Source: Brachionus manjavacas
Lineage: Eukaryota; Rotifera; Eurotatoria; Ploima; Brachionidae
DNA: 64,000 bases
Assembly (NCBI GenBank): GCA_019054805.1
Contig: JAHQIY010000001.1
Coordinates: 1,674,001 to 1,738,000 of the forward strand
Reading direction: 5' to 3'
Positions 1-64,000 of the stretch are shown here, piece after piece. A program made the translations under genes and the position numbers. Within the stretch, counting starts at the first letter, position 1; each line of letters starts with the position of its first letter. The notes beneath the pieces were generated by a model. The model worked only from the letters and a program-made list of their open reading frames with translations, had not been told where the DNA came from and made no database searches.

Positions 1-1
1 T

Positions 2-181
2 CAAAATCAAGCGATCATAGTTAAACTTGCAGAGAATCATGGCATACCTAGTCAAAAGCTTTCGCAAAGTAAAGTAATACCACTAGACCATCGAATCCTG
101 AATATCAGCCGATTCCAAATGGCAAGTGAAAAATATCAAAATCATTTTTGTCGGATTCATTTAATTAATTTATTAGATTAA
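2..181 (+). CDS. 3' terminal exon of an unknown gene, cut by the window edge
   Basis: One frame stays open from base 2 to a TAA at 179-181 (about 59 codons), while the other two plus-strand frames close quickly. The first 160 bases are clearly less AT-rich than the DNA that follows, as in the exons elsewhere in the window. The peptide has no motif I recognise. It could be the last exon of a gene lying to the left, or chance. I infer the former weakly, from composition. Confidence 0.3.
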   Translation, partial: QNQAIIVKLAENHGIPSQKLSQSKVIPLDHRILNISRFQMASEKYQNHFCRIHLINLLD

Positions 182-325
182 ATCGACCTTTAATTTAAAT
201 TTACAAAGTAAATAAGCAACTTGAATTTCATGATTATGATCAAAACTTAATTGATTAGAATCTAAAAAAAAAAGATGAATTTTTTTTTTCAAACATGAAA
301 CATTTATCATTTTAATTAAAAAAAC

Positions 326-1081
326 GGGTCTTGTTGCTTATATGGCCAATTAACTTTTTGTCAATTAGTGGCCAAAAAACCTAATATATTGGCCGTCAAT
401 TTTTTTACTTGGCCAGCTTTTTTTTTATCTGGCCACAAAATATGACAACATTTAAAATAAAAAATTGTAACTTAAATTTGCACCTCAACTGTTTGTTTAG
501 GAGGCGAGAATCGACGAGTCGCTGTTTGTTAAAGTATACTATATACTATACTACCCGACACGATGTTTTTTCAAAAATGAGCACGTGCGATGAACACAGT
601 GATGATAAATTTGATGTATAAGAAGTAGATAGGAATACAACTGAACTTCCTTTGTATGAGTCCGGTGGTGAAGATGAAGTTGAATTAGTTGAAATTCCGT
701 GTACTAGTACGAGAAAAACAACAGCGTCTGATTTGGTAACTGTTAGCTCAATTCCCATCAAAGAGCATCAAGTCGTTTCAGAAGTTTTTGAGTCAAACAA
801 GAGTGGAGGAAAAAAAAGGAGAGGAAGACCAAGAAAAGAAGACACAAAAACCGATTAAGGTAATGAGACTGAAAATAATTGCATAAATCATAAAAATTAT
901 AACTTGAGGAAAAGAAAAAATTAGATGATTTTGTTTAAAATTGGCCATATTTTTTTTTTGATTGGACACGAATTTTTTAATTTGGACAGGAAATTTTTTT
1001 TTTTTTCAATAAATTTTTTTTGCCACTAATTGATGAAAAGTTAATTGGCCTGGCCATTTGACCATATAAGCAACAAGACCC
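326..1081. mobile_element. hAT-like DNA transposon, short, probably non-autonomous
   Basis: The two ends are inverted repeats of about 50 bp starting GGGTCTTGTTGCTTATATGG. The right arm carries a small extra piece. The element is flanked on both sides by the 8-bp direct repeat AAAAAAAC (318-325 and 1082-1089), the target-duplication length of hAT elements. Near both ends there are many TGGCC/TGGACA motifs, as expected of subterminal transposase-binding sites. At 756 bp it is too short for a full transposase. The only ORF is a broken AT-hook protein. The TIR does not start with the usual CAG of hAT ends, so the superfamily call rests on the 8-bp duplication. Confidence 0.7.
577..858 (+). pseudogene. 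AT-hook ORF inside the hAT-like element, with in-frame stop
   Basis: One reading frame runs from ATG 577 to TAA 856-858, broken by an in-frame TAA at 619-621. The first half is acidic; the C-terminus carries a textbook AT-hook (KKRRGRPRKE) that would bind the minor groove of AT-rich DNA. It lies wholly between the terminal inverted repeats, so it belongs to the element and not to the host. It may be the DNA-binding remnant of a transposase or a separate accessory protein; no catalytic residues can be seen. Translation could restart at an internal codon after the stop. Confidence 0.5.
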
Positions 1082-1706
1082 AAAAAAACCAATCTTTTTT
1101 TTTCTAATTGGTCTTTAATTGATTCTTCTAAAATTTTTTAAAACTTTAAACAAATTTAAAATTCACATTTAGGTATCTAAATTGCGGCTTAAAATGAGTT
1201 TATAGATTTCAGAGAAAGAAAGTTAAATTATGTATTGCGAAAATTGATTAAGATTTTATTTTACTTCAGATAAAAATTCATTTAATATTCTTCCTAATTT
1301 ATTAAGTTAACCCATTTAGTATTAATAAAATTGATTAAAATACCGTTTTTTTTAAATCAAAAACTTAAATTCTTTATACTTAATTTGCATTTGATCATGA
1401 ACTTCAATTTGCCGGCAAATCAAGTTTAAAATAAAAAAAAAAATTTGAATTTTTAATTGTAGCTATTTAAGAATTTTAAAATTTGGATTAATCACAAAAA
1501 GAGATTGATATTAAAATTTCATAAAAGTAATTGTTTAATTGCTCTCTAAATTCTCTCTCAATATATTTTATTATTCATTTAAATTATCTAAAATAGAAAA
1601 AAATTATCTTTTTTGAGTCAATTTTTGATTAACTTTTTTGATCACAAGATTTTGCTATATTTTGAATATTTTAAATTTTTTTCTTTTATTAATTAAGCAA
1701 CTAAAA
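1082..1706. other. AT-rich intergenic stretch and presumed 5' region of the first arrestin gene
   Basis: No ORF of note and no repeat that I can see apart from the right-hand target duplication. Composition is dominated by A and T runs. The last ~150 bases presumably hold the promoter and 5' UTR of the arrestin gene. Confidence 0.5.
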
Positions 1707-2690
1707 ATGGGTTATCTTGAAAATTTGGAAATACATTTTTTGCGGTCTAACCGAGTCTATTTTTCCGGTGAAACAATTCACGGCTCGCTTAAATTCAACA
1801 TAATCGAACCAGTTATTTTAAAATCAATAAATTTATCTATAAATGGATACAGTTCTTGCCGAGTAAAAAAAAAAGATTCAAATAATTATGTCAATGGCTT
1901 TGAGCCTTATCTTAAGGCCACGATCTTCTTTTTACCTCAAAATATTACCGAGCACGAGCTTGATCCTGGTTCTTACAACTACGACTTCCAAATAGATCTA
2001 CCTAAGTCTTTACCATCTAGTTTTAAGCATGGAAGTGGAGAAACCATTTATTACCTTTGTGCTATTTTTCAAAAATCATGGTCAATTGATCGCAAATTGA
2101 CCGAGTATTTTACGTTAATAAATTCTGCGAACTTTTCTTTTGATAGAGCCAGTTCACTTAGTTTTAATTTCAAAAAAAAAAATGGCCCTTGCTGCACAAA
2201 TAGTGGAACAATTAGCGCCAATTTATCTTGTGAACGATACAGCTATGCCATTGATCAAATTATAAACTTTAAGGTTAAGGTAGATAATGAAAGCAAACGG
2301 AATTTAAATGGCATTGAAGTGTATCTAATTCAAAATATTCTTTTTAAGCCAGATAAAACAAATAAAGCAATTTATAAGCGAAGAATTGTGACTAAAAAAA
2401 AAGAGACTCAAATTTTGGCCGGAACTGAATTGGAATTTAGTGATTCAATCAAGATTCCTCTAGTTGAGCCAAATTTTAAGAGTGACATGTTAGAGATATC
2501 TTATAAATTGGAATTTGCCGTAAAAACGGGGGCTTTTAGTCGAAATTTAGTTGGCAGAGCAGATCTTATTATCAGTTGTAATGCTCAAGCCGAGGATGGT
2601 AGTCACCAAGTTTCGTTCAATATTGAAAATTTGGCTAAAAATCCATTTGATTATTTGACTAAGTTTAAGTCGTTTTATTCCTTAAATTAA
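1707..2690 (+). CDS. alpha-arrestin (arrestin-domain-containing protein), copy 1
   Basis: A single-exon protein of 327 aa with the arrestin N-domain (about residues 1-150) and C-domain (about 165-315). The start resembles other ARRDC proteins (a strand, then an FSGETIHGSLKF-type strand), and LPSSFKHGSGETIYYLCA matches the conserved mid-N-domain segment. Alpha-arrestins act as adaptors for ubiquitination and endocytic sorting of membrane proteins. The usual C-terminal PPxY motifs for Nedd4 ligases are absent, as is a long tail. The open frame extends upstream to 1638, but that adds a hydrophobic peptide untypical of the family, so I chose ATG 1707. It is paralogous to the gene at 22271 but strongly diverged from it; both are followed by a UPRT gene on the other strand. 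Confidence 0.8.
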   Translation: MGYLENLEIHFLRSNRVYFSGETIHGSLKFNIIEPVILKSINLSINGYSSCRVKKKDSNNYVNGFEPYLKATIFFLPQNITEHELDPGSYNYDFQIDLPKSLPSSFKHGSGETIYYLCAIFQKSWSIDRKLTEYFTLINSANFSFDRASSLSFNFKKKNGPCCTNSGTISANLSCERYSYAIDQIINFKVKVDNESKRNLNGIEVYLIQNILFKPDKTNKAIYKRRIVTKKKETQILAGTELEFSDSIKIPLVEPNFKSDMLEISYKLEFAVKTGAFSRNLVGRADLIISCNAQAEDGSHQVSFNIENLAKNPFDYLTKFKSFYSLN

Positions 2691-2839
2691 ATAAACTTTA
2701 ATCTTAAAAAGTTCTTTTAATTCTATACTACAAAAGGACATTTTCTTAAAATTAATTAATTGTCACTTATTTTTTTGAATATAAAATATGTTGATTAAAG
2801 CTTGAATTTTATTTAATAAAAAAAGCAATAAATTAAAGA

Positions 2840-3265
2840 ATGTCTAATTTTTTTTTAATAATTTCTCATATTTTTGTGTTTTTGGCTGCAAATGGTGAAA
2901 TGTATGGAGCAGATACAAGAGAAGAATATGAACAATATTTAGCTGATGGTTATGAGAGTATGATTGATGAAACACCTGATTATCAAAGCTATGGTCAAGA
3001 GAGTTATCCGATAGAAGAAAGTGTAGAGTATGAATATTTGTATAATAAGAATTTTTACGAGCCGGAAAAAAAAGTCGGCTGTCATAATTCAGATCATTTA
3101 ACATCAGTAGAAGGACATTGCCAAAAATTTAAAATGTGCGCTAATGGTAACCTTTACATAATGGACTGTCCGGTTGACTTGGTCTTTGATTCGAAATTAA
3201 AAATATGCAATAATAAGGAAAATGTTAGGGGAGAGTGTGGGTTAATGCAATCAGCTTATTATTAA
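2840..3265 (+). CDS. secreted chitin-binding type-2 (peritrophin-A) protein
   Basis: A 141-aa intronless protein with an N-terminal hydrophobic signal peptide (about residues 1-19), a Tyr/Glu-rich acidic linker (about 22-75), and one chitin-binding type-2 domain at 81-133. The six cysteines are C81, C94, C100, C110, C123 and C133, the standard spacing of the family, with aromatic residues between. Such proteins bind chitin in cuticle, egg shell, trophi or gut lining. A single domain and a short chain are on the small side. It lies between the arrestin gene (same strand) and the UPRT gene (opposite strand); the second arrestin/UPRT pair lacks it. Confidence 0.8.
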   Translation: MSNFFLIISHIFVFLAANGEMYGADTREEYEQYLADGYESMIDETPDYQSYGQESYPIEESVEYEYLYNKNFYEPEKKVGCHNSDHLTSVEGHCQKFKMCANGNLYIMDCPVDLVFDSKLKICNNKENVRGECGLMQSAYY

Positions 3266-3446
3266 CAACTCAAGGAAATAAATTTTTAATTTTAGAATTT
3301 ATTTTTAATTTTAATTAAAAGCCTTTTTATCAAGGATTTTCATTCAAATTATAAATCTTTTGTTTTAAATTAAATAAACAATAGCTAAAAACTAGCATTA
3401 AAAACATTTAAAATTCAATTTTAATTTAATCAATCATAACAATAGA

Positions 3447-4499
3447 TTTTTTTTATTCAGTACCAAAGTATCTTTGACCAAAGTCAGTGGGCACACATGG
3501 ATGAATTTCGGATGTGAGAATGTGAACGCTTGGATAGAGTGTACTGATTGTTTGCAGTCCGTTGGGAGTTGAGAAAAGACACAAAATTAAAATGTTTGAT
3601 TCGGCCACACTATGCTCTTTAAGTACCCTAATTGCCAAATTGATTGTTGAACCACTTGCTTAATTTTTTAATTTAGATTTAAAAAAAAGTTGGTATTGGG
3701 AAATTTTTTTTTCACTATATGTAAAGATTTACTTATTATCGGATACATGAGCAAAATTTTTCTTGTGTTGACATCTTTGGGAAATTTGGCATAAATAACC
3801 GAAGATTTTTTGCTCTCTTCGTCACCGGACTGGATCAAAATTTTGCCTATTCGAATACTTCTGCAGCATTCTCTCAAGCCTTTTTCCATAGCTTCACCTT
3901 TATTTTTTCAGATCGAAAATAAATTAAATTTTTGTTTTTTTTTGTTTTTTTTGTTGTCATCTAACTACTTACCACTTCTCATAATACTGACACCACAAAC
4001 ACCACTAATGTACTTGACTCCGTCATACTCACATCCCGACGGTGTTATCACAGTAGTCGGATTGTATGGCAGCTCATTAAGTCCCTCTTCCACAAGTAAA
4101 CGAATCTTTTTTTTTTGTTATAAAAAAAATTAAATTGTTTTTTTAATTAAATAATTTTTATTTTTAGTTCAAACCAGTCTATCGGAATAAAATTTAAAAT
4201 CACTGTGAGATGTTTCACTTTGAAAGAAAATTAAACAAAATTAAATAAATTAAATTATCTTTTTTTTAGGTAATTAAATTTACCAATCTCTGAGTACTGT
4301 GTGCAGCTCTTTTATCTGGTTGTTGCATTTGAGCACTTTTATCCGGTTGTTGTTTAGCTTTAAATTTGCCAAATCGAGTAGTTTTAAGCTCGAATCGGTT
4401 TTGGAAATTATTTGATCATTTTTCTGCTGAGTCTGAGATTCTTTCATGTCCGATATTAAATCTGGTTCTTTCATTTTAGTTTAAAAAATTAATCTTTAA
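3447..4499. repeat. duplicated segment, copy A (holds the entire UPRT gene)
   Basis: About 1,053 bp that match 23242-24296 nearly base for base, introns included. By eye I see roughly ten differences, mostly A/T-run lengths; the two coding differences I noticed are silent. Similarity starts at the T-run just after the stop codon and ends about 25 bases upstream of the ATG. Introns are kept, so the copy was made at DNA level and not from mRNA. Confidence 0.9.
3453..4474 (-). CDS. UPRT: uracil phosphoribosyltransferase homologue (UPRT-like), copy A
   Basis: Five exons read on the minus strand: 4474-4284, 4217-4175, 4105-3973, 3897-3733 and 3658-3453. All use GT-AG introns and the phases agree, giving 245 aa. 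The product aligns along its length with animal UPRT: the IKELHTVLRD start, DRLIRLLVEEGLNELPYN, VSIMRSGEAMEKGLRECCRS, the PRPP-binding TSGST loop, and the HPCVPTDFGQRYFGTE tail. Bacterial UPRT makes UMP from uracil and PRPP in pyrimidine salvage. Vertebrate homologues look catalytically altered in the uracil pocket and this protein resembles them, so activity is uncertain. An almost identical gene lies at 23248-24271. Confidence 0.85.
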
Positions 4500-5080
4500 A
4501 AAAATTTTATAAAGCGGGCAAATAATTTTCAAAAAATTCCATTTAAAACCTTTTTAACCCTACTGCAAGAAAATGATTCAAATCAATGTATGACTTAAAT
4601 TTTTGTTTATGATTTTGCATACACTTGTAGAAAAAAAAACTCGGTCTATCTTAATCTAAAACGTATGCATCTTTTTGCTTGAATTAAAAAAATGCAAAGG
4701 ATTTTTGAAATTTTGTAAGGCTTGCAATATATTTTAATAAATTAAAATTTGATTTATTTTAGCTGTTCAATGCATTTTTCGTTTTTTAAATATTTCAAAA
4801 TTTAAATTTTTAATAAAAATAACAAGAAAAATTTAAAAAAATGTTGTTTATGAATTATAACCCAAGAATTTATTTATTTAATAAAATTTTTTAAAAAAAA
4901 TTTAATTGACAATATATTTTTCAATATCTGAAGACAAATTCAAAAAATGAATACATAGAAATGAATTTAGTCTAAATAATATTATTATTAAAAACAAGCT
5001 AATAAATTATTTGAAAATTATTTATAATTTATTCATTCATAAATTTTGACATTAAACCAAATAAATACGTAAAATCCTAA
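4500..5080. other. intergenic stretch between divergent UPRT and ULK genes
   Basis: AT-rich DNA with no ORF or repeat that I can support. UPRT (-) and ULK (+) start at its two sides, so it should hold both promoters. Confidence 0.5.
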
Positions 5081-7606
5081 ATGGACTCAATTGGCGATTA
5101 CGAATACCTAAAAAAGGACCTAATTGGGCATGGTGCATTTGCGATTGTCTACAAAGGAAGGAACAAAAATTCGCCTAAAGAAGAAGTGGCCATCAAAGTC
5201 ATTACCAAAAAAAATTTGGGAAAATCTCAAAATTTGCTCGCTAAAGAAATCAAGATCTTAAAAGAACTTACTGCTTTGCATCACGAAAACGTGGTGTGTC
5301 TGCTCGATTTTAAAGAGTCAACAAACCATGTTTATCTAGTCATGGAAGTATTGAACCATTAAAATTTTAATTAATTTAGTTTGATTTTAATATTTAAAGT
5401 ACTGCAATGGTGGAGATTTAGCTGATTATTTGCATGCAAAGGGAACTCTTAGCGAAGACACCATTTCGCTTTTTTTACAGCAAATCGCTGCAGCCATTAA
5501 TGTCATTCACAGCAACAACATTGTGCACAGAGACTTAAAACCACAAAATATTCTGCTTAACTTTAGGGTGGACAAAGCAATTGCCACTAACAAAGACATT
5601 CAGCTCAAAATAGCCGACTTTGGTTTTGCCAGATTTCTTCAGGAAGGAGTCATGGCAGCCACTTTATGTGGATCAGTAAAATTAAGAAACAAAAAAATTG
5701 AAAAAACTTTAAAATTTAAATTAGCCCTTGTACATGGCTCCTGAAGTGATCATGTCTCTTCATTACGACAAAAAAGCTGACCTATGGAGCATCGGAACCA
5801 TTGCCTATCAATGCTTGACTGGTAAAGCACCTTTTACAGCTGATTCGCCGCAGGCTTTGAAAAATTTCTACGAAAAACATGTCAATCTTGTTCCAGAGTA
5901 AAATTAATGATAAAAAAAACCCTAGTTAAATTATTTTTTCCTAGTATTCCTAATTCAACTTCTATTCATCTAAAAGATTTATTAATTAAAATGCTTAAGC
6001 GCAACCCGGTAGATCGGATCAATTTTGAGGATTTTTCCACTCATAAATTTCTAGTCGAAAGGAGCGAAAATGTGACCGAACCAACCATCGAAGATGGTCT
6101 AATGTCCAAGCACTCATCTGTACACAATTCAAAATCAGATCTAACAGGTTTTTTTAAATATTTTATTTAAAAAAAAAAAAAATTTAAACTAAAAAAAATT
6201 GAAGAAAATTCTTTTTTGCTCCAAAAACCAACATTACCAGATTTGGTAAATGATTATGTAGTGCTTAGTAATAATAATAAACTTAAAAATAGTAATTACT
6301 TGTCTAATAGTAAAAGTAAGACGTGATTTTGTATGCTCGTTGGTAGATGTCTTTTTATGTCATTTAGAACCAATTTTTATCTAGAATTAATTAATTTCTA
6401 TTAGTTTCAGCTGCAACTGTGAGTGATTTGCAACCAGTTCCGTCTCAGATCGAGAACTTCAGACTAATGGAGAAAAAAATTCAAAAAGCTGTGACTCCAC
6501 CACGTTTTGGTGAGTCGGAGATGTCCAAATTATCGTCCAAAATGTCATCTCGAAATCGATTGAACTCAATTAACGAGATACAGCAGCAAGACTTTGCGCC
6601 TTTTTCAACTTCGCCCCAGGGCACAAAATTCCAAGTTGGCTCGTCGTCACCATCAAGCAATAGACTTTTGGAGACTAGAGGGAATTTTTTAATCATGAAT
6701 CAATGTGATCCCATGTTGATTGATAATCTGGAAGAGGACACAATTCTTGATGTAAGTATTAAGTCCAAATGATTTTAGTTTAACAAGGGTCTGTGGCGCA
6801 ATGGATAACGCGTCTGACTACGAATCAGGAGATTGCAGGTTCGAATCCTGCCAGACTCGGACTTTTTTTCATTCGACTCTCTTCTAGATTATTTTTAGTT
6901 TAGATCTGAATAAATTTTTTTAAGTTCAATTTTATAATTTTTTTTAAATTTTTTTATTAATATAAAATAAATATAATTATTTTTAAAATAGACAACTCAT
7001 AACGAGATTGTGGAGAAACTCAATTTTATCCTGGTACTGTGCAATTATTTGATTGAACTAGCCAAGGCCAGATTTAGCCCATTGATCAAGTCAAATTGTG
7101 GCACTAGTCCGCCAGCTGTTGACCAGTTCACTGTAGCTGACGTTTCTTACAAAAAAGCCGAACAGTTAGTCATTTATTTGAAGTGTCTTCAATTGCTCAA
7201 ACCTGGACTGAGCTATGCCAAAGACGAACTTGAGCTCGAGCGTTTGAAAACCACAGACAAAGTGAAAAAAATTCTCAAACAGCTAAACAACATGTACAAA
7301 TTTTGTTTGTATCAATCAAAACAATTGTATATAACCGAATTCAACCGGAACAAATGGAACACGGAGAGAATAAATTTATGCGCTGACAAACTTTTGTACA
7401 TACATGCAATTGAGTTGTGCCGGGAGGCTGCAATGGAGGAATTTTTCGGCAAGCCTCAAAAATGTATCAATATGTACAAAGAAGCTCAATTGATATTTCA
7501 TTGTTTAACGCAGCAATCGCCTATTCAAAAAGACAAGCAAATTCTCAATCAGTATCGAGAGGCCGTCGAAAGGCGACTCTCAATTTTGGAAGAAAGTCAA
7601 GCCTAA
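5081..7606 (+). CDS. Atg1: ULK1/2-type autophagy-initiating Ser/Thr kinase (Atg1)
   Basis: Seven exons: 5081-5347, 5400-5675, 5725-5897, 5945-6147, 6205-6315, 6411-6751 and 6992-7606. Phases agree throughout, giving 661 aa. The N-terminal kinase domain (about 1-265) has the glycine loop [11 protein letters not shown], catalytic lysine K39 in [12 protein letters not shown] at 132-139, DFG at 162-164 and the APE segment. A Ser-rich linker follows. Exon 7 encodes the helical C-terminal domain (about 457-661) that in ULK1/2 binds Atg13 and membranes. This two-domain plan is that of Atg1/ULK1/2, the kinase that starts autophagy under TOR and AMPK control. The linker is much shorter than in human ULK1. 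Exon 5 is the least certain. Intron 6 contains a tRNA gene on the same strand. Confidence 0.88.
6787..6859 (+). tRNA. tRNA-Arg-ACG: tRNA-Arg(ACG)
   Basis: A 73-nt cloverleaf. The acceptor GGGTCTG pairs with CAGACTC (one G-U) with discriminator G. The anticodon stem TCTGA/TCAGG encloses loop CTACGAA with anticodon ACG. The T-arm is GCAGG-TTCGAAT-CCTGC. Internal A box (TGGCGCAATGG) and B box (GGTTCGAATCC) are intact, and a T-run follows at 6862, a normal Pol III stop. It sits in intron 6 of the Atg1 gene, same strand, with about 35 bases to the 5' splice site. Confidence 0.96.
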
Positions 7607-7993
7607 TCAAAATGTAATTTATTTGAGATGTTTTTTAAATTTTATTTTAAAATAAATTTATTAAATAAATATTGTCTATACTGTATCGTTTACTAAACAT
7701 TTTTTCCTCATTAATCCGAAAATGTTGGGATTTTATTTTTTTGCAAATTTGAATTTGCTCAACAATATCTTGAAAAAAATTTTTTTTTTCTTCCACTAGA
7801 ACTGGAACAGTTATGTATTTTTGTGTGTAATACATTGTTGAGTTGATTTTAACGTAATTATCCGAATTTAGTGACATGTCACTATAGAATCATTTACATG
7901 TTAAAATAGAGATCTTTCAGATTTTATGCTCGTAACGGTCCGTTATACTTACTTATATCATTTCATTTATGTTAATTTTTTTAATATATATTT
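7607..7993. other. intergenic DNA with a lone copy of a palindromic repeat
   Basis: Follows the Atg1 stop; AATAAA-type signals occur at about 7650-7665. A perfect 14-bp palindrome AGTGACATGTCACT lies at 7870-7883. With its flank (about 7845-7890, read in reverse) it matches blocks at 19251-19286 and 20376-20414. A short minus-strand ORF (7877-7647) covers this stretch, but I see no family or splice pattern supporting it. Confidence 0.5.
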
Positions 7994-8532
7994 TTAATTA
8001 TTAAAATTAAAAGTAAAATTATTTTTGAAAAAAATTATTTTAATTGTATTTTTGGTAGCTTTTGAAACTCTGGATTTAATTTCTGTTGATTTAACTTGGT
8101 ATGGTTCCCTGATTTCCTCACTTCTTCGTTCATTCACTACTTTTGATTTAGACATATTTTCTACATTAGCAAAATATGAATCAACCGAATCATTCAGAAG
8201 CTGATCATCTAGTCTTTCATCATAATCGATTTCATTTAATATTGCGTTTTGTGCATTCAACTATAGTGTTATTATTTTAAATGCGGTACATTCAAAAAAA
8301 GAACAAAAGATAAAAAATAAAATTAAATATTACCAAATCATATTTCCTTAATCGTTCAGCTTTATTACTATCTCTTTTATTTTTTAAATATGCTAATTTA
8401 ATTTCAATTGTGTTTCTTCTGATTTTAGCTTCACAAATGCTATGGTGTAATTTTTTTCATTATTTATTAGTCTTTGTATAGACTTCAAGCAAGCGTCTTT
8501 GCATTTAGCAGCAATAATCTTTTTGATAGGAG
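7994..8532 (-). pseudogene. small unknown gene in two exons, with a probable frame slip
   Basis: Exon 1 starts at ATG 8532 (MAPIKKIIAAKCKDACLK). Its frame closes at about 8400, but another frame continues with similar composition (ending KAERLRKYDL) into a GTAATA donor near 8325. The switch point is an A7 run near 8457, so a one-base indel is the simplest explanation. Exon 2 (about 8262-7994) begins at an ATAG acceptor with LNAQNAILNEIDYDERLDD and ends in a basic tail. The protein would be mostly charged and helical. I recognise no family. Whether the slip is a real mutation or a homopolymer sequencing error cannot be told from here. Confidence 0.35.
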
Positions 8533-8589
8533 CCATTGAAGTTTTTTATAATTAATTAATTATTTGAAGTGAAGCAAATTGAATCATAT

Positions 8590-10838
8590 TAAAACAAAAT
8601 GAAACGAAACTAAAACTAAAACTCAAATTTAAATTTGATTTATATGAAAAAGATAGTTATAATTTAAAAAAGTTGGATCTTAATAAGGCCGAGTGGGATA
8701 AGTTTAGAGGGCTTCTACCAAAAGAAGTCCCAAATGAAATTAAAAATAATTTAGAAAAATTTAACCAGTTTATAACGGAAAGCCTTGTTTATGCTGCGAC
8801 AAATTCAATTCCTACCTTTAAAACTAGAAATTTTAAAAAAACATTGCCATACTATATTCTGGAATTAATTGATGAAAAACATAGAGCAAAAATCGTCTTA
8901 AAAAACACAACAATCCAGAAAATAAAGCACGTTTTAACCTTTTTACAAAATTAGTTCGGGAAGAAATTGCAGCTTTTAGAGACAAAAATTGGCAAGATTT
9001 TCTCGATAAAATAAATAAGAACGTAGTTTCTTCAAAGCACTTTTGGCGAAAAGTTAATAGGAACAGGAATGATTCTAAAAAATCATCAAAGAATGGTCAA
9101 TTTCCTAAATTAACCTATGATGACAAAGAGTATAATACAGAGATGGAAAAAGTTGAGCTATTTGGTAAGCTATTGGAAGAAACATTTAAGGACAAAAACT
9201 TAAATAATTATGATAACAAACATAAGGAAAAGGTTGAAGAGGAGGTAGCTAATTATTTGACAAAGGAGAGAAGTAACGAAGCTAGATTTAAAATATCTGA
9301 GTTAGAGCAAGCAATAAACAAATTAAATATAAGTTCAGCACCAGGTCCAGATAATATCCATAATTTATACTTAATAAACTCTTCTGATGATTTTAAAAAA
9401 CTAATTCTGGACTTGTTAAATTTGTCTGCGAGAACAAATGCGTTGCCTAACGAGTGGAAAATTGCAAGAATAAGCATGATCCCCAAAAAAAAAGCAAATA
9501 GCCCAAGTCCTAAAGACTATAGACAAGTTAGTGTCACAAGTTGTTTAGGTAAATTGTCGGAAAGACTTGTCTTAAAAAGGTTACACACGTTTATTGAAGA
9601 AAATGAGCTGATAATTAAACAACAATCAGGGTTTAGGAAGCATAGACAAACTAGGGATAATTTATTTCATTTTATACAAAAAACAATTGAAACATTCGAA
9701 AGAAAAAAGAAAGTTTGTGCCATTTTTTTTGATATTCAGGCAGCATTCGACAAGGTCTGGCATAAAGTTCTTCTTTATAAAATGATCAAAATGAAGATAC
9801 CGATTGATCTTATTTTATGGTTAAGAGCATTTTTAGAAAATAGGAAATTTTTCGTTAATATTGGAAATACACAATCAAAACTTTACGATATAAAAGCAGG
9901 AGTCCCACAAGGAGCAGTGTTAAGTCCTTTACTTTTTTCGATTTATATAAATGACATACCAACTAAATATAATAAAAACAAAAGTTATTCGCTACTTTTT
10001 GCGGACGATCTAGTGTCTTATTTTATCTTTAATAAGTACAATAACATTCAAAAAATGATAAATGGTTATATTAGGAACATAGAACAGTGGCTCTCACTGT
10101 GGCGCTTAAGTATGGCAGCAGAAAAATGCAATTATATAATTTTTTCAAGTACGAAGAAAAATCTGACCAAAAAATTGAAGTTTAAAATGTTTAATAGAGA
10201 CCTAACACCTTCAGATAACATTTGTTTTTTGGGTATCAGATTCGATCATAGTTTGAGTTTCAAAAATCAGGTAGAATTTCTTAAAAAAAATTGCCAGCAG
10301 CGACTTAATTGCTTGAAAATTCTTTCGCATAAATCGTGGAAATTGTCTAAAAATACCTTAAAACAAATCTACTTTGCTCTTGTACGATCGGTTCTAGACT
10401 ATTCTTCGGTAATTTTACCAAGATTGTCTGCAACAAATCTAAAAAATTACAGAGAATTCAAAATTGTGCTATTAAGGTAATTTTTAAGCTAAATTATCGG
10501 GAAAACACTCAAAACATTCATAGAATAGCAGGCATTAAAGTTCTAGAGGATAGATATAGGGAACTAAATGAAAATTACTTAAGCGATTCGATTCAGAATA
10601 AAAATCCATTAATTAATGATTTAATAAACGAATACAAACTATTCAAAAGAGGTAGAATAAATAAACTTAAATTCGATACTTTTCTTGGTAACCTAAAAGT
10701 GTAGCAGTAAAAGAAAAAATAACTAAAAGAAACATTGCCTAATTTGTCTTATAATTTTTTTTTTTTTTTTTTTTCTTCTTCTATTTTATTTTTTTAGTTC
10801 TTTTCTTGTTTTGTAATTATAAAAAAAAAAAAAAAAAA
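8590..10838 (+). mobile_element. 5'-truncated non-LTR retrotransposon, Jockey-like
   Basis: The reverse-transcriptase half of a LINE followed by a T-rich 3' UTR and an A-run at about 10821-10838 that would be its tail. The apurinic endonuclease domain expected upstream of the RT is missing, so the copy is 5'-truncated, as is typical of target-primed insertion. I could not identify a target-site duplication in the low-complexity flanks. Confidence 0.75.
8617..10704 (+). pseudogene. non-LTR reverse transcriptase ORF with two frame slips
   Basis: Three consecutive frames make one RT: about 8617-8905 (linker), 8905-10450 (RT core) and 10445-10704 (C-terminal helical part). Visible RT blocks are SSAPGPDNIH, the QSGFRKHRQT block, FFDIQAAFDKVWHKVLL, AGVPQGAVLSPLLFSIYIND and the catalytic LLFADDL at about 9993-10013. 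This order and the C-terminal block place it in the Jockey/CR1 group. Both slips lie in A-rich runs (near 8900 and 10442), so they may be sequencing errors or true decay. The active-site FADD is intact. No RNase H domain follows. Confidence 0.8.
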
Positions 10839-11006
10839 TCTTACTTTTTTAATTTTTATTTTTTTTGTAAATATTCCGTTTTTTGTTTTTTTTTATGTTC
10901 TATTTTTCTTTTTTTTTCGTATTTAATAATTTTATTTTATATTTCTTATTTTTGTTTTTTTGAAACATTTTATTTAACATTTTATTTATTTTTGTTTTTT
11001 TGAAAC

Positions 11007-11434
11007 AAATTTCAGATAGCATATTAACAACCCAGACGTCTGATATTGGACCACCCAAAAGCTGTAGCACACCGACCACAAAACAAACAAGGGAATGGTA
11101 CAATGACCATAACTGGATCGAAGGTCAACCAAAAAAAGTACTTATCGAAGAAGTGAACCCCACCGCACCGAGAGCGGACAACACTTTTGTCGACCCGAGT
11201 AGACAAGTGCGATTTAAAATACCCAACACATTGAACCAGCACAACTCCGGACAAAAGATTGAGACAATCAATCCATACCCGATATTATTTGTTTCACCAC
11301 CAGACAAATTTGACCCCAAAAGAACAGACGTCAGACAGTGGATTAAAGACTTCGATATGTTCATCGAAACAAACAACATCAACTCACACAAATTGAACAT
11401 TGTCATTGCACATTTGGACCATGAAACAAGAAAG
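11007..11434 (+). repeat. detached 428-bp copy of Gypsy gag
   Basis: Bases 11007-11434 match 12792-13219 of the downstream Gypsy element with no difference that I noticed. It starts and stops inside gag with no LTR, start codon or splice sign. On the right it joins CTTGGCAAAGGAGCGAAAGC, which is not Gypsy sequence. It may be a partial second insertion, a template-switch product, or an assembly error near the repeat. Confidence 0.85.
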
Positions 11435-11788
11435 CTTGGCAAAGGAGCGAAAGCTCGAGCCAATATTTATTTATTTATTTAAATAAAGACGTTTATCATC
11501 AAAAAAAAACTAAACTATATTGTAAAAAATACAAAGCAAAGCAAAGACATGAAAAATGTTGGACATTTTTATTGTTTTAATTTAATTTTACAAATAATAC
11601 TTTTTTATTTGTCTCAATAAAATTTACAAAAATTTTAAAGGTTTAAATAAAAAAAATATTCAGGCCTTTTTAAACTTACAATTTTCAATAGATAGGGATA
11701 CAAAACAAAGCTATTTATACTTCTGACACCTAAGATAATAAGAAAAGTTAAATATTTTTAAGTTTTTTTTATTTGGAGCAATTAATCA
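11435..11788. other. spacer between the gag fragment and the Gypsy element
   Basis: AT-rich DNA without an ORF. It contains an ATTT-repeat run at 11465-11480. The last four bases (ATCA, 11785-11788) are the left target duplication of the Gypsy element. Confidence 0.5.
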
Positions 11789-12073
11789 TGTAGACGTCTC
11801 AAAAAAGAAGTTTGTTTTACACAACTTGAAGCTTGCATAGGAACGCACAATTTACTATATATTAGTTTTTTTTAGTTTAAGTAATTGTTAGTTTTTTTTA
11901 GTTTAGTTATAATTTAAATTTTGGTTTTGTTTTTTGTTTTGGATTTGGACCTCGTGTCCTAATAAAGTTGTAAAAAAACCTTATTGTGATTGATCCGAAA
12001 CCCTCGAGTCTAGAATAGGACTTGAGAAGTCTGACTGGGAAATAAAAGCCCACCAGCAGACATAAATATTACA
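11789..12073 (+). repeat. 5' LTR of the Gypsy element
   Basis: Starts TGTAGACGTCTC and ends ATATTACA. It contains a TATATA-like box (about 11852), several TTTTTTTAGTTTA direct repeats, and an AATAAAG polyadenylation-type signal at about 11960. It differs from the 3' LTR by one substitution next to AATAAAG, one in GTGATTG(A/T)TCC, and one A in ACATAA(A)TATTACA. Confidence 0.95.
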
Positions 12074-12074
12074 G

Positions 12075-12091
12075 TGGTGCCCAATTTGCTG
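12075..12091 (+). promoter_or_regulatory. primer-binding site of the Gypsy element
   Basis: TGGTGCCCAATTTGCTG begins one base after the 5' LTR. The leading TGG fits pairing with the CCA end of a tRNA primer. I did not identify which tRNA it is. Confidence 0.7.
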
Positions 12092-12388
12092 AACAGTTTA
12101 CAAACAGTAAACGTTCGGAACGAACTCAAGAGAAGGAAAGAATTTTGGTGGTAGTGTAGGTTAGTTTGCTGAAGCAGCGAGTGGATTTGTGTAGACTAGG
12201 GACGCAGCGACGAGACGTCTAACAATCAAAGAAGTTGTGCAATACTGAATACACGTGTAGAAACCACATTAGGGAAATTTTATTTGGCAAATCGACTATA
12301 GATTTAGTGATTCACGTGGAGGAAAGAAATCAAAAATCCTTTTTAATCAGCGCATATAAAAAGAAAACTCTAGGAAATAGCCATTCCA

Positions 12389-14332
12389 ATGCACGAAACA
12401 TTGGAACTCCTGTCGATCATAGCAACAGCTTTGTTCGGAACACGGAGTGAAACAAAGAAAGTGGCTGAAGACGTCGTGGTACCAAAAGCGTGGTTCGAAC
12501 ACTATTTGGAGATAGTGGAAACCACGTGGACCGATTATTACGTCGGGTTCATAGCGACACTATTCAGCATCATAGTGATAAGCACGTGGTATAGAACAAG
12601 GCGTCGGAACAAAACTTTAGACGATAAGTTCAACAGAATCGACGCGAGATTCGATCAATTGATGGGAAATATCAATAATAGACCCCAAGACTTCATATGC
12701 TCAAATGTTAACACGAACAGGTTGGACATTAAAAAAGCAATGGAGACTACAAGGACATCATCCATGGAAGCAAAGAGGCAAACATCGCCGGAAATTTCAG
12801 ATAGCATATTAACAACCCAGACGTCTGATATTGGACCACCCAAAAGCTGTAGCACACCGACCACAAAACAAACAAGGGAATGGTACAATGACCATAACTG
12901 GATCGAAGGTCAACCAAAAAAAGTACTTATCGAAGAAGTGAACCCCACCGCACCGAGAGCGGACAACACTTTTGTCGACCCGAGTAGACAAGTGCGATTT
13001 AAAATACCCAACACATTGAACCAGCACAACTCCGGACAAAAGATTGAGACAATCAATCCATACCCGATATTATTTGTTTCACCACCAGACAAATTTGACC
13101 CCAAAAGAACAGACGTCAGACAGTGGATTAAAGACTTCGATATGTTCATCGAAACAAACAACATCAACTCACACAAATTGAACATTGTCATTGCACATTT
13201 GGACCATGAAACAAGAAAGATCATTGAAAACAGCCAGTTCAGTCTAAATGAAGAAACTGCTTATGCGGAATTGAAAACACTTTTAAGCCAACTCTACGGA
13301 AGAAAAACTACTCCGAATCTGGAACTTAAAAGGCAGTTCACGGATAGAGTTCAAAGTTTCCACGAAAACGTCTACCTATACGCTTCACAACTTAAAGTAA
13401 TGTCCAAACAGTCTCATTATGAACTTTTACCATATCAAAGGGACAATCTGGTGAAGGAACAGTTCATACGTGGACTAAGAGACAAATTTCTGCGCACACG
13501 ACTACAGATCATAAGAGAAGAAATGTCATTAAAAGACATTATAGAGGAGGCGGCCAGATATGAAAGAGCGGTCGAAGACGTCCAAGAAAGAACAAAAAAA
13601 GTCGATTTCGAAGAGAAAATTGAAAAACATTTTTACAAACCACAACCAACACATAATCTTCAAACAACACAACAACAAAACACGCCAGGGTCCGATCAAA
13701 TTATTTGCTACAACTGCAAACAAGAAGGACACTATAGCAAGAGTTGCCCGCAAAAACCGAAATACTCAGTAAACAACATTGAAACGACACCAATGCACGG
13801 ATTTTGCAAAATTAACAATATTGGCGTAAGATTTTTGGTAGACACAGGTTCTAAGCATTCAATTCTGAGCGCAAAAACATGTCGAAAGCTAAGATTAAAG
13901 CCACAAAAGAGCTCAATTGAACTGCATAACGCTGATGGGAATAAAATAGGAATAATCGGTCGGGCCGATGTAGACGTCAGAATAAACAATGAGTCATACA
14001 AGATTGGAATGATTATAGTTGAGAATTTAGTCAACGAAATGATTTTGGGTGTAGATGATCTAAACATATTTAGAAACCCAAGACGTCTTGTAAATGCGTT
14101 AAAACAGTGGACCTCTAGCACATTGCGTAAACTCAAACCAGGAAAATTTAGAAACCCGGCTAAAAAGCTGACCCAAATGAAGAACAAAATCGAAACTACA
14201 CAAAAGGAAACCAATGACATTTTAAAAGCAAACGATGCTTCCAAAATTACGGGAAAAATATGTAAAACAACTGCGTTAGCGGTTATAAACAAAATTCAAG
14301 AAAAAACATCTATCAAACAAGAATTTAGCTAA
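12389..14332 (+). CDS. Gypsy gag-protease polyprotein
   Basis: 647 codons. An N-terminal hydrophobic stretch (about residues 50-67) followed by RTRRRN looks like a membrane anchor, which is unusual for Gag. A capsid-like helical region follows, then a CCHC zinc knuckle (CYNCKQEGHYSKSC, about nt 13706-13748) that binds RNA, then an aspartic protease with the DTGS active site (about nt 13839-13853) and ILGVDDL. Gag packages the RNA; the protease cleaves the polyprotein. The frame ends at TAA 14330-14332, and pol continues in the same frame with no other stop. A stretch (12792-13219) is duplicated at 11007-11434. Confidence 0.9.
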   Translation: MHETLELLSIIATALFGTRSETKKVAEDVVVPKAWFEHYLEIVETTWTDYYVGFIATLFSIIVISTWYRTRRRNKTLDDKFNRIDARFDQLMGNINNRPQDFICSNVNTNRLDIKKAMETTRTSSMEAKRQTSPEISDSILTTQTSDIGPPKSCSTPTTKQTREWYNDHNWIEGQPKKVLIEEVNPTAPRADNTFVDPSRQVRFKIPNTLNQHNSGQKIETINPYPILFVSPPDKFDPKRTDVRQWIKDFDMFIETNNINSHKLNIVIAHLDHETRKIIENSQFSLNEETAYAELKTLLSQLYGRKTTPNLELKRQFTDRVQSFHENVYLYASQLKVMSKQSHYELLPYQRDNLVKEQFIRGLRDKFLRTRLQIIREEMSLKDIIEEAARYERAVEDVQERTKKVDFEEKIEKHFYKPQPTHNLQTTQQQNTPGSDQIICYNCKQEGHYSKSCPQKPKYSVNNIETTPMHGFCKINNIGVRFLVDTGSKHSILSAKTCRKLRLKPQKSSIELHNADGNKIGIIGRADVDVRINNESYKIGMIIVENLVNEMILGVDDLNIFRNPRRLVNALKQWTSSTLRKLKPGKFRNPAKKLTQMKNKIETTQKETNDILKANDASKITGKICKTTALAVINKIQEKTSIKQEFS

Positions 14333-17300
14333 GAACAACTCGAGAACGCGAGAAAAAAGATAGACTCAAGGGTTACCGAAATTTCAGCCACTAACCTGAC
14401 AGATCTTACACCAACAGACAAAACACAGCACACCATCGAAGTAACCGATAAAACACCGTTTCATATCAAAACGAGACCGGTACCATACGCCAAGAAAGAG
14501 GAATTCAAGGCATTAATCGAAGAAATGCTCGAAGCCAACCTTATCAGACGTTCAAAATCCCCTTACTCCTCACCTGTCCATCTAGTAAAAAAGCCAGAGG
14601 GCGGAATTCGCATGACAATTGATTACAGGAAATTGAACAAGAGAACGGTCAAAGACAATTACCCTCTGCCAAGAATAGACGTCACCCTGTACAGCCTTAA
14701 AAATTCAAATATTTTCTCAAAGATAGACTTTCATTCAGGGTACTTCCAAATATTTATGAATCCTGAAAGCAGACCACACACAGCATTCAGTTGCGAGTAC
14801 GGATTGTTCGAATTCAACGTCATGCCAATGGGATTAACCAATTCCGGAGCAACTTTCCAGAGGCATATGGATAATGTTTTTAAGGACTTAATTGATAAGT
14901 TCCTTATGGTCTACATCGACGACATTATTGTATATTCAGAAACAATAGAAGAACACTTCGAACACCTAAAGCAAGTATTTGATATTATAAAAGAACAAAA
15001 TTTAAAGATCAAACCGAAAAAATGCAAGTTTTTTCAAACGTCTATTGATTTCTTAGGACACACAGTTAGCAACGGTGAAATCAGACCATCAGCCGAAAAA
15101 GTAGAAGCCATTAACAACCAAAAGAAACCCGAAAACGTTGAGAACATCCAATCGTTCATCGGTATGGCTACACACTATAGAAAGTTCATCAAGGATTTCG
15201 GTAAAACCGCATGCCCTCTACATGAACTCTGCGCCAAAGACGTCCCTTTCGTCTGGAATAACGAATGCCAGGCCGCTTTCGACAAGCTAAAGGAAGCGCT
15301 TACCAATGAACCAGTCTTGACAATACCAGACTTCAAAAAGCGTTTTTATTTGGAAACAGACGCCTCGAATAAAGGAATTGGCGCCGTGCTTTCACAAATG
15401 GACTCAGAAAACAGACTAAAACCTATAGCTTATTATTCGAGAGAGTTAAATAAAGCAGAGCAGAATTACTCCACAGCTGAACGAGAGATGCTCGCCATTG
15501 TCAATGCGGTAGAACATTTTAAAGAATTCCTTTACGGTACGGAATTCACTATAATTACAGACCATCAACCGCTTAAATGGATAAACAGTGTAAAAAACCC
15601 TGCACCTCGCCTCGTCCGATGGATAATCAGACTCGAAAATTACGAGTTCGACATTGAGTACAGGCCGGGGAAAAGTAATCAAGTGGCGGATGGACTCTCG
15701 AGATGGCCAATAGACAAACTAACAGAGACGTCCCAAGACGATAAAGAAACATTCATCATAAATAATTTAATAGGAAGGAACTCGATCAACACAATAATGT
15801 TCAAAAACATAAAAGGCGATCTGAGTAACCTAAAAAGTGATGAAAACATCGAATGGGTAAAAAGGGTGATATTAGGCGAGATAATCCCGGAAAAAGATCT
15901 AAACAGCGAACAAGCCGATCTCGTTAAACAGTTGAGGTATCTGAAAGTGAGCGAGGGTCACCTATGGAAGATAGAAGAAAACGGAGGATACGCAATACCT
16001 CAATTGGTTGTTCCAAAAGCAGACCGGAAGAAAATAATGGAGCTCAACCATTCCTCTATAATGAGCGGACACTTAAAATTCGAAAAAACCATCGATAGAA
16101 TTAAGAGAAAATTTTATTGGCCTGGAATGAACAAAGACGTCTCAAAGTTCATCGAAGAGTGCACCGAGTGCCAGAAAACATCCAACACTAAAAACAAACC
16201 TCGAATACCATTAAATCCACTAAGGCCAAGTCACCCCTTAGAAATAGTGACCACCGATATCCTGGGACCGCTAAAGACCAGTAAAAACGGTTATAAATAT
16301 ATATTAGTGATTGTGGATCATTTCACAAAATGGGTTGTTCTCTTTGCTCTAAAAAGGATCGATGCCAAAACAACAGCACAATACTTATTTAGATTTATTT
16401 GTCTGTTCGGTATACCAGACGCCCTTTTATCTGACCAAGGCAAGAACTATCAAACTCAACTGGTACAAGAGCTCTGGGAGTTGTTGGACGTAAGACGTCT
16501 ACGAACCAGCCCATTCCACCCGCAATGCGATGGCTTATCCGAAAGGTTTAACAGGACTTTAAAGCGCATGATTACGTGTTTCATCAACAAGGATCACGAC
16601 AATTGGGATGAGATATTACCCTCCTTGAGTATGGCCTATAACACAGCAGTACACTCAACTACAAAATATACACCTTATGAACTCATGTTCGGAAGAAAAC
16701 CAAAATTACCAATCGACCTGGTTTACGGGGTACCAACATTGAGTCTTAAATTTGACCCGGAGAGTTTCGCACAGTCAACAAAAGATAGTTTAAGAGAGGT
16801 TTTTGGTTTAGTCCGCAAAAACAGGGATGTCAGAGTTCAAAGAAACAAATTGATCTACGATCGATATGTCATGGCAGCTAAGTTCAAAAAGGGGGACACG
16901 GTCTGGTTAAAAAACGAACAAATTAAAAAAGGCGAGTGTAAAAAGTTTATATTTAGTTGGAAAGGCCCATACATTGTTATCAAAAATATTAACAATATCA
17001 ACTATATAGTAAAACCGCTGTACAAAAACAAAGGACGTCCCATAACAGTAAACCGAGTAAGACTCAAAAAGCATTTCGGTAGCCACGACCAATCCATAAA
17101 CGAAGAAAACAAAGAAAACGTTCACACACGGGAAAAGAGAGTTGGAACTTGGCAATCGAAAAGAGCCAAAAAAATAGTAGAAAAAGCAAAGAAAACAAGG
17201 AAAAACAAATCGATCGGGAACGATCGGAAATCGAAAGAAGGTGAAAATGGAAAGGGGCTTCTGCAGCCAGAACTAGCACCTGTAATCGACCTTCAAAATC

Positions 17301-17497
17301 TGACATCGAATGGACAAACTGCCCAGGATGAGAATATCAAGGTCAAGTACAGAACTACCCAAAAGACCAAACAGAGTGAAGAAGAGAAAAAGGATCCAAC
17401 CTTTAAGAATAAAAAAAAAATAGATGACACCTTCGCACCAGATAGACCGGTAAGAAACAGGAAGAAGCCCGATTGGTTCGGGCAAAAAGAAAAATAA
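14333..17497 (+). CDS. Gypsy pol: RT, RNase H, integrase
   Basis: Open from the codon after the gag-pro TAA to 17497 (1,054 codons); the first ATG is at 14525. It must therefore be reached by readthrough of the TAA or by another route. The RT has the YIDD catalytic box (nt 14912-14923) and a typical HSGYFQI block. RNase H has ETDASNKGIGAVLSQ. The integrase has the H2C2 zinc module (about nt 16050-16170), the acidic DDE residues in TTDILG and LSDQGKN and the following glutamate in GLSERFN, and a GPY/F module (SWKGPYIVIKNI). The Lys-rich tail of about 130 residues carries REKRVGTWQSKR, a motif also found in ORF3. Confidence 0.95.
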   Translation, partial: EQLENARKKIDSRVTEISATNLTDLTPTDKTQHTIEVTDKTPFHIKTRPVPYAKKEEFKALIEEMLEANLIRRSKSPYSSPVHLVKKPEGGIRMTIDYRKLNKRTVKDNYPLPRIDVTLYSLKNSNIFSKIDFHSGYFQIFMNPESRPHTAFSCEYGLFEFNVMPMGLTNSGATFQRHMDNVFKDLIDKFLMVYIDDIIVYSETIEEHFEHLKQVFDIIKEQNLKIKPKKCKFFQTSIDFLGHTVSNGEIRPSAEKVEAINNQKKPENVENIQSFIGMATHYRKFIKDFGKTACPLHELCAKDVPFVWNNECQAAFDKLKEALTNEPVLTIPDFKKRFYLETDASNKGIGAVLSQMDSENRLKPIAYYSRELNKAEQNYSTAEREMLAIVNAVEHFKEFLYGTEFTIITDHQPLKWINSVKNPAPRLVRWIIRLENYEFDIEYRPGKSNQVADGLSRWPIDKLTETSQDDKETFIINNLIGRNSINTIMFKNIKGDLSNLKSDENIEWVKRVILGEIIPEKDLNSEQADLVKQLRYLKVSEGHLWKIEENGGYAIPQLVVPKADRKKIMELNHSSIMSGHLKFEKTIDRIKRKFYWPGMNKDVSKFIEECTECQKTSNTKNKPRIPLNPLRPSHPLEIVTTDILGPLKTSKNGYKYILVIVDHFTKWVVLFALKRIDAKTTAQYLFRFICLFGIPDALLSDQGKNYQTQLVQELWELLDVRRLRTSPFHPQCDGLSERFNRTLKRMITCFINKDHDNWDEILPSLSMAYNTAVHSTTKYTPYELMFGRKPKLPIDLVYGVPTLSLKFDPESFAQSTKDSLREVFGLVRKNRDVRVQRNKLIYDRYVMAAKFKKGDTVWLKNEQIKKGECKKFIFSWKGPYIVIKNINNINYIVKPLYKNKGRPITVNRVRLKKHFGSHDQSINEENKENVHTREKRVGTWQSKRAKKIVEKAKKTRKNKSIGNDRKSKEGENGKGLLQPELAPVIDLQNLTSNGQTAQDENIKVKYRTTQKTKQSEEEKKDPTFKNKKKIDDTFAPDRPVRNRKKPDWFGQKEK

Positions 17498-17679
17498 GAC
17501 ACCTTGTTATTATAAATATTGTATACTTAAACAACCATATTGTAAATAATATATTGTGAATATTAGTCAAATGTTTCGTAAGTCAAATATAATCCCACAT
17601 CATTAAATAAAAAACTCATACACAATTTTCATAATTTTGCAAATTGATAATAACATTCTCTATAATTATTCATAAAATT

Positions 17680-17716
<37 letters not shown>

Positions 17717-17720
17717 AAGA
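17498..17720 (+). other. pol-ORF3 junction with internal A30 tract
   Basis: An AT-rich untranslated-like stretch that ends in thirty consecutive A residues (17686-17715), five bases before the ORF3 start codon. AATAAA-type hexamers lie upstream (for example near 17604). It reads like the 3' end of a polyadenylated message fused to the next reading frame. Confidence 0.8.
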
Positions 17721-18776
17721 ATGCAAGCTGAAGCCAATCAAGTAATGGTACGATGCTATCCAGCATCGCTCAACTTAAAAACAATCCGCGAATTTTTGGA
17801 CATCCTCAGGACAAGAATCGGACCCATACGAGATGCTCGATTCTTGGCAGAACACGACAGGGTCGATACCGTCGCCTTCATATCATTTTACGACAAAAAC
17901 AACATCAAGAAATGCGTGAAGGAAATGTACGGACGTCTGAAAAACCCGGACGACCCAGCTCACCGAATCCAATTCAAGACCAACCGGAACAATCATTTGG
18001 ATGCCGAGTTTGAGTTCCCCCACACGGAGGTAAGAATATACGACCTACAAAGAGAGAACGGGCTGGTCCACCGAGAGGAGTATAGAGACTCAGACATCTA
18101 TGAAAAAAGAATTGAGACACCCCTCGTGGAAACCATCGAACCTAAAGATAAAAGCCATTCACGCATGAAATTCTTAGACGACTTTTACGCCAAGTACACG
18201 GCCAAGACGTCCAAAGAAAAAATCGACCGAATATGGGAGCGAGTGCAAATCAAAAACAATCGGATGGGACTGGGTTTCGAGCAGAAGGAGGCCGAAATAG
18301 GACAGACCAAAAGAGTAATGATGGAAATTATTACCGATCTGGATCCAACCTTCAAAAACCACACTGGTCAAATGACAGACTGGCCCCTCAAAAGAATGGA
18401 AAAAGAAATGGAGAAGGCCCATGAAAGATGGATGGAGCACAACATCGACAACCAAAAAGAAGCAAGAGCAATGTGGAGAATGGAAAAGATTGAGTGGGAG
18501 GAAAGCCTATTAAACGGACCAACAATAAACACGGTTCAGGGCACCAACACTAACGAGGAAGACGTCTTCAATCACGGCAAGAGGGAAAAACTTGGCGCTT
18601 GGCAGTCAAGGAAGGACGCACTCGAAGATCTCTGTGAGCTCGACCCAAGTCGAAAGAGGTTCGGTATGGAGATACCCATGATGGATTGGCCATTGAAGAA
18701 AATCCAAGAGGAGATTGAGAAGAGTAGGAAGCGGTTGGCATTCAGATTGGACAGTGACGAAGACACCCCACCATAA
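17721..18776 (+). CDS. Gypsy third ORF: RRM-like nucleic-acid-binding protein
   Basis: 351 aa, in the position where env would be, but with no signal peptide or membrane segment. Residues about 6-90 have the beta-alpha-beta-beta-alpha-beta order of an RRM: VMVRCYP (RNP2-like), a long helix, RDARFLAE, VAFISFYD (RNP1-like), a second helix, then HRIQFKTN. The remainder is charged and helical, with internal similarity: LDP...DWPLKRMEKEMEKAHERW against LDP...DWPLKKIQEEIEKSRKRL. REKLGAWQSRKD resembles a motif in the Pol tail. It may act as an RNA chaperone or packaging protein; this is inference. I know of no Gypsy family standardly described with this ORF. Confidence 0.75.
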   Translation: MQAEANQVMVRCYPASLNLKTIREFLDILRTRIGPIRDARFLAEHDRVDTVAFISFYDKNNIKKCVKEMYGRLKNPDDPAHRIQFKTNRNNHLDAEFEFPHTEVRIYDLQRENGLVHREEYRDSDIYEKRIETPLVETIEPKDKSHSRMKFLDDFYAKYTAKTSKEKIDRIWERVQIKNNRMGLGFEQKEAEIGQTKRVMMEIITDLDPTFKNHTGQMTDWPLKRMEKEMEKAHERWMEHNIDNQKEARAMWRMEKIEWEESLLNGPTINTVQGTNTNEEDVFNHGKREKLGAWQSRKDALEDLCELDPSRKRFGMEIPMMDWPLKKIQEEIEKSRKRLAFRLDSDEDTPP

Positions 18777-18784
18777 ATTTTGTT

Positions 18785-18800
18785 TTTTAAGGGTAAGTTG
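18785..18800 (+). promoter_or_regulatory. polypurine-tract region of the Gypsy element
   Basis: TTTTAAGGGTAAGTTG lies directly upstream of the 3' LTR. The AAGGGTAAG purine run is the probable plus-strand primer. It is weak compared with longer polypurine tracts of the group. Confidence 0.5.
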
Positions 18801-19084
18801 TGTAGACGTCTCAAAAAAGAAGTTTGTTTTACACAACTTGAAGCTTGCATAGGAACGCACAATTTACTATATATTAGTTTTTTTTAGTTTAAGTAATTGT
18901 TAGTTTTTTTTAGTTTAGTTATAATTTAAATTTTGGTTTTGTTTTTTGTTTTGGATTTGGACCTCGTGTCCTAATAAAGCTGTAAAAAAACCTTATTGTG
19001 ATTGTTCCGAAACCCTCGAGTCTAGAATAGGACTTGAGAAGTCTGACTGGGAAATAAAAGCCCACCAGCAGACATAATATTACA
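18801..19084 (+). repeat. 3' LTR of the Gypsy element
   Basis: 284 bp, begins TGTAGACGTC and ends ATTACA, followed by the ATCA target duplication. Nearly identical to the 5' LTR. Confidence 0.95.
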
Positions 19085-19363
19085 ATCAATTAGTTGGTCG
19101 TTTTGTTCTGTTTTTTTGTACGGCATAACGGTGTTCGAATAATTTTTTATATGCATAGATGTTTTTTTTTTTATTCGCTTACATATTTGCTTATGATGCT
19201 CGTTCCTCGCAATAACAGAGTGTCACTAAAATAGAGTACTCTATTTTAAAGACATGTCACTCAATTCGGATGATTACGTTATCAATAATTTTTTTAAATA
19301 GGAATTGTTTAAGAATTTTTTTTAACTTTCCTAAAAATACCTAATTATAAAATACCTCTTTAA
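19085..19363. other. spacer with a palindromic repeat block
   Basis: Contains the palindrome AAATAGAGTACTCTATTT (about 19228-19245). It is followed at 19251-19286 by a block (GACATGTCACT, then TTCGGATGATTACGTTA) shared with the region near 7870 (reverse strand) and with the right end of the next element. TTAA at 19360-19363 is the left target site of that element. Confidence 0.6.
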
Positions 19364-20440
19364 CACTAGAAGCACCAACGAGTCAAAATGACTCTTTTTC
19401 GATTTCTGGCCGCTATTAATTGATTGAAATTTCTAATTTAAACACATGATAAGCTATATCACATTCATTTCTAGCAGTAATCAACATAAAATTTTAGGAT
19501 AAACGTAGTAGTTAAATTTTCATATGTTTTAATTTTTTGATAATACTCCATTCTTTTAATATACAAAAAAGACCACAAAAACTGTCGTTTTGTACATTAA
19601 ATGGGTGGATTACTTTAAAGGGTTGATCGAAAAAAAAATTTTTCGATAATTTTATTTAAAAATTTTTATTCAAATAAATTTTTATCCGCTGATTCAGAAA
19701 AATATGAATATTGAGCTTTTTTTAGGTTAAATTAAATTATTTATCATGACCTCTTAGTTTTTTATCCTTTACTTAATTCCTATACTTATTAAATATATTA
19801 AAGTATTAATTTTAATAACAATAATTAATTAAGATGTTAAAATCGCAAAATGAACAGGAAAACGAAATACGTCGTGAATAAACAATGCTATTGAAAAGAG
19901 CCGCAATTAGGCATTACGAAACATATAAAAATTTAACCGATATTTTTATCCTTAAATTTTAGGTTTGTTGATTGATGTTATAACAAGGGATTGATTGTTT
20001 TAATTTACACGAGAAACTTAAATCAATTAGTCAATTAAACTTTTAACTTATATTTTTTCAAGGATTAAGTTGGAAATTTTATATTCTTTGGTAAAATTCA
20101 TTAACAAAATAAAAATTTTCTTAATAGTTAAAAACACTTTCTCGTCATCCCGACAAAAACTAATAAAAATTAATTGAATTATTTTTTTAAAAAATCATTT
20201 TTAAGCCTTTTTTTGACTAAAGTGACATGTCACTAACTTAGACACTAAAATTTGTAAAAATCGTCAATTTTAGGCCTTTTTCGACTAACGCGACATGTCA
20301 CTAAACTAGTAAAAAAAGGTCAAAATGAGAACCAGTGTTCGATAAGTAGTGACATGTCACTATAGTTGGGTATTCGGCTATAGTGACACGTCACTAAAAT
20401 CGAGCAATTACGTTAGTTTAGAATTTTGGTGCTTCTAGTG
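19364..20440. mobile_element. piggyBac-like non-autonomous element
   Basis: 1,077 bp with terminal inverted repeats CACTAGAAGCACCAA / TTGGTGCTTCTAGTG, bounded on both sides by TTAA (19360-19363 and 20441-20444), the hallmark target of piggyBac elements. Just inside the left end is the palindrome GAGTCAAAATGACTC. Near the right end four palindromes of the type AGTGACATGTCACT lie at 20221, 20291, 20348 and 20382. No transposase frame is present, so movement would need a transposase from elsewhere. Confidence 0.85.
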
Positions 20441-20696
20441 TTAAAAAGTTTTATCTTTTTTTAATTTGTTTATTTTTTGGAATTAATTCTTTTAAATCAA
20501 AAGAAATTCATTAAAAATTAGGAAAAAAAATGTTAATAATAAAGCTAATCTAATACGAAAATTATTATCTTTATCATATCTTAACCTTTGTATATTGCAA
20601 TAAAACAATTTGTTTCAATTAATTTTACTTTTTTTGTATAATTCAACTTTTAACTTAATCTAATTTTGTAAAAACCTAAAAACTTTTCAAACTAGA

Positions 20697-20746
20697 GGGT
20701 TTAAACGAAGGCTTGCGCCCTTCGGACGAACCCTGGGGCTTTCCCC
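20697..20746. other. two GC-rich hairpins, possible structured RNA or element end
   Basis: Hairpin 1 is nested: GGGTT (20697-20701) pairs with AACCC (20729-20733), and inside it CGAAGG (20706-20711) pairs with CCTTCG (20719-20724) around a 7-base loop. Hairpin 2 directly follows: GGGG (20735-20738) CTTT CCCC (20743-20746). The 50 bases are strikingly GC-rich in a region that is otherwise mostly A and T. Confidence 0.5.
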
Positions 20747-21072
20747 TCAATTATATATTTAATAAAATAAAAATATACGAAAATTTAAATAATTTAAATT
20801 TAAAAAGAATTAATTTGATAAATAAAATCTTGAAAATGTTTTTTTGCATGGTGACGGACCATCTTCTCCTAAAAACACACTCTTTATCCTTTTCTAAGCA
20901 TAGATATTAAGTTGAAACATATTTATGAAATATTAATATATTTTATTATCAAAAGAAAAAGCCAGCATAAAAAAAGATTTTGATTTATAGATAAATGAAT
21001 TGTATAACAATCAGTGACAATTTAATAAATTTAGCAAAACTTCGATACTTAATTAAGGATTACTGAGGCAAA

Positions 21073-21112
21073 CCAGAATATGCCTGTTTGACTTATAGCA
21101 GGCATATTCTGG
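21073..21112. repeat. perfect 14-bp inverted repeat
   Basis: CCAGAATATGCCTG (21073-21086), a 12-base loop, then CAGGCATATTCTGG (21099-21112). Part of it (GCCTGTTTGACT) recurs in reverse at about 21267-21279, so a small 0.2-kb inverted-repeat element is possible. Confidence 0.6.
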
Positions 21113-22270
21113 AGAATAAATTAAAATTTGATTAAAATAATTGAAAATTTTAGCATTTAAATATTAATTTGAATTCAATAGATTGTTGTGTTTGAATTAT
21201 TGCCATTATATAAAGTATATTATACGAATGCACAATTTATAAGTTATTATTAATGTCAGATTATCAGTCAAACAGGCTTATGCAAAATAATAATAAAAGG
21301 TCTTTTATCCTCATCTGTTTGAGGTTAGGGACGAGAAAAAAAATAACCTGAAAAACTATTAAATTATTAAATTTTTACATTATGCTGCATGATTTGTTAT
21401 TAATAAAACCAATTTTTCTTTTTACATTTTTAACTTTAAGATTTATTGAAAAATGTTTGAGGATTTGTTATTTTAGATTTGTATGTTTTATTTTTCATTT
21501 CTATAAAAAGTGTCATAGATAAAAAATAAAGTACTATTCTTAGATTAGTTCTCGTTTTTTATGAAAAAGTGTTAATAATTTAAAATAGTGGCTTTCTATT
21601 TAATTTAGTGTTTTTTAAATCTTTTTTTATGTTTTATCTCAAAAAATGAGGAATTTTATTTTATATTTTGGGAAAAAAACAAAAATTTAGGGTATTTAGT
21701 TCAAATCTTTGTGGTGTAAGTTTTAGAGGCTTTTTTTATTTATCCTTTGAAAATAAACTTCTGATTAAAAATTAATAAGATCTTATTTAGATTTTACACA
21801 AGATGCAATACCAGTTGAGCCCTAAAGCTGTGCAAAATCCTTTGTAGTCAATCACACAAGTTCTTGAATGACAAACTATTAATCAAACGTCGAATAGCTA
21901 ATGTTTCAACAATTTCAACAATCTCTGATGAAAACAGTTCTGATTAACCATGGCTGCTGCAAGCAAATTCAAATTCTCAGAAAAAAATATTTTAATAAAA
22001 TTAATTAATTTGTATTATTATTTATGAATTTTTAATTTTTTAACTAGAATAATTATTTATATTTAATTTTATTATGAAAATTATCAGTTATTTAGCATTT
22101 AACTCGATTTTAACCGAGCCTTAAAATTTTTTTAAATAATCCAAAATTTTTGCCGATAAAAGCAAGTTTAAGAAAAAATTCATTTTGACTGACATTTATC
22201 TAGATAATTATAAAACTAGATTTTCATAATAATTTATAAAATTCTAAATAAAAATTTACAGAAAAATTAA

Positions 22271-23164
22271 ATGGATTTGTTAGATATTTTGCTTGACAGA
22301 GAGTCGTTGATATTTTATCCTGGTGATTTAATTGTGGGAAAAATAATTATCAACCTGGGCAAAAAAGTAAAAGTAAACAAGATAAAAATCTTGCTCAATG
22401 GTATAGCCAATGTAGGCTGGCTAGAGGATAAAACTTCACGCAATGACACAAAATACATTCACGCAAACAAAAATTACATTCACCTTGATCTGATACTACT
22501 GGAAAACAAATCAATGGAGCTTGGTAGCCACAAATTTCCGTTCAGCATAAAACTACCGGACAATTTGCCGTCAAGTTTTCAAGACAATCATGGATCAATA
22601 AGCTATTCACTCAAAGCTCTGGTCGATATTCCTTGGAATTTTGAAAAAACTACAAAAAAAGATTTGACAATCTATTCTAATGTTGACTTGAATGGTTTTG
22701 TTGGTCTAACAGAACCTAAAACAGTATCTGTGCGTAGAAATTCAGGATTTGAATTTTTTGACAGTAATAATATTCGAATAACACTAACAGTTGACAAGAC
22801 TGGATTTGCTCCAGGCGAACCGGTCATTTTTACGGCCACGATTCAAAACGAAACTTCGAAAGACCTAAAACATATCAAAATGAATTTAATACAAAGTTGT
22901 AAGTTTAATATTGACAATGAGTCGAAAGAAATTCAAAAAAAAATTTCAACTATTGAATACGGAAATCGTGTCGCTAAAAAAAGTACAAAAAAGTGGCTCT
23001 GTTCAGAATGGATATTGCCTCAAACTTGTCCAAGTTCAATAGATGAATTTGATTTAGTGAAAATTAGCTATGACCTAGAGCTCAAAATGACAGCAGGGAT
23101 GTTTGCAAAGTGTAAAAAAATCAAAATTCCAATATTTATTGGTACTGTGGCTTTAAGAACTTAA
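22271..23164 (+). CDS. alpha-arrestin (arrestin-domain-containing protein), copy 2
   Basis: A single-exon protein of 297 aa with both arrestin domains: the N-domain about 1-150 with LPDNLPSSFQDNHGSISYSL, the conserved ARRDC segment, and the C-domain about 165-290. It is shorter than copy 1 and has no C-terminal PPxY motif, so recruitment of a Nedd4 ligase would need another surface. By eye the two arrestins share only scattered identity, far less than the flanking UPRT copies. It probably serves as an endocytic cargo adaptor; the specific partner is unknown. The UPRT gene ends 84 bases downstream on the other strand. Confidence 0.8.
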   Translation: MDLLDILLDRESLIFYPGDLIVGKIIINLGKKVKVNKIKILLNGIANVGWLEDKTSRNDTKYIHANKNYIHLDLILLENKSMELGSHKFPFSIKLPDNLPSSFQDNHGSISYSLKALVDIPWNFEKTTKKDLTIYSNVDLNGFVGLTEPKTVSVRRNSGFEFFDSNNIRITLTVDKTGFAPGEPVIFTATIQNETSKDLKHIKMNLIQSCKFNIDNESKEIQKKISTIEYGNRVAKKSTKKWLCSEWILPQTCPSSIDEFDLVKISYDLELKMTAGMFAKCKKIKIPIFIGTVALRT

Positions 23165-23241
23165 TTTTTTTAATTTAAATTTCTATAAAATTTTAATTTA
23201 AATAAAAAAGTAATTTAAATAGTGGAAAGTGAAAATATTTT

Positions 23242-24296
23242 GTTTTTTTATTCAGTACCAAAGTATCTTTGACCAAAGTCAGTGGGCACACATGGATGAA
23301 TTTCGGATGTGAGAATGTGAACGCTTGGATAGAGTGTACTGATTGTTTGCAGTCCGTTGGGAGTTGAGAAAAGACACAAAATTAAAATGTTTGATTCGGC
23401 CACACTATGCTCTTTAAGTACCCTAATTGCCAAATTGATTGTTGAACCACTTGCTTAATTTTTTAGTTTAGATTTTAAAAAAAAAGTTGATATTGGGAAA
23501 TTTTTTTTTTCATTATTTGTAAAGATTTACTTATTATTGGATACATGAGCAAAATTTTTCTTGTGTTGACATCTTTGGGAAATTTGGCATAAATAACCGA
23601 AGATTTTTTGCTCTCTTCGTCACCGGACTGGATCAAAATTTTGCCTATTCGAATACTTCTGCAGCATTCTCTCAAGCCTTTTTCCATAGCTTCACCTTTA
23701 TTTTTTCAGATCGAAAATAAATTAAATTTTTGTTTTTTTTTGTTTTTTTTGCTGTCATCTAACTACTTACCACTTCTCATAATACTGACACCACAAACAC
23801 CACTAATATACTTGACTCCGTCATACTCACATCCCGACGGTGTTATCACAGTAGTCGGATTGTATGGCAGCTCATTAAGTCCCTCTTCCACAAGTAAACG
23901 AATCTTTTTTTTTGTTATAAAAAAAATTAAATTGTTTTTTTAATTAAATAATTTTTATTTTTAGTTCAAACCAGTCTATCGGAATAAAATTTAAAATCAC
24001 TGTGAGATGTTTCACTTTGAAAGAAAATTAAACAAAATTAAATAAATTAAATTTTCTTTTTTTTAGGTAATTAAATTTACCAATCTCTGAGTACTGTGTG
24101 CAGCTCTTTTATCTGGTTGTTGCATTTGAGCACTTTTATCCGGTTGTTGTTTAGCTTTAAATTTGCCAAATCGAGTAGTTTTAAGCTCGAATCGGTTTTG
24201 GAAATTATTTGATCATTTTTCTGCTGAGTCTGAGATTCTTTCATGTCCGATATTAAATCTGGTTCTTTCATTTTAGTTTAAAAAATTAATCTTTAA
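23242..24296. repeat. duplicated segment, copy B (holds the entire UPRT gene)
   Basis: Direct repeat of 3447-4499, about 19.8 kb downstream in the same orientation. The flanks outside the segment are unrelated. Confidence 0.9.
23248..24271 (-). CDS. UPRT: uracil phosphoribosyltransferase homologue (UPRT-like), copy B
   Basis: Five exons: 24271-24081, 24014-23972, 23903-23771, 23695-23531 and 23453-23248, coding for 245 aa. It has the same splice sites as copy A (3453-4474), and the predicted protein shows no change that I could find. The silent differences include CCG/CCA and TAC/TAT codons. The gene is complete with start, stop and GT-AG introns, so both copies could be expressed. It is convergent with the arrestin gene at 22271, repeating the arrangement at 1.7-4.5 kb without the chitin-binding gene. 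Confidence 0.85.
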
Positions 24297-25286
24297 CTTT
24301 CATAGAAAAAGATAATGATTAATTAAAATTAATCTTTCTAAATCATTATTTACTTAAAAAATATCTTAATCTTAAATGTATGCTCAATATCAATTTTTAT
24401 CTAAAATTTTAAGCCTGATTTTATTAAAAAAAATTATTTTAATTATGAATCAAATAGAATTTCATAATTCCAAATGACTGTTTGCATAATTTTGACTATT
24501 GCATGACATTCAAAATCATTTTTTGACTCTATCATTATCTTTTTAAATCTAGTAAATAATTTATTTAAATTTTATACATCAAAATTTAATATTTAAAAGT
24601 TAAAATCGTCCGGAATTGATTTTACCTAAAGTTTTTTTTATTGCTAGAACAAAATTGTTTTATATTTAAGGTAATTGTTTTGTTGCGAAGCAATTTTAAA
24701 TTCAAAATTATTTCCAAGAAAGAGTCAAAATTTCAGTAATTTTGTTTATGTTTTGTCATGTTTGGTCAATGTAAAAAAAAGAGAAAGCAAAAGCTTTTTT
24801 TTAGTTTTTCTAGGTTAATAGTTAAATTTGAATATTTTATTAAGCAGAAATATTTAATGTTCTAGTAGGCAATGCAAAAACTACTCAATGTTTAATTTTA
24901 ATAATTTATTTTCAAGAAAACAAATTCATATTTATTTAAGCGTTTATATTTCAGAAATCGCGTGTCATAGATCAATCAATAATGGTTCAGTGAAATGCCC
25001 CGCGTAGCCTAATTTCTGCTGCTAATATTTAACTAAATATTAAAAGTGTAATTTGAGCTTTGCTTGAGGGCTTTATCTTTGCTTAGCCAGCTACGCCCAC
25101 AAATTCTGACCCCGACAAGATTAAGAAATTTTTAAATATTTTTATTTTTATAAATAAAAAAAAAACTTTTCAAAATTTTTTCACCAATTTAGTCAAATAA
25201 CCCGCTTTTAATTTTATCTAGATAGCAAAATGAACAATTTAACCAAGTCGTAATGTTCTAGGAGAATACATTAAGAGCTCAGTTTA
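24297..25286. other. intergenic stretch between divergent UPRT copy B and NHE
   Basis: AT-rich with no supported gene. A less AT-rich patch at about 24960-25110 includes the palindromic TAATATTTAACTAAATATTA and may be promoter or 5' UTR of the exchanger. Confidence 0.5.
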
Positions 25287-28245
25287 ATGTTGAATAAAAT
25301 GGCTTTGTGCTCAGTGAATATAAGAAACATTAAAGTCATTTATTATGCTGTTATATGCATTTATTTGATTACCAAACGAGTCTACTCGGCTACCGAGGAG
25401 GTGGTCGGTGGCGAAGAGAAAATCAGCGACACTTTTCAAGTGGTCAGGTTTAATTTTGAACATGTGTCGGATGTGTACGCAATTACTCTATGGATCTTGC
25501 TGGGCAGTCTTGCCAAAGTTGGTCAGTAAATTTTATTAAATTGAAAATTGAAAAAATTTTAAATAAATTATTAAAAAAGGTTTTCATTTGTCTCATAAAC
25601 TGACTGAGAAATTCCCCGAAAGTTGTCTGTTAATAATTCTAGGTCTGGTAGTGGGCACTCTGCTATACGCAACAAAACTAGCCGAACAAAAAGCCTATGT
25701 TTTAAACTCGGACACTTTTTTTCTGTTCCTCCTACCACCGATTATTTTCGAAGCCGGCTATTTTATGCCGAACAGACCTTTTTTTGACAACATTGGAACC
25801 ATTCTTGTCTTCGCCATAGCCAATACTTTTTTCAACACAATCACTATCGGTCTGACTCTGTGGGGATTCTCGTTTACGCCAATCTACGGCGGAACCGAGT
25901 TCGAAATGCTGCATTGTTTTGTATTTTCTGCTCTTATTTCAGCTGTAGATCCAGTTGCTGTTCTGGCCACATTTGTAGAAATCCATGTCAATGATATGTT
26001 GTACATAGTTGTTTTTGGTGAGTCTTTGTTAAACGACGCAGTGTCTGTCGTTCTCTATCGAATGTTTGATTCATTTGCTGACATGGCTCCTGAAAGTATC
26101 GGTGCCCTCAATATCACACTTGGTGGAGTCTCTTTTCTCTATGTGGCCTTTGGTGGTGTCTTAACCGGAATCATATTCGGAATTTTAGCTTGTTTTACCA
26201 CAAAATTTACCGAGCATACTCCAGTCCTAGAACCTCTAATTATACTCACCTACTCCTATTTATCGTATCTCACTGCCGAAATGTTTTCTACGTCAGGAAT
26301 TTTGGCGTAAATAAAATTTTTTTATTTTTTTTTATTTTATTTTATTAATGAAGATCGAATTTTTAAAAAAATTTTTATGAGAAATTAAAGTATTTTTTTT
26401 AATTTTATTAAAGAATGAAAAATACAAAATTATTATTTAAATGAAGATCAGAGTTGTTTAAAAGTCCCAAATTAAAGTCAAAGTAATTAAAATTCTTTGG
26501 CTTTTAAACAACTCTGATGAAGATAAAAATTTTATCGAAGAAGGAAAATTAATCTCTTTTCAAATTTTACCAAGAATAATTTTTTCTGAATTTTCAAGAA
26601 TAACTTTTTGTGGTATGTTCATGAAACAGTACATTGAATTTAACATTTCAAAAAAGTCCAACGCAACAATTGAATATGTGCTCAAAATGCTGGCTAGTAT
26701 TATGGAAACAATTATTTTTATGTTCATGGGTTTGAGCACCATATCGGACCATCATTCGTGGAACACTGGCTTTGTGTGTGTCACACTCATATCATGTTCA
26801 TTTTACCGAATAATCGGAGTGTTGATTTTTGCTAACATAGCTAATAGATGGAGGCTGCTTGAGCTCAAGTTGACTGACATGTTAATAATGAGCTACGGAG
26901 GCATACGCGGAGCGGTGGCGTTTGCCTTGGCTCTTATTTTGGACGAGAGTAAAATACCGCGCAAAAAAGAATTTGTTACTGCCACAATAGCAGTTGTGTT
27001 TTTTACTGTGTTTGTTCAGGGCACTACCATTGGACCTATTGTCAAGTATTTTAAAATAAAGCGCAAAGAGATAGAAGAGCCTACAATGAGCGCGAAATTG
27101 ACCAATCGACTTATTGACCACATCATGAGCTGTCTGGAGGACATTGCTGGTGTGAATGGAAAACACTCGCTCAGAGATAAAATAAGAAATTTCGACCGAT
27201 TTTACATCAAGCCATTTTTGTTGAGGGAAAAATTTTTGTCGCGTGATGAAAAATTGCTCAGCACTTTCAAGAAAATAACTGAGTCCAACTTTAACAAAAT
27301 GGCCGAAAATCCTGAACTTTTGTTCCAGTCCACTCAGTCAATGGCTCAGCTTAATTCATTTGTAAACAATAGAAATGTGTCTATGGGCAATCTCATTTCG
27401 AATGGGTTAGTTTAATTAATTAAAAATTTTTTTTATTGATTTTTCAATTTTTTATTTCATTTTTTAAAATTACATTGAATGATTAAAAGCAAATTTTTTT
27501 ATTGATTATTAGATTTTTTTTTAATTTTTTAAACAAATTTTAGAATTCCGGAGATAGCGACTGTGCCCGATTTTCAAGTTTTAGATGCAGTGGCTTCTAA
27601 ACGAGTGACTGAAGATGCCCAGTATCATCACTTGTTGGACAACGCCATGTATGATGTAAGAAGAACACAAAAAATTCACAAGAGATCTCAGTTGGACGAA
27701 GAAGACAACCCATATGAGAGGAGTAGACGAGCAGTAAGGAAATATGGCATAGCGACACTGCATCACCAAAAGCCGGTCAATCTACGCAGCATGATTGAGA
27801 CAGACCGAAAGTCGCTTGGTGGTAAAAAGAGAAGCCAATCGAATTTTGGTCAAACATCAAAATCAAGCTCTGGTGAGCGAACTAGCAGAGCCAAGACAAA
27901 ATCAGCTGAGCCTCGACCTAGCAACGATCAGAACAAGGAGAAGAAATTTTTTATAGTTACTGATGACAATAGTGATAGCGCAAAAATGACAAGAACTAAT
28001 GCACCTGCTTCGCCTGATAACAATATACCACCACCATGGAAAAATGCGGTATTTAATTTCTTTTTAATTATACTACTTGAAAAATTGTTAATTTTTATTC
28101 CAAGGGATCAAGTGATGACGAGCCTGTTAAAGCTGGAATGCCTACTTGGGCAAATAATCCTGATTATACTTTACATGCTACCACTAGCAAACCAGAGGAT
28201 AATAAGCGAACAAATTTATTCGAAATTTTCAAGCAACAAAAATAG
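25287..28245 (+). CDS. Na+/H+ exchanger, NHE (SLC9A) family
   Basis: Five exons: 25287-25521, 25580-26306, 26599-27405, 27544-28048 and 28105-28245. Phases agree, giving 804 aa. An N-terminal hydrophobic signal precedes the transport domain of about 12 membrane helices. Family signatures seen are FLFLLPPIIFEAGYFMP (the amiloride-sensitive segment), ALISAVDPVAVLATF, VFGESLLNDAVSVVLY with the ion-binding ND pair, FIFMFMGLS-type and YGGIRGAVAFAL. The long hydrophilic C-tail (about residues 440-804) is the cytosolic regulatory region. It resembles the plasma-membrane NHE group (NHE3/nhx-2-like) that exports protons for sodium. Exon 5 is inferred from phase and an in-frame stop. ATG 25299 is an alternative start. 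Confidence 0.88.
26449..26516. mobile_element. 68-bp hAT micro-element (MITE) in NHE intron 2
   Basis: Terminal inverted repeats of 16 bp, CAGAGTTGTTTAAAAG / CTTTTAAACAACTCTG, start with the CAG typical of hAT ends. They are flanked by an exact 8-bp duplication ATGAAGAT (26441-26448 and 26517-26524). There is almost nothing between the TIRs. As RNA it would fold into a microRNA-precursor-like hairpin. Confidence 0.85.
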
Positions 28246-28984
28246 CATTTTTATTTTTAATTAAAAAAAAATACGCAAATTTATTGAATTTTTTTATAAT
28301 AAAAATAAATTTTAATTATCAAATGTTTTTTTATTCTAATTATTCAGACCTCTTAAGAAGAAAATAAGCGGCGTTTAATTTTCTTATTTTACAAAAATTT
28401 TTGCTCACGACTCAACGAAAAGCAATTCTTTCAATTCGATTAATTTTTGCACAGTGATTAGTAGTTTTAATAGGGTAATCGATAAAAAAAGGGTAAATTA
28501 TACCACAAATTTAATCAAAATCTTTATTTTTAATAGGAGCAAATATCACAAGAATAAAGCAAATTTTTTATTTAACCATATTTCGACTACAATTACCATA
28601 CTTTATATGAAAGTACCAAAAATTAGTAAAAAAATAGCAAAATTAATAAAAAATTTGTTTACATTTATTAACACAATATAAAATATTTTTTTCGATAGCA
28701 TGTTACCACTTTTACATCGATTTATTGTTATTTCAACATGATTGAAGATAAATTGGATGCAAATTTTCTGTATTTATATCTTTACTAATAAAAAAAAAAG
28801 ACCTATGTGTCTGTTGAAATCAATTCGTTTGAAAAGAATAAAAGTTGTTAGAGATATAAATCTTTTATTTTTATTTTTCAAAAGTGGCAATAATAAAATT
28901 AGCTAAAAGTTATTAACTTTCATTATATTAACTGTTTAGATTCAAGTTTGATGCTATTTCTATTCTTTAAATACTTTTTAATGA
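28246..28984. other. AT-rich stretch after the NHE gene
   Basis: 3' UTR of the exchanger followed by DNA with only weak ORFs. A block at about 28866-28910 (TTATTTTTCAAAAGTGGCAA...) resembles 30195-30240 on the far side of the dead RT, possibly an old flanking repeat. Confidence 0.4.
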
Positions 28985-30075
28985 CTGTCTTATATTGAAA
29001 AGTCTTTCAAACGACTGGAAATTAGCAATAGTTAACCCTTTATATAAGAATAAAGGTGATAGATTAGATATTAATAATTTATAAGGGCTATATCGGTTTT
29101 TATCTCCAATTGCAAAAGTATTCGAAAAACTCTTGGTAAACCTGATTAGCTTCTATGTTGAGTTGAGTCAAACAATATTTCATTTAAGAGCCAACATGGT
29201 TTTAGAAATGAGCATTCCTGTCAAACAGCTGCTCATGAATACCTCAGTGAATTAAGACTTGATAGATATGACAGGTTAACAACTCTATCCTTATTTATTG
29301 ACTTAAAAAAAAGCCTTTAATGTGATAGATTCTTACAATACTGCTACGATAAGCTGTTCTTACAGTAGTGCTACAATATATCTTTTACATAGAGAATTTG
29401 AAAAAACAATTACGCCATTTAAATGTAAAAGATATATTGATCACTTAAAGAAGGTATTATTTAATAAAAAAGATATTCATTTTATATTCCTTTAAAAGTT
29501 ATTTATTCTAAGGTAATTAAAATAGTCATTGAGAAAAACGGTGACTGGTCGGATCATTAGTAATTGCATTTTAGATGTGTTATTTTTAATAAATTTTTTT
29601 TCTCGTTTTTTTACTTCAATTTACTAAAATTTACCATTTTTCCCATTTAATATGAAAAAAATTTACGTAAAATTACGCAAAATTTCGTATTTTTTTTTCA
29701 ATTTTCATTTTATTTTTCTAAAAAAACAAAAATTCCTAAAAATTTTCAGTTTTTTTTGTCCATTTTTATATTTACTTTTTTTTACTTTAGTAATTTCACG
29801 TAAATTTACGGAAAATCACTTAAAATTACGTAAAATTTCGTAAAAACAGTTTATCGTAGCAGTACTGTATCTTCTTCTTTTAAAAATGTTCCATTATGGC
29901 TTTGATGATGAGTTCCTTGACAAGACGAAACAACTAATTCAAAACCTGTATCTCTTAAATTAGGATTACCACTAAACACTGTTTTAGATCACTTCTTTTA
30001 AAAGATAAAAAAATATTTGCTGATAACACAACCATTAATCATTCTGACAAGAACTTGGAGACTGTATTATTTAAT
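28985..30075 (+). pseudogene. degenerate non-LTR reverse transcriptase, interrupted by a DNA element
   Basis: Translated pieces keep RT blocks in several frames: WKLAIVNPLYKNKGDR, SPIAKVFEKLL, a QHGF-type block, LFIDLKKAFNVIDS (to 29335), then resumption at 29868 with LLKMFHYGFDDEFLD and later FADN-type remnants near 30010. Many stops and shifts show that it is dead. The reading frame picks up directly after the Tc1/mariner-like insertion at 29336-29867. It is a different family from the RT at 8.6-10.7 kb. Confidence 0.7.
29336..29867. mobile_element. Tc1/mariner-like non-autonomous element
   Basis: 532 bp with terminal inverted repeats CA(A/G)TACTGCTACGATAA(G/A)CTG, flanked by TA on both sides (29334-29335, 29868-29869), the target of Tc1/mariner elements. 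It has no transposase frame. Internally a further inverted pair (ATATATCTTTTACAT and its complement) lies at about 29376-29446. It sits inside the older dead RT. Confidence 0.8.
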
Positions 30076-31719
30076 TTTTTGATATAAATTGCTCGAAAAA
30101 AAAGTATAAAAAGACTTTTCTATTTGTCAAATTCTGTCAAAGTACAGTTTTTCAAATCATTTATAGTACCTTTTTTGATTATTGCTAGACTCTTTCTGTG
30201 TTATTTTTCAAAAGAGGCAACAATGAAGCTTACTAGACTATTAAAGTTTAATTTTGAAGTCAAAAGTGTCAATGATGTAAACAGCTTTTTTCATTAAAAT
30301 AACTTTTTTTTTCATGGATATGGCTTACATCAATATATGCTTTTTTAGACTATAATTAAAGAAATGATGGTAAACTAAAGAACAAGATAAATTTTATTTT
30401 TTTTATTCAATAAGTTTGTAATTAAAGATCAATTCTAAAAATTGGAGCATTTAAGCACTCAATATTCAAAATAATAAAAGCAATATTTATTATAAGCTGA
30501 ATTTCTTTAAAAATTCGGCAAATAAAATAAAGAAATTGGTATTCAATAGACCGAGCAGGATTAGCCTGTTGATTAACCTTGAAACTTGAATTTATCTATA
30601 AAGAATTTTGATCTTTGACTTTTATTTAAAAAAATATTTTTTATTAAAAAACTCTTTATTTTTCTTTTAAGAAAGCGACATTTTTCAAAGAATCTGAGCT
30701 AAGAAAAAAAATAATTTATTCATTTTTAAAATAAAATAAAAGTTAAATAAAACGTTTATTATTGAGAATATATTCGTTTGGAACTAAATAATTTCTCACG
30801 ATAAAAAATGTGATCTATTCAAACAAATATTTGATACACACAATACACAGGAATCTTTTCAGAACATAATATTTTGAATATTTAAAATAAATGATTCCGT
30901 TCATGTTAAAAACATAAAAAGATAAAATTGAAAAATTATTCCCTTCCATTCTTAAACCAAAAGAAGTAATTTTTAGTTTTTTATTTAATAAAAAATTCAA
31001 AATCTAAAGAATATTCTTGGAATAATTTTGGCATATCGTCTTTTCTTTAACCCTCTGAACAAAACCAAAATTATATTCATGGTTCTAAAAATGATTGACC
31101 ACGAGTCTAATGTAAAATAAAATAATTGTTTAAAAAGTTTAAATTAAGCAAAAAAAGAGCATTGTATTTTTTTACATTCAAATCATCACCAAATTCTATC
31201 TGATGTGTCATCTCTAGCACTTATTTTTAAATTTGAGTGCAAAAAATATTTCTTTTAATAGTTTTATTTCTTTTCACCTATTAAGATTACAGAAATTTTA
31301 AAATACAATTTTATTTAGTTTTATTTGGTAAATCAAAAATATTCCTCTATATTTATTGTTATAAAGAAGGATATTTTATTAATTACCTAAAGTTGACTTG
31401 ATCTATGTAATTTCATCTTAAGTTCGAAATTTAGATATTAAAAATCTAAAAGCTGTTTAAAAAAAAATAGAAAAAAAGAACAAAATATTTGATTTTGTCG
31501 AGTTAAATAAACATAGAGTATTTAATTTGAAAATTTCTCGATATTTTTCTTTCAATAAATAGACAAACATAAATAAAGGTCTAAAATTGAAATTCAATTT
31601 AGTTTTTAAATGTACTTAATTTTCCATGTTCTATTTTAAGTTCTCATAAAGGCACTGATTTATTTTTCAAGACAGACAAGCAAAATTCAATAAAAGTAAT
31701 GTAACTCAATATCGAACTT
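30076..31719. other. gene-poor AT-rich DNA
   Basis: No ORF with family support, no splice-linked exons and no clear repeat boundary. It probably consists of decayed mobile-element sequence and intergenic DNA. Confidence 0.4.
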
Positions 31720-32306
31720 TCAAGTGGACAATTGTGCAAGAGACTATTGTATTTGACTTTATTCAAATTTCAAGATTAAAATTCAAAACAAAATCGAATA
31801 CGGCTTACTCTAAAATTAAATTTGAAATAAGTTTATTAAATTTCTAATCATACAGACAAAGCTCACTCTCTCTCTCTTTATCAATTATTTTAAAATTCAA
31901 AAATTAATAAATCACTGTACAATACTTTTAATTTTTTTATTTTCAGAAAATAAAAATAGAAAAGATTGTTGACCAAATGTCTGCTGGTTAGAACAACTCA
32001 GCAAACATTGGCGCGGTACTTGTCGTAACCTGACTCTTTAATTCTAATCTCAAATTCTAATAGCTCGCAGAAATGCCAATTTTCCGATCTAATAAATGAA
32101 CAAAAAGTCCAAAGGAGGAAATACACACAGCACACTAAACAAGCTCACTCATAAATCTCTTTTTATTGAATTTTGAATTTTGATTGATTCTAAAATAAAC
32201 AAAATTAGGTTAACTTTGTATGTTTTTCTAAACTATTCCCTCGATAACTGTAATTATTTTTCTTTCTTTCTTTCTATTTTTGTCATCGCGATTAGGGACA
32301 ATTCAA
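31720..32306 (+). repeat. inverted duplication, left arm
   Basis: About 587 bp that match the reverse complement of 37217-37822 at high identity, differing mainly in the length of a CT/GA microsatellite. It includes a distinct less-AT-rich block (about 31975-32110). No coding potential is evident. Confidence 0.85.
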
Positions 32307-33643
32307 GCCAAATTAATGCTAAATTTGAATTGAATCATGCTGCGATTTAGCTCGTCTCTAATAAATGCACCAATAATTATTTCTTTTACATTTAAACTAA
32401 CATTCTATGGAAAAATAAAAACTTTTTTTTTATTTGTCCTTTAATGCTTGAATTAATTGGTTTTATAGATCAATAAAAAAATATTTTATCTTTTTTTAAT
32501 TTGGCTTTCAAACCAAATTGAATTAAACAAATATTTGAATTTTTAAATTTTACTAAAGAGACTCTTGATCAAAAGTTTTAACTAAAGTTATCATTTAATT
32601 TCGCTTGAACAGATTTACTTATTTTCAAATATATTAATAATTAAAAAAAACTCCCTTCGTAAGATAAAGAAAATGATTCTAAAAATCTAAAAAATTTGAG
32701 ATGAGATAATTAAAAATATTTTTTAATATAATTAATTTCAAAACAATCATATTTTATAATTGTTTTTATTAATTTGTAAGTTCAAAAAACTACTCTTTGA
32801 TCGTCTAAAAAAATTAAAAATCCCAGATATTTTTTTCTAGCCTTTTTTTTAAATATTCTAATTTAACAAATTTTTTACCAAATATTCGAAATTTTACCAT
32901 CGTTCTTTATTATTTTATAAAATACTTTTTCTTTACAACTGATTTGCTTCAAATTTATCATTAACTCATTAATTTATTTAATAGAATTAATAACCAGCTA
33001 TTTTATGATCAGTCGTTTGGAGATCGAGCGCTCCCTTTCAAAAAATTTTATCATCAAGTACAAAATTGGAAAAAATTTAAAACTAAATTTGTGTCTGTTT
33101 CATAAAATATTAAATCAAAAAAATTTTTTAGATTGATATTTGCTAAATGAATAAAATCTTCAATTTTATTTCTACTGTTCCATTTAGATACCTTACCCAA
33201 TTTGTTTTTTTATCAAAAAAAATAGTCAGATAAGTAAAAAATTTTAAAATTCCAATTTTTTTTGAATTAAGACTTTTATTATTTGGTGACATGATGAAAT
33301 AATTAATTAAATCAAAAAGTAAAATCACTTTAGAATTGTTAGCAAACAATTAATTTTTAATTTTCACTTTCAGATTTTTTAGTCTAAGATTTTTTTTTTA
33401 ATTTATTTATTTAATATTACTCCTCTCACAATCTTCAATTCAATTTTTTTAAAAATTGAAATTGAATAATAGAAAAATAATTTTTTTAGAAAGGTCTTTA
33501 TTAAAATTTCTAGATGTTTTTGTTTAAATAAATTACTAAAAATTGTAAAAAATAAATTTGGTCCGGTTTCTTTTTTTATTTGGTAACGGAATTGAATTTA
33601 TCCTCTGTACATAACAATTGAACAAAATAAACAACTAGTTGAT
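32307..33643. other. gene-poor AT-rich DNA
   Basis: No supported gene or repeat. It is followed by the 3' end of the Ly6 gene. Confidence 0.4.
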
Positions 33644-34039
33644 TTAATGAATGATGTATCTCTTGATCAGGACCAGACCTATGATTGCCAGGATGAGAAA
33701 TATCTCGAATTTGAATGCAAATTTATTTGATCCGGTATTGGGAAAAAAAAAAGCGTCATCATTGCACAAATCATCGTAGCAACATTTGCTCTCAATGTAG
33801 CCACCAAGACCTATTTGAATGTCGCACCGGTCATCGGCACAGCTGCGTATAAAATTGTCGCCAATGCGAGCACCCCAGCACTTGGTCGCCCACGTACAAT
33901 TATCAATAAAGATCTCGCGCTTGCTAAAATCGCACTCATCGCTGCCCTTGCACCTGTAGCATCGAATCGCTGCCGTGTACTCGACCATGAACACGGCAAA
34001 CACAAAGCCCATCATGATCATTTGAAATCTTGAGAACAT
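33644..34039 (-). CDS. GPI-anchored Ly6/uPAR three-finger protein
   Basis: A 131-aa intronless protein with a signal peptide (about 1-24), a Ly6 domain with ten cysteines (27, 30, 36, 48, 54, 67, 72, 86, 87, 92) closing with the diagnostic CCYDDLCND, and a C-terminal hydrophobic segment (about 109-125) suited to GPI attachment. The pattern resembles quiver/sleepless-type Ly6 proteins, which tune ion channels, but similar proteins do many things, so the role is open. It is isolated in gene-poor DNA between the two inverted repeat arms. Confidence 0.85.
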   Translation of the reverse strand: MFSRFQMIMMGFVFAVFMVEYTAAIRCYRCKGSDECDFSKREIFIDNCTWATKCWGARIGDNFIRSCADDRCDIQIGLGGYIESKCCYDDLCNDDAFFFPNTGSNKFAFKFEIFLILAIIGLVLIKRYIIH

Positions 34040-35382
34040 TTTTTTTCTAAATCTTTTAATCTAAATAGAAAAAGAGAAAAAACGGAACGGTTTAAATATT
34101 GGCCAAATAAAAGAACAAATATTCTTAAAGCTTATTGACATGCAAAAATCAATCGAAAATCACATTAACACTTTTTTTTCTTTTCGATCATTGACGACAA
34201 ATTATTTTTTTAAACTTTCAAAACACTTGAACAAATCCTGCTACTAAAGACACATACTATTGACCTGCACTTATCTCACTTGGATTATTTGTCTGCTCAA
34301 CTCATCCTAAACTAAAGGCGTCCACGGCTGTCATGCACCAACAAAAAAATCATCTTTTTTATAGCCTCTAACTCAATTGACCCTGATTTCAATAAATGCA
34401 AATAATACATGAAAATATTTGCGGTGATAAAGTGCCGCAACTTGTGATTTCAAAGGTATTCTATTGTGGAATTTAACAATGCAAAAAAAAAGTAAAAAAG
34501 AACATAAAACTTAATTAACCAGTTCTTAAATTGATAATTGAATTCCATTTCAGATAACCTGGAAATAATTTCTGCTCTGATTTCATGCCTGTTTGAACAA
34601 GTATTCGGAGCGAAAAACGGGTCTTTTTGTTTCATGATGAACAAAAAGTGACCTCTTTTTTTTCTTTTTTTTTTTTTGGTTTTCTTGTTTGTATTTTAGT
34701 CAAATTTCAGACAGATAAGAAAAAATTTCAACTGTGATCAACATTTCTCTCTCTCTCTCTCTTTCTCTCTCTTTCTTTGCTCTTAAATAGCCGTGTTTTT
34801 ATACATTTTTAAAAAGTAATAAATTTTGTTTGTTCGTGGTTCATTTAAGACTTTGAAATTTGATTTTTATTAGTGTTTAATTCTTGACCATGCTTTTGCA
34901 ATGACTTATAAATACCTTGACAACAAAATGATTTTGATGATACCTTAGAAAGTTAATCTTGAGCTGTCAAGAAACGGCACAGGCAATGACAAATATTGGG
35001 CACAAAGAGAAAGAGAAAGAAAGAGAGAGAGAGAAAAACAGAATTTTTGTTCGAAGGTTTATTTTTGAAAATTACAAGAATTTATAGAAATTGAATTGGC
35101 GGCAACCAAAGCCGCAATAAACAAATACATTGCTAAGCAGACTTTTTATTATTATTCTAAATAGACTTGTAATTGAAAATTTAAATTATTCTAAATGTCT
35201 TGCAACTACAACAATTAAAATAGACTGACCGAAATATTTGAGACGGTCTGAAACAGCCAAAATATTTGTAAACTTCGAGTCACTTTTATTTCAAAATTAA
35301 TTAAAATAATAAAAACATTAAACAAAACTCGGTCATTGAAAATGCGGTTTCTAGTCCTCATGTCTGTCGAATCGTTTGACTA

Positions 35383-35472
35383 ATGTTTTCTTAAAAATTA
35401 CCCTGACTACACTGATAATTAGCATTTCAAAATCCAAATCTAAATCTAAATCTTGTATTCAATTAACCCCTT
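35383..35472 (+). repeat. diverged direct repeat, copy 1
   Basis: Shares CACTGATAATTAGCATT and TATTCAATTAACC with 36417-36491 about 1.03 kb downstream. The similarity is patchy, so this is an old duplication. Confidence 0.6.
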
Positions 35473-36416
35473 AAAATTCAATTTGCAATCCATGCTATGA
35501 CAAAACTTTTACTTGAGAAAAATTCTACAATTAACACATTTTTTTACAACAAAATGTACAAAATTTTTCTTAGACTCTATTCGGATCAATTAGAAAAAAT
35601 AATGCTCCATTCGATCCATTGCAGTGTTTGCAGCTAATTTGATAATTGCACGCTACTTTTACTGCAAATAATAATTCTAAAATTTGAACAATTAATTAAG
35701 AAAATTTTTTTTTAAATTTAATCCATCTCAAAATTAGTCTTAACTAGTGATGCAAGCAAAAAATGAAATTTATTAAAGAAATAACCATCCGAACCATGTA
35801 ATAACATTTATGTCCTCAACTCTGGAAAAAAAATAAAACAACAATTTTAGCCCAACAATCTAGATTTTCTCCAATTATTAAAATAATTTAAAATATTTGA
35901 TTTTTAAGAATTAAAGTGAACATTGAACATTAATTAATGGAAGATGCGTTAATTTTAATTAGAAAAAAAATTAAAAAACAACTGTTCAAAGCTATTTCTT
36001 TTAAAAAGACTTAGAACATTTTGGTACATTGTGGTTCTTTTTGTTTCATTTAGGACTGTAAATACCCTGGGTTCAAACCAAGGCTACTTTTGAGTTCTAA
36101 AATTTTGAGTAATCTCTTAAGAAAAAATAAAATTTTGTAAAATTTTTATTATAGCGAAAATTATTGAACTGCATATTGGTTTAGACTAATGTGCATTTGG
36201 CATTTAAAAAGGTTTTACAAGTACAATTCGTTCCAATTTACTTAAAAATTTTGCCCATTTGAAACAAGTGAATTTGAATGAGCACAGTTATTTAAAACAA
36301 AAATTTTGCAAATAAATTTCTTAAAAATGTTTTATAAATTAAATTAATTTTGAAGGACTAAATTATCTGAAAAAATTCGGTCAGTGCTAATTCAGCTATT
36401 CATTCATTCTCCAATA

Positions 36417-36491
36417 TTTTCTTAAAAACAAGTCCAACCACACTGATAATTAGCATTCAAAATCTTATATTCAATTAACCTCGTCCTTTAA
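36417..36491 (+). repeat. diverged direct repeat, copy 2
   Basis: Partner of 35383-35472, in the same orientation. Confidence 0.6.
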
Positions 36492-37216
36492 CATTTAATT
36501 TCTAATCAAGATAATACAAATCACTTTTGCTAAATGTCTTCGAGGAAGAAAAAGAAAGAAAAACACTCGAAATTCTATTAATAAACTCTGATAAGCTGAA
36601 AATATCAAGCCCTTGAAATTAATTGAATTTTAAAAATTTCACCTTGTTTCAATGAGCTTATTCTAAGACAAAAATTGTTTGTGCTCTTGATAAAACTTGG
36701 CTTCAAAGATACACACAGACAGCAGCCTCAGCTGGACAATAAAGTGATCTTATCGCACCGATTTAGGCATACTGTCTGAGCAATAAACGAACTATAAATG
36801 ATAAATTAAGCTCATTCTCTCTTTTTATTTTATAGCTTAAACGATAATGCGAATATCTGAATAAAATACCACTACCTTAAATTTTTAAAATTTAAATTGG
36901 GTTAATTTTATCATTCAAATCAAATAAATAAATATAAATGTTTTATTTATTTATCTATTTTTGAATTGAATTAATTAGTCTTGATAATTTTAGTCAGACC
37001 AAAAAAAATTAAAATTTTCATTTAAAAGTAATTAATAAATCAAATAATCCTGAGAAAGGTTTTTATACTAGTTCTAGTCACGTCTATTAATAATCAATTA
37101 AGAAAGGAAATAAATCACTTAAACTAAGAAAATCGGGTCAATTTCTCTAAATCCTGTTTAAGAAAACAGTACGATACTAAATGTCTTAGTGGTTTTTGAA
37201 AGGTGTTTTGTTTGCT

Positions 37217-37822
37217 TGAATGAATCGTCCCTAATCGCGATGACAAAAATAGAAAGAAAGAAAGAAAAATAATTACAGTTATCGAGGGAATAGTTTAGAA
37301 AAACATACAAAGTTAACCTAATTTTGTTTATTTTAGAATCAATCAAAATTCAAAATTCAATAAAAAGAGATTTATGAGTGAGCTTGTTTAGTGTGCTGTG
37401 TGTATTTCCTTCTTTGGACTTTTTGTTCATTTATTAGATCGGAAAATTGGCATTTCTGCGAGCTATTAGAATTTGAGATTAGAATTAAAGAGTCAGGTTA
37501 CGACAAGTACCGCGCCAATGTTTGCTGAGTTGTTCTAACCAGCAGACATTTGGTCAACAATCTTTTCTATTTTTATTTTCTGAAAATAAAAAAATAAAAA
37601 AATTAAAAGTATTGTACAGTGATTTATTAATTTTTGAATTTTAAAATAATTGATAAAGAGAGAGAGAGAGAGAGAGTGAGCTTTGTCTGTATGATTAGAA
37701 ATTTAATAAACTTATTTCAAATTTAATTTTAGAGTAAGCCGTATTCGATTTTGTTTTGAATTTTAATCTTGAAATTTGAATAAAGTCAAATACAATAGTC
37801 TCTTGCACAATTGTCCACTTGA
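37217..37822 (-). repeat. inverted duplication, right arm
   Basis: Reverse complement of 31720-32306. The GA microsatellite (about 37659-37680) is longer than its CT partner. The arms enclose 4.9 kb with the Ly6 gene. Confidence 0.85.
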
Positions 37823-40731
37823 GATTTGCTGTCCCACTAACTCATTTTAAATATTTAATTAATTCATTTTTCATCTAAAGATTAGGCTATTAAAATCTAA
37901 TATGCTTAAATTTTGATTATTATAGACACTATATAGCATTATAAAATTTTTTTTTATTTTTTTCATTATGAATTAATTTTGAACCTGAAAAATTTTTTAC
38001 TTATAAAATGCTTTGCTTCGAATTGTGATCATTTTTAGACTTGAGAAGAAAAAATTGAACACCAAAAATGGCCAAAATATTCTGGAAATATCATTTTAAT
38101 AATTAAAAAAAAAATATCTCTATTTTCATAGTTGTTTATTTATTTTCTTTAAATTATTTTATATTTTTTGATTTGAACATCAATTAAAAATAAAAATTCA
38201 TTGCAACTTTTTCCTCTTTTTTTTCTTTTTTTTTTGTTCTCTTCAATTTTGCAATTTGATTATTAAATAATATTTTTATCCTTTATTTTTTATTAATATT
38301 CTAACTTGATTTCAATAATTATTAGAAATGAAAATAAATAAAGATACTCTTACATTCTAATATTTTCAAAAAAATTTATTTTCTTAATTAATTTTCTTTA
38401 AATATCATTTAGCTTTTAAAATACACCAATCTAGGAAGTAAAAAATAGCATCTGGTGTACCTGAGTACCAAATTTATCATAAAAGACAATTATATAGCCA
38501 TCAGCAATCTTTGAGTGAATTTGTTTATTAATAATCTCTCATAAAGCTCAAGTTTCATATTCATGATTTGTGTCGCAGTAGAAGTAATATTCAATCATAA
38601 GAACAATAATGAAGTACGATACCTTTTAGAAATCCTGATTTTCACTTTAACGAGATTAGCCTCGATTCGCTTAATTTATCCTAATTCTTTTATTTTCAAG
38701 TTCATATTTTCAATTCAATAGAAGAGAATCGGGTTAATATACGCTTTATGTAAGTATCTCTTTACGTAAGGATTGGTAGGAGATTAGGTATATTCCCAGG
38801 TGTTTGAGCATATCATTGAAGCAAAACATATTTTGTATGTTCTTTGTAAACGATACTTTTTCCACTAGAAAATGAAAAATCAAAATCCTAATAAGTTATC
38901 TCCTATTAAAATTAATTTGAGACATTGCATTTTTTTCGTTCTTTTCCAAAATTTTAAAAAGATTTTTATTTAACAGCGAAAAAATGCACCATTTTGAAAG
39001 TTGGATAAATTCTGTCAGGAAAGATTTGATCAAGAGAATTTAACCCCTTTCGGCAAATATTTTTTTATTGATCATTATTAGATATCTAATGTTTTCAGCA
39101 AAATTTAAATTGAATATTTTTAAGGAATTTTTAAATTCTAAAAAGATAAAAATCGACTTTATATTTTAGAAAAAAATTGATTTATTAATCAGTTGAATCA
39201 GTTTCTTTTTATTGTTTAATATAAATTTAGATTAATAGTGATAATGAAAAGCTACAGCAGGAGACTTGCGGGGCGAGACTAGATTTAGTTTAATTAAATA
39301 TGCAATCCAGTCTGGTTTATTCATATACTAAACTCGATTATATATTATTCATTTGTAAAATTCGTTATTTTAATTATTTGTTTATTTTTTTTTGGATTTT
39401 TATTTTTGGATTTAATAAAATAGAATTCGAAATATACAAGTACAGTAGCGACAAACATAAAAATTGCTACATTTTTAAAATTTTATTCGAGCCTCATGGG
39501 CAAGTTTTACAAAAAAAAACTATTAAATTTAACCGAGAATGTTATGCTGGTGTGACATACTAAATTTTGAAAAATATTGAGAAAATAGGCTATTGAAACT
39601 GCTATAACACGCAAAAAATATTAAATTTTTATCCATATTTAATTAATCATTTAAATATTTTTTTTTCAATTTTCTTTGATATTCGATAAATCACAAATAT
39701 GTCCCTTTCTGCTAAAAATAAGTCATATATGATTTTAAGAAAATAAAGATATTGTAAACAAATTTGAAAAGAAAAATAAAAACAAAAATTAAAAAGAGAG
39801 AAAGTAAAATGCATCGCTAAATGCTTGCATACTTTTCTATTAACGTTTGGCAAAATGAAGACACTTGTTCTTTGCGTGTTTAATATTATAAAATAAAATC
39901 ACAGTGAAGAGTGTTTAGTTTACATCGCGATGTTTGTGCAACCCCGATGTACTTCTTTTATATTTTTTCTCTCTCTCTCTCTTTTAATCACTTTATACTA
40001 AATATATATATAAAACTTCTTATAATTGGTTTTTGGAAGTTCGGGAGTAGAATATTGTGATTTTTAGATTTTTACACTGAGAAAAAAAAAGATTAAAGCT
40101 AAAACTCTTGTTTTGATTTTTGAATCCCCGGTTGAACAACAAATTTTAATATTTATCTTTAATAAAAATAAAATTTATTTATTCAAAATTTTGGAGAATA
40201 ATTTTTTAGATGATAATTTAAAGTAATTTTCTTATTTAGTTTCAAAAATGAGTTTGCTTAATTTTTTGCTATTAATGTCATCGTTGTCAAATTAATAAGC
40301 TTTTTTCTATCAGGACTTAATAAATCTTGTCAATTTATTCACTGCTAATTTCCTACAAAATCGTTTTGTAGAATCGCATCGAATGAAATGAACATTTATT
40401 TATTCAAAAAACTATTTCTTATTCTCTAGTAAATATAAAACAAAAAAAATTATTTTTGGAAATAAAAAAAATTCTTTAATTTGAATTTAAGAAAAATCTC
40501 TAATTTTTATTTTAGCATTGGGGATGATAGGTAACTTGTAAGGTAAAATTCAATTTACTTTATTTTAATAAAAAAAAAGGCTTTTTGATAAAATTTATTT
40601 TAAATTCGATTTATTTTAAAAATTTATAAAATCTTTGAGTTGAAAATCGTTTCTAACAAAAATTTATAAAAAATAGATCTTGACTAAAAAGACAAAGAAT
40701 GAAAAAAATTTAAAAATTAAAAAAAAAAGTC
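37823..40731. other. gene-poor stretch downstream of the slo gene
   Basis: No supported gene. A slightly less AT-rich patch at 38430-38860 has no clear ORF. There is a CT run at 39968-39983, and the 12-bp palindrome ACATCGCGATGT at about 39923-39934. An ORF at 39300-39563 looks like chance. The right part should hold the slo 3' UTR. Confidence 0.45.
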
Positions 40732-43700
40732 CTAAAAAGTTGATTCATTAATTTCTTTTCTTAATAAAAAATCTGTCTGACCATGATCTAAAGCTCGTTT
40801 GTCCTTAAGCACAAAAGCACCTGGATCCACATTCGCTTCTTTGTCTGTACCTGGCTTTTTCAATGAATTCTTTCTCGATTTCCTTTGTCGACTGTGTGAC
40901 GGAGATTTCGAATAAGCTTTTCTTAAACCTATTTCGGTATGAACTGACGTTTTGGACGATGCTCTCTTAACTTGATTTTTCACTTCAGGCATGTGCTGAA
41001 TTTCATTGCGAGTCAAACTTTGGCTCTTAACCATTTTGTTCGGATTAAACTGTTCCAATACATAAACTAGATCGGTTTGAATTAGTTTGAAATCAGCGCT
41101 AGGGTTGCATATTACATATCTCTTGTTGCTTGGTGTGGGAATTTTTTGTGATCCCACTTCGGCATCACGAAATCGGTAAACACCCCAACATATCATATTA
41201 TGCTTTGTCAAACAATAAACAAACAGTTCACCGTACAAGCGATTTTCGCCATATTTGGCAAACTCGCCGTCAAAAAGAGATATTTGAGATACTCTTGGTC
41301 GATTGCGATTTTGGAATGTGTCTCGAATGTCGCCAGGTGCAATATTTGCTCCTTCGGCCAAAATTTGCTCCAATTCTGGCGTAGTTCCGCCTGTGATCAA
41401 TGTCCGTATGAGCGTCAATGCATTGTCGTTGAAATAGGCTGTGCTCATAATACAATCAAGAACACTTATGGCAAATGCTGTGCCACAGGCAAATGGTTGC
41501 GACATGTAAAGCTCTTTGTTCGGGTCGTCTTCATCATCTTGGTCCAAAAACTGAACATTGGAATCAACTCCTTTGAAATAAAAAAAAAAACAAATAAAAT
41601 TAAAAAAAAAAAACAATTTATCTAAATTTTATTTTTTTTAAATTAAGAGAAAAAATTACTTAATTCAGTTAGCATTGGAATGTTGAGGCCAATTGATGTC
41701 TTCCAATTTTGTCCTGGATTTAAAGAAGAGCCCAAAGTGGGCGACAATATTTGATCCATTTCGCCAATTAGTCCAGTTGAATCATCGAAATTCATAGCCT
41801 TGATATTCAATGAGCACAAAATTGCCGACTTGTCAATAAGGTTTTCGTCCTGGGCGTCTCTGTCAATGCTGGATAAAACAACGGCCATGTCACAAAATTG
41901 AATATTGACCGATCTGAGCAGCGATCGACTGTTCGGCGAGCCCGGCAGGATATAAACCTTTGGAAAGTTGCCCAAAGCTTTCCATTCTTTGAACAAAAAC
42001 TCTTTGTTTCCGATGAAAACAATTTTTTTCAATTCGGAATAGTGCAAATTGCTGGCTCGTAGTGGCAGTACAAAACTGCGCAGACCTATTAGGGGAGAAT
42101 TGGGCTCGGCAAATACACACACTATTACATGTCCGATAAATGACGAATGCTTGGTGCTGTTATCCAACAAGCAGTCGTTGAATTTCTGCTCCTCAGTCCA
42201 ATGGAACATTCCAGTTGAGTCAAACTTTTCGTCAGTATTCACGAAATCAATCTTCAATTGCGGTTCTTGTTCACAAATTATTAATTCCTCTTTAGGTCTA
42301 AAAAAATTAATGAGTGAAATTTTGAAAATTTTTTTTTTTGTCATTTTTTTACATTTCGAGGACCAAATCTTCCTCGGCACTGAATGATTTTTTTTTCATT
42401 CGTCCAACAGTCTTACCAAGCAGGCTCTTGACTAAAATTTAAAGTTTTAGCTTAGAAAAAAAATTTAAGAAAAGACAAGAAAATACAATCCACCATAAAA
42501 ACTAATAGAGATAAAACAAATTTACAAAATTTACCTAGGACACTGCGTAAATTTTTTTTTAAACTTTTAAGCTCTGATTTTTGTTTATTAAATTAAAAAT
42601 TGCTTATTAAATTATTCTAAATTAATACCTTGATTACATCTACACTGTTTGATTTTATTTAAATCGATCACATGTTTGTGACAGTATTCGCAGTAGAAAA
42701 AGGCGCGTTTTATTTCTTCGAATGAACCAGCTATGAAAAATCCCCTAGTACCGGCTTCAACTCGGACTGTATTGCCCGGATTTATGGACAGATGAGAGCC
42801 AATTCCGGACTCATTGCTAGACTCAATTGCCAACAATAATAATTTTAATTTTGTAAAGCAAATTCTAAATCAAAGCAAAATTAATAAAGATTCATATTTT
42901 ATAAAATTAATTACATTGCCGCATCGGTAAATGTCTTTCCGGTGAATGCAGGTGATAAGTATTCTGTATACATTTCCATAGACGATCCTCTCAAATAATG
43001 TGGTAGCCATGGATCTTTATACGCTTTCTTGAAAAATAATTATTTTTACTATATATTTATTATTTATTCAATAACGATATTTAATAGTTAATTTAAATGT
43101 TTTTGTTTGAAATTTTTAATCTTAATTTAAAATATTATGAAAAAAATTTATATTTAATTAATATAAAAATTTTTGTTTGATTTTAGATCTATTAAATGGT
43201 TATTTCAATGAAAATTTCTAAAAATCATGATTTAATTTTGTTTTCCTTTTTGAAAAAATTAATAAATAATTTATCAAAAATTAAAAACAATCAGTGCCTT
43301 AATTGTTATTTTTTTTGTTAAAGTATCAAAAAAAGTATCATAATCAGTATAAAATTTATTATTTTTGGAATATTTTTGATAAAAATTTTACAATAATACA
43401 TGTATTAATGATTTGATAAAATTTTAACTTCTAAAAACTTATTTTAAATAAAAGATTAAAGTTTATTTATCCCGTTTTGCGCGATATTTAAGCGATCAAA
43501 AATTGTTATTGAAAAGATTAAAAGTTAAACAAGAGACTCTTTTAGTCCAATGTTAATTTTGTTCACCAAGCCCCTTATTTTTTTTAATAAGAGATTTTTC
43601 TAGAAATTTTTTTAGTTTAGAATAAAATAAATCATTTCCCCAAAGCTGTTAGTTTAGTAATTTTAATTTATTTTTATTACTTTATATAAAGAGATAGCTC

Positions 43701-46700
43701 CGTCGTTGAATACCTATTTGGGCATATGAAATACAACATTTAACATTTAGAATAAAAAAGATTCAATTACTTCTTTGTAAGAACGCATTGCGAATAAATT
43801 AGCCATAAGTGAAGAGAAACCAGGCGCTAGACACGACTGAGCCATGAGACCAAGCTTTAGCTCAGCTATGCATACAGCTTCGTCGCCTTGCTTCCAGTCC
43901 CAACTTGGAATATTCAACAAATACATCTTATTAATTAAAAATTAAATTCTTAAATTTTTTTTAATTTAGATTTTGTTTAGTTTTACTTTATTATGGTATT
44001 GAAGTAGCTGGATAATTATTTTTACCGAAGGAAAAAAATTCTTTATAGATATTACTCTCATTATATTTGCCTCGTCTTCGCTATCGGGCGACAACGATTC
44101 TTTATTTGCCAAAATTAGAACAGCATCGGCTTGTTTTATCTTTATACATTTTTTTATTTTTTATTTTTTTATTTTGTTATTTAATAAAAGGTAAGTAAAG
44201 AAAAAAATTTCTCCATTAAGGAATTTTGTTGGTCATAATTACTTTAGCCCGTTCCAAATCAATAGGATTCATAACACTTCCTTGCAAAAATTTAACTTGA
44301 GTAAATTTTTTTTTAAACAAAGACTCCAAGTCCAGATCGGGCAGAGCGCTTTGAAAAAAAAAATGGTTAATTAAGAAAAGAACATTTATTAAAAATAAAA
44401 AAGCAGAGAGAATTAATAGCAAAAACAGAACTCTTTTAGCTTAGGATCATGGACACAATAGGGCTGGCCATTGTACGCACTCAATCGAATAGTTTGTCCA
44501 TTGAATTCAAATTTTTTATTTCTAAAGCGTAGCTTTGTCTCGAACCATGCATCGCCTGGCTCCAAAATATAAACTATTCGATAAATTGACTTTTCTTTTA
44601 AATAAACTTTTTTAATTTGAACCAATTTCTCAAATTTAAATTCTCTACATTTAGATCGAAGTCCTGTGGTCTTCGAGTTAACATGGTCCAAGAGAATTTG
44701 GACCAGCGCTTTAAATCCAAAGCCAGTCTCTGAACTAAAGTTGGCCTCGTTTAGCTCATGATTTTTCAAACAAGGACACAAGTCTGCAGGTATATAAGCC
44801 TGGTCACATGATCTGTCTTTGACAATTTGTTCAAAAAGAGAAGTGCCACGTCTAATCCTGTCCTCAATTGAGTTTGTTCTAAATTCTTGATCATGGCCTG
44901 ATGTAGTTCCATTCTTGTTAAGGTACAAAAATTGCCTTAGTGTTTGAAAAAGATCAAAAAAGGAGACCAATTTGTTTGTGTTTTGTTTCATGTTGTCAAA
45001 GTATTTAGTCCGGGTCATTTTAGTGGGCACTCTAATGCTTAAGAATGGCGAATGCTTTTCGAACCGGCCCATTTCGGTTGCGTATGAGTAGAACTTAAGT
45101 CGATTTCCGTGGTCGGAAAAAAGCACCAGCAAAGTATCATCTAGATCAAGTTGAGACAAAAAGTTGCGCAAATCTTGGTCCATGTTGGACGGCACAGCAA
45201 AATAGTTGTGCGTATACTCAGTCATGAAATTGAAGCTAAAGTAGGCACTTTTTGTTGAGCTTTTTTTCATTGCTGCCAAAAAGTCGCTGATCATGTCAAA
45301 CCAAGTAAAATAGGTTGGATAGCCAAAATGGCATTTGTCAGGCCCAGAACGGGTCTCGTAATACTTGAGCCAAAATGGTCGACCGTACAAATCGGTGGGC
45401 CACTGTCCAAAGCCTTTTTTCAAGTAGTTAAAAATGCCTATGTCCGGATCGTCCTCTTGAAACATGGTCACATATCCATTTTTTTCATAGTCATGCCACA
45501 AAAAAGGAATGCTGTCAAAAAAATCGTTCTCCTTATACTGGTCAATGTCTTTATTTAGCTGGTCATTTATGTGAGCGTCAATTAGACCGGAGAGCATGGC
45601 TAGCACATTGGGAAAAGTGTTGCGACCAAGTGAATTAAAATGGTTGAATATTAAATTGTGTTCAAGGTGAGACAAATATTGAAAAGTGAGCGGAAATATG
45701 CGCCTGAAGTGATTAGCTGACACCGAGTCAATTCCAATTATCAGAACATTCATTTTAGCCGCTTTGCTTGCACTCAAACCTGGCAAATCGTGCACTGAAC
45801 CTTGTTTGGGAGTGGTAAACTTTTGCCGCTCTCTTACCAGCACACTCATGTCACTCGGATACACTGTTATAACTTGGTCGAATATTTTGGAGTATTTTTG
45901 GGCCGCACTTTGGCAAATGACATAATAAAATCCGTGAGTTTTAACTTGAATTTTATTTGTGCTGAATGAATAAACCTGGTCGACAATTTGGGTCTCTTGG
46001 TCCTCTTCGGACACGTCCATTTTTTTGTCGAATCTGTACGCATTGCATCTAATATCGTTCACCTTTGTGTCACTCAATTTAGATAGACGATCAAAATTTA
46101 ATTCTATCACATTTTTCTCAATTTTAATAGCTTTTTTAAAGCTAAAATTAGCTGCACATGAGTCGAATATTTTTTGCAGCGATTGACGATCCGAGTCCAA
46201 ATATTGCTCGGCAAGTTTGGATCGTGTGTTGACGTGATCGGCCAAAAAGCACTTGGAATTATTGGACTTGGAGCTCAGCTCCAAAAATTCATTGTCATCT
46301 TCGGTTGTTATTTTGGCCCTGTAGTGATCAACAAAGTCTTGTATTATGTAGATTAATTTGTTCAATTTGACTCGTATGTGCTTGGGTCTATGGACGGCTA
46401 TGATGTTTACAAGGCCTATAGTCATTATCATGCCAAGGAAATATTTGTATTGAAGTCTCATTTTTTTCTATTTTTTAAACCGTTTTTTTTTTGTTTTTTT
46501 TTTAAAGCTAGAATGTTATCTCTAATAAAATTTTGGGTTTAATGAGATTATTTAATTGAGATTAGTCATAAATGTTAATGGGCCTTTATCTCTGCTTTTT
46601 TTATTTTTAAATTGATTTTAGATAAAATATCAAATGCTTTACTTGTTCATGAAAACAACTTCGATGTCGAATATTTCGCGGTCTTTGTGCAGGAATTCCT

Positions 46701-49661
46701 TGAGAAAATTGGACACAGTCAAGTATGTGATATGACCGCATACAAAAACGTGTCTTTAGTAAAAAAAATAAGTCGACATTTTATTTCATCAAAAGTAAAA
46801 AAATAAAAAGAAGAAATTATATCTCATTTTATTTCTACTTATTTGAAAATTTACCTTTTTCCTTTTTCCACTTTATAAGCGCCGGCATATTTAGGCCGAT
46901 TGCCGATTATTTGTGCAAGTTCTGGAATAGCACTAGCAAAAACTGCCTTTATTAAAAAATAATTTTTTCTTATTTAATTCATTAACTTTTAGCAAAGACA
47001 AAAGGCTCACAAGTCCACCGATTATAAAAAACAACATAAACAATCTACCAAGCACAGTTCTGGCTTAGACAATTAGATAAATCTCAAGCAGTTGTGAATG
47101 ACAAAAATTTTAACACATTACCTACAAGTCACGTCGCCATATCCCACAGTAGACATAGTTCTTAAATATTTGAATTTTTAAACGCACAACTAGCAAACAA
47201 AAATGGCACGATTTTATTTTTAATTTAAAAAGTCAATTTTTGAGAAACCCCCTACAAGAGAACCGAAAAAAAATGGTTAAAAAATAAAGTTATGTTTCGC
47301 TTATTTTTTTTTACAACAATTTACATAAAACATTCTCTAAAGTATGAAATCATAAGTTTACCAGATTGTAGGTAAATTGCTTTCCAAAAAATTTTTGGAG
47401 TCTTAATTGAGAAAAATCTGATTCATAAAATAAATCAAAACAAATTTATTAATATATTAATTAATTAACTCACTTCAAAAGACACTAAAGCTCTTTAATT
47501 TTTTGGATATTTTTAATTTTTTACTTTTGGAAATTCTGGAAATTTTGTAACATTTTATGCAAAAAGTTTGTTGCATTGTGTTGCATTTGTGGAACTAGTT
47601 TTTTACCTTTAAAAATTTAAGGTTCAACTAACTATTTTTTTCTATTTCTAAAACTCGTTCTGCAAAATTTAGTAGAAAATACAAAATTTGTGTTCAAGAG
47701 ATTTCTATCTACAATTTAATGCTCAAATGCCTGACTTGGTTACCCACAACTCCAAAGACTTCTTTGCAATAATCGCTTTGGAAATTTTTTATTTTCGCAT
47801 TATTTGCAATGACAAAATGTTTCAAGAGTTTGAACAACAGTTTATTAGAAAATTGAATCTCAGTAAGTCTCTACGATTTATTTCCTGAATAAAATTCAAA
47901 TTAAATTGTAGATTCAATTTAAAGATTTAATTTGGGTGATTCAAGAATTTTGTGAGCTGATACATTTTGCAGAACGAGTTTTAGATCTGAGCCAAAAAGT
48001 TATTTCAATTTTAAATTTTTCTCTTGTACCAAAATTCGCATTGCTAAAATCGTGCCAAATTGTATTAATAAAAATGTGACTAACACGATTAGCAAGTATA
48101 TACAATCTAGATGGGTAAGCGGTTGACTAGTAGCGCTTGTATAGTCGCTAGTATTTTCCACCTTAACACATTTAACATTTAGATAAACATTTAACAACAT
48201 TAAAAAGACAAAGAGAAGTTGAAACATGTGACTTACAATGCCACAAAATAGTAATAGTACCACTGATACTTTTCCTAAAGTGGTACGACAATACACGTCT
48301 CCATAGCCTACCTGGGATAGAAAAAAAAAACAAGTGAGAAAGAGTGGTTGCGCAATTGAGTCTAAATACCGTTGACATGGTCACTACTATAAAGTAAATG
48401 CTGTCAAAGTAGCTTAGGCGAAGATTTTTCTGAAGAGTTTTTTGATTAATGTGAGAACTTTGAACCTCAAAAGCAAAATCGGAAATATTCCGACTCGCAT
48501 TCACATAATCTAGATCCGAATTTTCAACCTAAATAAAATAGTCTTAAAACTTCTCTTTTATTTAGAATAACTTTAAGTAAATGGAATTTAGTGAAATTTT
48601 TTTGTTGTTTCCTGGCCATTTAAATAAAACCAAACTTAAAGTTAAACTGCTTAATTCAATTGATTTTAATTTAATTTACTAAATGAACAAAACCGGCCGC
48701 AGTCAGCCAAATTGAGAGGAACATGACAAAAAGTTGGGTCAGTCGGATCGAATTGCTAGTCTTGAGTAAATTTAAGTATTGTAAAATATCCGGAATGTTC
48801 ATTAGGCGGAGGACACGCAAAAATCTCAGACCTATCCAATTACGGTCCAAATAGATGCTAACAAATGATGGTGGTATGGTAAAATAGTCCACTATCGAAT
48901 ATATATCTAGCCAAAACCATAATTTATCTTGAGCAGCCACGAACTTTTGACAAATTTTTGATTAGATTATATTCCTATTTTTTTTTACTTCAATTGAAAA
49001 TTTACTCTTATAAAAAAGTAGAGCATAAAAAATAAATTGAAGCCCAGATCAATTTGTTGTGACACTGATTCTTTCCACTTTTGACAAGTCTCAATTGGTC
49101 TTAAATTAGAAATAGAATAAAGCCGTAGACAAAGTTCAATTGTAAGTTCAATCTCTTACGATGTACTAGCATCAAAAAAGTAGATAACTAGTGAGCCAAC
49201 ACTTAGAATGGACACCAATATCATCTGTTTGAAAGTTAATTTTTTTTTAAATAAATAATTGAAGAAAATTTTTTTTTTTTTTTATTTTGTTACCAAAATC
49301 CGGCCTGATATGGACTGAGCCGAGATGAGCTCGCCACAAAAGTCTCTGGCTGCCGTCACCCAACCTATCTCCGTGTCATTATTCACCAAAGAAATGACTA
49401 CATCACTGTTATCTGTTTTCAAAATCTAATAAGAAATTAATTATGATTTAGATTTTAATTTTGATTTTAATTTACCCTTTTGCGAATTTTTTTGAAAAAT
49501 TTTCCAAAGAATAAAAATGTCAAAAAACGCCACACAAAAATGATCAACAGCCCGCCAAAAAATGTTATCAACGAAGACATGAGGAAAACATACCAATACC
49601 GACGACCAATGCATTCCGGATCCAAATTGCTATTGTCCAAGCTTGTCGATGTCTGGCCCAT
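40732..49661 (-). CDS. slo: Slo1 (BK) large-conductance Ca2+-activated K+ channel
   Basis: Core exons: 49661-49476, 49425-49294, 49224-49160, 49099-49006, 48943-48680, [pore cassette], 46946-46855, 46753-46643, 44348-44243, 44139-43987, 43926-43771, 43027-42915, 42864-42629, 42431-42353, 42297-41660 and about 41570-40732. With cassette A the product is 1,165 aa, with cassette B 1,142. Visible parts are S0 ([18 protein letters not shown]), S1, S4 ([18 protein letters not shown]), filter VGYGD, RCK1 ([19 protein letters not shown]), RCK2 ([18 protein letters not shown]) and a calcium bowl ([10 protein letters not shown]). S0 and the calcium bowl separate Slo1 from Slo2. The channel opens to voltage and calcium and dampens excitability and transmitter release. 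The 44349-46642 intron holds a whole gene. The last acceptor is uncertain by 3 bases. Confidence 0.93.
44413..46461 (-). CDS. DUF229 (alkaline-phosphatase/sulfatase fold) membrane protein, nested in a slo intron
   Basis: A 682-aa intronless protein. One N-terminal membrane segment (about 8-23) suggests a type II or signal-anchored protein facing outside the cytosol. The DUF229 domain (about 230-540) has [17 protein letters not shown] (Asp245), the [13 protein letters not shown] block, TEYTHN at 414-419 and FSDHGNR at 448-454, the metal-site motifs of the alkaline-phosphatase superfamily. A C-terminal Cys-containing region follows. The substrate of this family is unknown. The whole ORF lies inside the slo intron 46642-44349 on the same strand, ending only about 65 bases before the slo acceptor. 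The lack of introns in an intron-rich neighbourhood fits a retrocopy origin, but I see no A-tail or flanking repeat. Confidence 0.88.
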   Translation of the reverse strand: MRLQYKYFLGMIMTIGLVNIIAVHRPKHIRVKLNKLIYIIQDFVDHYRAKITTEDDNEFLELSSKSNNSKCFLADHVNTRSKLAEQYLDSDRQSLQKIFDSCAANFSFKKAIKIEKNVIELNFDRLSKLSDTKVNDIRCNAYRFDKKMDVSEEDQETQIVDQVYSFSTNKIQVKTHGFYYVICQSAAQKYSKIFDQVITVYPSDMSVLVRERQKFTTPKQGSVHDLPGLSASKAAKMNVLIIGIDSVSANHFRRIFPLTFQYLSHLEHNLIFNHFNSLGRNTFPNVLAMLSGLIDAHINDQLNKDIDQYKENDFFDSIPFLWHDYEKNGYVTMFQEDDPDIGIFNYLKKGFGQWPTDLYGRPFWLKYYETRSGPDKCHFGYPTYFTWFDMISDFLAAMKKSSTKSAYFSFNFMTEYTHNYFAVPSNMDQDLRNFLSQLDLDDTLLVLFSDHGNRLKFYSYATEMGRFEKHSPFLSIRVPTKMTRTKYFDNMKQNTNKLVSFFDLFQTLRQFLYLNKNGTTSGHDQEFRTNSIEDRIRRGTSLFEQIVKDRSCDQAYIPADLCPCLKNHELNEANFSSETGFGFKALVQILLDHVNSKTTGLRSKCREFKFEKLVQIKKVYLKEKSIYRIVYILEPGDAWFETKLRFRNKKFEFNGQTIRLSAYNGQPYCVHDPKLKEFCFCY
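47011..48161 (-). other. slo: slo pore cassette B (exons 6B, 7B1, 7B2)
   Basis: Exon 6B (48161-48085) encodes a short turret [15 protein letters not shown] and pore helix CIYLLI. Exon 7B1 (47160-47126) encodes [11 protein letters not shown]. Exon 7B2 (47063-47011) encodes S6 as [17 protein letters not shown]. Donors are GTTAGT, GTAGGT and GTGAGC; acceptors are TTAAG, TTAAG and CTAAG. The three exons total 165 nt, are internally phase-consistent, and enter and leave in phase 0. Its S6 is closer to other animal Slo1 channels than that of cassette A. Confidence 0.8.
47647..47985. mobile_element. inverted-repeat element with an exon-like ORF, in the 6B-7B1 intron
   Basis: A perfect 22-bp inverted repeat (47647-47668 and 47964-47985; core CTAAAACTCGTTCTGCAAAA) bounds 339 bp. 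The interior has a plus-strand open frame (about 47685-47888) of coding-like composition that runs into a consensus GTAAGT donor at about 47863. I see no clear target duplication. It may be a small TIR transposon that captured an exon, or a structured intron element. Confidence 0.5.
48237..48528 (-). other. slo: slo pore cassette A (exons 6A and 7A)
   Basis: Exon 6A (48528-48370, 53 codons) encodes a long turret from [14 protein letters not shown] and the pore helix ending TMST. Exon 7A (48311-48237, 25 codons) starts with the filter VGYGDVYC and encodes S6 as [15 protein letters not shown]. Donors are GTATTT and GTAAGT; acceptors are TTTAG and CCCAG. Both ends are phase 0, so the cassette joins exon 5 (ends 48680) and exon 8 (starts 46946) in frame. 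Confidence 0.85.
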
Positions 49662-50614
49662 TTGAAATTTTCAATTTTTCTGAAATTTGAAAATGGAAAA
49701 AATCAATAAGTTAATTTTTTTTCCTTTTCGGGCTAAATATTTTGAAAATGAAAAAAAAAAAAAAATAAAATAAAAAATAAAAACAATATCAAATATTTGC
49801 TGCTGATGGTAAAAATAATTAGACTGACGCTACAAGGTGTATACATCTTAAGATAGGAAAATGATGCTTCAAAGACTAGAAAATAAAATTTAAGATTTTT
49901 AATTTGGAATTTTTTTAAACGCTTTCAGCTAAAATTAAAGACTCTAGTGAAGCATAAGAGAAAAAAATCAAGCTAAAATAATTGCTAAGAATGCTTAGCT
50001 AATTTTGCTCAAGTACTCTGGTCCTTTGGATAATTATCTACACTTTTTTCTTTTTCTAAATTGAAAAACTTGAATAAAATTTTTGAATAAAAAAATCTCT
50101 TTTTTTCTTTTTTATTAAATAAAATTTGTGATTGATAATCGCGTTAATTTTATCCGGAAAAAGATTGTGATCTCTCTCTAGTTCTTATTCTGATCTTGAT
50201 GAGAATTGAAATTGAAAAAATGTCAACTAACTTAACACATTTTGACATCAAGTTTTACAAATCGGATATGAACGTAGCCTAAATATTGGATAATGTATGT
50301 TCTAGCGACAAATTGTAGCTACGCGTTTGTAGACTACGATTTGAAGCAAATATTGGTATCAAATAGCCCATTTGGAATAAATATTAAACAATGACTAGAT
50401 TTTTTGTTTGTTGACTCAATACATTTAAATATTTAGTCGTATAATTTTTAATTCAAATTATCAAGAGTCGAATTCCTCCGGGCTTAGTTTATTGGTTTAG
50501 TATTCGTCTTTGATTTGATAAAATTAATTAAATTTATATTAAATTTCCGCATTATTATACTCAAAATAAGAAACTTTTTATTAATTCGAAAAAATTTAAA
50601 AGAAAAAAGTTAAT
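49662..50614. other. region upstream of the slo start codon
   Basis: AT-rich; it presumably holds the slo promoter and 5' UTR and, at its right end, the 3' UTR of the secreted protein. No ORF, exon or repeat that I can support. Confidence 0.45.
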
Positions 50615-50932
50615 TTAAAAATATGGCTTATTAGCAAAGTCTTGTAAGTAGTTCTTGCAAATGAGACACACGCACTCTCTTGACGCTTGCACTACCAATG
50701 CTTCTTTTAGAAAAAATTCACGTTCACCGTAGCGTTCGTTCATTGTACTCAAATCAAAGTGACAGCACGCTCGGCAAGCTCGGTCGCTTCTTGAACACTC
50801 GTAATTGCTGCTCTGGACCAGTCTCTGGCAATTGTCTTTTTTGCCAGCCAGCTTAATCAAATTCAAAAAGCCCACCGACTCTTCAGCACACGCCAACACT
50901 AGCACAGCTATAATTATAGTTGAATACTTCAT
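50615..50932 (-). CDS. small secreted cysteine-rich protein, unknown family
   Basis: A 105-aa protein with a clear signal peptide (about 1-20, MKYSTIIIAVLVLACAEESVG) and eight cysteines in the mature part (35, 46, 53, 56, 57, 87, 89, 92), arranged C-x10-C-x6-C-x2-CC-x29-C-x-C-x2-C. The even count suggests four disulfides and an extracellular role. I do not recognise the family and assign no function. It is a single exon between slo (same strand) and a large intergenic region. Confidence 0.7.
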   Translation of the reverse strand: MKYSTIIIAVLVLACAEESVGFLNLIKLAGKKDNCQRLVQSSNYECSRSDRACRACCHFDLSTMNERYGEREFFLKEALVVQASRECVCLICKNYLQDFANKPYF

Positions 50933-53583
50933 GATTACAAAACTATCGATTGCAAATCGATTTTATGGCTCAAACCTAATGAATTCAATTGAATGCATTT
51001 GTTGAGCATATGCTTTTTTGGCTTATAAATTAAGCCCTAGACATACTCTTTTAGATGAAGATTTTTCCTAATCCCCCAGATCTTCTTTTTCCTTTTTATC
51101 ATATTCTATTACTATTTGAATTGAGATAGTATCTGGAGTGATTAACATTATTGGCAGGAATTGAATATCATGCTAAGCTCATCAAATAAATTGAGAAAAA
51201 AAATCAAAAAGGCTTTTGTTCTAATGCTCAGTTAATATTTTATTTAAATTTAAACAATTTATTTTTGATAAATTTATTTTTGAAAAAAAAATCAATTTTT
51301 AAATTGCATGTCTAAGCATCAAAAGCGATTTTTATGGCTTAAATTGAAAATTGTGTAATTTGATCCGGAGCAATTAGTAGATTATAAAAGGACCCTAATT
51401 GAATAAAAGAAAGATTTATAATTCTATCAAGTCATGAAAATAAAGAAAAGCCTAAATGGTATTTTATTTTATTCAGAATTAAATCAAAATGATCAAGAGT
51501 CAAGAAAGAGCATTGAGCAAGAGCATTTTTGATTTTGACTTATTTATAACAAAACAATAAAGCAAAGCAAAATATTTTTAAAAAAATTAAAAATTAAATT
51601 GAAAATTTTAAATAAAATTTTAGCAATAATATCAGAAAATTTTTTTATAATTTTAGAATAAAACTCAAAAAAAATTAACATTTAGTACTGTTTCTATCAA
51701 CATTTTGTTAAAAAAATTTCAATAAATTGGATTCATTTTAATAAAATAAATTTTTTGTTTTGCTTCAAACTTCAGCGCCGCCTTATTTAAAGATTTTTTT
51801 GAAAATATTACGAACAAATTTTTGATATTTGATAAAATTTTTCTTTTTAGGTTTTGATCTCAGTAAATGAAAAAAAAAAAGATAAAATTGTCAAAATTGT
51901 CCAAAAAATTTTGAAACAAAAAACACACATTCAAACTTGACTAATTAACCTTGATGAATTAAAAAAAACGAAATTGTTTATGTTTTATTTTCTAGATCTA
52001 AATGATTTAAGAACAAAAAGATGTTTTTCTTTTTTTTACAACAGATGATAATGCAATCTTTTACCTAAATCCAGCTTCTGCAAATACTCTACAGTGAAGT
52101 TTTCATTTTAGTTCACTATGTCAGATTTAATAATAACATTTGTTTTATTAGTCTAAAATACAATTTACGGAGCCAATTTTTAGAGTTTTAGAAAATAATT
52201 ATTTTTTGTTTGCCTGAATTGAGCCAAAGCTGCTTTAGATTAAAAATTGAAAATCAAAAATTGAAATAAAACTTATTAAAAAAAGATTGATTTTTAATTA
52301 AAATATAATAAAAATCTAAAAAGACATTTAAAATATAAAAGAAAATCAAAATGGACAAATTGTAGCTTTGTTTTTCGATATGATTGAATAATTACTGATT
52401 TTTCTAAAGAATAAAATCTAAAGAACCAAAAGGTGCCAAATCAAAAGCAACCAAGCCATGAGGGCTGCACGAAAAGAAGCTTACTAGCCATATCAACAAA
52501 AGAACTTCACTTCAACTTAATTTATTTACCAAAAACATTTCTTGTTAGCTTGTATTAATTTATCCGAAAATGTGAAAATAATAAACTATGTAAGCATGTG
52601 TCACATGTAATACTCTATTTCAATAAGCGTCTTTTTGATTTTCTTTTAATTTTATCTTAATTTATTGTACTTTATTGTGATTTTTTATTTTGAAATTTAT
52701 TCTGAAAGAGCTCTAGCTTGGTAAAGCAAAGAAAAGTAATGAACTACCATGGTAGAGAATACTTGACCCTTGTGCATTTCCATACTAAAATGTAACAAGA
52801 TTAAAAATATAAATTTTGAAAGTATTTAAAAAAAAATCAATTTTGGTCACTTTGTATGTTGAATGAATAAAAAATATGTGCCAAAAAGTTCAAATTAATA
52901 AAAATTAATGAATTTTTTTAAATAATTATTTTTTTTTTTAATTTATATTAATATGGTTTGCAGTTAAAGGACAAAATTTTGCTCTAATCATTTATTTATT
53001 TATTTATTTGTGTTTAATTTAAATTAATCGAATTTTAGAGGAAAAAATAAAAAATTGAATTGAGATGAAATTGAATTAAAAATGTTTGCAGTTGAATGAA
53101 TAGAATTTCTAATTAAAAAATGATAAACTTTTAGCAAAAAATTAAAAATCAATTTAAATGGGCGTTAAGCTTGAACGAGCTTAAAGTCGCTCTTGTCCAA
53201 TTTTTAAAGAGAAACATATCCATTCCCATCCATTTGCTTTATTCTAATCCATCAAACTCACTTATCTATGACCTACTAGTGAAATATTTGCAACAAAAAA
53301 AATATTTCCCAGTATTCAATAAAATTGACATTTTATTTTTTAATTACAACTTGAAATAGTCGAAAATCACCCAAGCATTGCAGATAAGATAAACGATAAG
53401 TTTTGTGACAAACAAATAAACATTTCAAACCAAATGTCCAATGGTCATTGAACTAACTAAATTTGTAATACACATTTTTTTTTCTCTAAATATATAAAGA
53501 TTGAAATTCATTGTCATTTCATTTAATTTAAATAAAATAAAAAATAAAATTTTTTATTTTTTTTTTAAAATAAAATTCTAAAA
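50933..53583. other. large intergenic region
   Basis: 2.65 kb of AT-rich DNA with no supported gene. A short ATTT-repeat run is at about 52987-53009. A 62-aa ORF at 53171-53359 has no recognisable feature. The right end should hold the promoter of the membrane-protein gene at 53584. Confidence 0.45.
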
Positions 53584-54780
53584 ATGAATGCGCACTCTCG
53601 ATCTCGCAACTCATCAACTTCAGAAAGTGAATCGACAACCGACTTGTCCTGTGCAGACAGCATCCCAGGACCGATCAATCCAGCACCAGTCCAGCATCAG
53701 CATCGCTTCATCCTTACACCCAACATGTACTTTCAGGACGCTGTTTATCGCACATTTTCCTATGCACCACCACCGCCACCCTCAGTCATCAAATCTTTTG
53801 CGCCCATTCTGCCACCAGAAATGCAGCGCGCCACCGTCTCCACATGCATCAAACAGGCCGATTGTTCATCGTACCGATACAGGTACTACGCTCCAGCTGG
53901 TCCTGTTCCAGCATCGCGTCTTATTAAAGGCGAAGCGGCGCCCAAGCGCTTTGCTCCAATCGAACAAAGCATGAGCTTTCAGAACTTCGGCCCCAGACTC
54001 CAATATCCGGCAAATCAGTCATTTGACGGTTCGTACAGGAACATAAGCTTTGAGCCGATGAATTACGAGTCGCGTCATGTAGAGCAATTCAATAGGCCAG
54101 TATCTAATTTGTGGCAAATGGCCGGCAGTTCGGCAAACGCAACAAACAGCTCGCAGAAATTTCTCAATCAATATGCAGTTAACGAAGCACTTCAGCCGAT
54201 GGGCGCCGCCGGATACAACAACGGCAACAACAACAACAACTATTTTCAGGATAAACATTTCCTAAGTCAACCGTCTGCTAAATTCAGAAACAGCTTCAAG
54301 CTAAAAGCGCTGGCAATCATTGGACTTGTTCTAGTAGTTGTAATTTCCATAGCCGTAATTTTGTCTGTTGTAATAACTAGAAGCGCCATGACAAGCTCAA
54401 GAAGTCTGCCAATGCAAGATGGCAATCAGAAGCGGTTGTTAAATTCTAGTCTATTCAATGAGGACAATTCTACGGACAGCGACAGCATTGTGGTCGGCGT
54501 TGACATATCGCTAAATGTCACTTCGGACAAAGCTTTGTTTTTCGAGAATTCGACTCAATCGAATTCAAGTTTGGTGGTCGCGGCAGCTAGACTCCTCTTT
54601 TCTCAATTTAATTCTACTTCAACTAGTTCCAATATTGGCTCGAAAATAATTGACAAGTTCAAAGACTTGGACACCACTAATGCAACCATTTATGATCCTG
54701 AATTGCTAGACATGCTGTCCAATTATTCCAATTATTCCAATGCAACCACCATGAATGACACTAGAGTGACCTTAAATTGA
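53584..54780 (+). CDS. single-pass membrane protein with glycosylated ectodomain, unknown family
   Basis: A 398-aa intronless protein. The N-terminal half (1-238) is Ser/Pro/Asn-rich and disordered, with a PPPPPP run and an Asn-rich stretch (212-219). One strong membrane helix lies at about 241-264, preceded by basic KFRNSFKLK. The C-terminal part (265-398) has many N-x-S/T sites, so it is probably extracellular, making a type II topology. No domain is recognised. The 3' part from 54227 is repeated at 57965. Confidence 0.7.
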   Translation: MNAHSRSRNSSTSESESTTDLSCADSIPGPINPAPVQHQHRFILTPNMYFQDAVYRTFSYAPPPPPSVIKSFAPILPPEMQRATVSTCIKQADCSSYRYRYYAPAGPVPASRLIKGEAAPKRFAPIEQSMSFQNFGPRLQYPANQSFDGSYRNISFEPMNYESRHVEQFNRPVSNLWQMAGSSANATNSSQKFLNQYAVNEALQPMGAAGYNNGNNNNNYFQDKHFLSQPSAKFRNSFKLKALAIIGLVLVVVISIAVILSVVITRSAMTSSRSLPMQDGNQKRLLNSSLFNEDNSTDSDSIVVGVDISLNVTSDKALFFENSTQSNSSLVVAAARLLFSQFNSTSTSSNIGSKIIDKFKDLDTTNATIYDPELLDMLSNYSNYSNATTMNDTRVTLN

Positions 54781-56017
54781 TAACTTCGAATTCAATGAGC
54801 CGTATGAAAGTTGACACAAACAATTAGGACAATGTTGTCAGATAATTTTTCTTTTCAAAACTAATAGATGTTATTTATTATTTTTTTCTAATAAAATTAT
54901 TCTATATGACCTGTCTTTTGATTGATTATGACCTCGAGTCAAATGGATCTATCTAAAAACCACTTATTTTTAGATTAAAAATATATTGATTTGGATATTT
55001 TTTTGGTTGTCCCCAAAATATTCATTACATTAATAGTACTGAACACAACTAATTTTACAATCACTTTCAAACATTCAAAAAATAAAAAATTATTTACTCG
55101 GAATCAAAGAATTGATTAAATTTTTTCAAATTATTTTTTTTGATGAAGCATCTTATTCTCATCTCATCTTATTTTTTGAGTCTATTAAAATATTATTATA
55201 ATTAGTATTTAGAATAAAATCTTCGAAACAAAATCAATTTATTCTATTCTCTTTAAGAATGAAATAGTTTTTAGAATTAAACATAAAAATATAAAGAATG
55301 AAACTACGTTCTTTTAGAAGAGAGAAAAAAGAGAATTTCGAAATTAAACTTTAAAAATATTTCTAAGCTCATCCAAAAGCCTTTGTAAATATATAAACCT
55401 TATTCGAAAAAGCTCGATTTAGATGATTTATGTAATGTATCAGTCAATACAATATATAGAACCCATTGTAGACTTTTTGCAATCAATTGAACTAAATTTC
55501 TGCTTAATAATTTTTAAATACTTTTAATAAAAAAAAAAAATAAAAAAAACTTTAGAATGGAAACCGGTAATTCTATTTTTTTAAAAAATCAAAAATAATG
55601 GAACTTTTGACGAACGTGAATTATAAATTTTTTTGATATGATGCACATTTACTTAATAAATAATGACAAAATGTGAATCCAATCAATGAAATTGTCGAAA
55701 AATACTGTTTTTTATGATTTAATATTTTCATATTAATAATAGAGGAAAAATTAAGCAACATCATTTAAAAAATGCAATTTGATAGTTGGACTATTAAAAA
55801 CTTTCAGGTAGCAAACTTCTTAGGAAATCAAGGGCAAAAATGATTATTTTAAAATTAATTAGTCAAATAAAAAAAAAAAGTTTATTATTTCTATTTCAAT
55901 TTTAATATTGTTCTAAAATAAAAAAAATTTACAAAAGAACTCTTAACTTTTATTCATTCTATAACAATTACTCTAATTCTTTGATAGGTTTTTATTTTTT
56001 AAAAAATTGTCTTTTCA
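54781..56017. other. intergenic DNA inside the duplication, copy 1
   Basis: No gene. The same sequence is at 58519-59756, between the truncated membrane-protein copy and the intact P450. Confidence 0.6.
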
Positions 56018-56354
56018 TTATCTTTTGCGTAGAGTAACATTCACATCATGCTTGGGTCGTCTGACAAACGCTTCAAAAAGTTCTAGTTCTTCATTCATGT
56101 CCTTAAGCGGAAGAACTTCAAAATTAATGAGCATTTTGGACAGAGCAATCTTAAGCTCAAGAAAAGCAAATTTCATGCCAATACAATTTCTGGGTCCGTT
56201 ACCAAACGACCAAAAAGCCAGAGGATTTCGTTTAACAGCATGTCTAAGCGGATAGAACTCTTTCGGATCTACTGGTCCCCACAAATCAACATCTTCATGC
56301 AGGCTTAATGCATCTACTGCAATCACCAAACCCTCGGGTATGTCAATTCCTCTA
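56018..56354 (-). pseudogene. P450 C-terminal fragment (copy 1)
   Basis: Matches only the last 112 codons of exon 8 of the P450 at 59757-61669, including the heme loop FWSFGNGPRNCIG and the stop codon. At 56354/56355 it is fused to sequence that in copy 2 lies just upstream of the RA-domain gene (63737). The open frame continues by chance into that sequence (to 56401). The oxygen-binding and substrate regions are missing, so it cannot make an enzyme. Confidence 0.9.
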
Positions 56355-56618
56355 GTTTTGCTAACTTTATTGATTTTACTGAAGTGATGGGGTTGAGGCA
56401 AAGTTTTATAGATAGAATTTTGTCAAGTTTTACGCAATTGATGCAATTATTAAATTAAATCTGAGGGTCTAAGACAGATTAAGCTCAATTTATACCTAGA
56501 GATAAATTAAATAAATTAGGTAATCTACTAGTGGACAAAAACGAGTAATTAATTTTATGAGATTAAGTTAATTGCGCTTGTTTTCATATTTGAAATTGTG
56601 CAAACTATCAAAGATAAG
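56355..56618 (+). repeat. segmental duplication, copy 1 part B
   Basis: 264 bp that match 63737-64000, the last bases of the window. It joins directly to part A with at most one base of microhomology. The match must go on beyond the right edge. Confidence 0.95.
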
Positions 56619-56802
56619 CTTATCTCTGCATCTTAATTAGAGCGTTGTTTAACGTAGATTTCAGACTTTCATAAGTGCTAGACTCTTCAGACAGCTTGTT
56701 CATTAATTAATTCCAAAATTTCAATTATTAGTCATCACCTTTTTGCCTTTAATTCACCGAATAAATTTTGCAAAAAATTTTAATTTTTTAAATTCAAAAA
56801 TT

Positions 56803-57552
56803 ATGCTGAAAAATTTAAATTTAATTAAAAATTTAAATCATATACGAAGAGTATTGTCGAATTTTCATCATCCCAACTATTTGGCCAAACTAATAGATAT
56901 CGATGCAAATATTGGCAAATTGAAGCAAGCATCTGTTCTTATTCCATTATCTTTTGATTCAAATTCACAGCTTTGTTTCACTCTGACTCGTCGCTCTCAA
57001 CATCTCAAACATTTCAAAGGAGAATGTTGCTTTATTGGTGGCAATGTTGACCAAGAAGATAAAAGCGCCTTGGATGCAGCCTTGCGTGAGGCTTACGAAG
57101 AAGTTGGAATGGACAAGCATTGCCTGGACATTCTGTGTCAGTTTAAACCTATTTTTACATCTCATGGATCGATGGTCACTCCAAACATAGCGTTTCTTGA
57201 TCATGAAAAATTTGCACCAAATTTAAACTACCAAGAAGTTGACTTGATATTTAAAGTTCCTACTTTTGTTTTTCTTGAAAGCAAAATGCATAGTGTATCC
57301 GTGTCCCAGTATAAAGGTGAAAAGTTTTTTATGCACTATTTCAAATGGGAGCATATGGGAGAAACATGTCTGATTACAGGCATTACCTCTACTCTGGCTA
57401 TTTTGATCAGTTCCATTCTGCATGCTAAGCTGCCCGACTTTAAATTTGCTCCCGATGTTAACTTAGATTTACACAATTTGAACACCTATTTGGATCATTT
57501 GAATTTAGTGAATGGAAAGCAGCTAATAAAAGATTTTGCGGATAGAAATTAA
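56803..57552 (+). CDS. Nudix hydrolase, CoA diphosphatase type (NUDT7/NUDT8-like)
   Basis: A 249-aa single-exon protein. It has the CoA-Nudix signature LTRRSQHLKHFKGECCFIGG (residues 61-80), leading into the Nudix box, with REAYEEVG at 95-102 for metal binding. NUDT7/8 split CoA and its derivatives into phosphopantetheine and 3',5'-ADP. The start MLKNLNLIKNLNHIRRVLSN is basic and amphipathic, which suggests mitochondria as for NUDT8. I see no C-terminal peroxisome signal. The frame is open upstream to 56743, but ATG 56803 is the first Met. Its upstream region (56355-56618) is the duplicated block that ends the window, so a second copy probably follows off the right edge. Confidence 0.85.
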   Translation: MLKNLNLIKNLNHIRRVLSNFHHPNYLAKLIDIDANIGKLKQASVLIPLSFDSNSQLCFTLTRRSQHLKHFKGECCFIGGNVDQEDKSALDAALREAYEEVGMDKHCLDILCQFKPIFTSHGSMVTPNIAFLDHEKFAPNLNYQEVDLIFKVPTFVFLESKMHSVSVSQYKGEKFFMHYFKWEHMGETCLITGITSTLAILISSILHAKLPDFKFAPDVNLDLHNLNTYLDHLNLVNGKQLIKDFADRN

Positions 57553-57964
57553 AAAATTCAATCGGAGTTGGTAGGGGAAAAAATAAATTTTATTTAAATA
57601 AAAATAAAAAATTTAAATTTAGATTTTTTAATTTTAATATTTGTTTTTTAATGTTGTAGAAACTTGCATTGATGACAAAATGTCGCCGATCACATTTTAC
57701 ATCAAGGCATTAAACTACTCAAATTCATGTAAATTAATTTTAGTGCTTTTTGAAAATAATAATTATTATCTTGCAGTTGTTCTGTTCAAAATTTAAAAGA
57801 AATAATTCTGTAAATCTATTAAATTAGATAGATTTATCTAATTATTAGTCTTTTTTTTTCGTATTTTGTCAACAATACATGCTTAACAAAATTTTATTTC
57901 CTTGATAATGTTTTATCACCCGATTTTAGCATTTCTTAAATAAATATTTAATTAGTAATAAATT
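57553..57964. other. spacer between the Nudix gene and duplication copy 2
   Basis: AT-rich; 3' UTR of the Nudix gene and short unique DNA up to the duplication breakpoint at 57965. No gene. Confidence 0.5.
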
Positions 57965-58518
57965 ACAACAACAACAACTATTTTCAGGATAAACATTTCC
58001 TAAGTCAACCGTCTGCTAAATTCAGAAACAGCTTCAAGCTAAAAGCGCTGGCAATCATTGGACTTGTTCTAGTAGTTGTAATTTCCATAGCCGTAATTTT
58101 GTCTGTTGTAATAACTAGAAGCGCCATGACAAGCTCAAGAAGTCTGCCAATGCAAGATGGCAATCAGAAGCGGTTGTTAAATTCTAGTCTATTCAATGAG
58201 GACAATTCTACGGACAGCGACAGCATTGTGGTCGGCGTTGACATATCGCTAAATGTCACTTCGGACAAAGCTTTGTTTTTCGAGAATTCGACTCAATCGA
58301 ATTCAAGTTTGGTGGTCGCGGCAGCTAGACTCCTCTTTTCTCAATTTAATTCTACTTCAACTAGTTCCAATATTGGCTCGAAAATAATTGACAAGTTCAA
58401 AGACTTGGACACCACTAATGCAACCATTTATGATCCTGAATTGCTAGACATGCTGTCCAATTATTCCAATTATTCCAATGCAACCACCATGAATGACACT
58501 AGAGTGACCTTAAATTGA
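57965..58518 (+). pseudogene. truncated second copy of the membrane-protein gene
   Basis: Carries the ORF of the gene at 53584 from the Asn run to the stop. It has no start codon upstream of the membrane helix; the first in-frame Met lies at 58126, just after the helix, so a product would lack its anchor. The first 213 codons and the promoter of the gene were left out at the breakpoint. Confidence 0.85.
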
Positions 58519-60093
58519 TAACTTCGAATTCAATGAGCCGTATGAAAGTTGACACAAACAATTAGGACAATGTTGTCAGATAATTTTTCTTTTCAAAACT
58601 AATAGATGTTATTTATTATTTTTTTTTTCTAATAAAATTATTCTATATGACCTGTCTTTTGATTGATTATGACCTCGAGTCAAATGGATCTATCTAAAAA
58701 CCACTTATTTTTAGATTAAAAATATATTGATTTGGATATTTTTTTGGTTGTCCCCAAAATATTCATTACATTAATAGTACTGAACACAACTAATTTTACA
58801 ATCACTTTCAAACATTCAAAAAATAAAAAATTATTTACTCGGAATCAAAGAATTGATTAAATTTTTTCAAATTATTTTTTTTGATGAAGCATCTTATTCT
58901 CATCTCATCTTATTTTTGAGTCTATTAAAATATTATTATAATTAGTATTTAGAATAAAATCTTCGAAACAAAATCAATTTATTCTATTCTCTTTAAGAAT
59001 GAAATAGTTTTTAGAATTAAACATAAAAATATAAAGAATGAAACTACGTTCTTTTAGAAGAGAGAAAAAGAGAATTTCGAAATTAAACTTTAAAAATATT
59101 TCTAAGCTCATCCAAAAGCCTTTGTAAATATATAAACCTTATTCGAAAAAGCTCGATTTAGATGATTTATGTAATGTATCAGTCAATACAATATATAGAA
59201 CCCATTGTAGACTTTTTGCAATCAATTGAACTAAATTTCTGCTTAATAATTTTTAAATACTTTTAATAAAAAAAAAAAATAAAAAAAACTTTAGAATGGA
59301 AACCGGTAATTCTATTTTTTTAAAAAATCAAAAATAATGGAACTTTTGACGAACGTGAATTATAAATTTTTTTGATATGATGCACATTTACTTAATAAAT
59401 AATGACAAAATGTGAATCCAATCAATGAAATTGTCGAAAAATACTGTTTTTTATGATTTAATATTTTCATATTAATAATAGAGGAAAAATTAAGCAACAT
59501 CATTTAAAAAATGCAATTTGATAGTTGGACTATTAAAAACTTTCAGGTAGCAAACTTCTTAGGAAATCAAGGGCAAAAATGATTATTTTAAAATTAATTA
59601 GTCAAATAAAAAAAAAAAGTTTATTATTTCTATTTCAATTTTAATATTGTTCTAAAATAAAAAAAATTTACAAAAGAACTCTTAACTTTTATTCATTCTA
59701 TAACAATTACTCTAATTCTTTGATAGGTTTTTATTTTTTAAAAAATTGTCTTTTCATTATCTTTTGCGTAGAGTAACATTCACATCATGCTTGGGTCGTC
59801 TGACAAACGCTTCAAAAAGTTCTAGTTCTTCATTCATGTCCTTAAGCGGAAGAACTTCAAAATTAATGAGCATTTTGGACAGAGCAATCTTAAGCTCAAG
59901 AAAAGCAAATTTCATGCCAATACAATTTCTGGGTCCGTTACCAAACGACCAAAAAGCCAGAGGATTTCGTTTAACAGCATGTCTAAGCGGATAGAACTCT
60001 TTCGGATCTACTGGTCCCCACAAATCAACATCTTCATGCAGGCTTAATGCATCTACTGCAATCACCAAACCCTCGGGTATGTCAATTCCTCTA
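57965..60093 (+). repeat. segmental duplication, copy 2 part A
   Basis: Direct repeat of 54227-56354 at an offset of about 3.74 kb. Confidence 0.95.
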
Positions 60094-61669
60094 ACATTAG
60101 TCGATTTGGTACATTTTCGACTTATTATTCTTTTGAAAAATAAAGTTTAATTTATTTTTTTATTTTTTTTATTTTTACGATGTTCCAGTCGGATAGTATC
60201 TTAAGACTTCTTTTACAAACAAGTCCAAATACTCGACTTCTTGTATACTGTCTGAGTTAATTTCTTCTTCTGAGTCAAAATGGTGCCTAATTGCCTCGTA
60301 CACTTTAGCTTGTTCGCCTTGATATTTGGCCAAACAGTAGCATGCATAAGTCAACGCAATGCTAGTTGTTTCGTATCCAGCTATCATAAACAAGGCCAGA
60401 TTTAATTTAACTTCCTTGAAAGAAATTCTTCAACAAAAAAAAAAAAATAATTTTTTAAATACTATTGTTGTCAATGTTTGGCAGTCAATCAAAAGCTGTA
60501 GATAATCTTTTTTTACAATGTTTCCTTTTCTTCGAATTTCTACAATTTCAAATACGTGATTCATGAACCAAAGAATGGGATTTATGCGTGTGAAGTCAAT
60601 AAAATGGGATAAAAATTTTTCCAAAAAAAGAATAACTTCCATAAATGGATCCAAAAACTCATGAAAATAGTCTTAGATCAAATAAATGAATTTTAAACAT
60701 CTTTTTTTAATGAAATCAATTACTTCCGATGAAAGAAAGAATATTAGGCTTTGACAAAAATTCAAATAAAGCTTCACATTTTTTAAAATAAATATTTTCC
60801 GGGTTGTTCTGAAAATCGATGTCCACACCAAATGCACAATTCCAAATACTATCCATAGTAAAACGTTTAAAAAATCTAAATTTAAAAAAATTGGTTTATT
60901 TTTTTTCATTTCTCCCTAAGAAAAGTACTGTGTAATGTTGACTTCTTTTTCATTTTCATTTTCCAGTACTTGTTTGAGTCTATCGGCACACAAAATTAGC
61001 AATGGACCCAATTCTCTCAATTTTGCTGATGAAAAAGTCGGATTCATTATGCCGCGCATTTTCTTCCATCGATTTCTGCTGGCCGTAAACAATGCGTGAT
61101 CTGGTGCATCTTCATCTCTAGACACAAAAATTTTCTTTAAATTAAAAAAATTATATAAAGCATCTTTTTTTTATTTTAATTTATTTACTCTTCTAGCAGA
61201 AAAATTGGTCGATTGTTTAATGAACACTTCTTGTAAAAATTCCAAATCACTAGAAACAATCACCGGAAAATGACCCTCGTAATAACCAAATGTTTTTCCG
61301 TACAATTTAGTCCATTCTTTTAATACATCCGAATAATTCTAATTTAAAAAAATAGATAAGAAATAAAAAATAAATTTTTTTTTTATTTTAGTTACGTTGT
61401 TCTGGGTTAGTTCTAATTGATTTCCGTAGAAAAAACGATATTTTGGCGTCTTGAGACCAAGTTTTTTGAAAAATTGATATGAAAGCAAAATTTTGCTTAA
61501 TTTAAAATACGATTAGAAAAAAGTTATTTTTTAATATAATAAAATACCTTATGTAAAAAATGGAAAAGCCTGTAAAAGTCACAACAGTAACTTTTAACCA
61601 AAAGAATGGAGTTGACCTCAAAATATTTAGGTGGAAAAATATTTCGTTAATATTTTTTAAAAAATCCAT
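59757..61669 (-). CDS. cytochrome P450, CYP3-clan type
   Basis: Eight exons: 61669-61548, 61495-61396, 61338-61189, 61134-60929, 60875-60724, 60671-60463, 60414-60179 and 60129-59757. All are phase-consistent, giving 515 aa, a normal P450 length. N-terminal membrane anchor (about 18-40), C-helix RNRWKKMRGIMNPTFSS, I-helix AGYETTS, K-helix ExxR in KEVLRYYP, and heme loop FWSFGNGPRNCIG with Cys461 as heme ligand. These motifs fit the microsomal CYP3/CYP6-like clan, which oxidises xenobiotics and lipids at the ER; the substrate is unknown. The exon 7 acceptor has a nearby alternative AG; phase favours 60414. The last exon is repeated at 56018-56354. Confidence 0.9.
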
Positions 61670-63137
61670 GTAAATTTTTTTTAATTAAAAAAAATATTTT
61701 GTACAAGCTTTTTAATCAATTTAAGAACAAAATTAGGGTTTCAGATTTTTTTATTTGATTCATTTTAAGTGCTGGCACAAGTGAGTAAAAGGATTCAGAC
61801 TTCTTTATGAAATTTTTCTTTTAATTATAAATGTAAAGATCTAGCAGGTAGCCTAATAATGTATATATCAAATTATTATATGAGAAAAGATTCCAGGATA
61901 ATGTTTATTTTTTTACTAGCTTTTGAATGGTTGCCAGACAAGTCTTTCACTAATAGTCTTTGATAAAACTTCATAATTATTACTTGATATAAAGTTTACA
62001 TTTTGTTTTCCAAAAAAATATTTTAAAGCACTTGATCAAATTTAGCCTATTTATTATTTGCTCACGTAATAAGTGACTTTTGATTTACGACAATTTTCAA
62101 TGAATTTTGAAATTTTGTTTCAAGTGTTAAGAACACTGTGTTACTTAATGTTATATTGAAAATTAATTTTCAAATTAAAAAGTTTTTTATTTTAGCTGAT
62201 TAGAAAATAAAATATCTAATAACTTTTATATTTTAGCCAATTTTTTTGTAAAATATTTTAAAAAAAATTTAATAATCTAAAATATAATTTTGAATAATAA
62301 TATTAGCTTTAGTAGAGTTTCATTTTGTACCAAAAAACAATTTATCTAAAAAACCTATTTTTCAAGAAATCATTTAAAATTCTATATGAATCTAATTTAT
62401 TTTCTCTATCGATTAAAGAATAAACCTATTGACAGTGAAGAGTCAACTAGTTAAAATCAAATAGTTTAAAATCATTAACAAATTACCCTTGGTGCAATTA
62501 TATTCTGAGAGAAAATTCGTTTTATCTAAAGACTTTAAGAAACAAATTTGAAAAACATCAAGTTCGGAATTGTTTAAAAAATGAACTAAAGTATTACTTT
62601 AATACTTTAATTATTAAATCAAACGATTATATATTTTGCAAAAAGTTTTTGATCTAATGTAAATTTCAGATTTTAGCTTTTAATAAAAAAAAGTAATTTT
62701 ATATCAGTTTTTCTAAATCTTTAAACTTTATAACATATTTTTTAAACCTTTATTTGGGAAGAAAAAAATAAATTTTATTATTCGAAACATAATTTAACTT
62801 TGTTTCGCTGTAATATATTTTAATTAATAATGAAATATATAATTATAGTCATAATTTGAATGCTTTTAAATATTTCTTTAAAATATTCAAACTTTTTTTT
62901 ATAAAAATCAATTAAAGATAAATTGGAAAACAAAATTTTTTTTATAAATTTCAAATATTTCAGTTAAAAAGGGGATTTCTTTAATGCTAATAATAATGGT
63001 AGGAATTTGTTTTTGAGAATAAAAGTTAATATCTGATTGTAGTTTTATTAAAAACAAAAAAAAATTGAAAAACGTGAAAATAATAATTTAAATACAAGGC
63101 TAAATTACAAATTTACAATTCAAATGTTTTTTTTAAT
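61670..63137. other. intergenic DNA between the P450 and the RA-domain gene
   Basis: AT-rich with no supported gene or repeat. It holds the P450 promoter side and the 3' end of the RA-domain gene. This stretch is absent from duplication copy 1. Confidence 0.5.
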
Positions 63138-63728
63138 TTAAATTGTTGAATCAAAGTTGACTTCATTTAAAATAAACATTAAAGCACTTGAATTAGCTGT
63201 TGTTGAATGCACATTCCTAGATTCCTTGAAATCGTTGAACAATTTGCGAAAGTTGTTTTTAATCTTAAGCTTGTTAAGTTTATTAATTTTAAACTTTTTG
63301 AATTTCGATACAGATGAATCTTTAACGTCTTCGTAAATGTGCTCGTCTTGAATACTTTGCATTGAAGACATTTGTCGTGACACTTCAAATAGTTTTGATC
63401 TGAGCACTTTGCTTTTTGCAATTGTCTCATTCAGGCGGGAATTGAAAACATTTTTTCGAACTCTGAAACAGCAATTTTTGTCCGGCCATTGTTGGGTGTA
63501 CTCGATGATCAAGGCTTTTTTAGACACGTGTCGTTCAATTCCATAGACATTTTCGTAAAGTTCGTAAGAGTTGAAATTGTGAATTTTGCATTGTTCCAAA
63601 GATCTTGCAATCAGTTCAAGTCCAGTGGTGAGATTGTGAACGTGCACATGTACTTTGTGACTACCAACTCTGACTGGCACTTTGCTCTGCTTGGTAATAT
63701 CAACAATTTTTTGTTTAATAGAGTTCAT
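63138..63728 (-). CDS. small protein with a Ras-association-like (ubiquitin-fold) domain
   Basis: A 196-aa single-exon protein. Residues about 17-95 (VPVRVGSHKVHVHVHNLTTG ... YELYENVYGIERHVSK ... NCCFRVRK) follow the strand-helix-strand pattern of RA domains, as in the N-terminal RASSF group, including the conserved turn before the helix and the ExxxGIER-type strand. The remainder is Lys/Asn-rich and basic with possible coiled-coil character. It could bind Ras-like GTPases; this is inference. It is present only in duplication copy 2; the deletion in copy 1 removed it, starting 9 bases upstream of its ATG. Confidence 0.55.
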   Translation of the reverse strand: MNSIKQKIVDITKQSKVPVRVGSHKVHVHVHNLTTGLELIARSLEQCKIHNFNSYELYENVYGIERHVSKKALIIEYTQQWPDKNCCFRVRKNVFNSRLNETIAKSKVLRSKLFEVSRQMSSMQSIQDEHIYEDVKDSSVSKFKKFKINKLNKLKIKNNFRKLFNDFKESRNVHSTTANSSALMFILNEVNFDSTI

Positions 63729-63736
63729 TTCGCGAA

Positions 63737-64000
63737 GTTTTGCTAACTTTATTGATTTTACTGAAGTGATGGGGTTGAGGCAAAGTTTTATAGATAGAAT
63801 TTTGTCAAGTTTTACGCAATTGATGCAATTATTAAATTAAATCTGAGGGTCTAAGACAGATTAAGCTCAATTTATACCTAGAGATAAATTAAATAAATTA
63901 GGTAATCTACTAGTGGACAAAAACGAGTAATTAATTTTATGAGATTAAGTTAATTGCGCTTGTTTTCATATTTGAAATTGTGCAAACTATCAAAGATAAG
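63737..64000 (+). repeat. segmental duplication, copy 2 part B (continues past the edge)
   Basis: Direct repeat of 56355-56618. In copy 1 this block is followed by the Nudix gene, so a Nudix copy is expected right of the window. Confidence 0.9.

Follow-up and report, generated by a model that had tools for sequence, protein, structure and literature searches.

Two tandem candidate pore cassettes in the slo1 gene of the rotifer Brachionus manjavacas

Can one BK channel gene offer its product a choice of two pores? The question is raised by a 64,000-nucleotide stretch of the genome of the rotifer Brachionus manjavacas (assembly GCA_019054805.1, contig JAHQIY010000001.1, positions 1,674,001 to 1,738,000; hereafter the window, in whose numbering the slo1 coordinates are given), where two sets of exons, A and B, cover the region from the extracellular turret to the middle of S6. 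The original prediction was that these sets are interchangeable pore cassettes. Our analysis supports this reading, to which a gene model from Brachionus calyciflorus adds weight because cassette A is conserved there, and we consider it likely that slo1 contains two tandem alternative pore cassettes, A made of two exons and B of three.

The gene concerned lies on the minus strand (40732..49661 from start codon to stop, delimited by a gene model and Pfam). It is one intact slo1, encoding the BK channel alpha subunit, and with either cassette it specifies a complete Slo1. The model comprises 20 exons spliced at GT-AG borders, plus a 33-nt microexon (43681..43713, minus strand) that also occurs in the models from B. 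plicatilis and B. calyciflorus. Not counting the microexon, isoform A has 1165 amino acids and isoform B has 1142, neither with an internal stop. Searched over their N-terminal 531 (A) and 508 (B) residues, the two isoforms each scored above cut-off for the Pfam families Slo-like_RCK, Ion_trans, Ion_trans_2 and BK_channel_a, and the last exon matched Slowpoke_C. Isoform B aligns with solved Slo1 sequences from residue 19 to 625 and again from 671, scoring 1287 bits against 7rjt; the alignment with human 8s3e covers 17-1075, and the calcium bowl of RCK2 is present. The stretch of cassette A with its shared flanks also matches Slo1 chains (E 5e-28), and the K+ selectivity filter TVGYGD is found in each cassette. 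The resemblance to Slo1 is thus no accident. Among the best 120 proteins listed in a search with the slo1 product, the top two were the B. calyciflorus model P0001 (71% identity over 68% of the query) and B. plicatilis P0002 (92% over 65%), which points to a Brachionus rotifer, probably from the B. plicatilis group. No second close slo1 locus was found in the 114.17-Mb, 61-contig genome, where seven of ten matches fell inside the gene itself and the other three were 28-38% identical.

Read along the minus strand, the shared exon E5 (48680..48943), of whose 88 residues 84 are identical in B. calyciflorus, ends in S5. Cassette A follows. Its first exon, A1 (48370..48528, 159 nt), is open with GT-AG borders, is conserved in P0001 and encodes a long turret, the pore helix and TMST; A2 (48237..48311, 75 nt) adds the VGYGD of the filter, a Tyr at 294 and the upper half of S6. 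Cassette B begins with B1 (48085..48161, 77 nt; short turret and pore helix, weak donor gttagt) and continues with the filter exon B2 (47122..47160) and with B3 (47011..47059; upper half of S6, weak donor gtgagc). Both cassettes run from the first turret residue to S6 position 312, and the lower half of S6 and the linker to RCK1 come from the shared exon E8 (46855..46946), in which 28 of 31 residues are the same as in B. calyciflorus. Positions are given in human numbering, for which we take the Asp of GYGD to be 292. As predicted, the cassettes are open, bordered by GT-AG, in phase 0 at both ends, and 78 codons (A, 234 nt) and 55 codons (B, 165 nt) long. The intron between A2 and B1 measures 75 nt, which is ordinary here, 15 of the 20 slo1 introns being 50-103 nt long. 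The B1-B2 intron has 924 nt and holds an inverted-repeat element (47611..48048, minus strand) for which many other matches exist across the genome. The listed minus-strand open frames between E5 and E8, which start at a length of 30 codons, showed no third cassette, although shorter exons could have escaped this search. Retention of the A2-B1 intron, which is open, was considered and is not proposed.

One internal border probably needs revision, and here and below we compared the cassettes with other Slo1 proteins. From 247 listed proteins we set aside P0002 and P0121, in which the filter was unmatched, and P0001, which was compared apart, leaving 244 segments; these represent 38 distinct sequences, many from isoforms or close species, so the counts that follow are not independent. 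The outer borders of cassette B and the whole of B1 stood as predicted. Its B2/B3 junction had been placed at 47126/47063, a possible position that yields VGYGDVTSRT with Ser at 295; of the 244 segments, 242 have Ala or Cys there and none has Ser. Shifting the junction to 47122/47059 leaves length and frame unchanged and gives Cys at 295. Splice-site scores conflict: the donor scores 4.7 at the shifted junction versus 0.2, and the acceptor -0.2 versus 5.4. Because Cys at this position fits the Slo1 family, we prefer the shifted junction as the probable one, although without certainty.

How old is the pair? Comparison with slo genes of related species, proposed at the outset as a way to date the duplication, gave an answer through P0001. 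This model is an imperfect gene prediction in which slo1 is fused with a nested gene and cassette B is omitted; in its translation, which includes GFVHL-VENSDF, cassette A lies between the same shared exons and is joined straight to E8. Judged by this arrangement, cassette A is real. Across the 41 residues of the pore-S6 segment, A is identical to its B. calyciflorus counterpart at 38 and to B at 20 (21 with the shifted junction), which indicates that A and B diverged before the two species split. The different positions of the introns inside the two cassettes are a further sign of age. Over the same segment, A and B agree at 74 of 123 nucleotides and use the same codon at six of the 21 residues that they have in common; their synonymous distance was not computable, the NG86 method returning -1, as it does at saturation. 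In a FastTree phylogeny of the 41 residues the two A cassettes grouped together (0.977), and B was placed weakly, with Owenia (0.691).

With cassette A alone as query there were eight matches among 52 candidates, none besides P0001 a close relative, the next showing 55% identity over 54%. A protein search with both cassettes covered proteins of 0.55 to 1.75 times the query length, a range that excludes P0001; among its best 120 of 5994 matches (E up to 10), a few of them nameless, no named entry came from a rotifer, and the best listed were vertebrate Slo1 proteins (60-62% over 49% of the region). Exon E5 as query found no rotifer relatives in collections of genome contigs and viral contigs.

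The two cassettes depart from other Slo1 proteins in different ways, and the differences in turret and S6 that had been pointed out are present in the sequence. In 227 of the 228 proteins (out of 247) that a stricter pattern allowed us to measure, 27-28 residues precede TMST, the exception being P0001 with 57; cassette B has 26 and cassette A 49. The turret of A carries two N-X-S/T sequons (NAS and NIS) and that of B one (NTS), while the B. calyciflorus A turret, otherwise divergent in sequence, has three (NVT, NIT and NHS). In 243 other Slo1 turrets found by pattern there were no sequons in 229 and a single one in 14. The long turret of form A would probably be glycosylated.

Phe303 (Phe in 244/244 segments) and Phe307 (239/244) are absent from A and present in B. 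Conversely, Tyr274 (243/244) is kept by A and absent from B, and Tyr294 (Tyr in 219/244, Thr in five) is kept by A and replaced by Thr in B. Tyr294 has a role in block by TEA. The scorpion peptide martentoxin is also reported to contact this residue (PMC12894229). Having Thr at 294, B would be expected to be less sensitive to TEA and toxin. Trp275 (243/244) is missing from both cassettes, and the Cys at 310 in A is unremarkable, since this position varies (Gly in 125, Val in 91 and Ile in 20 of 244). There are 20 positions at which 97% or more of the segments agree, many of them in the filter itself; of these B keeps 18 residues, A 14 and B. calyciflorus A 15. Cassette B aligns without gaps to other Slo1 proteins across all 41 pore-S6 residues and looks like ordinary Slo1. 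Its near-canonical, ungapped sequence and a frame that stays open across three exons make it probably real; and its 18 near-invariant residues together with a turret of almost usual length suggest that selection probably went on acting on it long after the duplication.

These properties bear on the best-surviving alternative, that only A is used and that B is the old canonical cassette, silent and heading for decay in this lineage. Such a fate would suit the omission of B from the B. calyciflorus model, the 924-nt intron with its inserted repeat, and two weak donors out of three. By a scoring that is crude, with only 14 reference donors, B1 (-0.2) and B3 (-2.5) fall below all 14 shared donors (1.3 to 9.2, leave-one-out), while the acceptors of cassette B and, with the shifted junction, the B2 donor score within the normal range. 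Against decay, a dead cassette would be expected to have gained a stop or a frameshift, yet B is open over three exons even though its divergence from A is apparently saturated at synonymous sites, and it retains more of the near-invariant Slo1 residues than A does. Moreover, weak donors are as compatible with a regulated cassette that depends on an activator as with one that is failing. We regard a silent B as unlikely.

Reading frame places constraints on how the exons could be combined. The frame is broken by A1+B2+B3, A1+B3, A1+A2+B3, A1+A2+B2+B3 and B1 alone, and every other partial set of B exons shifts it by virtue of exon length (77, 35/39 and 53/49 nt); it is kept by A1 alone, A2 alone, A1+B1+B2+B3 and the full A+B. 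Since hybrids and B1 alone break the frame, use of whole cassettes is favoured, and partial use of B would be self-limiting. The two sets are also tandem, homologous and of compatible phase, as expected of mutually exclusive exons. Double inclusion is nevertheless allowed by this anatomy: the length of each cassette is divisible by three, and the intron from A2 to B1 has an ordinary 75 nt. With neither frame nor intron size in the way, active control would be needed to exclude B1 from messages that use A. Base pairing among the short introns around the cassettes offered no clear candidate for such control. Duplex energies for six pairs among the four short introns, with the long B1-B2 intron left out, were compared with 200 dinucleotide shuffles and none was clearly significant; the best, E5-A1 with A2-B1, was equalled in strength by 17 of the 200.

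The same constraints could be turned to a different use, in which B, or A and B together, would be regulatory, partial or double inclusion producing non-productive messages that lower channel output. The frame shift caused by B1 alone and, by arithmetic, by any other partial B set would serve such a role, as would the short and ordinary A2-B1 intron, across which joining is expected by size alone. However, a message with both complete cassettes keeps an open frame and would escape decay, and a poison exon has no need of the conserved filter and S6 that B possesses. We regard a purely regulatory B as unlikely, somewhat more so than a silent one.

A single protein that contains A and B together, and with them two successive pore loops, is very improbable and would be expected not to function as a channel. 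The combined A+B model is open and encodes 1220 amino acids, but A ends in the middle of S6 (position 312) and B starts at the extracellular turret, so that, going by the Slo1 fold, no helix would return the chain to the outside; the B. calyciflorus model, furthermore, splices A directly to E8. Because a joined A+B would repeat the pore without that helix, alternative use is the sensible reading. An assembly error that placed alleles, or a fragment of a paralogue, side by side, a known source of near-repeats for which nothing else was found in favour, can be dismissed, as can collapsed alleles and another slo1 locus: the cassettes, with 74/123 identical nucleotides and different intron positions, are far too different for alleles and the genome holds no second close copy.

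Taken together, the results suggest that slo1 has two alternative pore cassettes, and from the sequence we infer expression of both, mutual exclusion between them and a difference in function. Most likely, E5 would be spliced to one cassette and the same cassette to E8. This would give two BK alpha subunits with a common voltage sensor, lower S6 and calcium-sensing ring, differing in the outer mouth and the upper S6; as BK channels are tetrameric, mixed channels would be possible. Cassette A would presumably be the easier path, two of the B donors being unusually weak, and use of B would then need an activator. B1 would have to stay out when A is chosen, and the frame-breaking B exons could serve to discard partial B products. 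The broader proposition, that splicing in Brachionus exchanges the entire pore mouth of BK together with its upper gate, with a pair of functionally different cassettes older than the split between B. plicatilis-type species and B. calyciflorus, we hold to be evenly balanced.

Slo1 is nearly uniform from the filter to the middle of S6, and cassette A departs from the family exactly there, within the same gene and behind the same sensors. A second natural BK pore would be a ready-made experiment on the roles of the turret and of positions Phe303 and Phe307. If the reading is correct, an animal with a single slo1 diversifies its pore and not its sensor; A and B channels should then differ in block from the outside, in gating and perhaps in conductance, and mixed tetramers would grade BK properties cell by cell.

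Several known systems offer comparisons. K2P channels carry both pores in one chain, with complete helices between them. Like K2P genes, rotifer slo1 encodes two pore loops close together, but its cassettes lack the intervening helix. A genome search for tandem pore exons returned 60 Ion_trans_2 matches. These include at least ten pairs of neighbours with open frames of identical length, the pattern expected of K2P genes (for example C4:6339176 and 6339485, both in a frame of 387 amino acids). Close matches in different frames were also observed, at C5:4924297-4925860 and C14:169735-170524, and a second case may be among them. A swap of a K+ channel pore region by splicing was reportedly found in a 1997 study of spiny lobster shaker; that gene belongs to the Kv1 family, whereas the rotifer case concerns Slo1 and sets a two-exon against a three-exon cassette that includes half of S6. 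Within the open-licence literature, consulted mostly as titles and the beginnings of abstracts, we found no slo1 pore swap and no work on rotifer BK channels.

For slo1 itself, the mammalian exons 9 and 9alt are said to be mutually exclusive, going by the title of a 2008 study by Soom et al. The view originally taken, that slo1 splicing is well known in the cytosolic tail, calls for a qualification, since the mammalian gene (KCNMA1) has the alternative exon 9/9alt at the S6-RCK1 linker (PMC11758846, PMC7371421), where the choice alters gating (PMC11758846). Exon 9/9alt resembles the rotifer cassettes as an alternative slo1 exon at the end of S6; it lies at the linker, however, which in the rotifer belongs to the common exon E8, the part that would be exchanged there being the stretch from the turret through pore helix and filter to the upper S6. 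In Drosophila Cav2 (cacophony), mutually exclusive exon pairs diversify a channel from a single gene (PMC11828482). Cacophony is a calcium channel and slo1 a K+ channel; what they have in common is exon pairs within one gene. Duplicated alternative cassettes are already known; what would be new is a cassette that takes in the whole BK pore mouth and upper S6.

A single-exon gene of the DUF229/sulfatase-like type (window 46461-44413, minus strand; PF02995, E 2.1e-90) lies within slo1, the BK channel alpha subunit gene, where it occupies the 2294-nt intron between exons E9 and E10 on the same strand as its host. In the B. calyciflorus BK gene model P0001, PF02995 is fused to slo1 at the same place, and from this comparison of gene models the nesting appears to be conserved across the genus Brachionus. 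Further along slo1 lies a 33-nt microexon encoding 11 residues (window 43713-43681, minus strand). Each of the two other Brachionus models has a counterpart of it (B. plicatilis, VFNDGATSLYK; B. calyciflorus, VFAAGANILYK), and this microexon could itself be alternative.

The intron separating the first two exons of pore cassette B, B1 and B2, holds two repeats, each with relatives at other genomic sites. The first (window 48048-47611) has inverted ends and accounts for most of the genomic matches, and the second spans 47514-47404. Elsewhere in the window, an LTR-retrotransposon-type pair of open frames lies on the plus strand at 12374-17497 (gag-type zinc knuckle and aspartyl protease; reverse transcriptase, RNase H and integrase), within a stretch of marked AT skew (0.275-0.297). 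A 531-aa open frame with a reverse transcriptase domain (RVT_1; 8885-10480, plus strand) is apparently a separate retroelement. The window also contains a sodium/hydrogen exchanger (25567-27415) and two arrestin-domain open frames (1629-2690 and 22271-23164).

Outside the window, a distant relative on contig C1 of the same genome (about 10587068-10587735) shows an ion channel pore match as well as a match in the RCK region, where its identity to slo1 is 28%; it is perhaps a Slo2-type gene. Within slo1 itself, alignment with other Slo1 segments showed that shared exon E8 (window 46946-46855, minus strand) encodes Gln just after S6 at position 324 (human numbering), where 243 of the 244 other Slo1 segments carry Glu or Asp; both isoforms therefore lack one acidic inner-mouth position.
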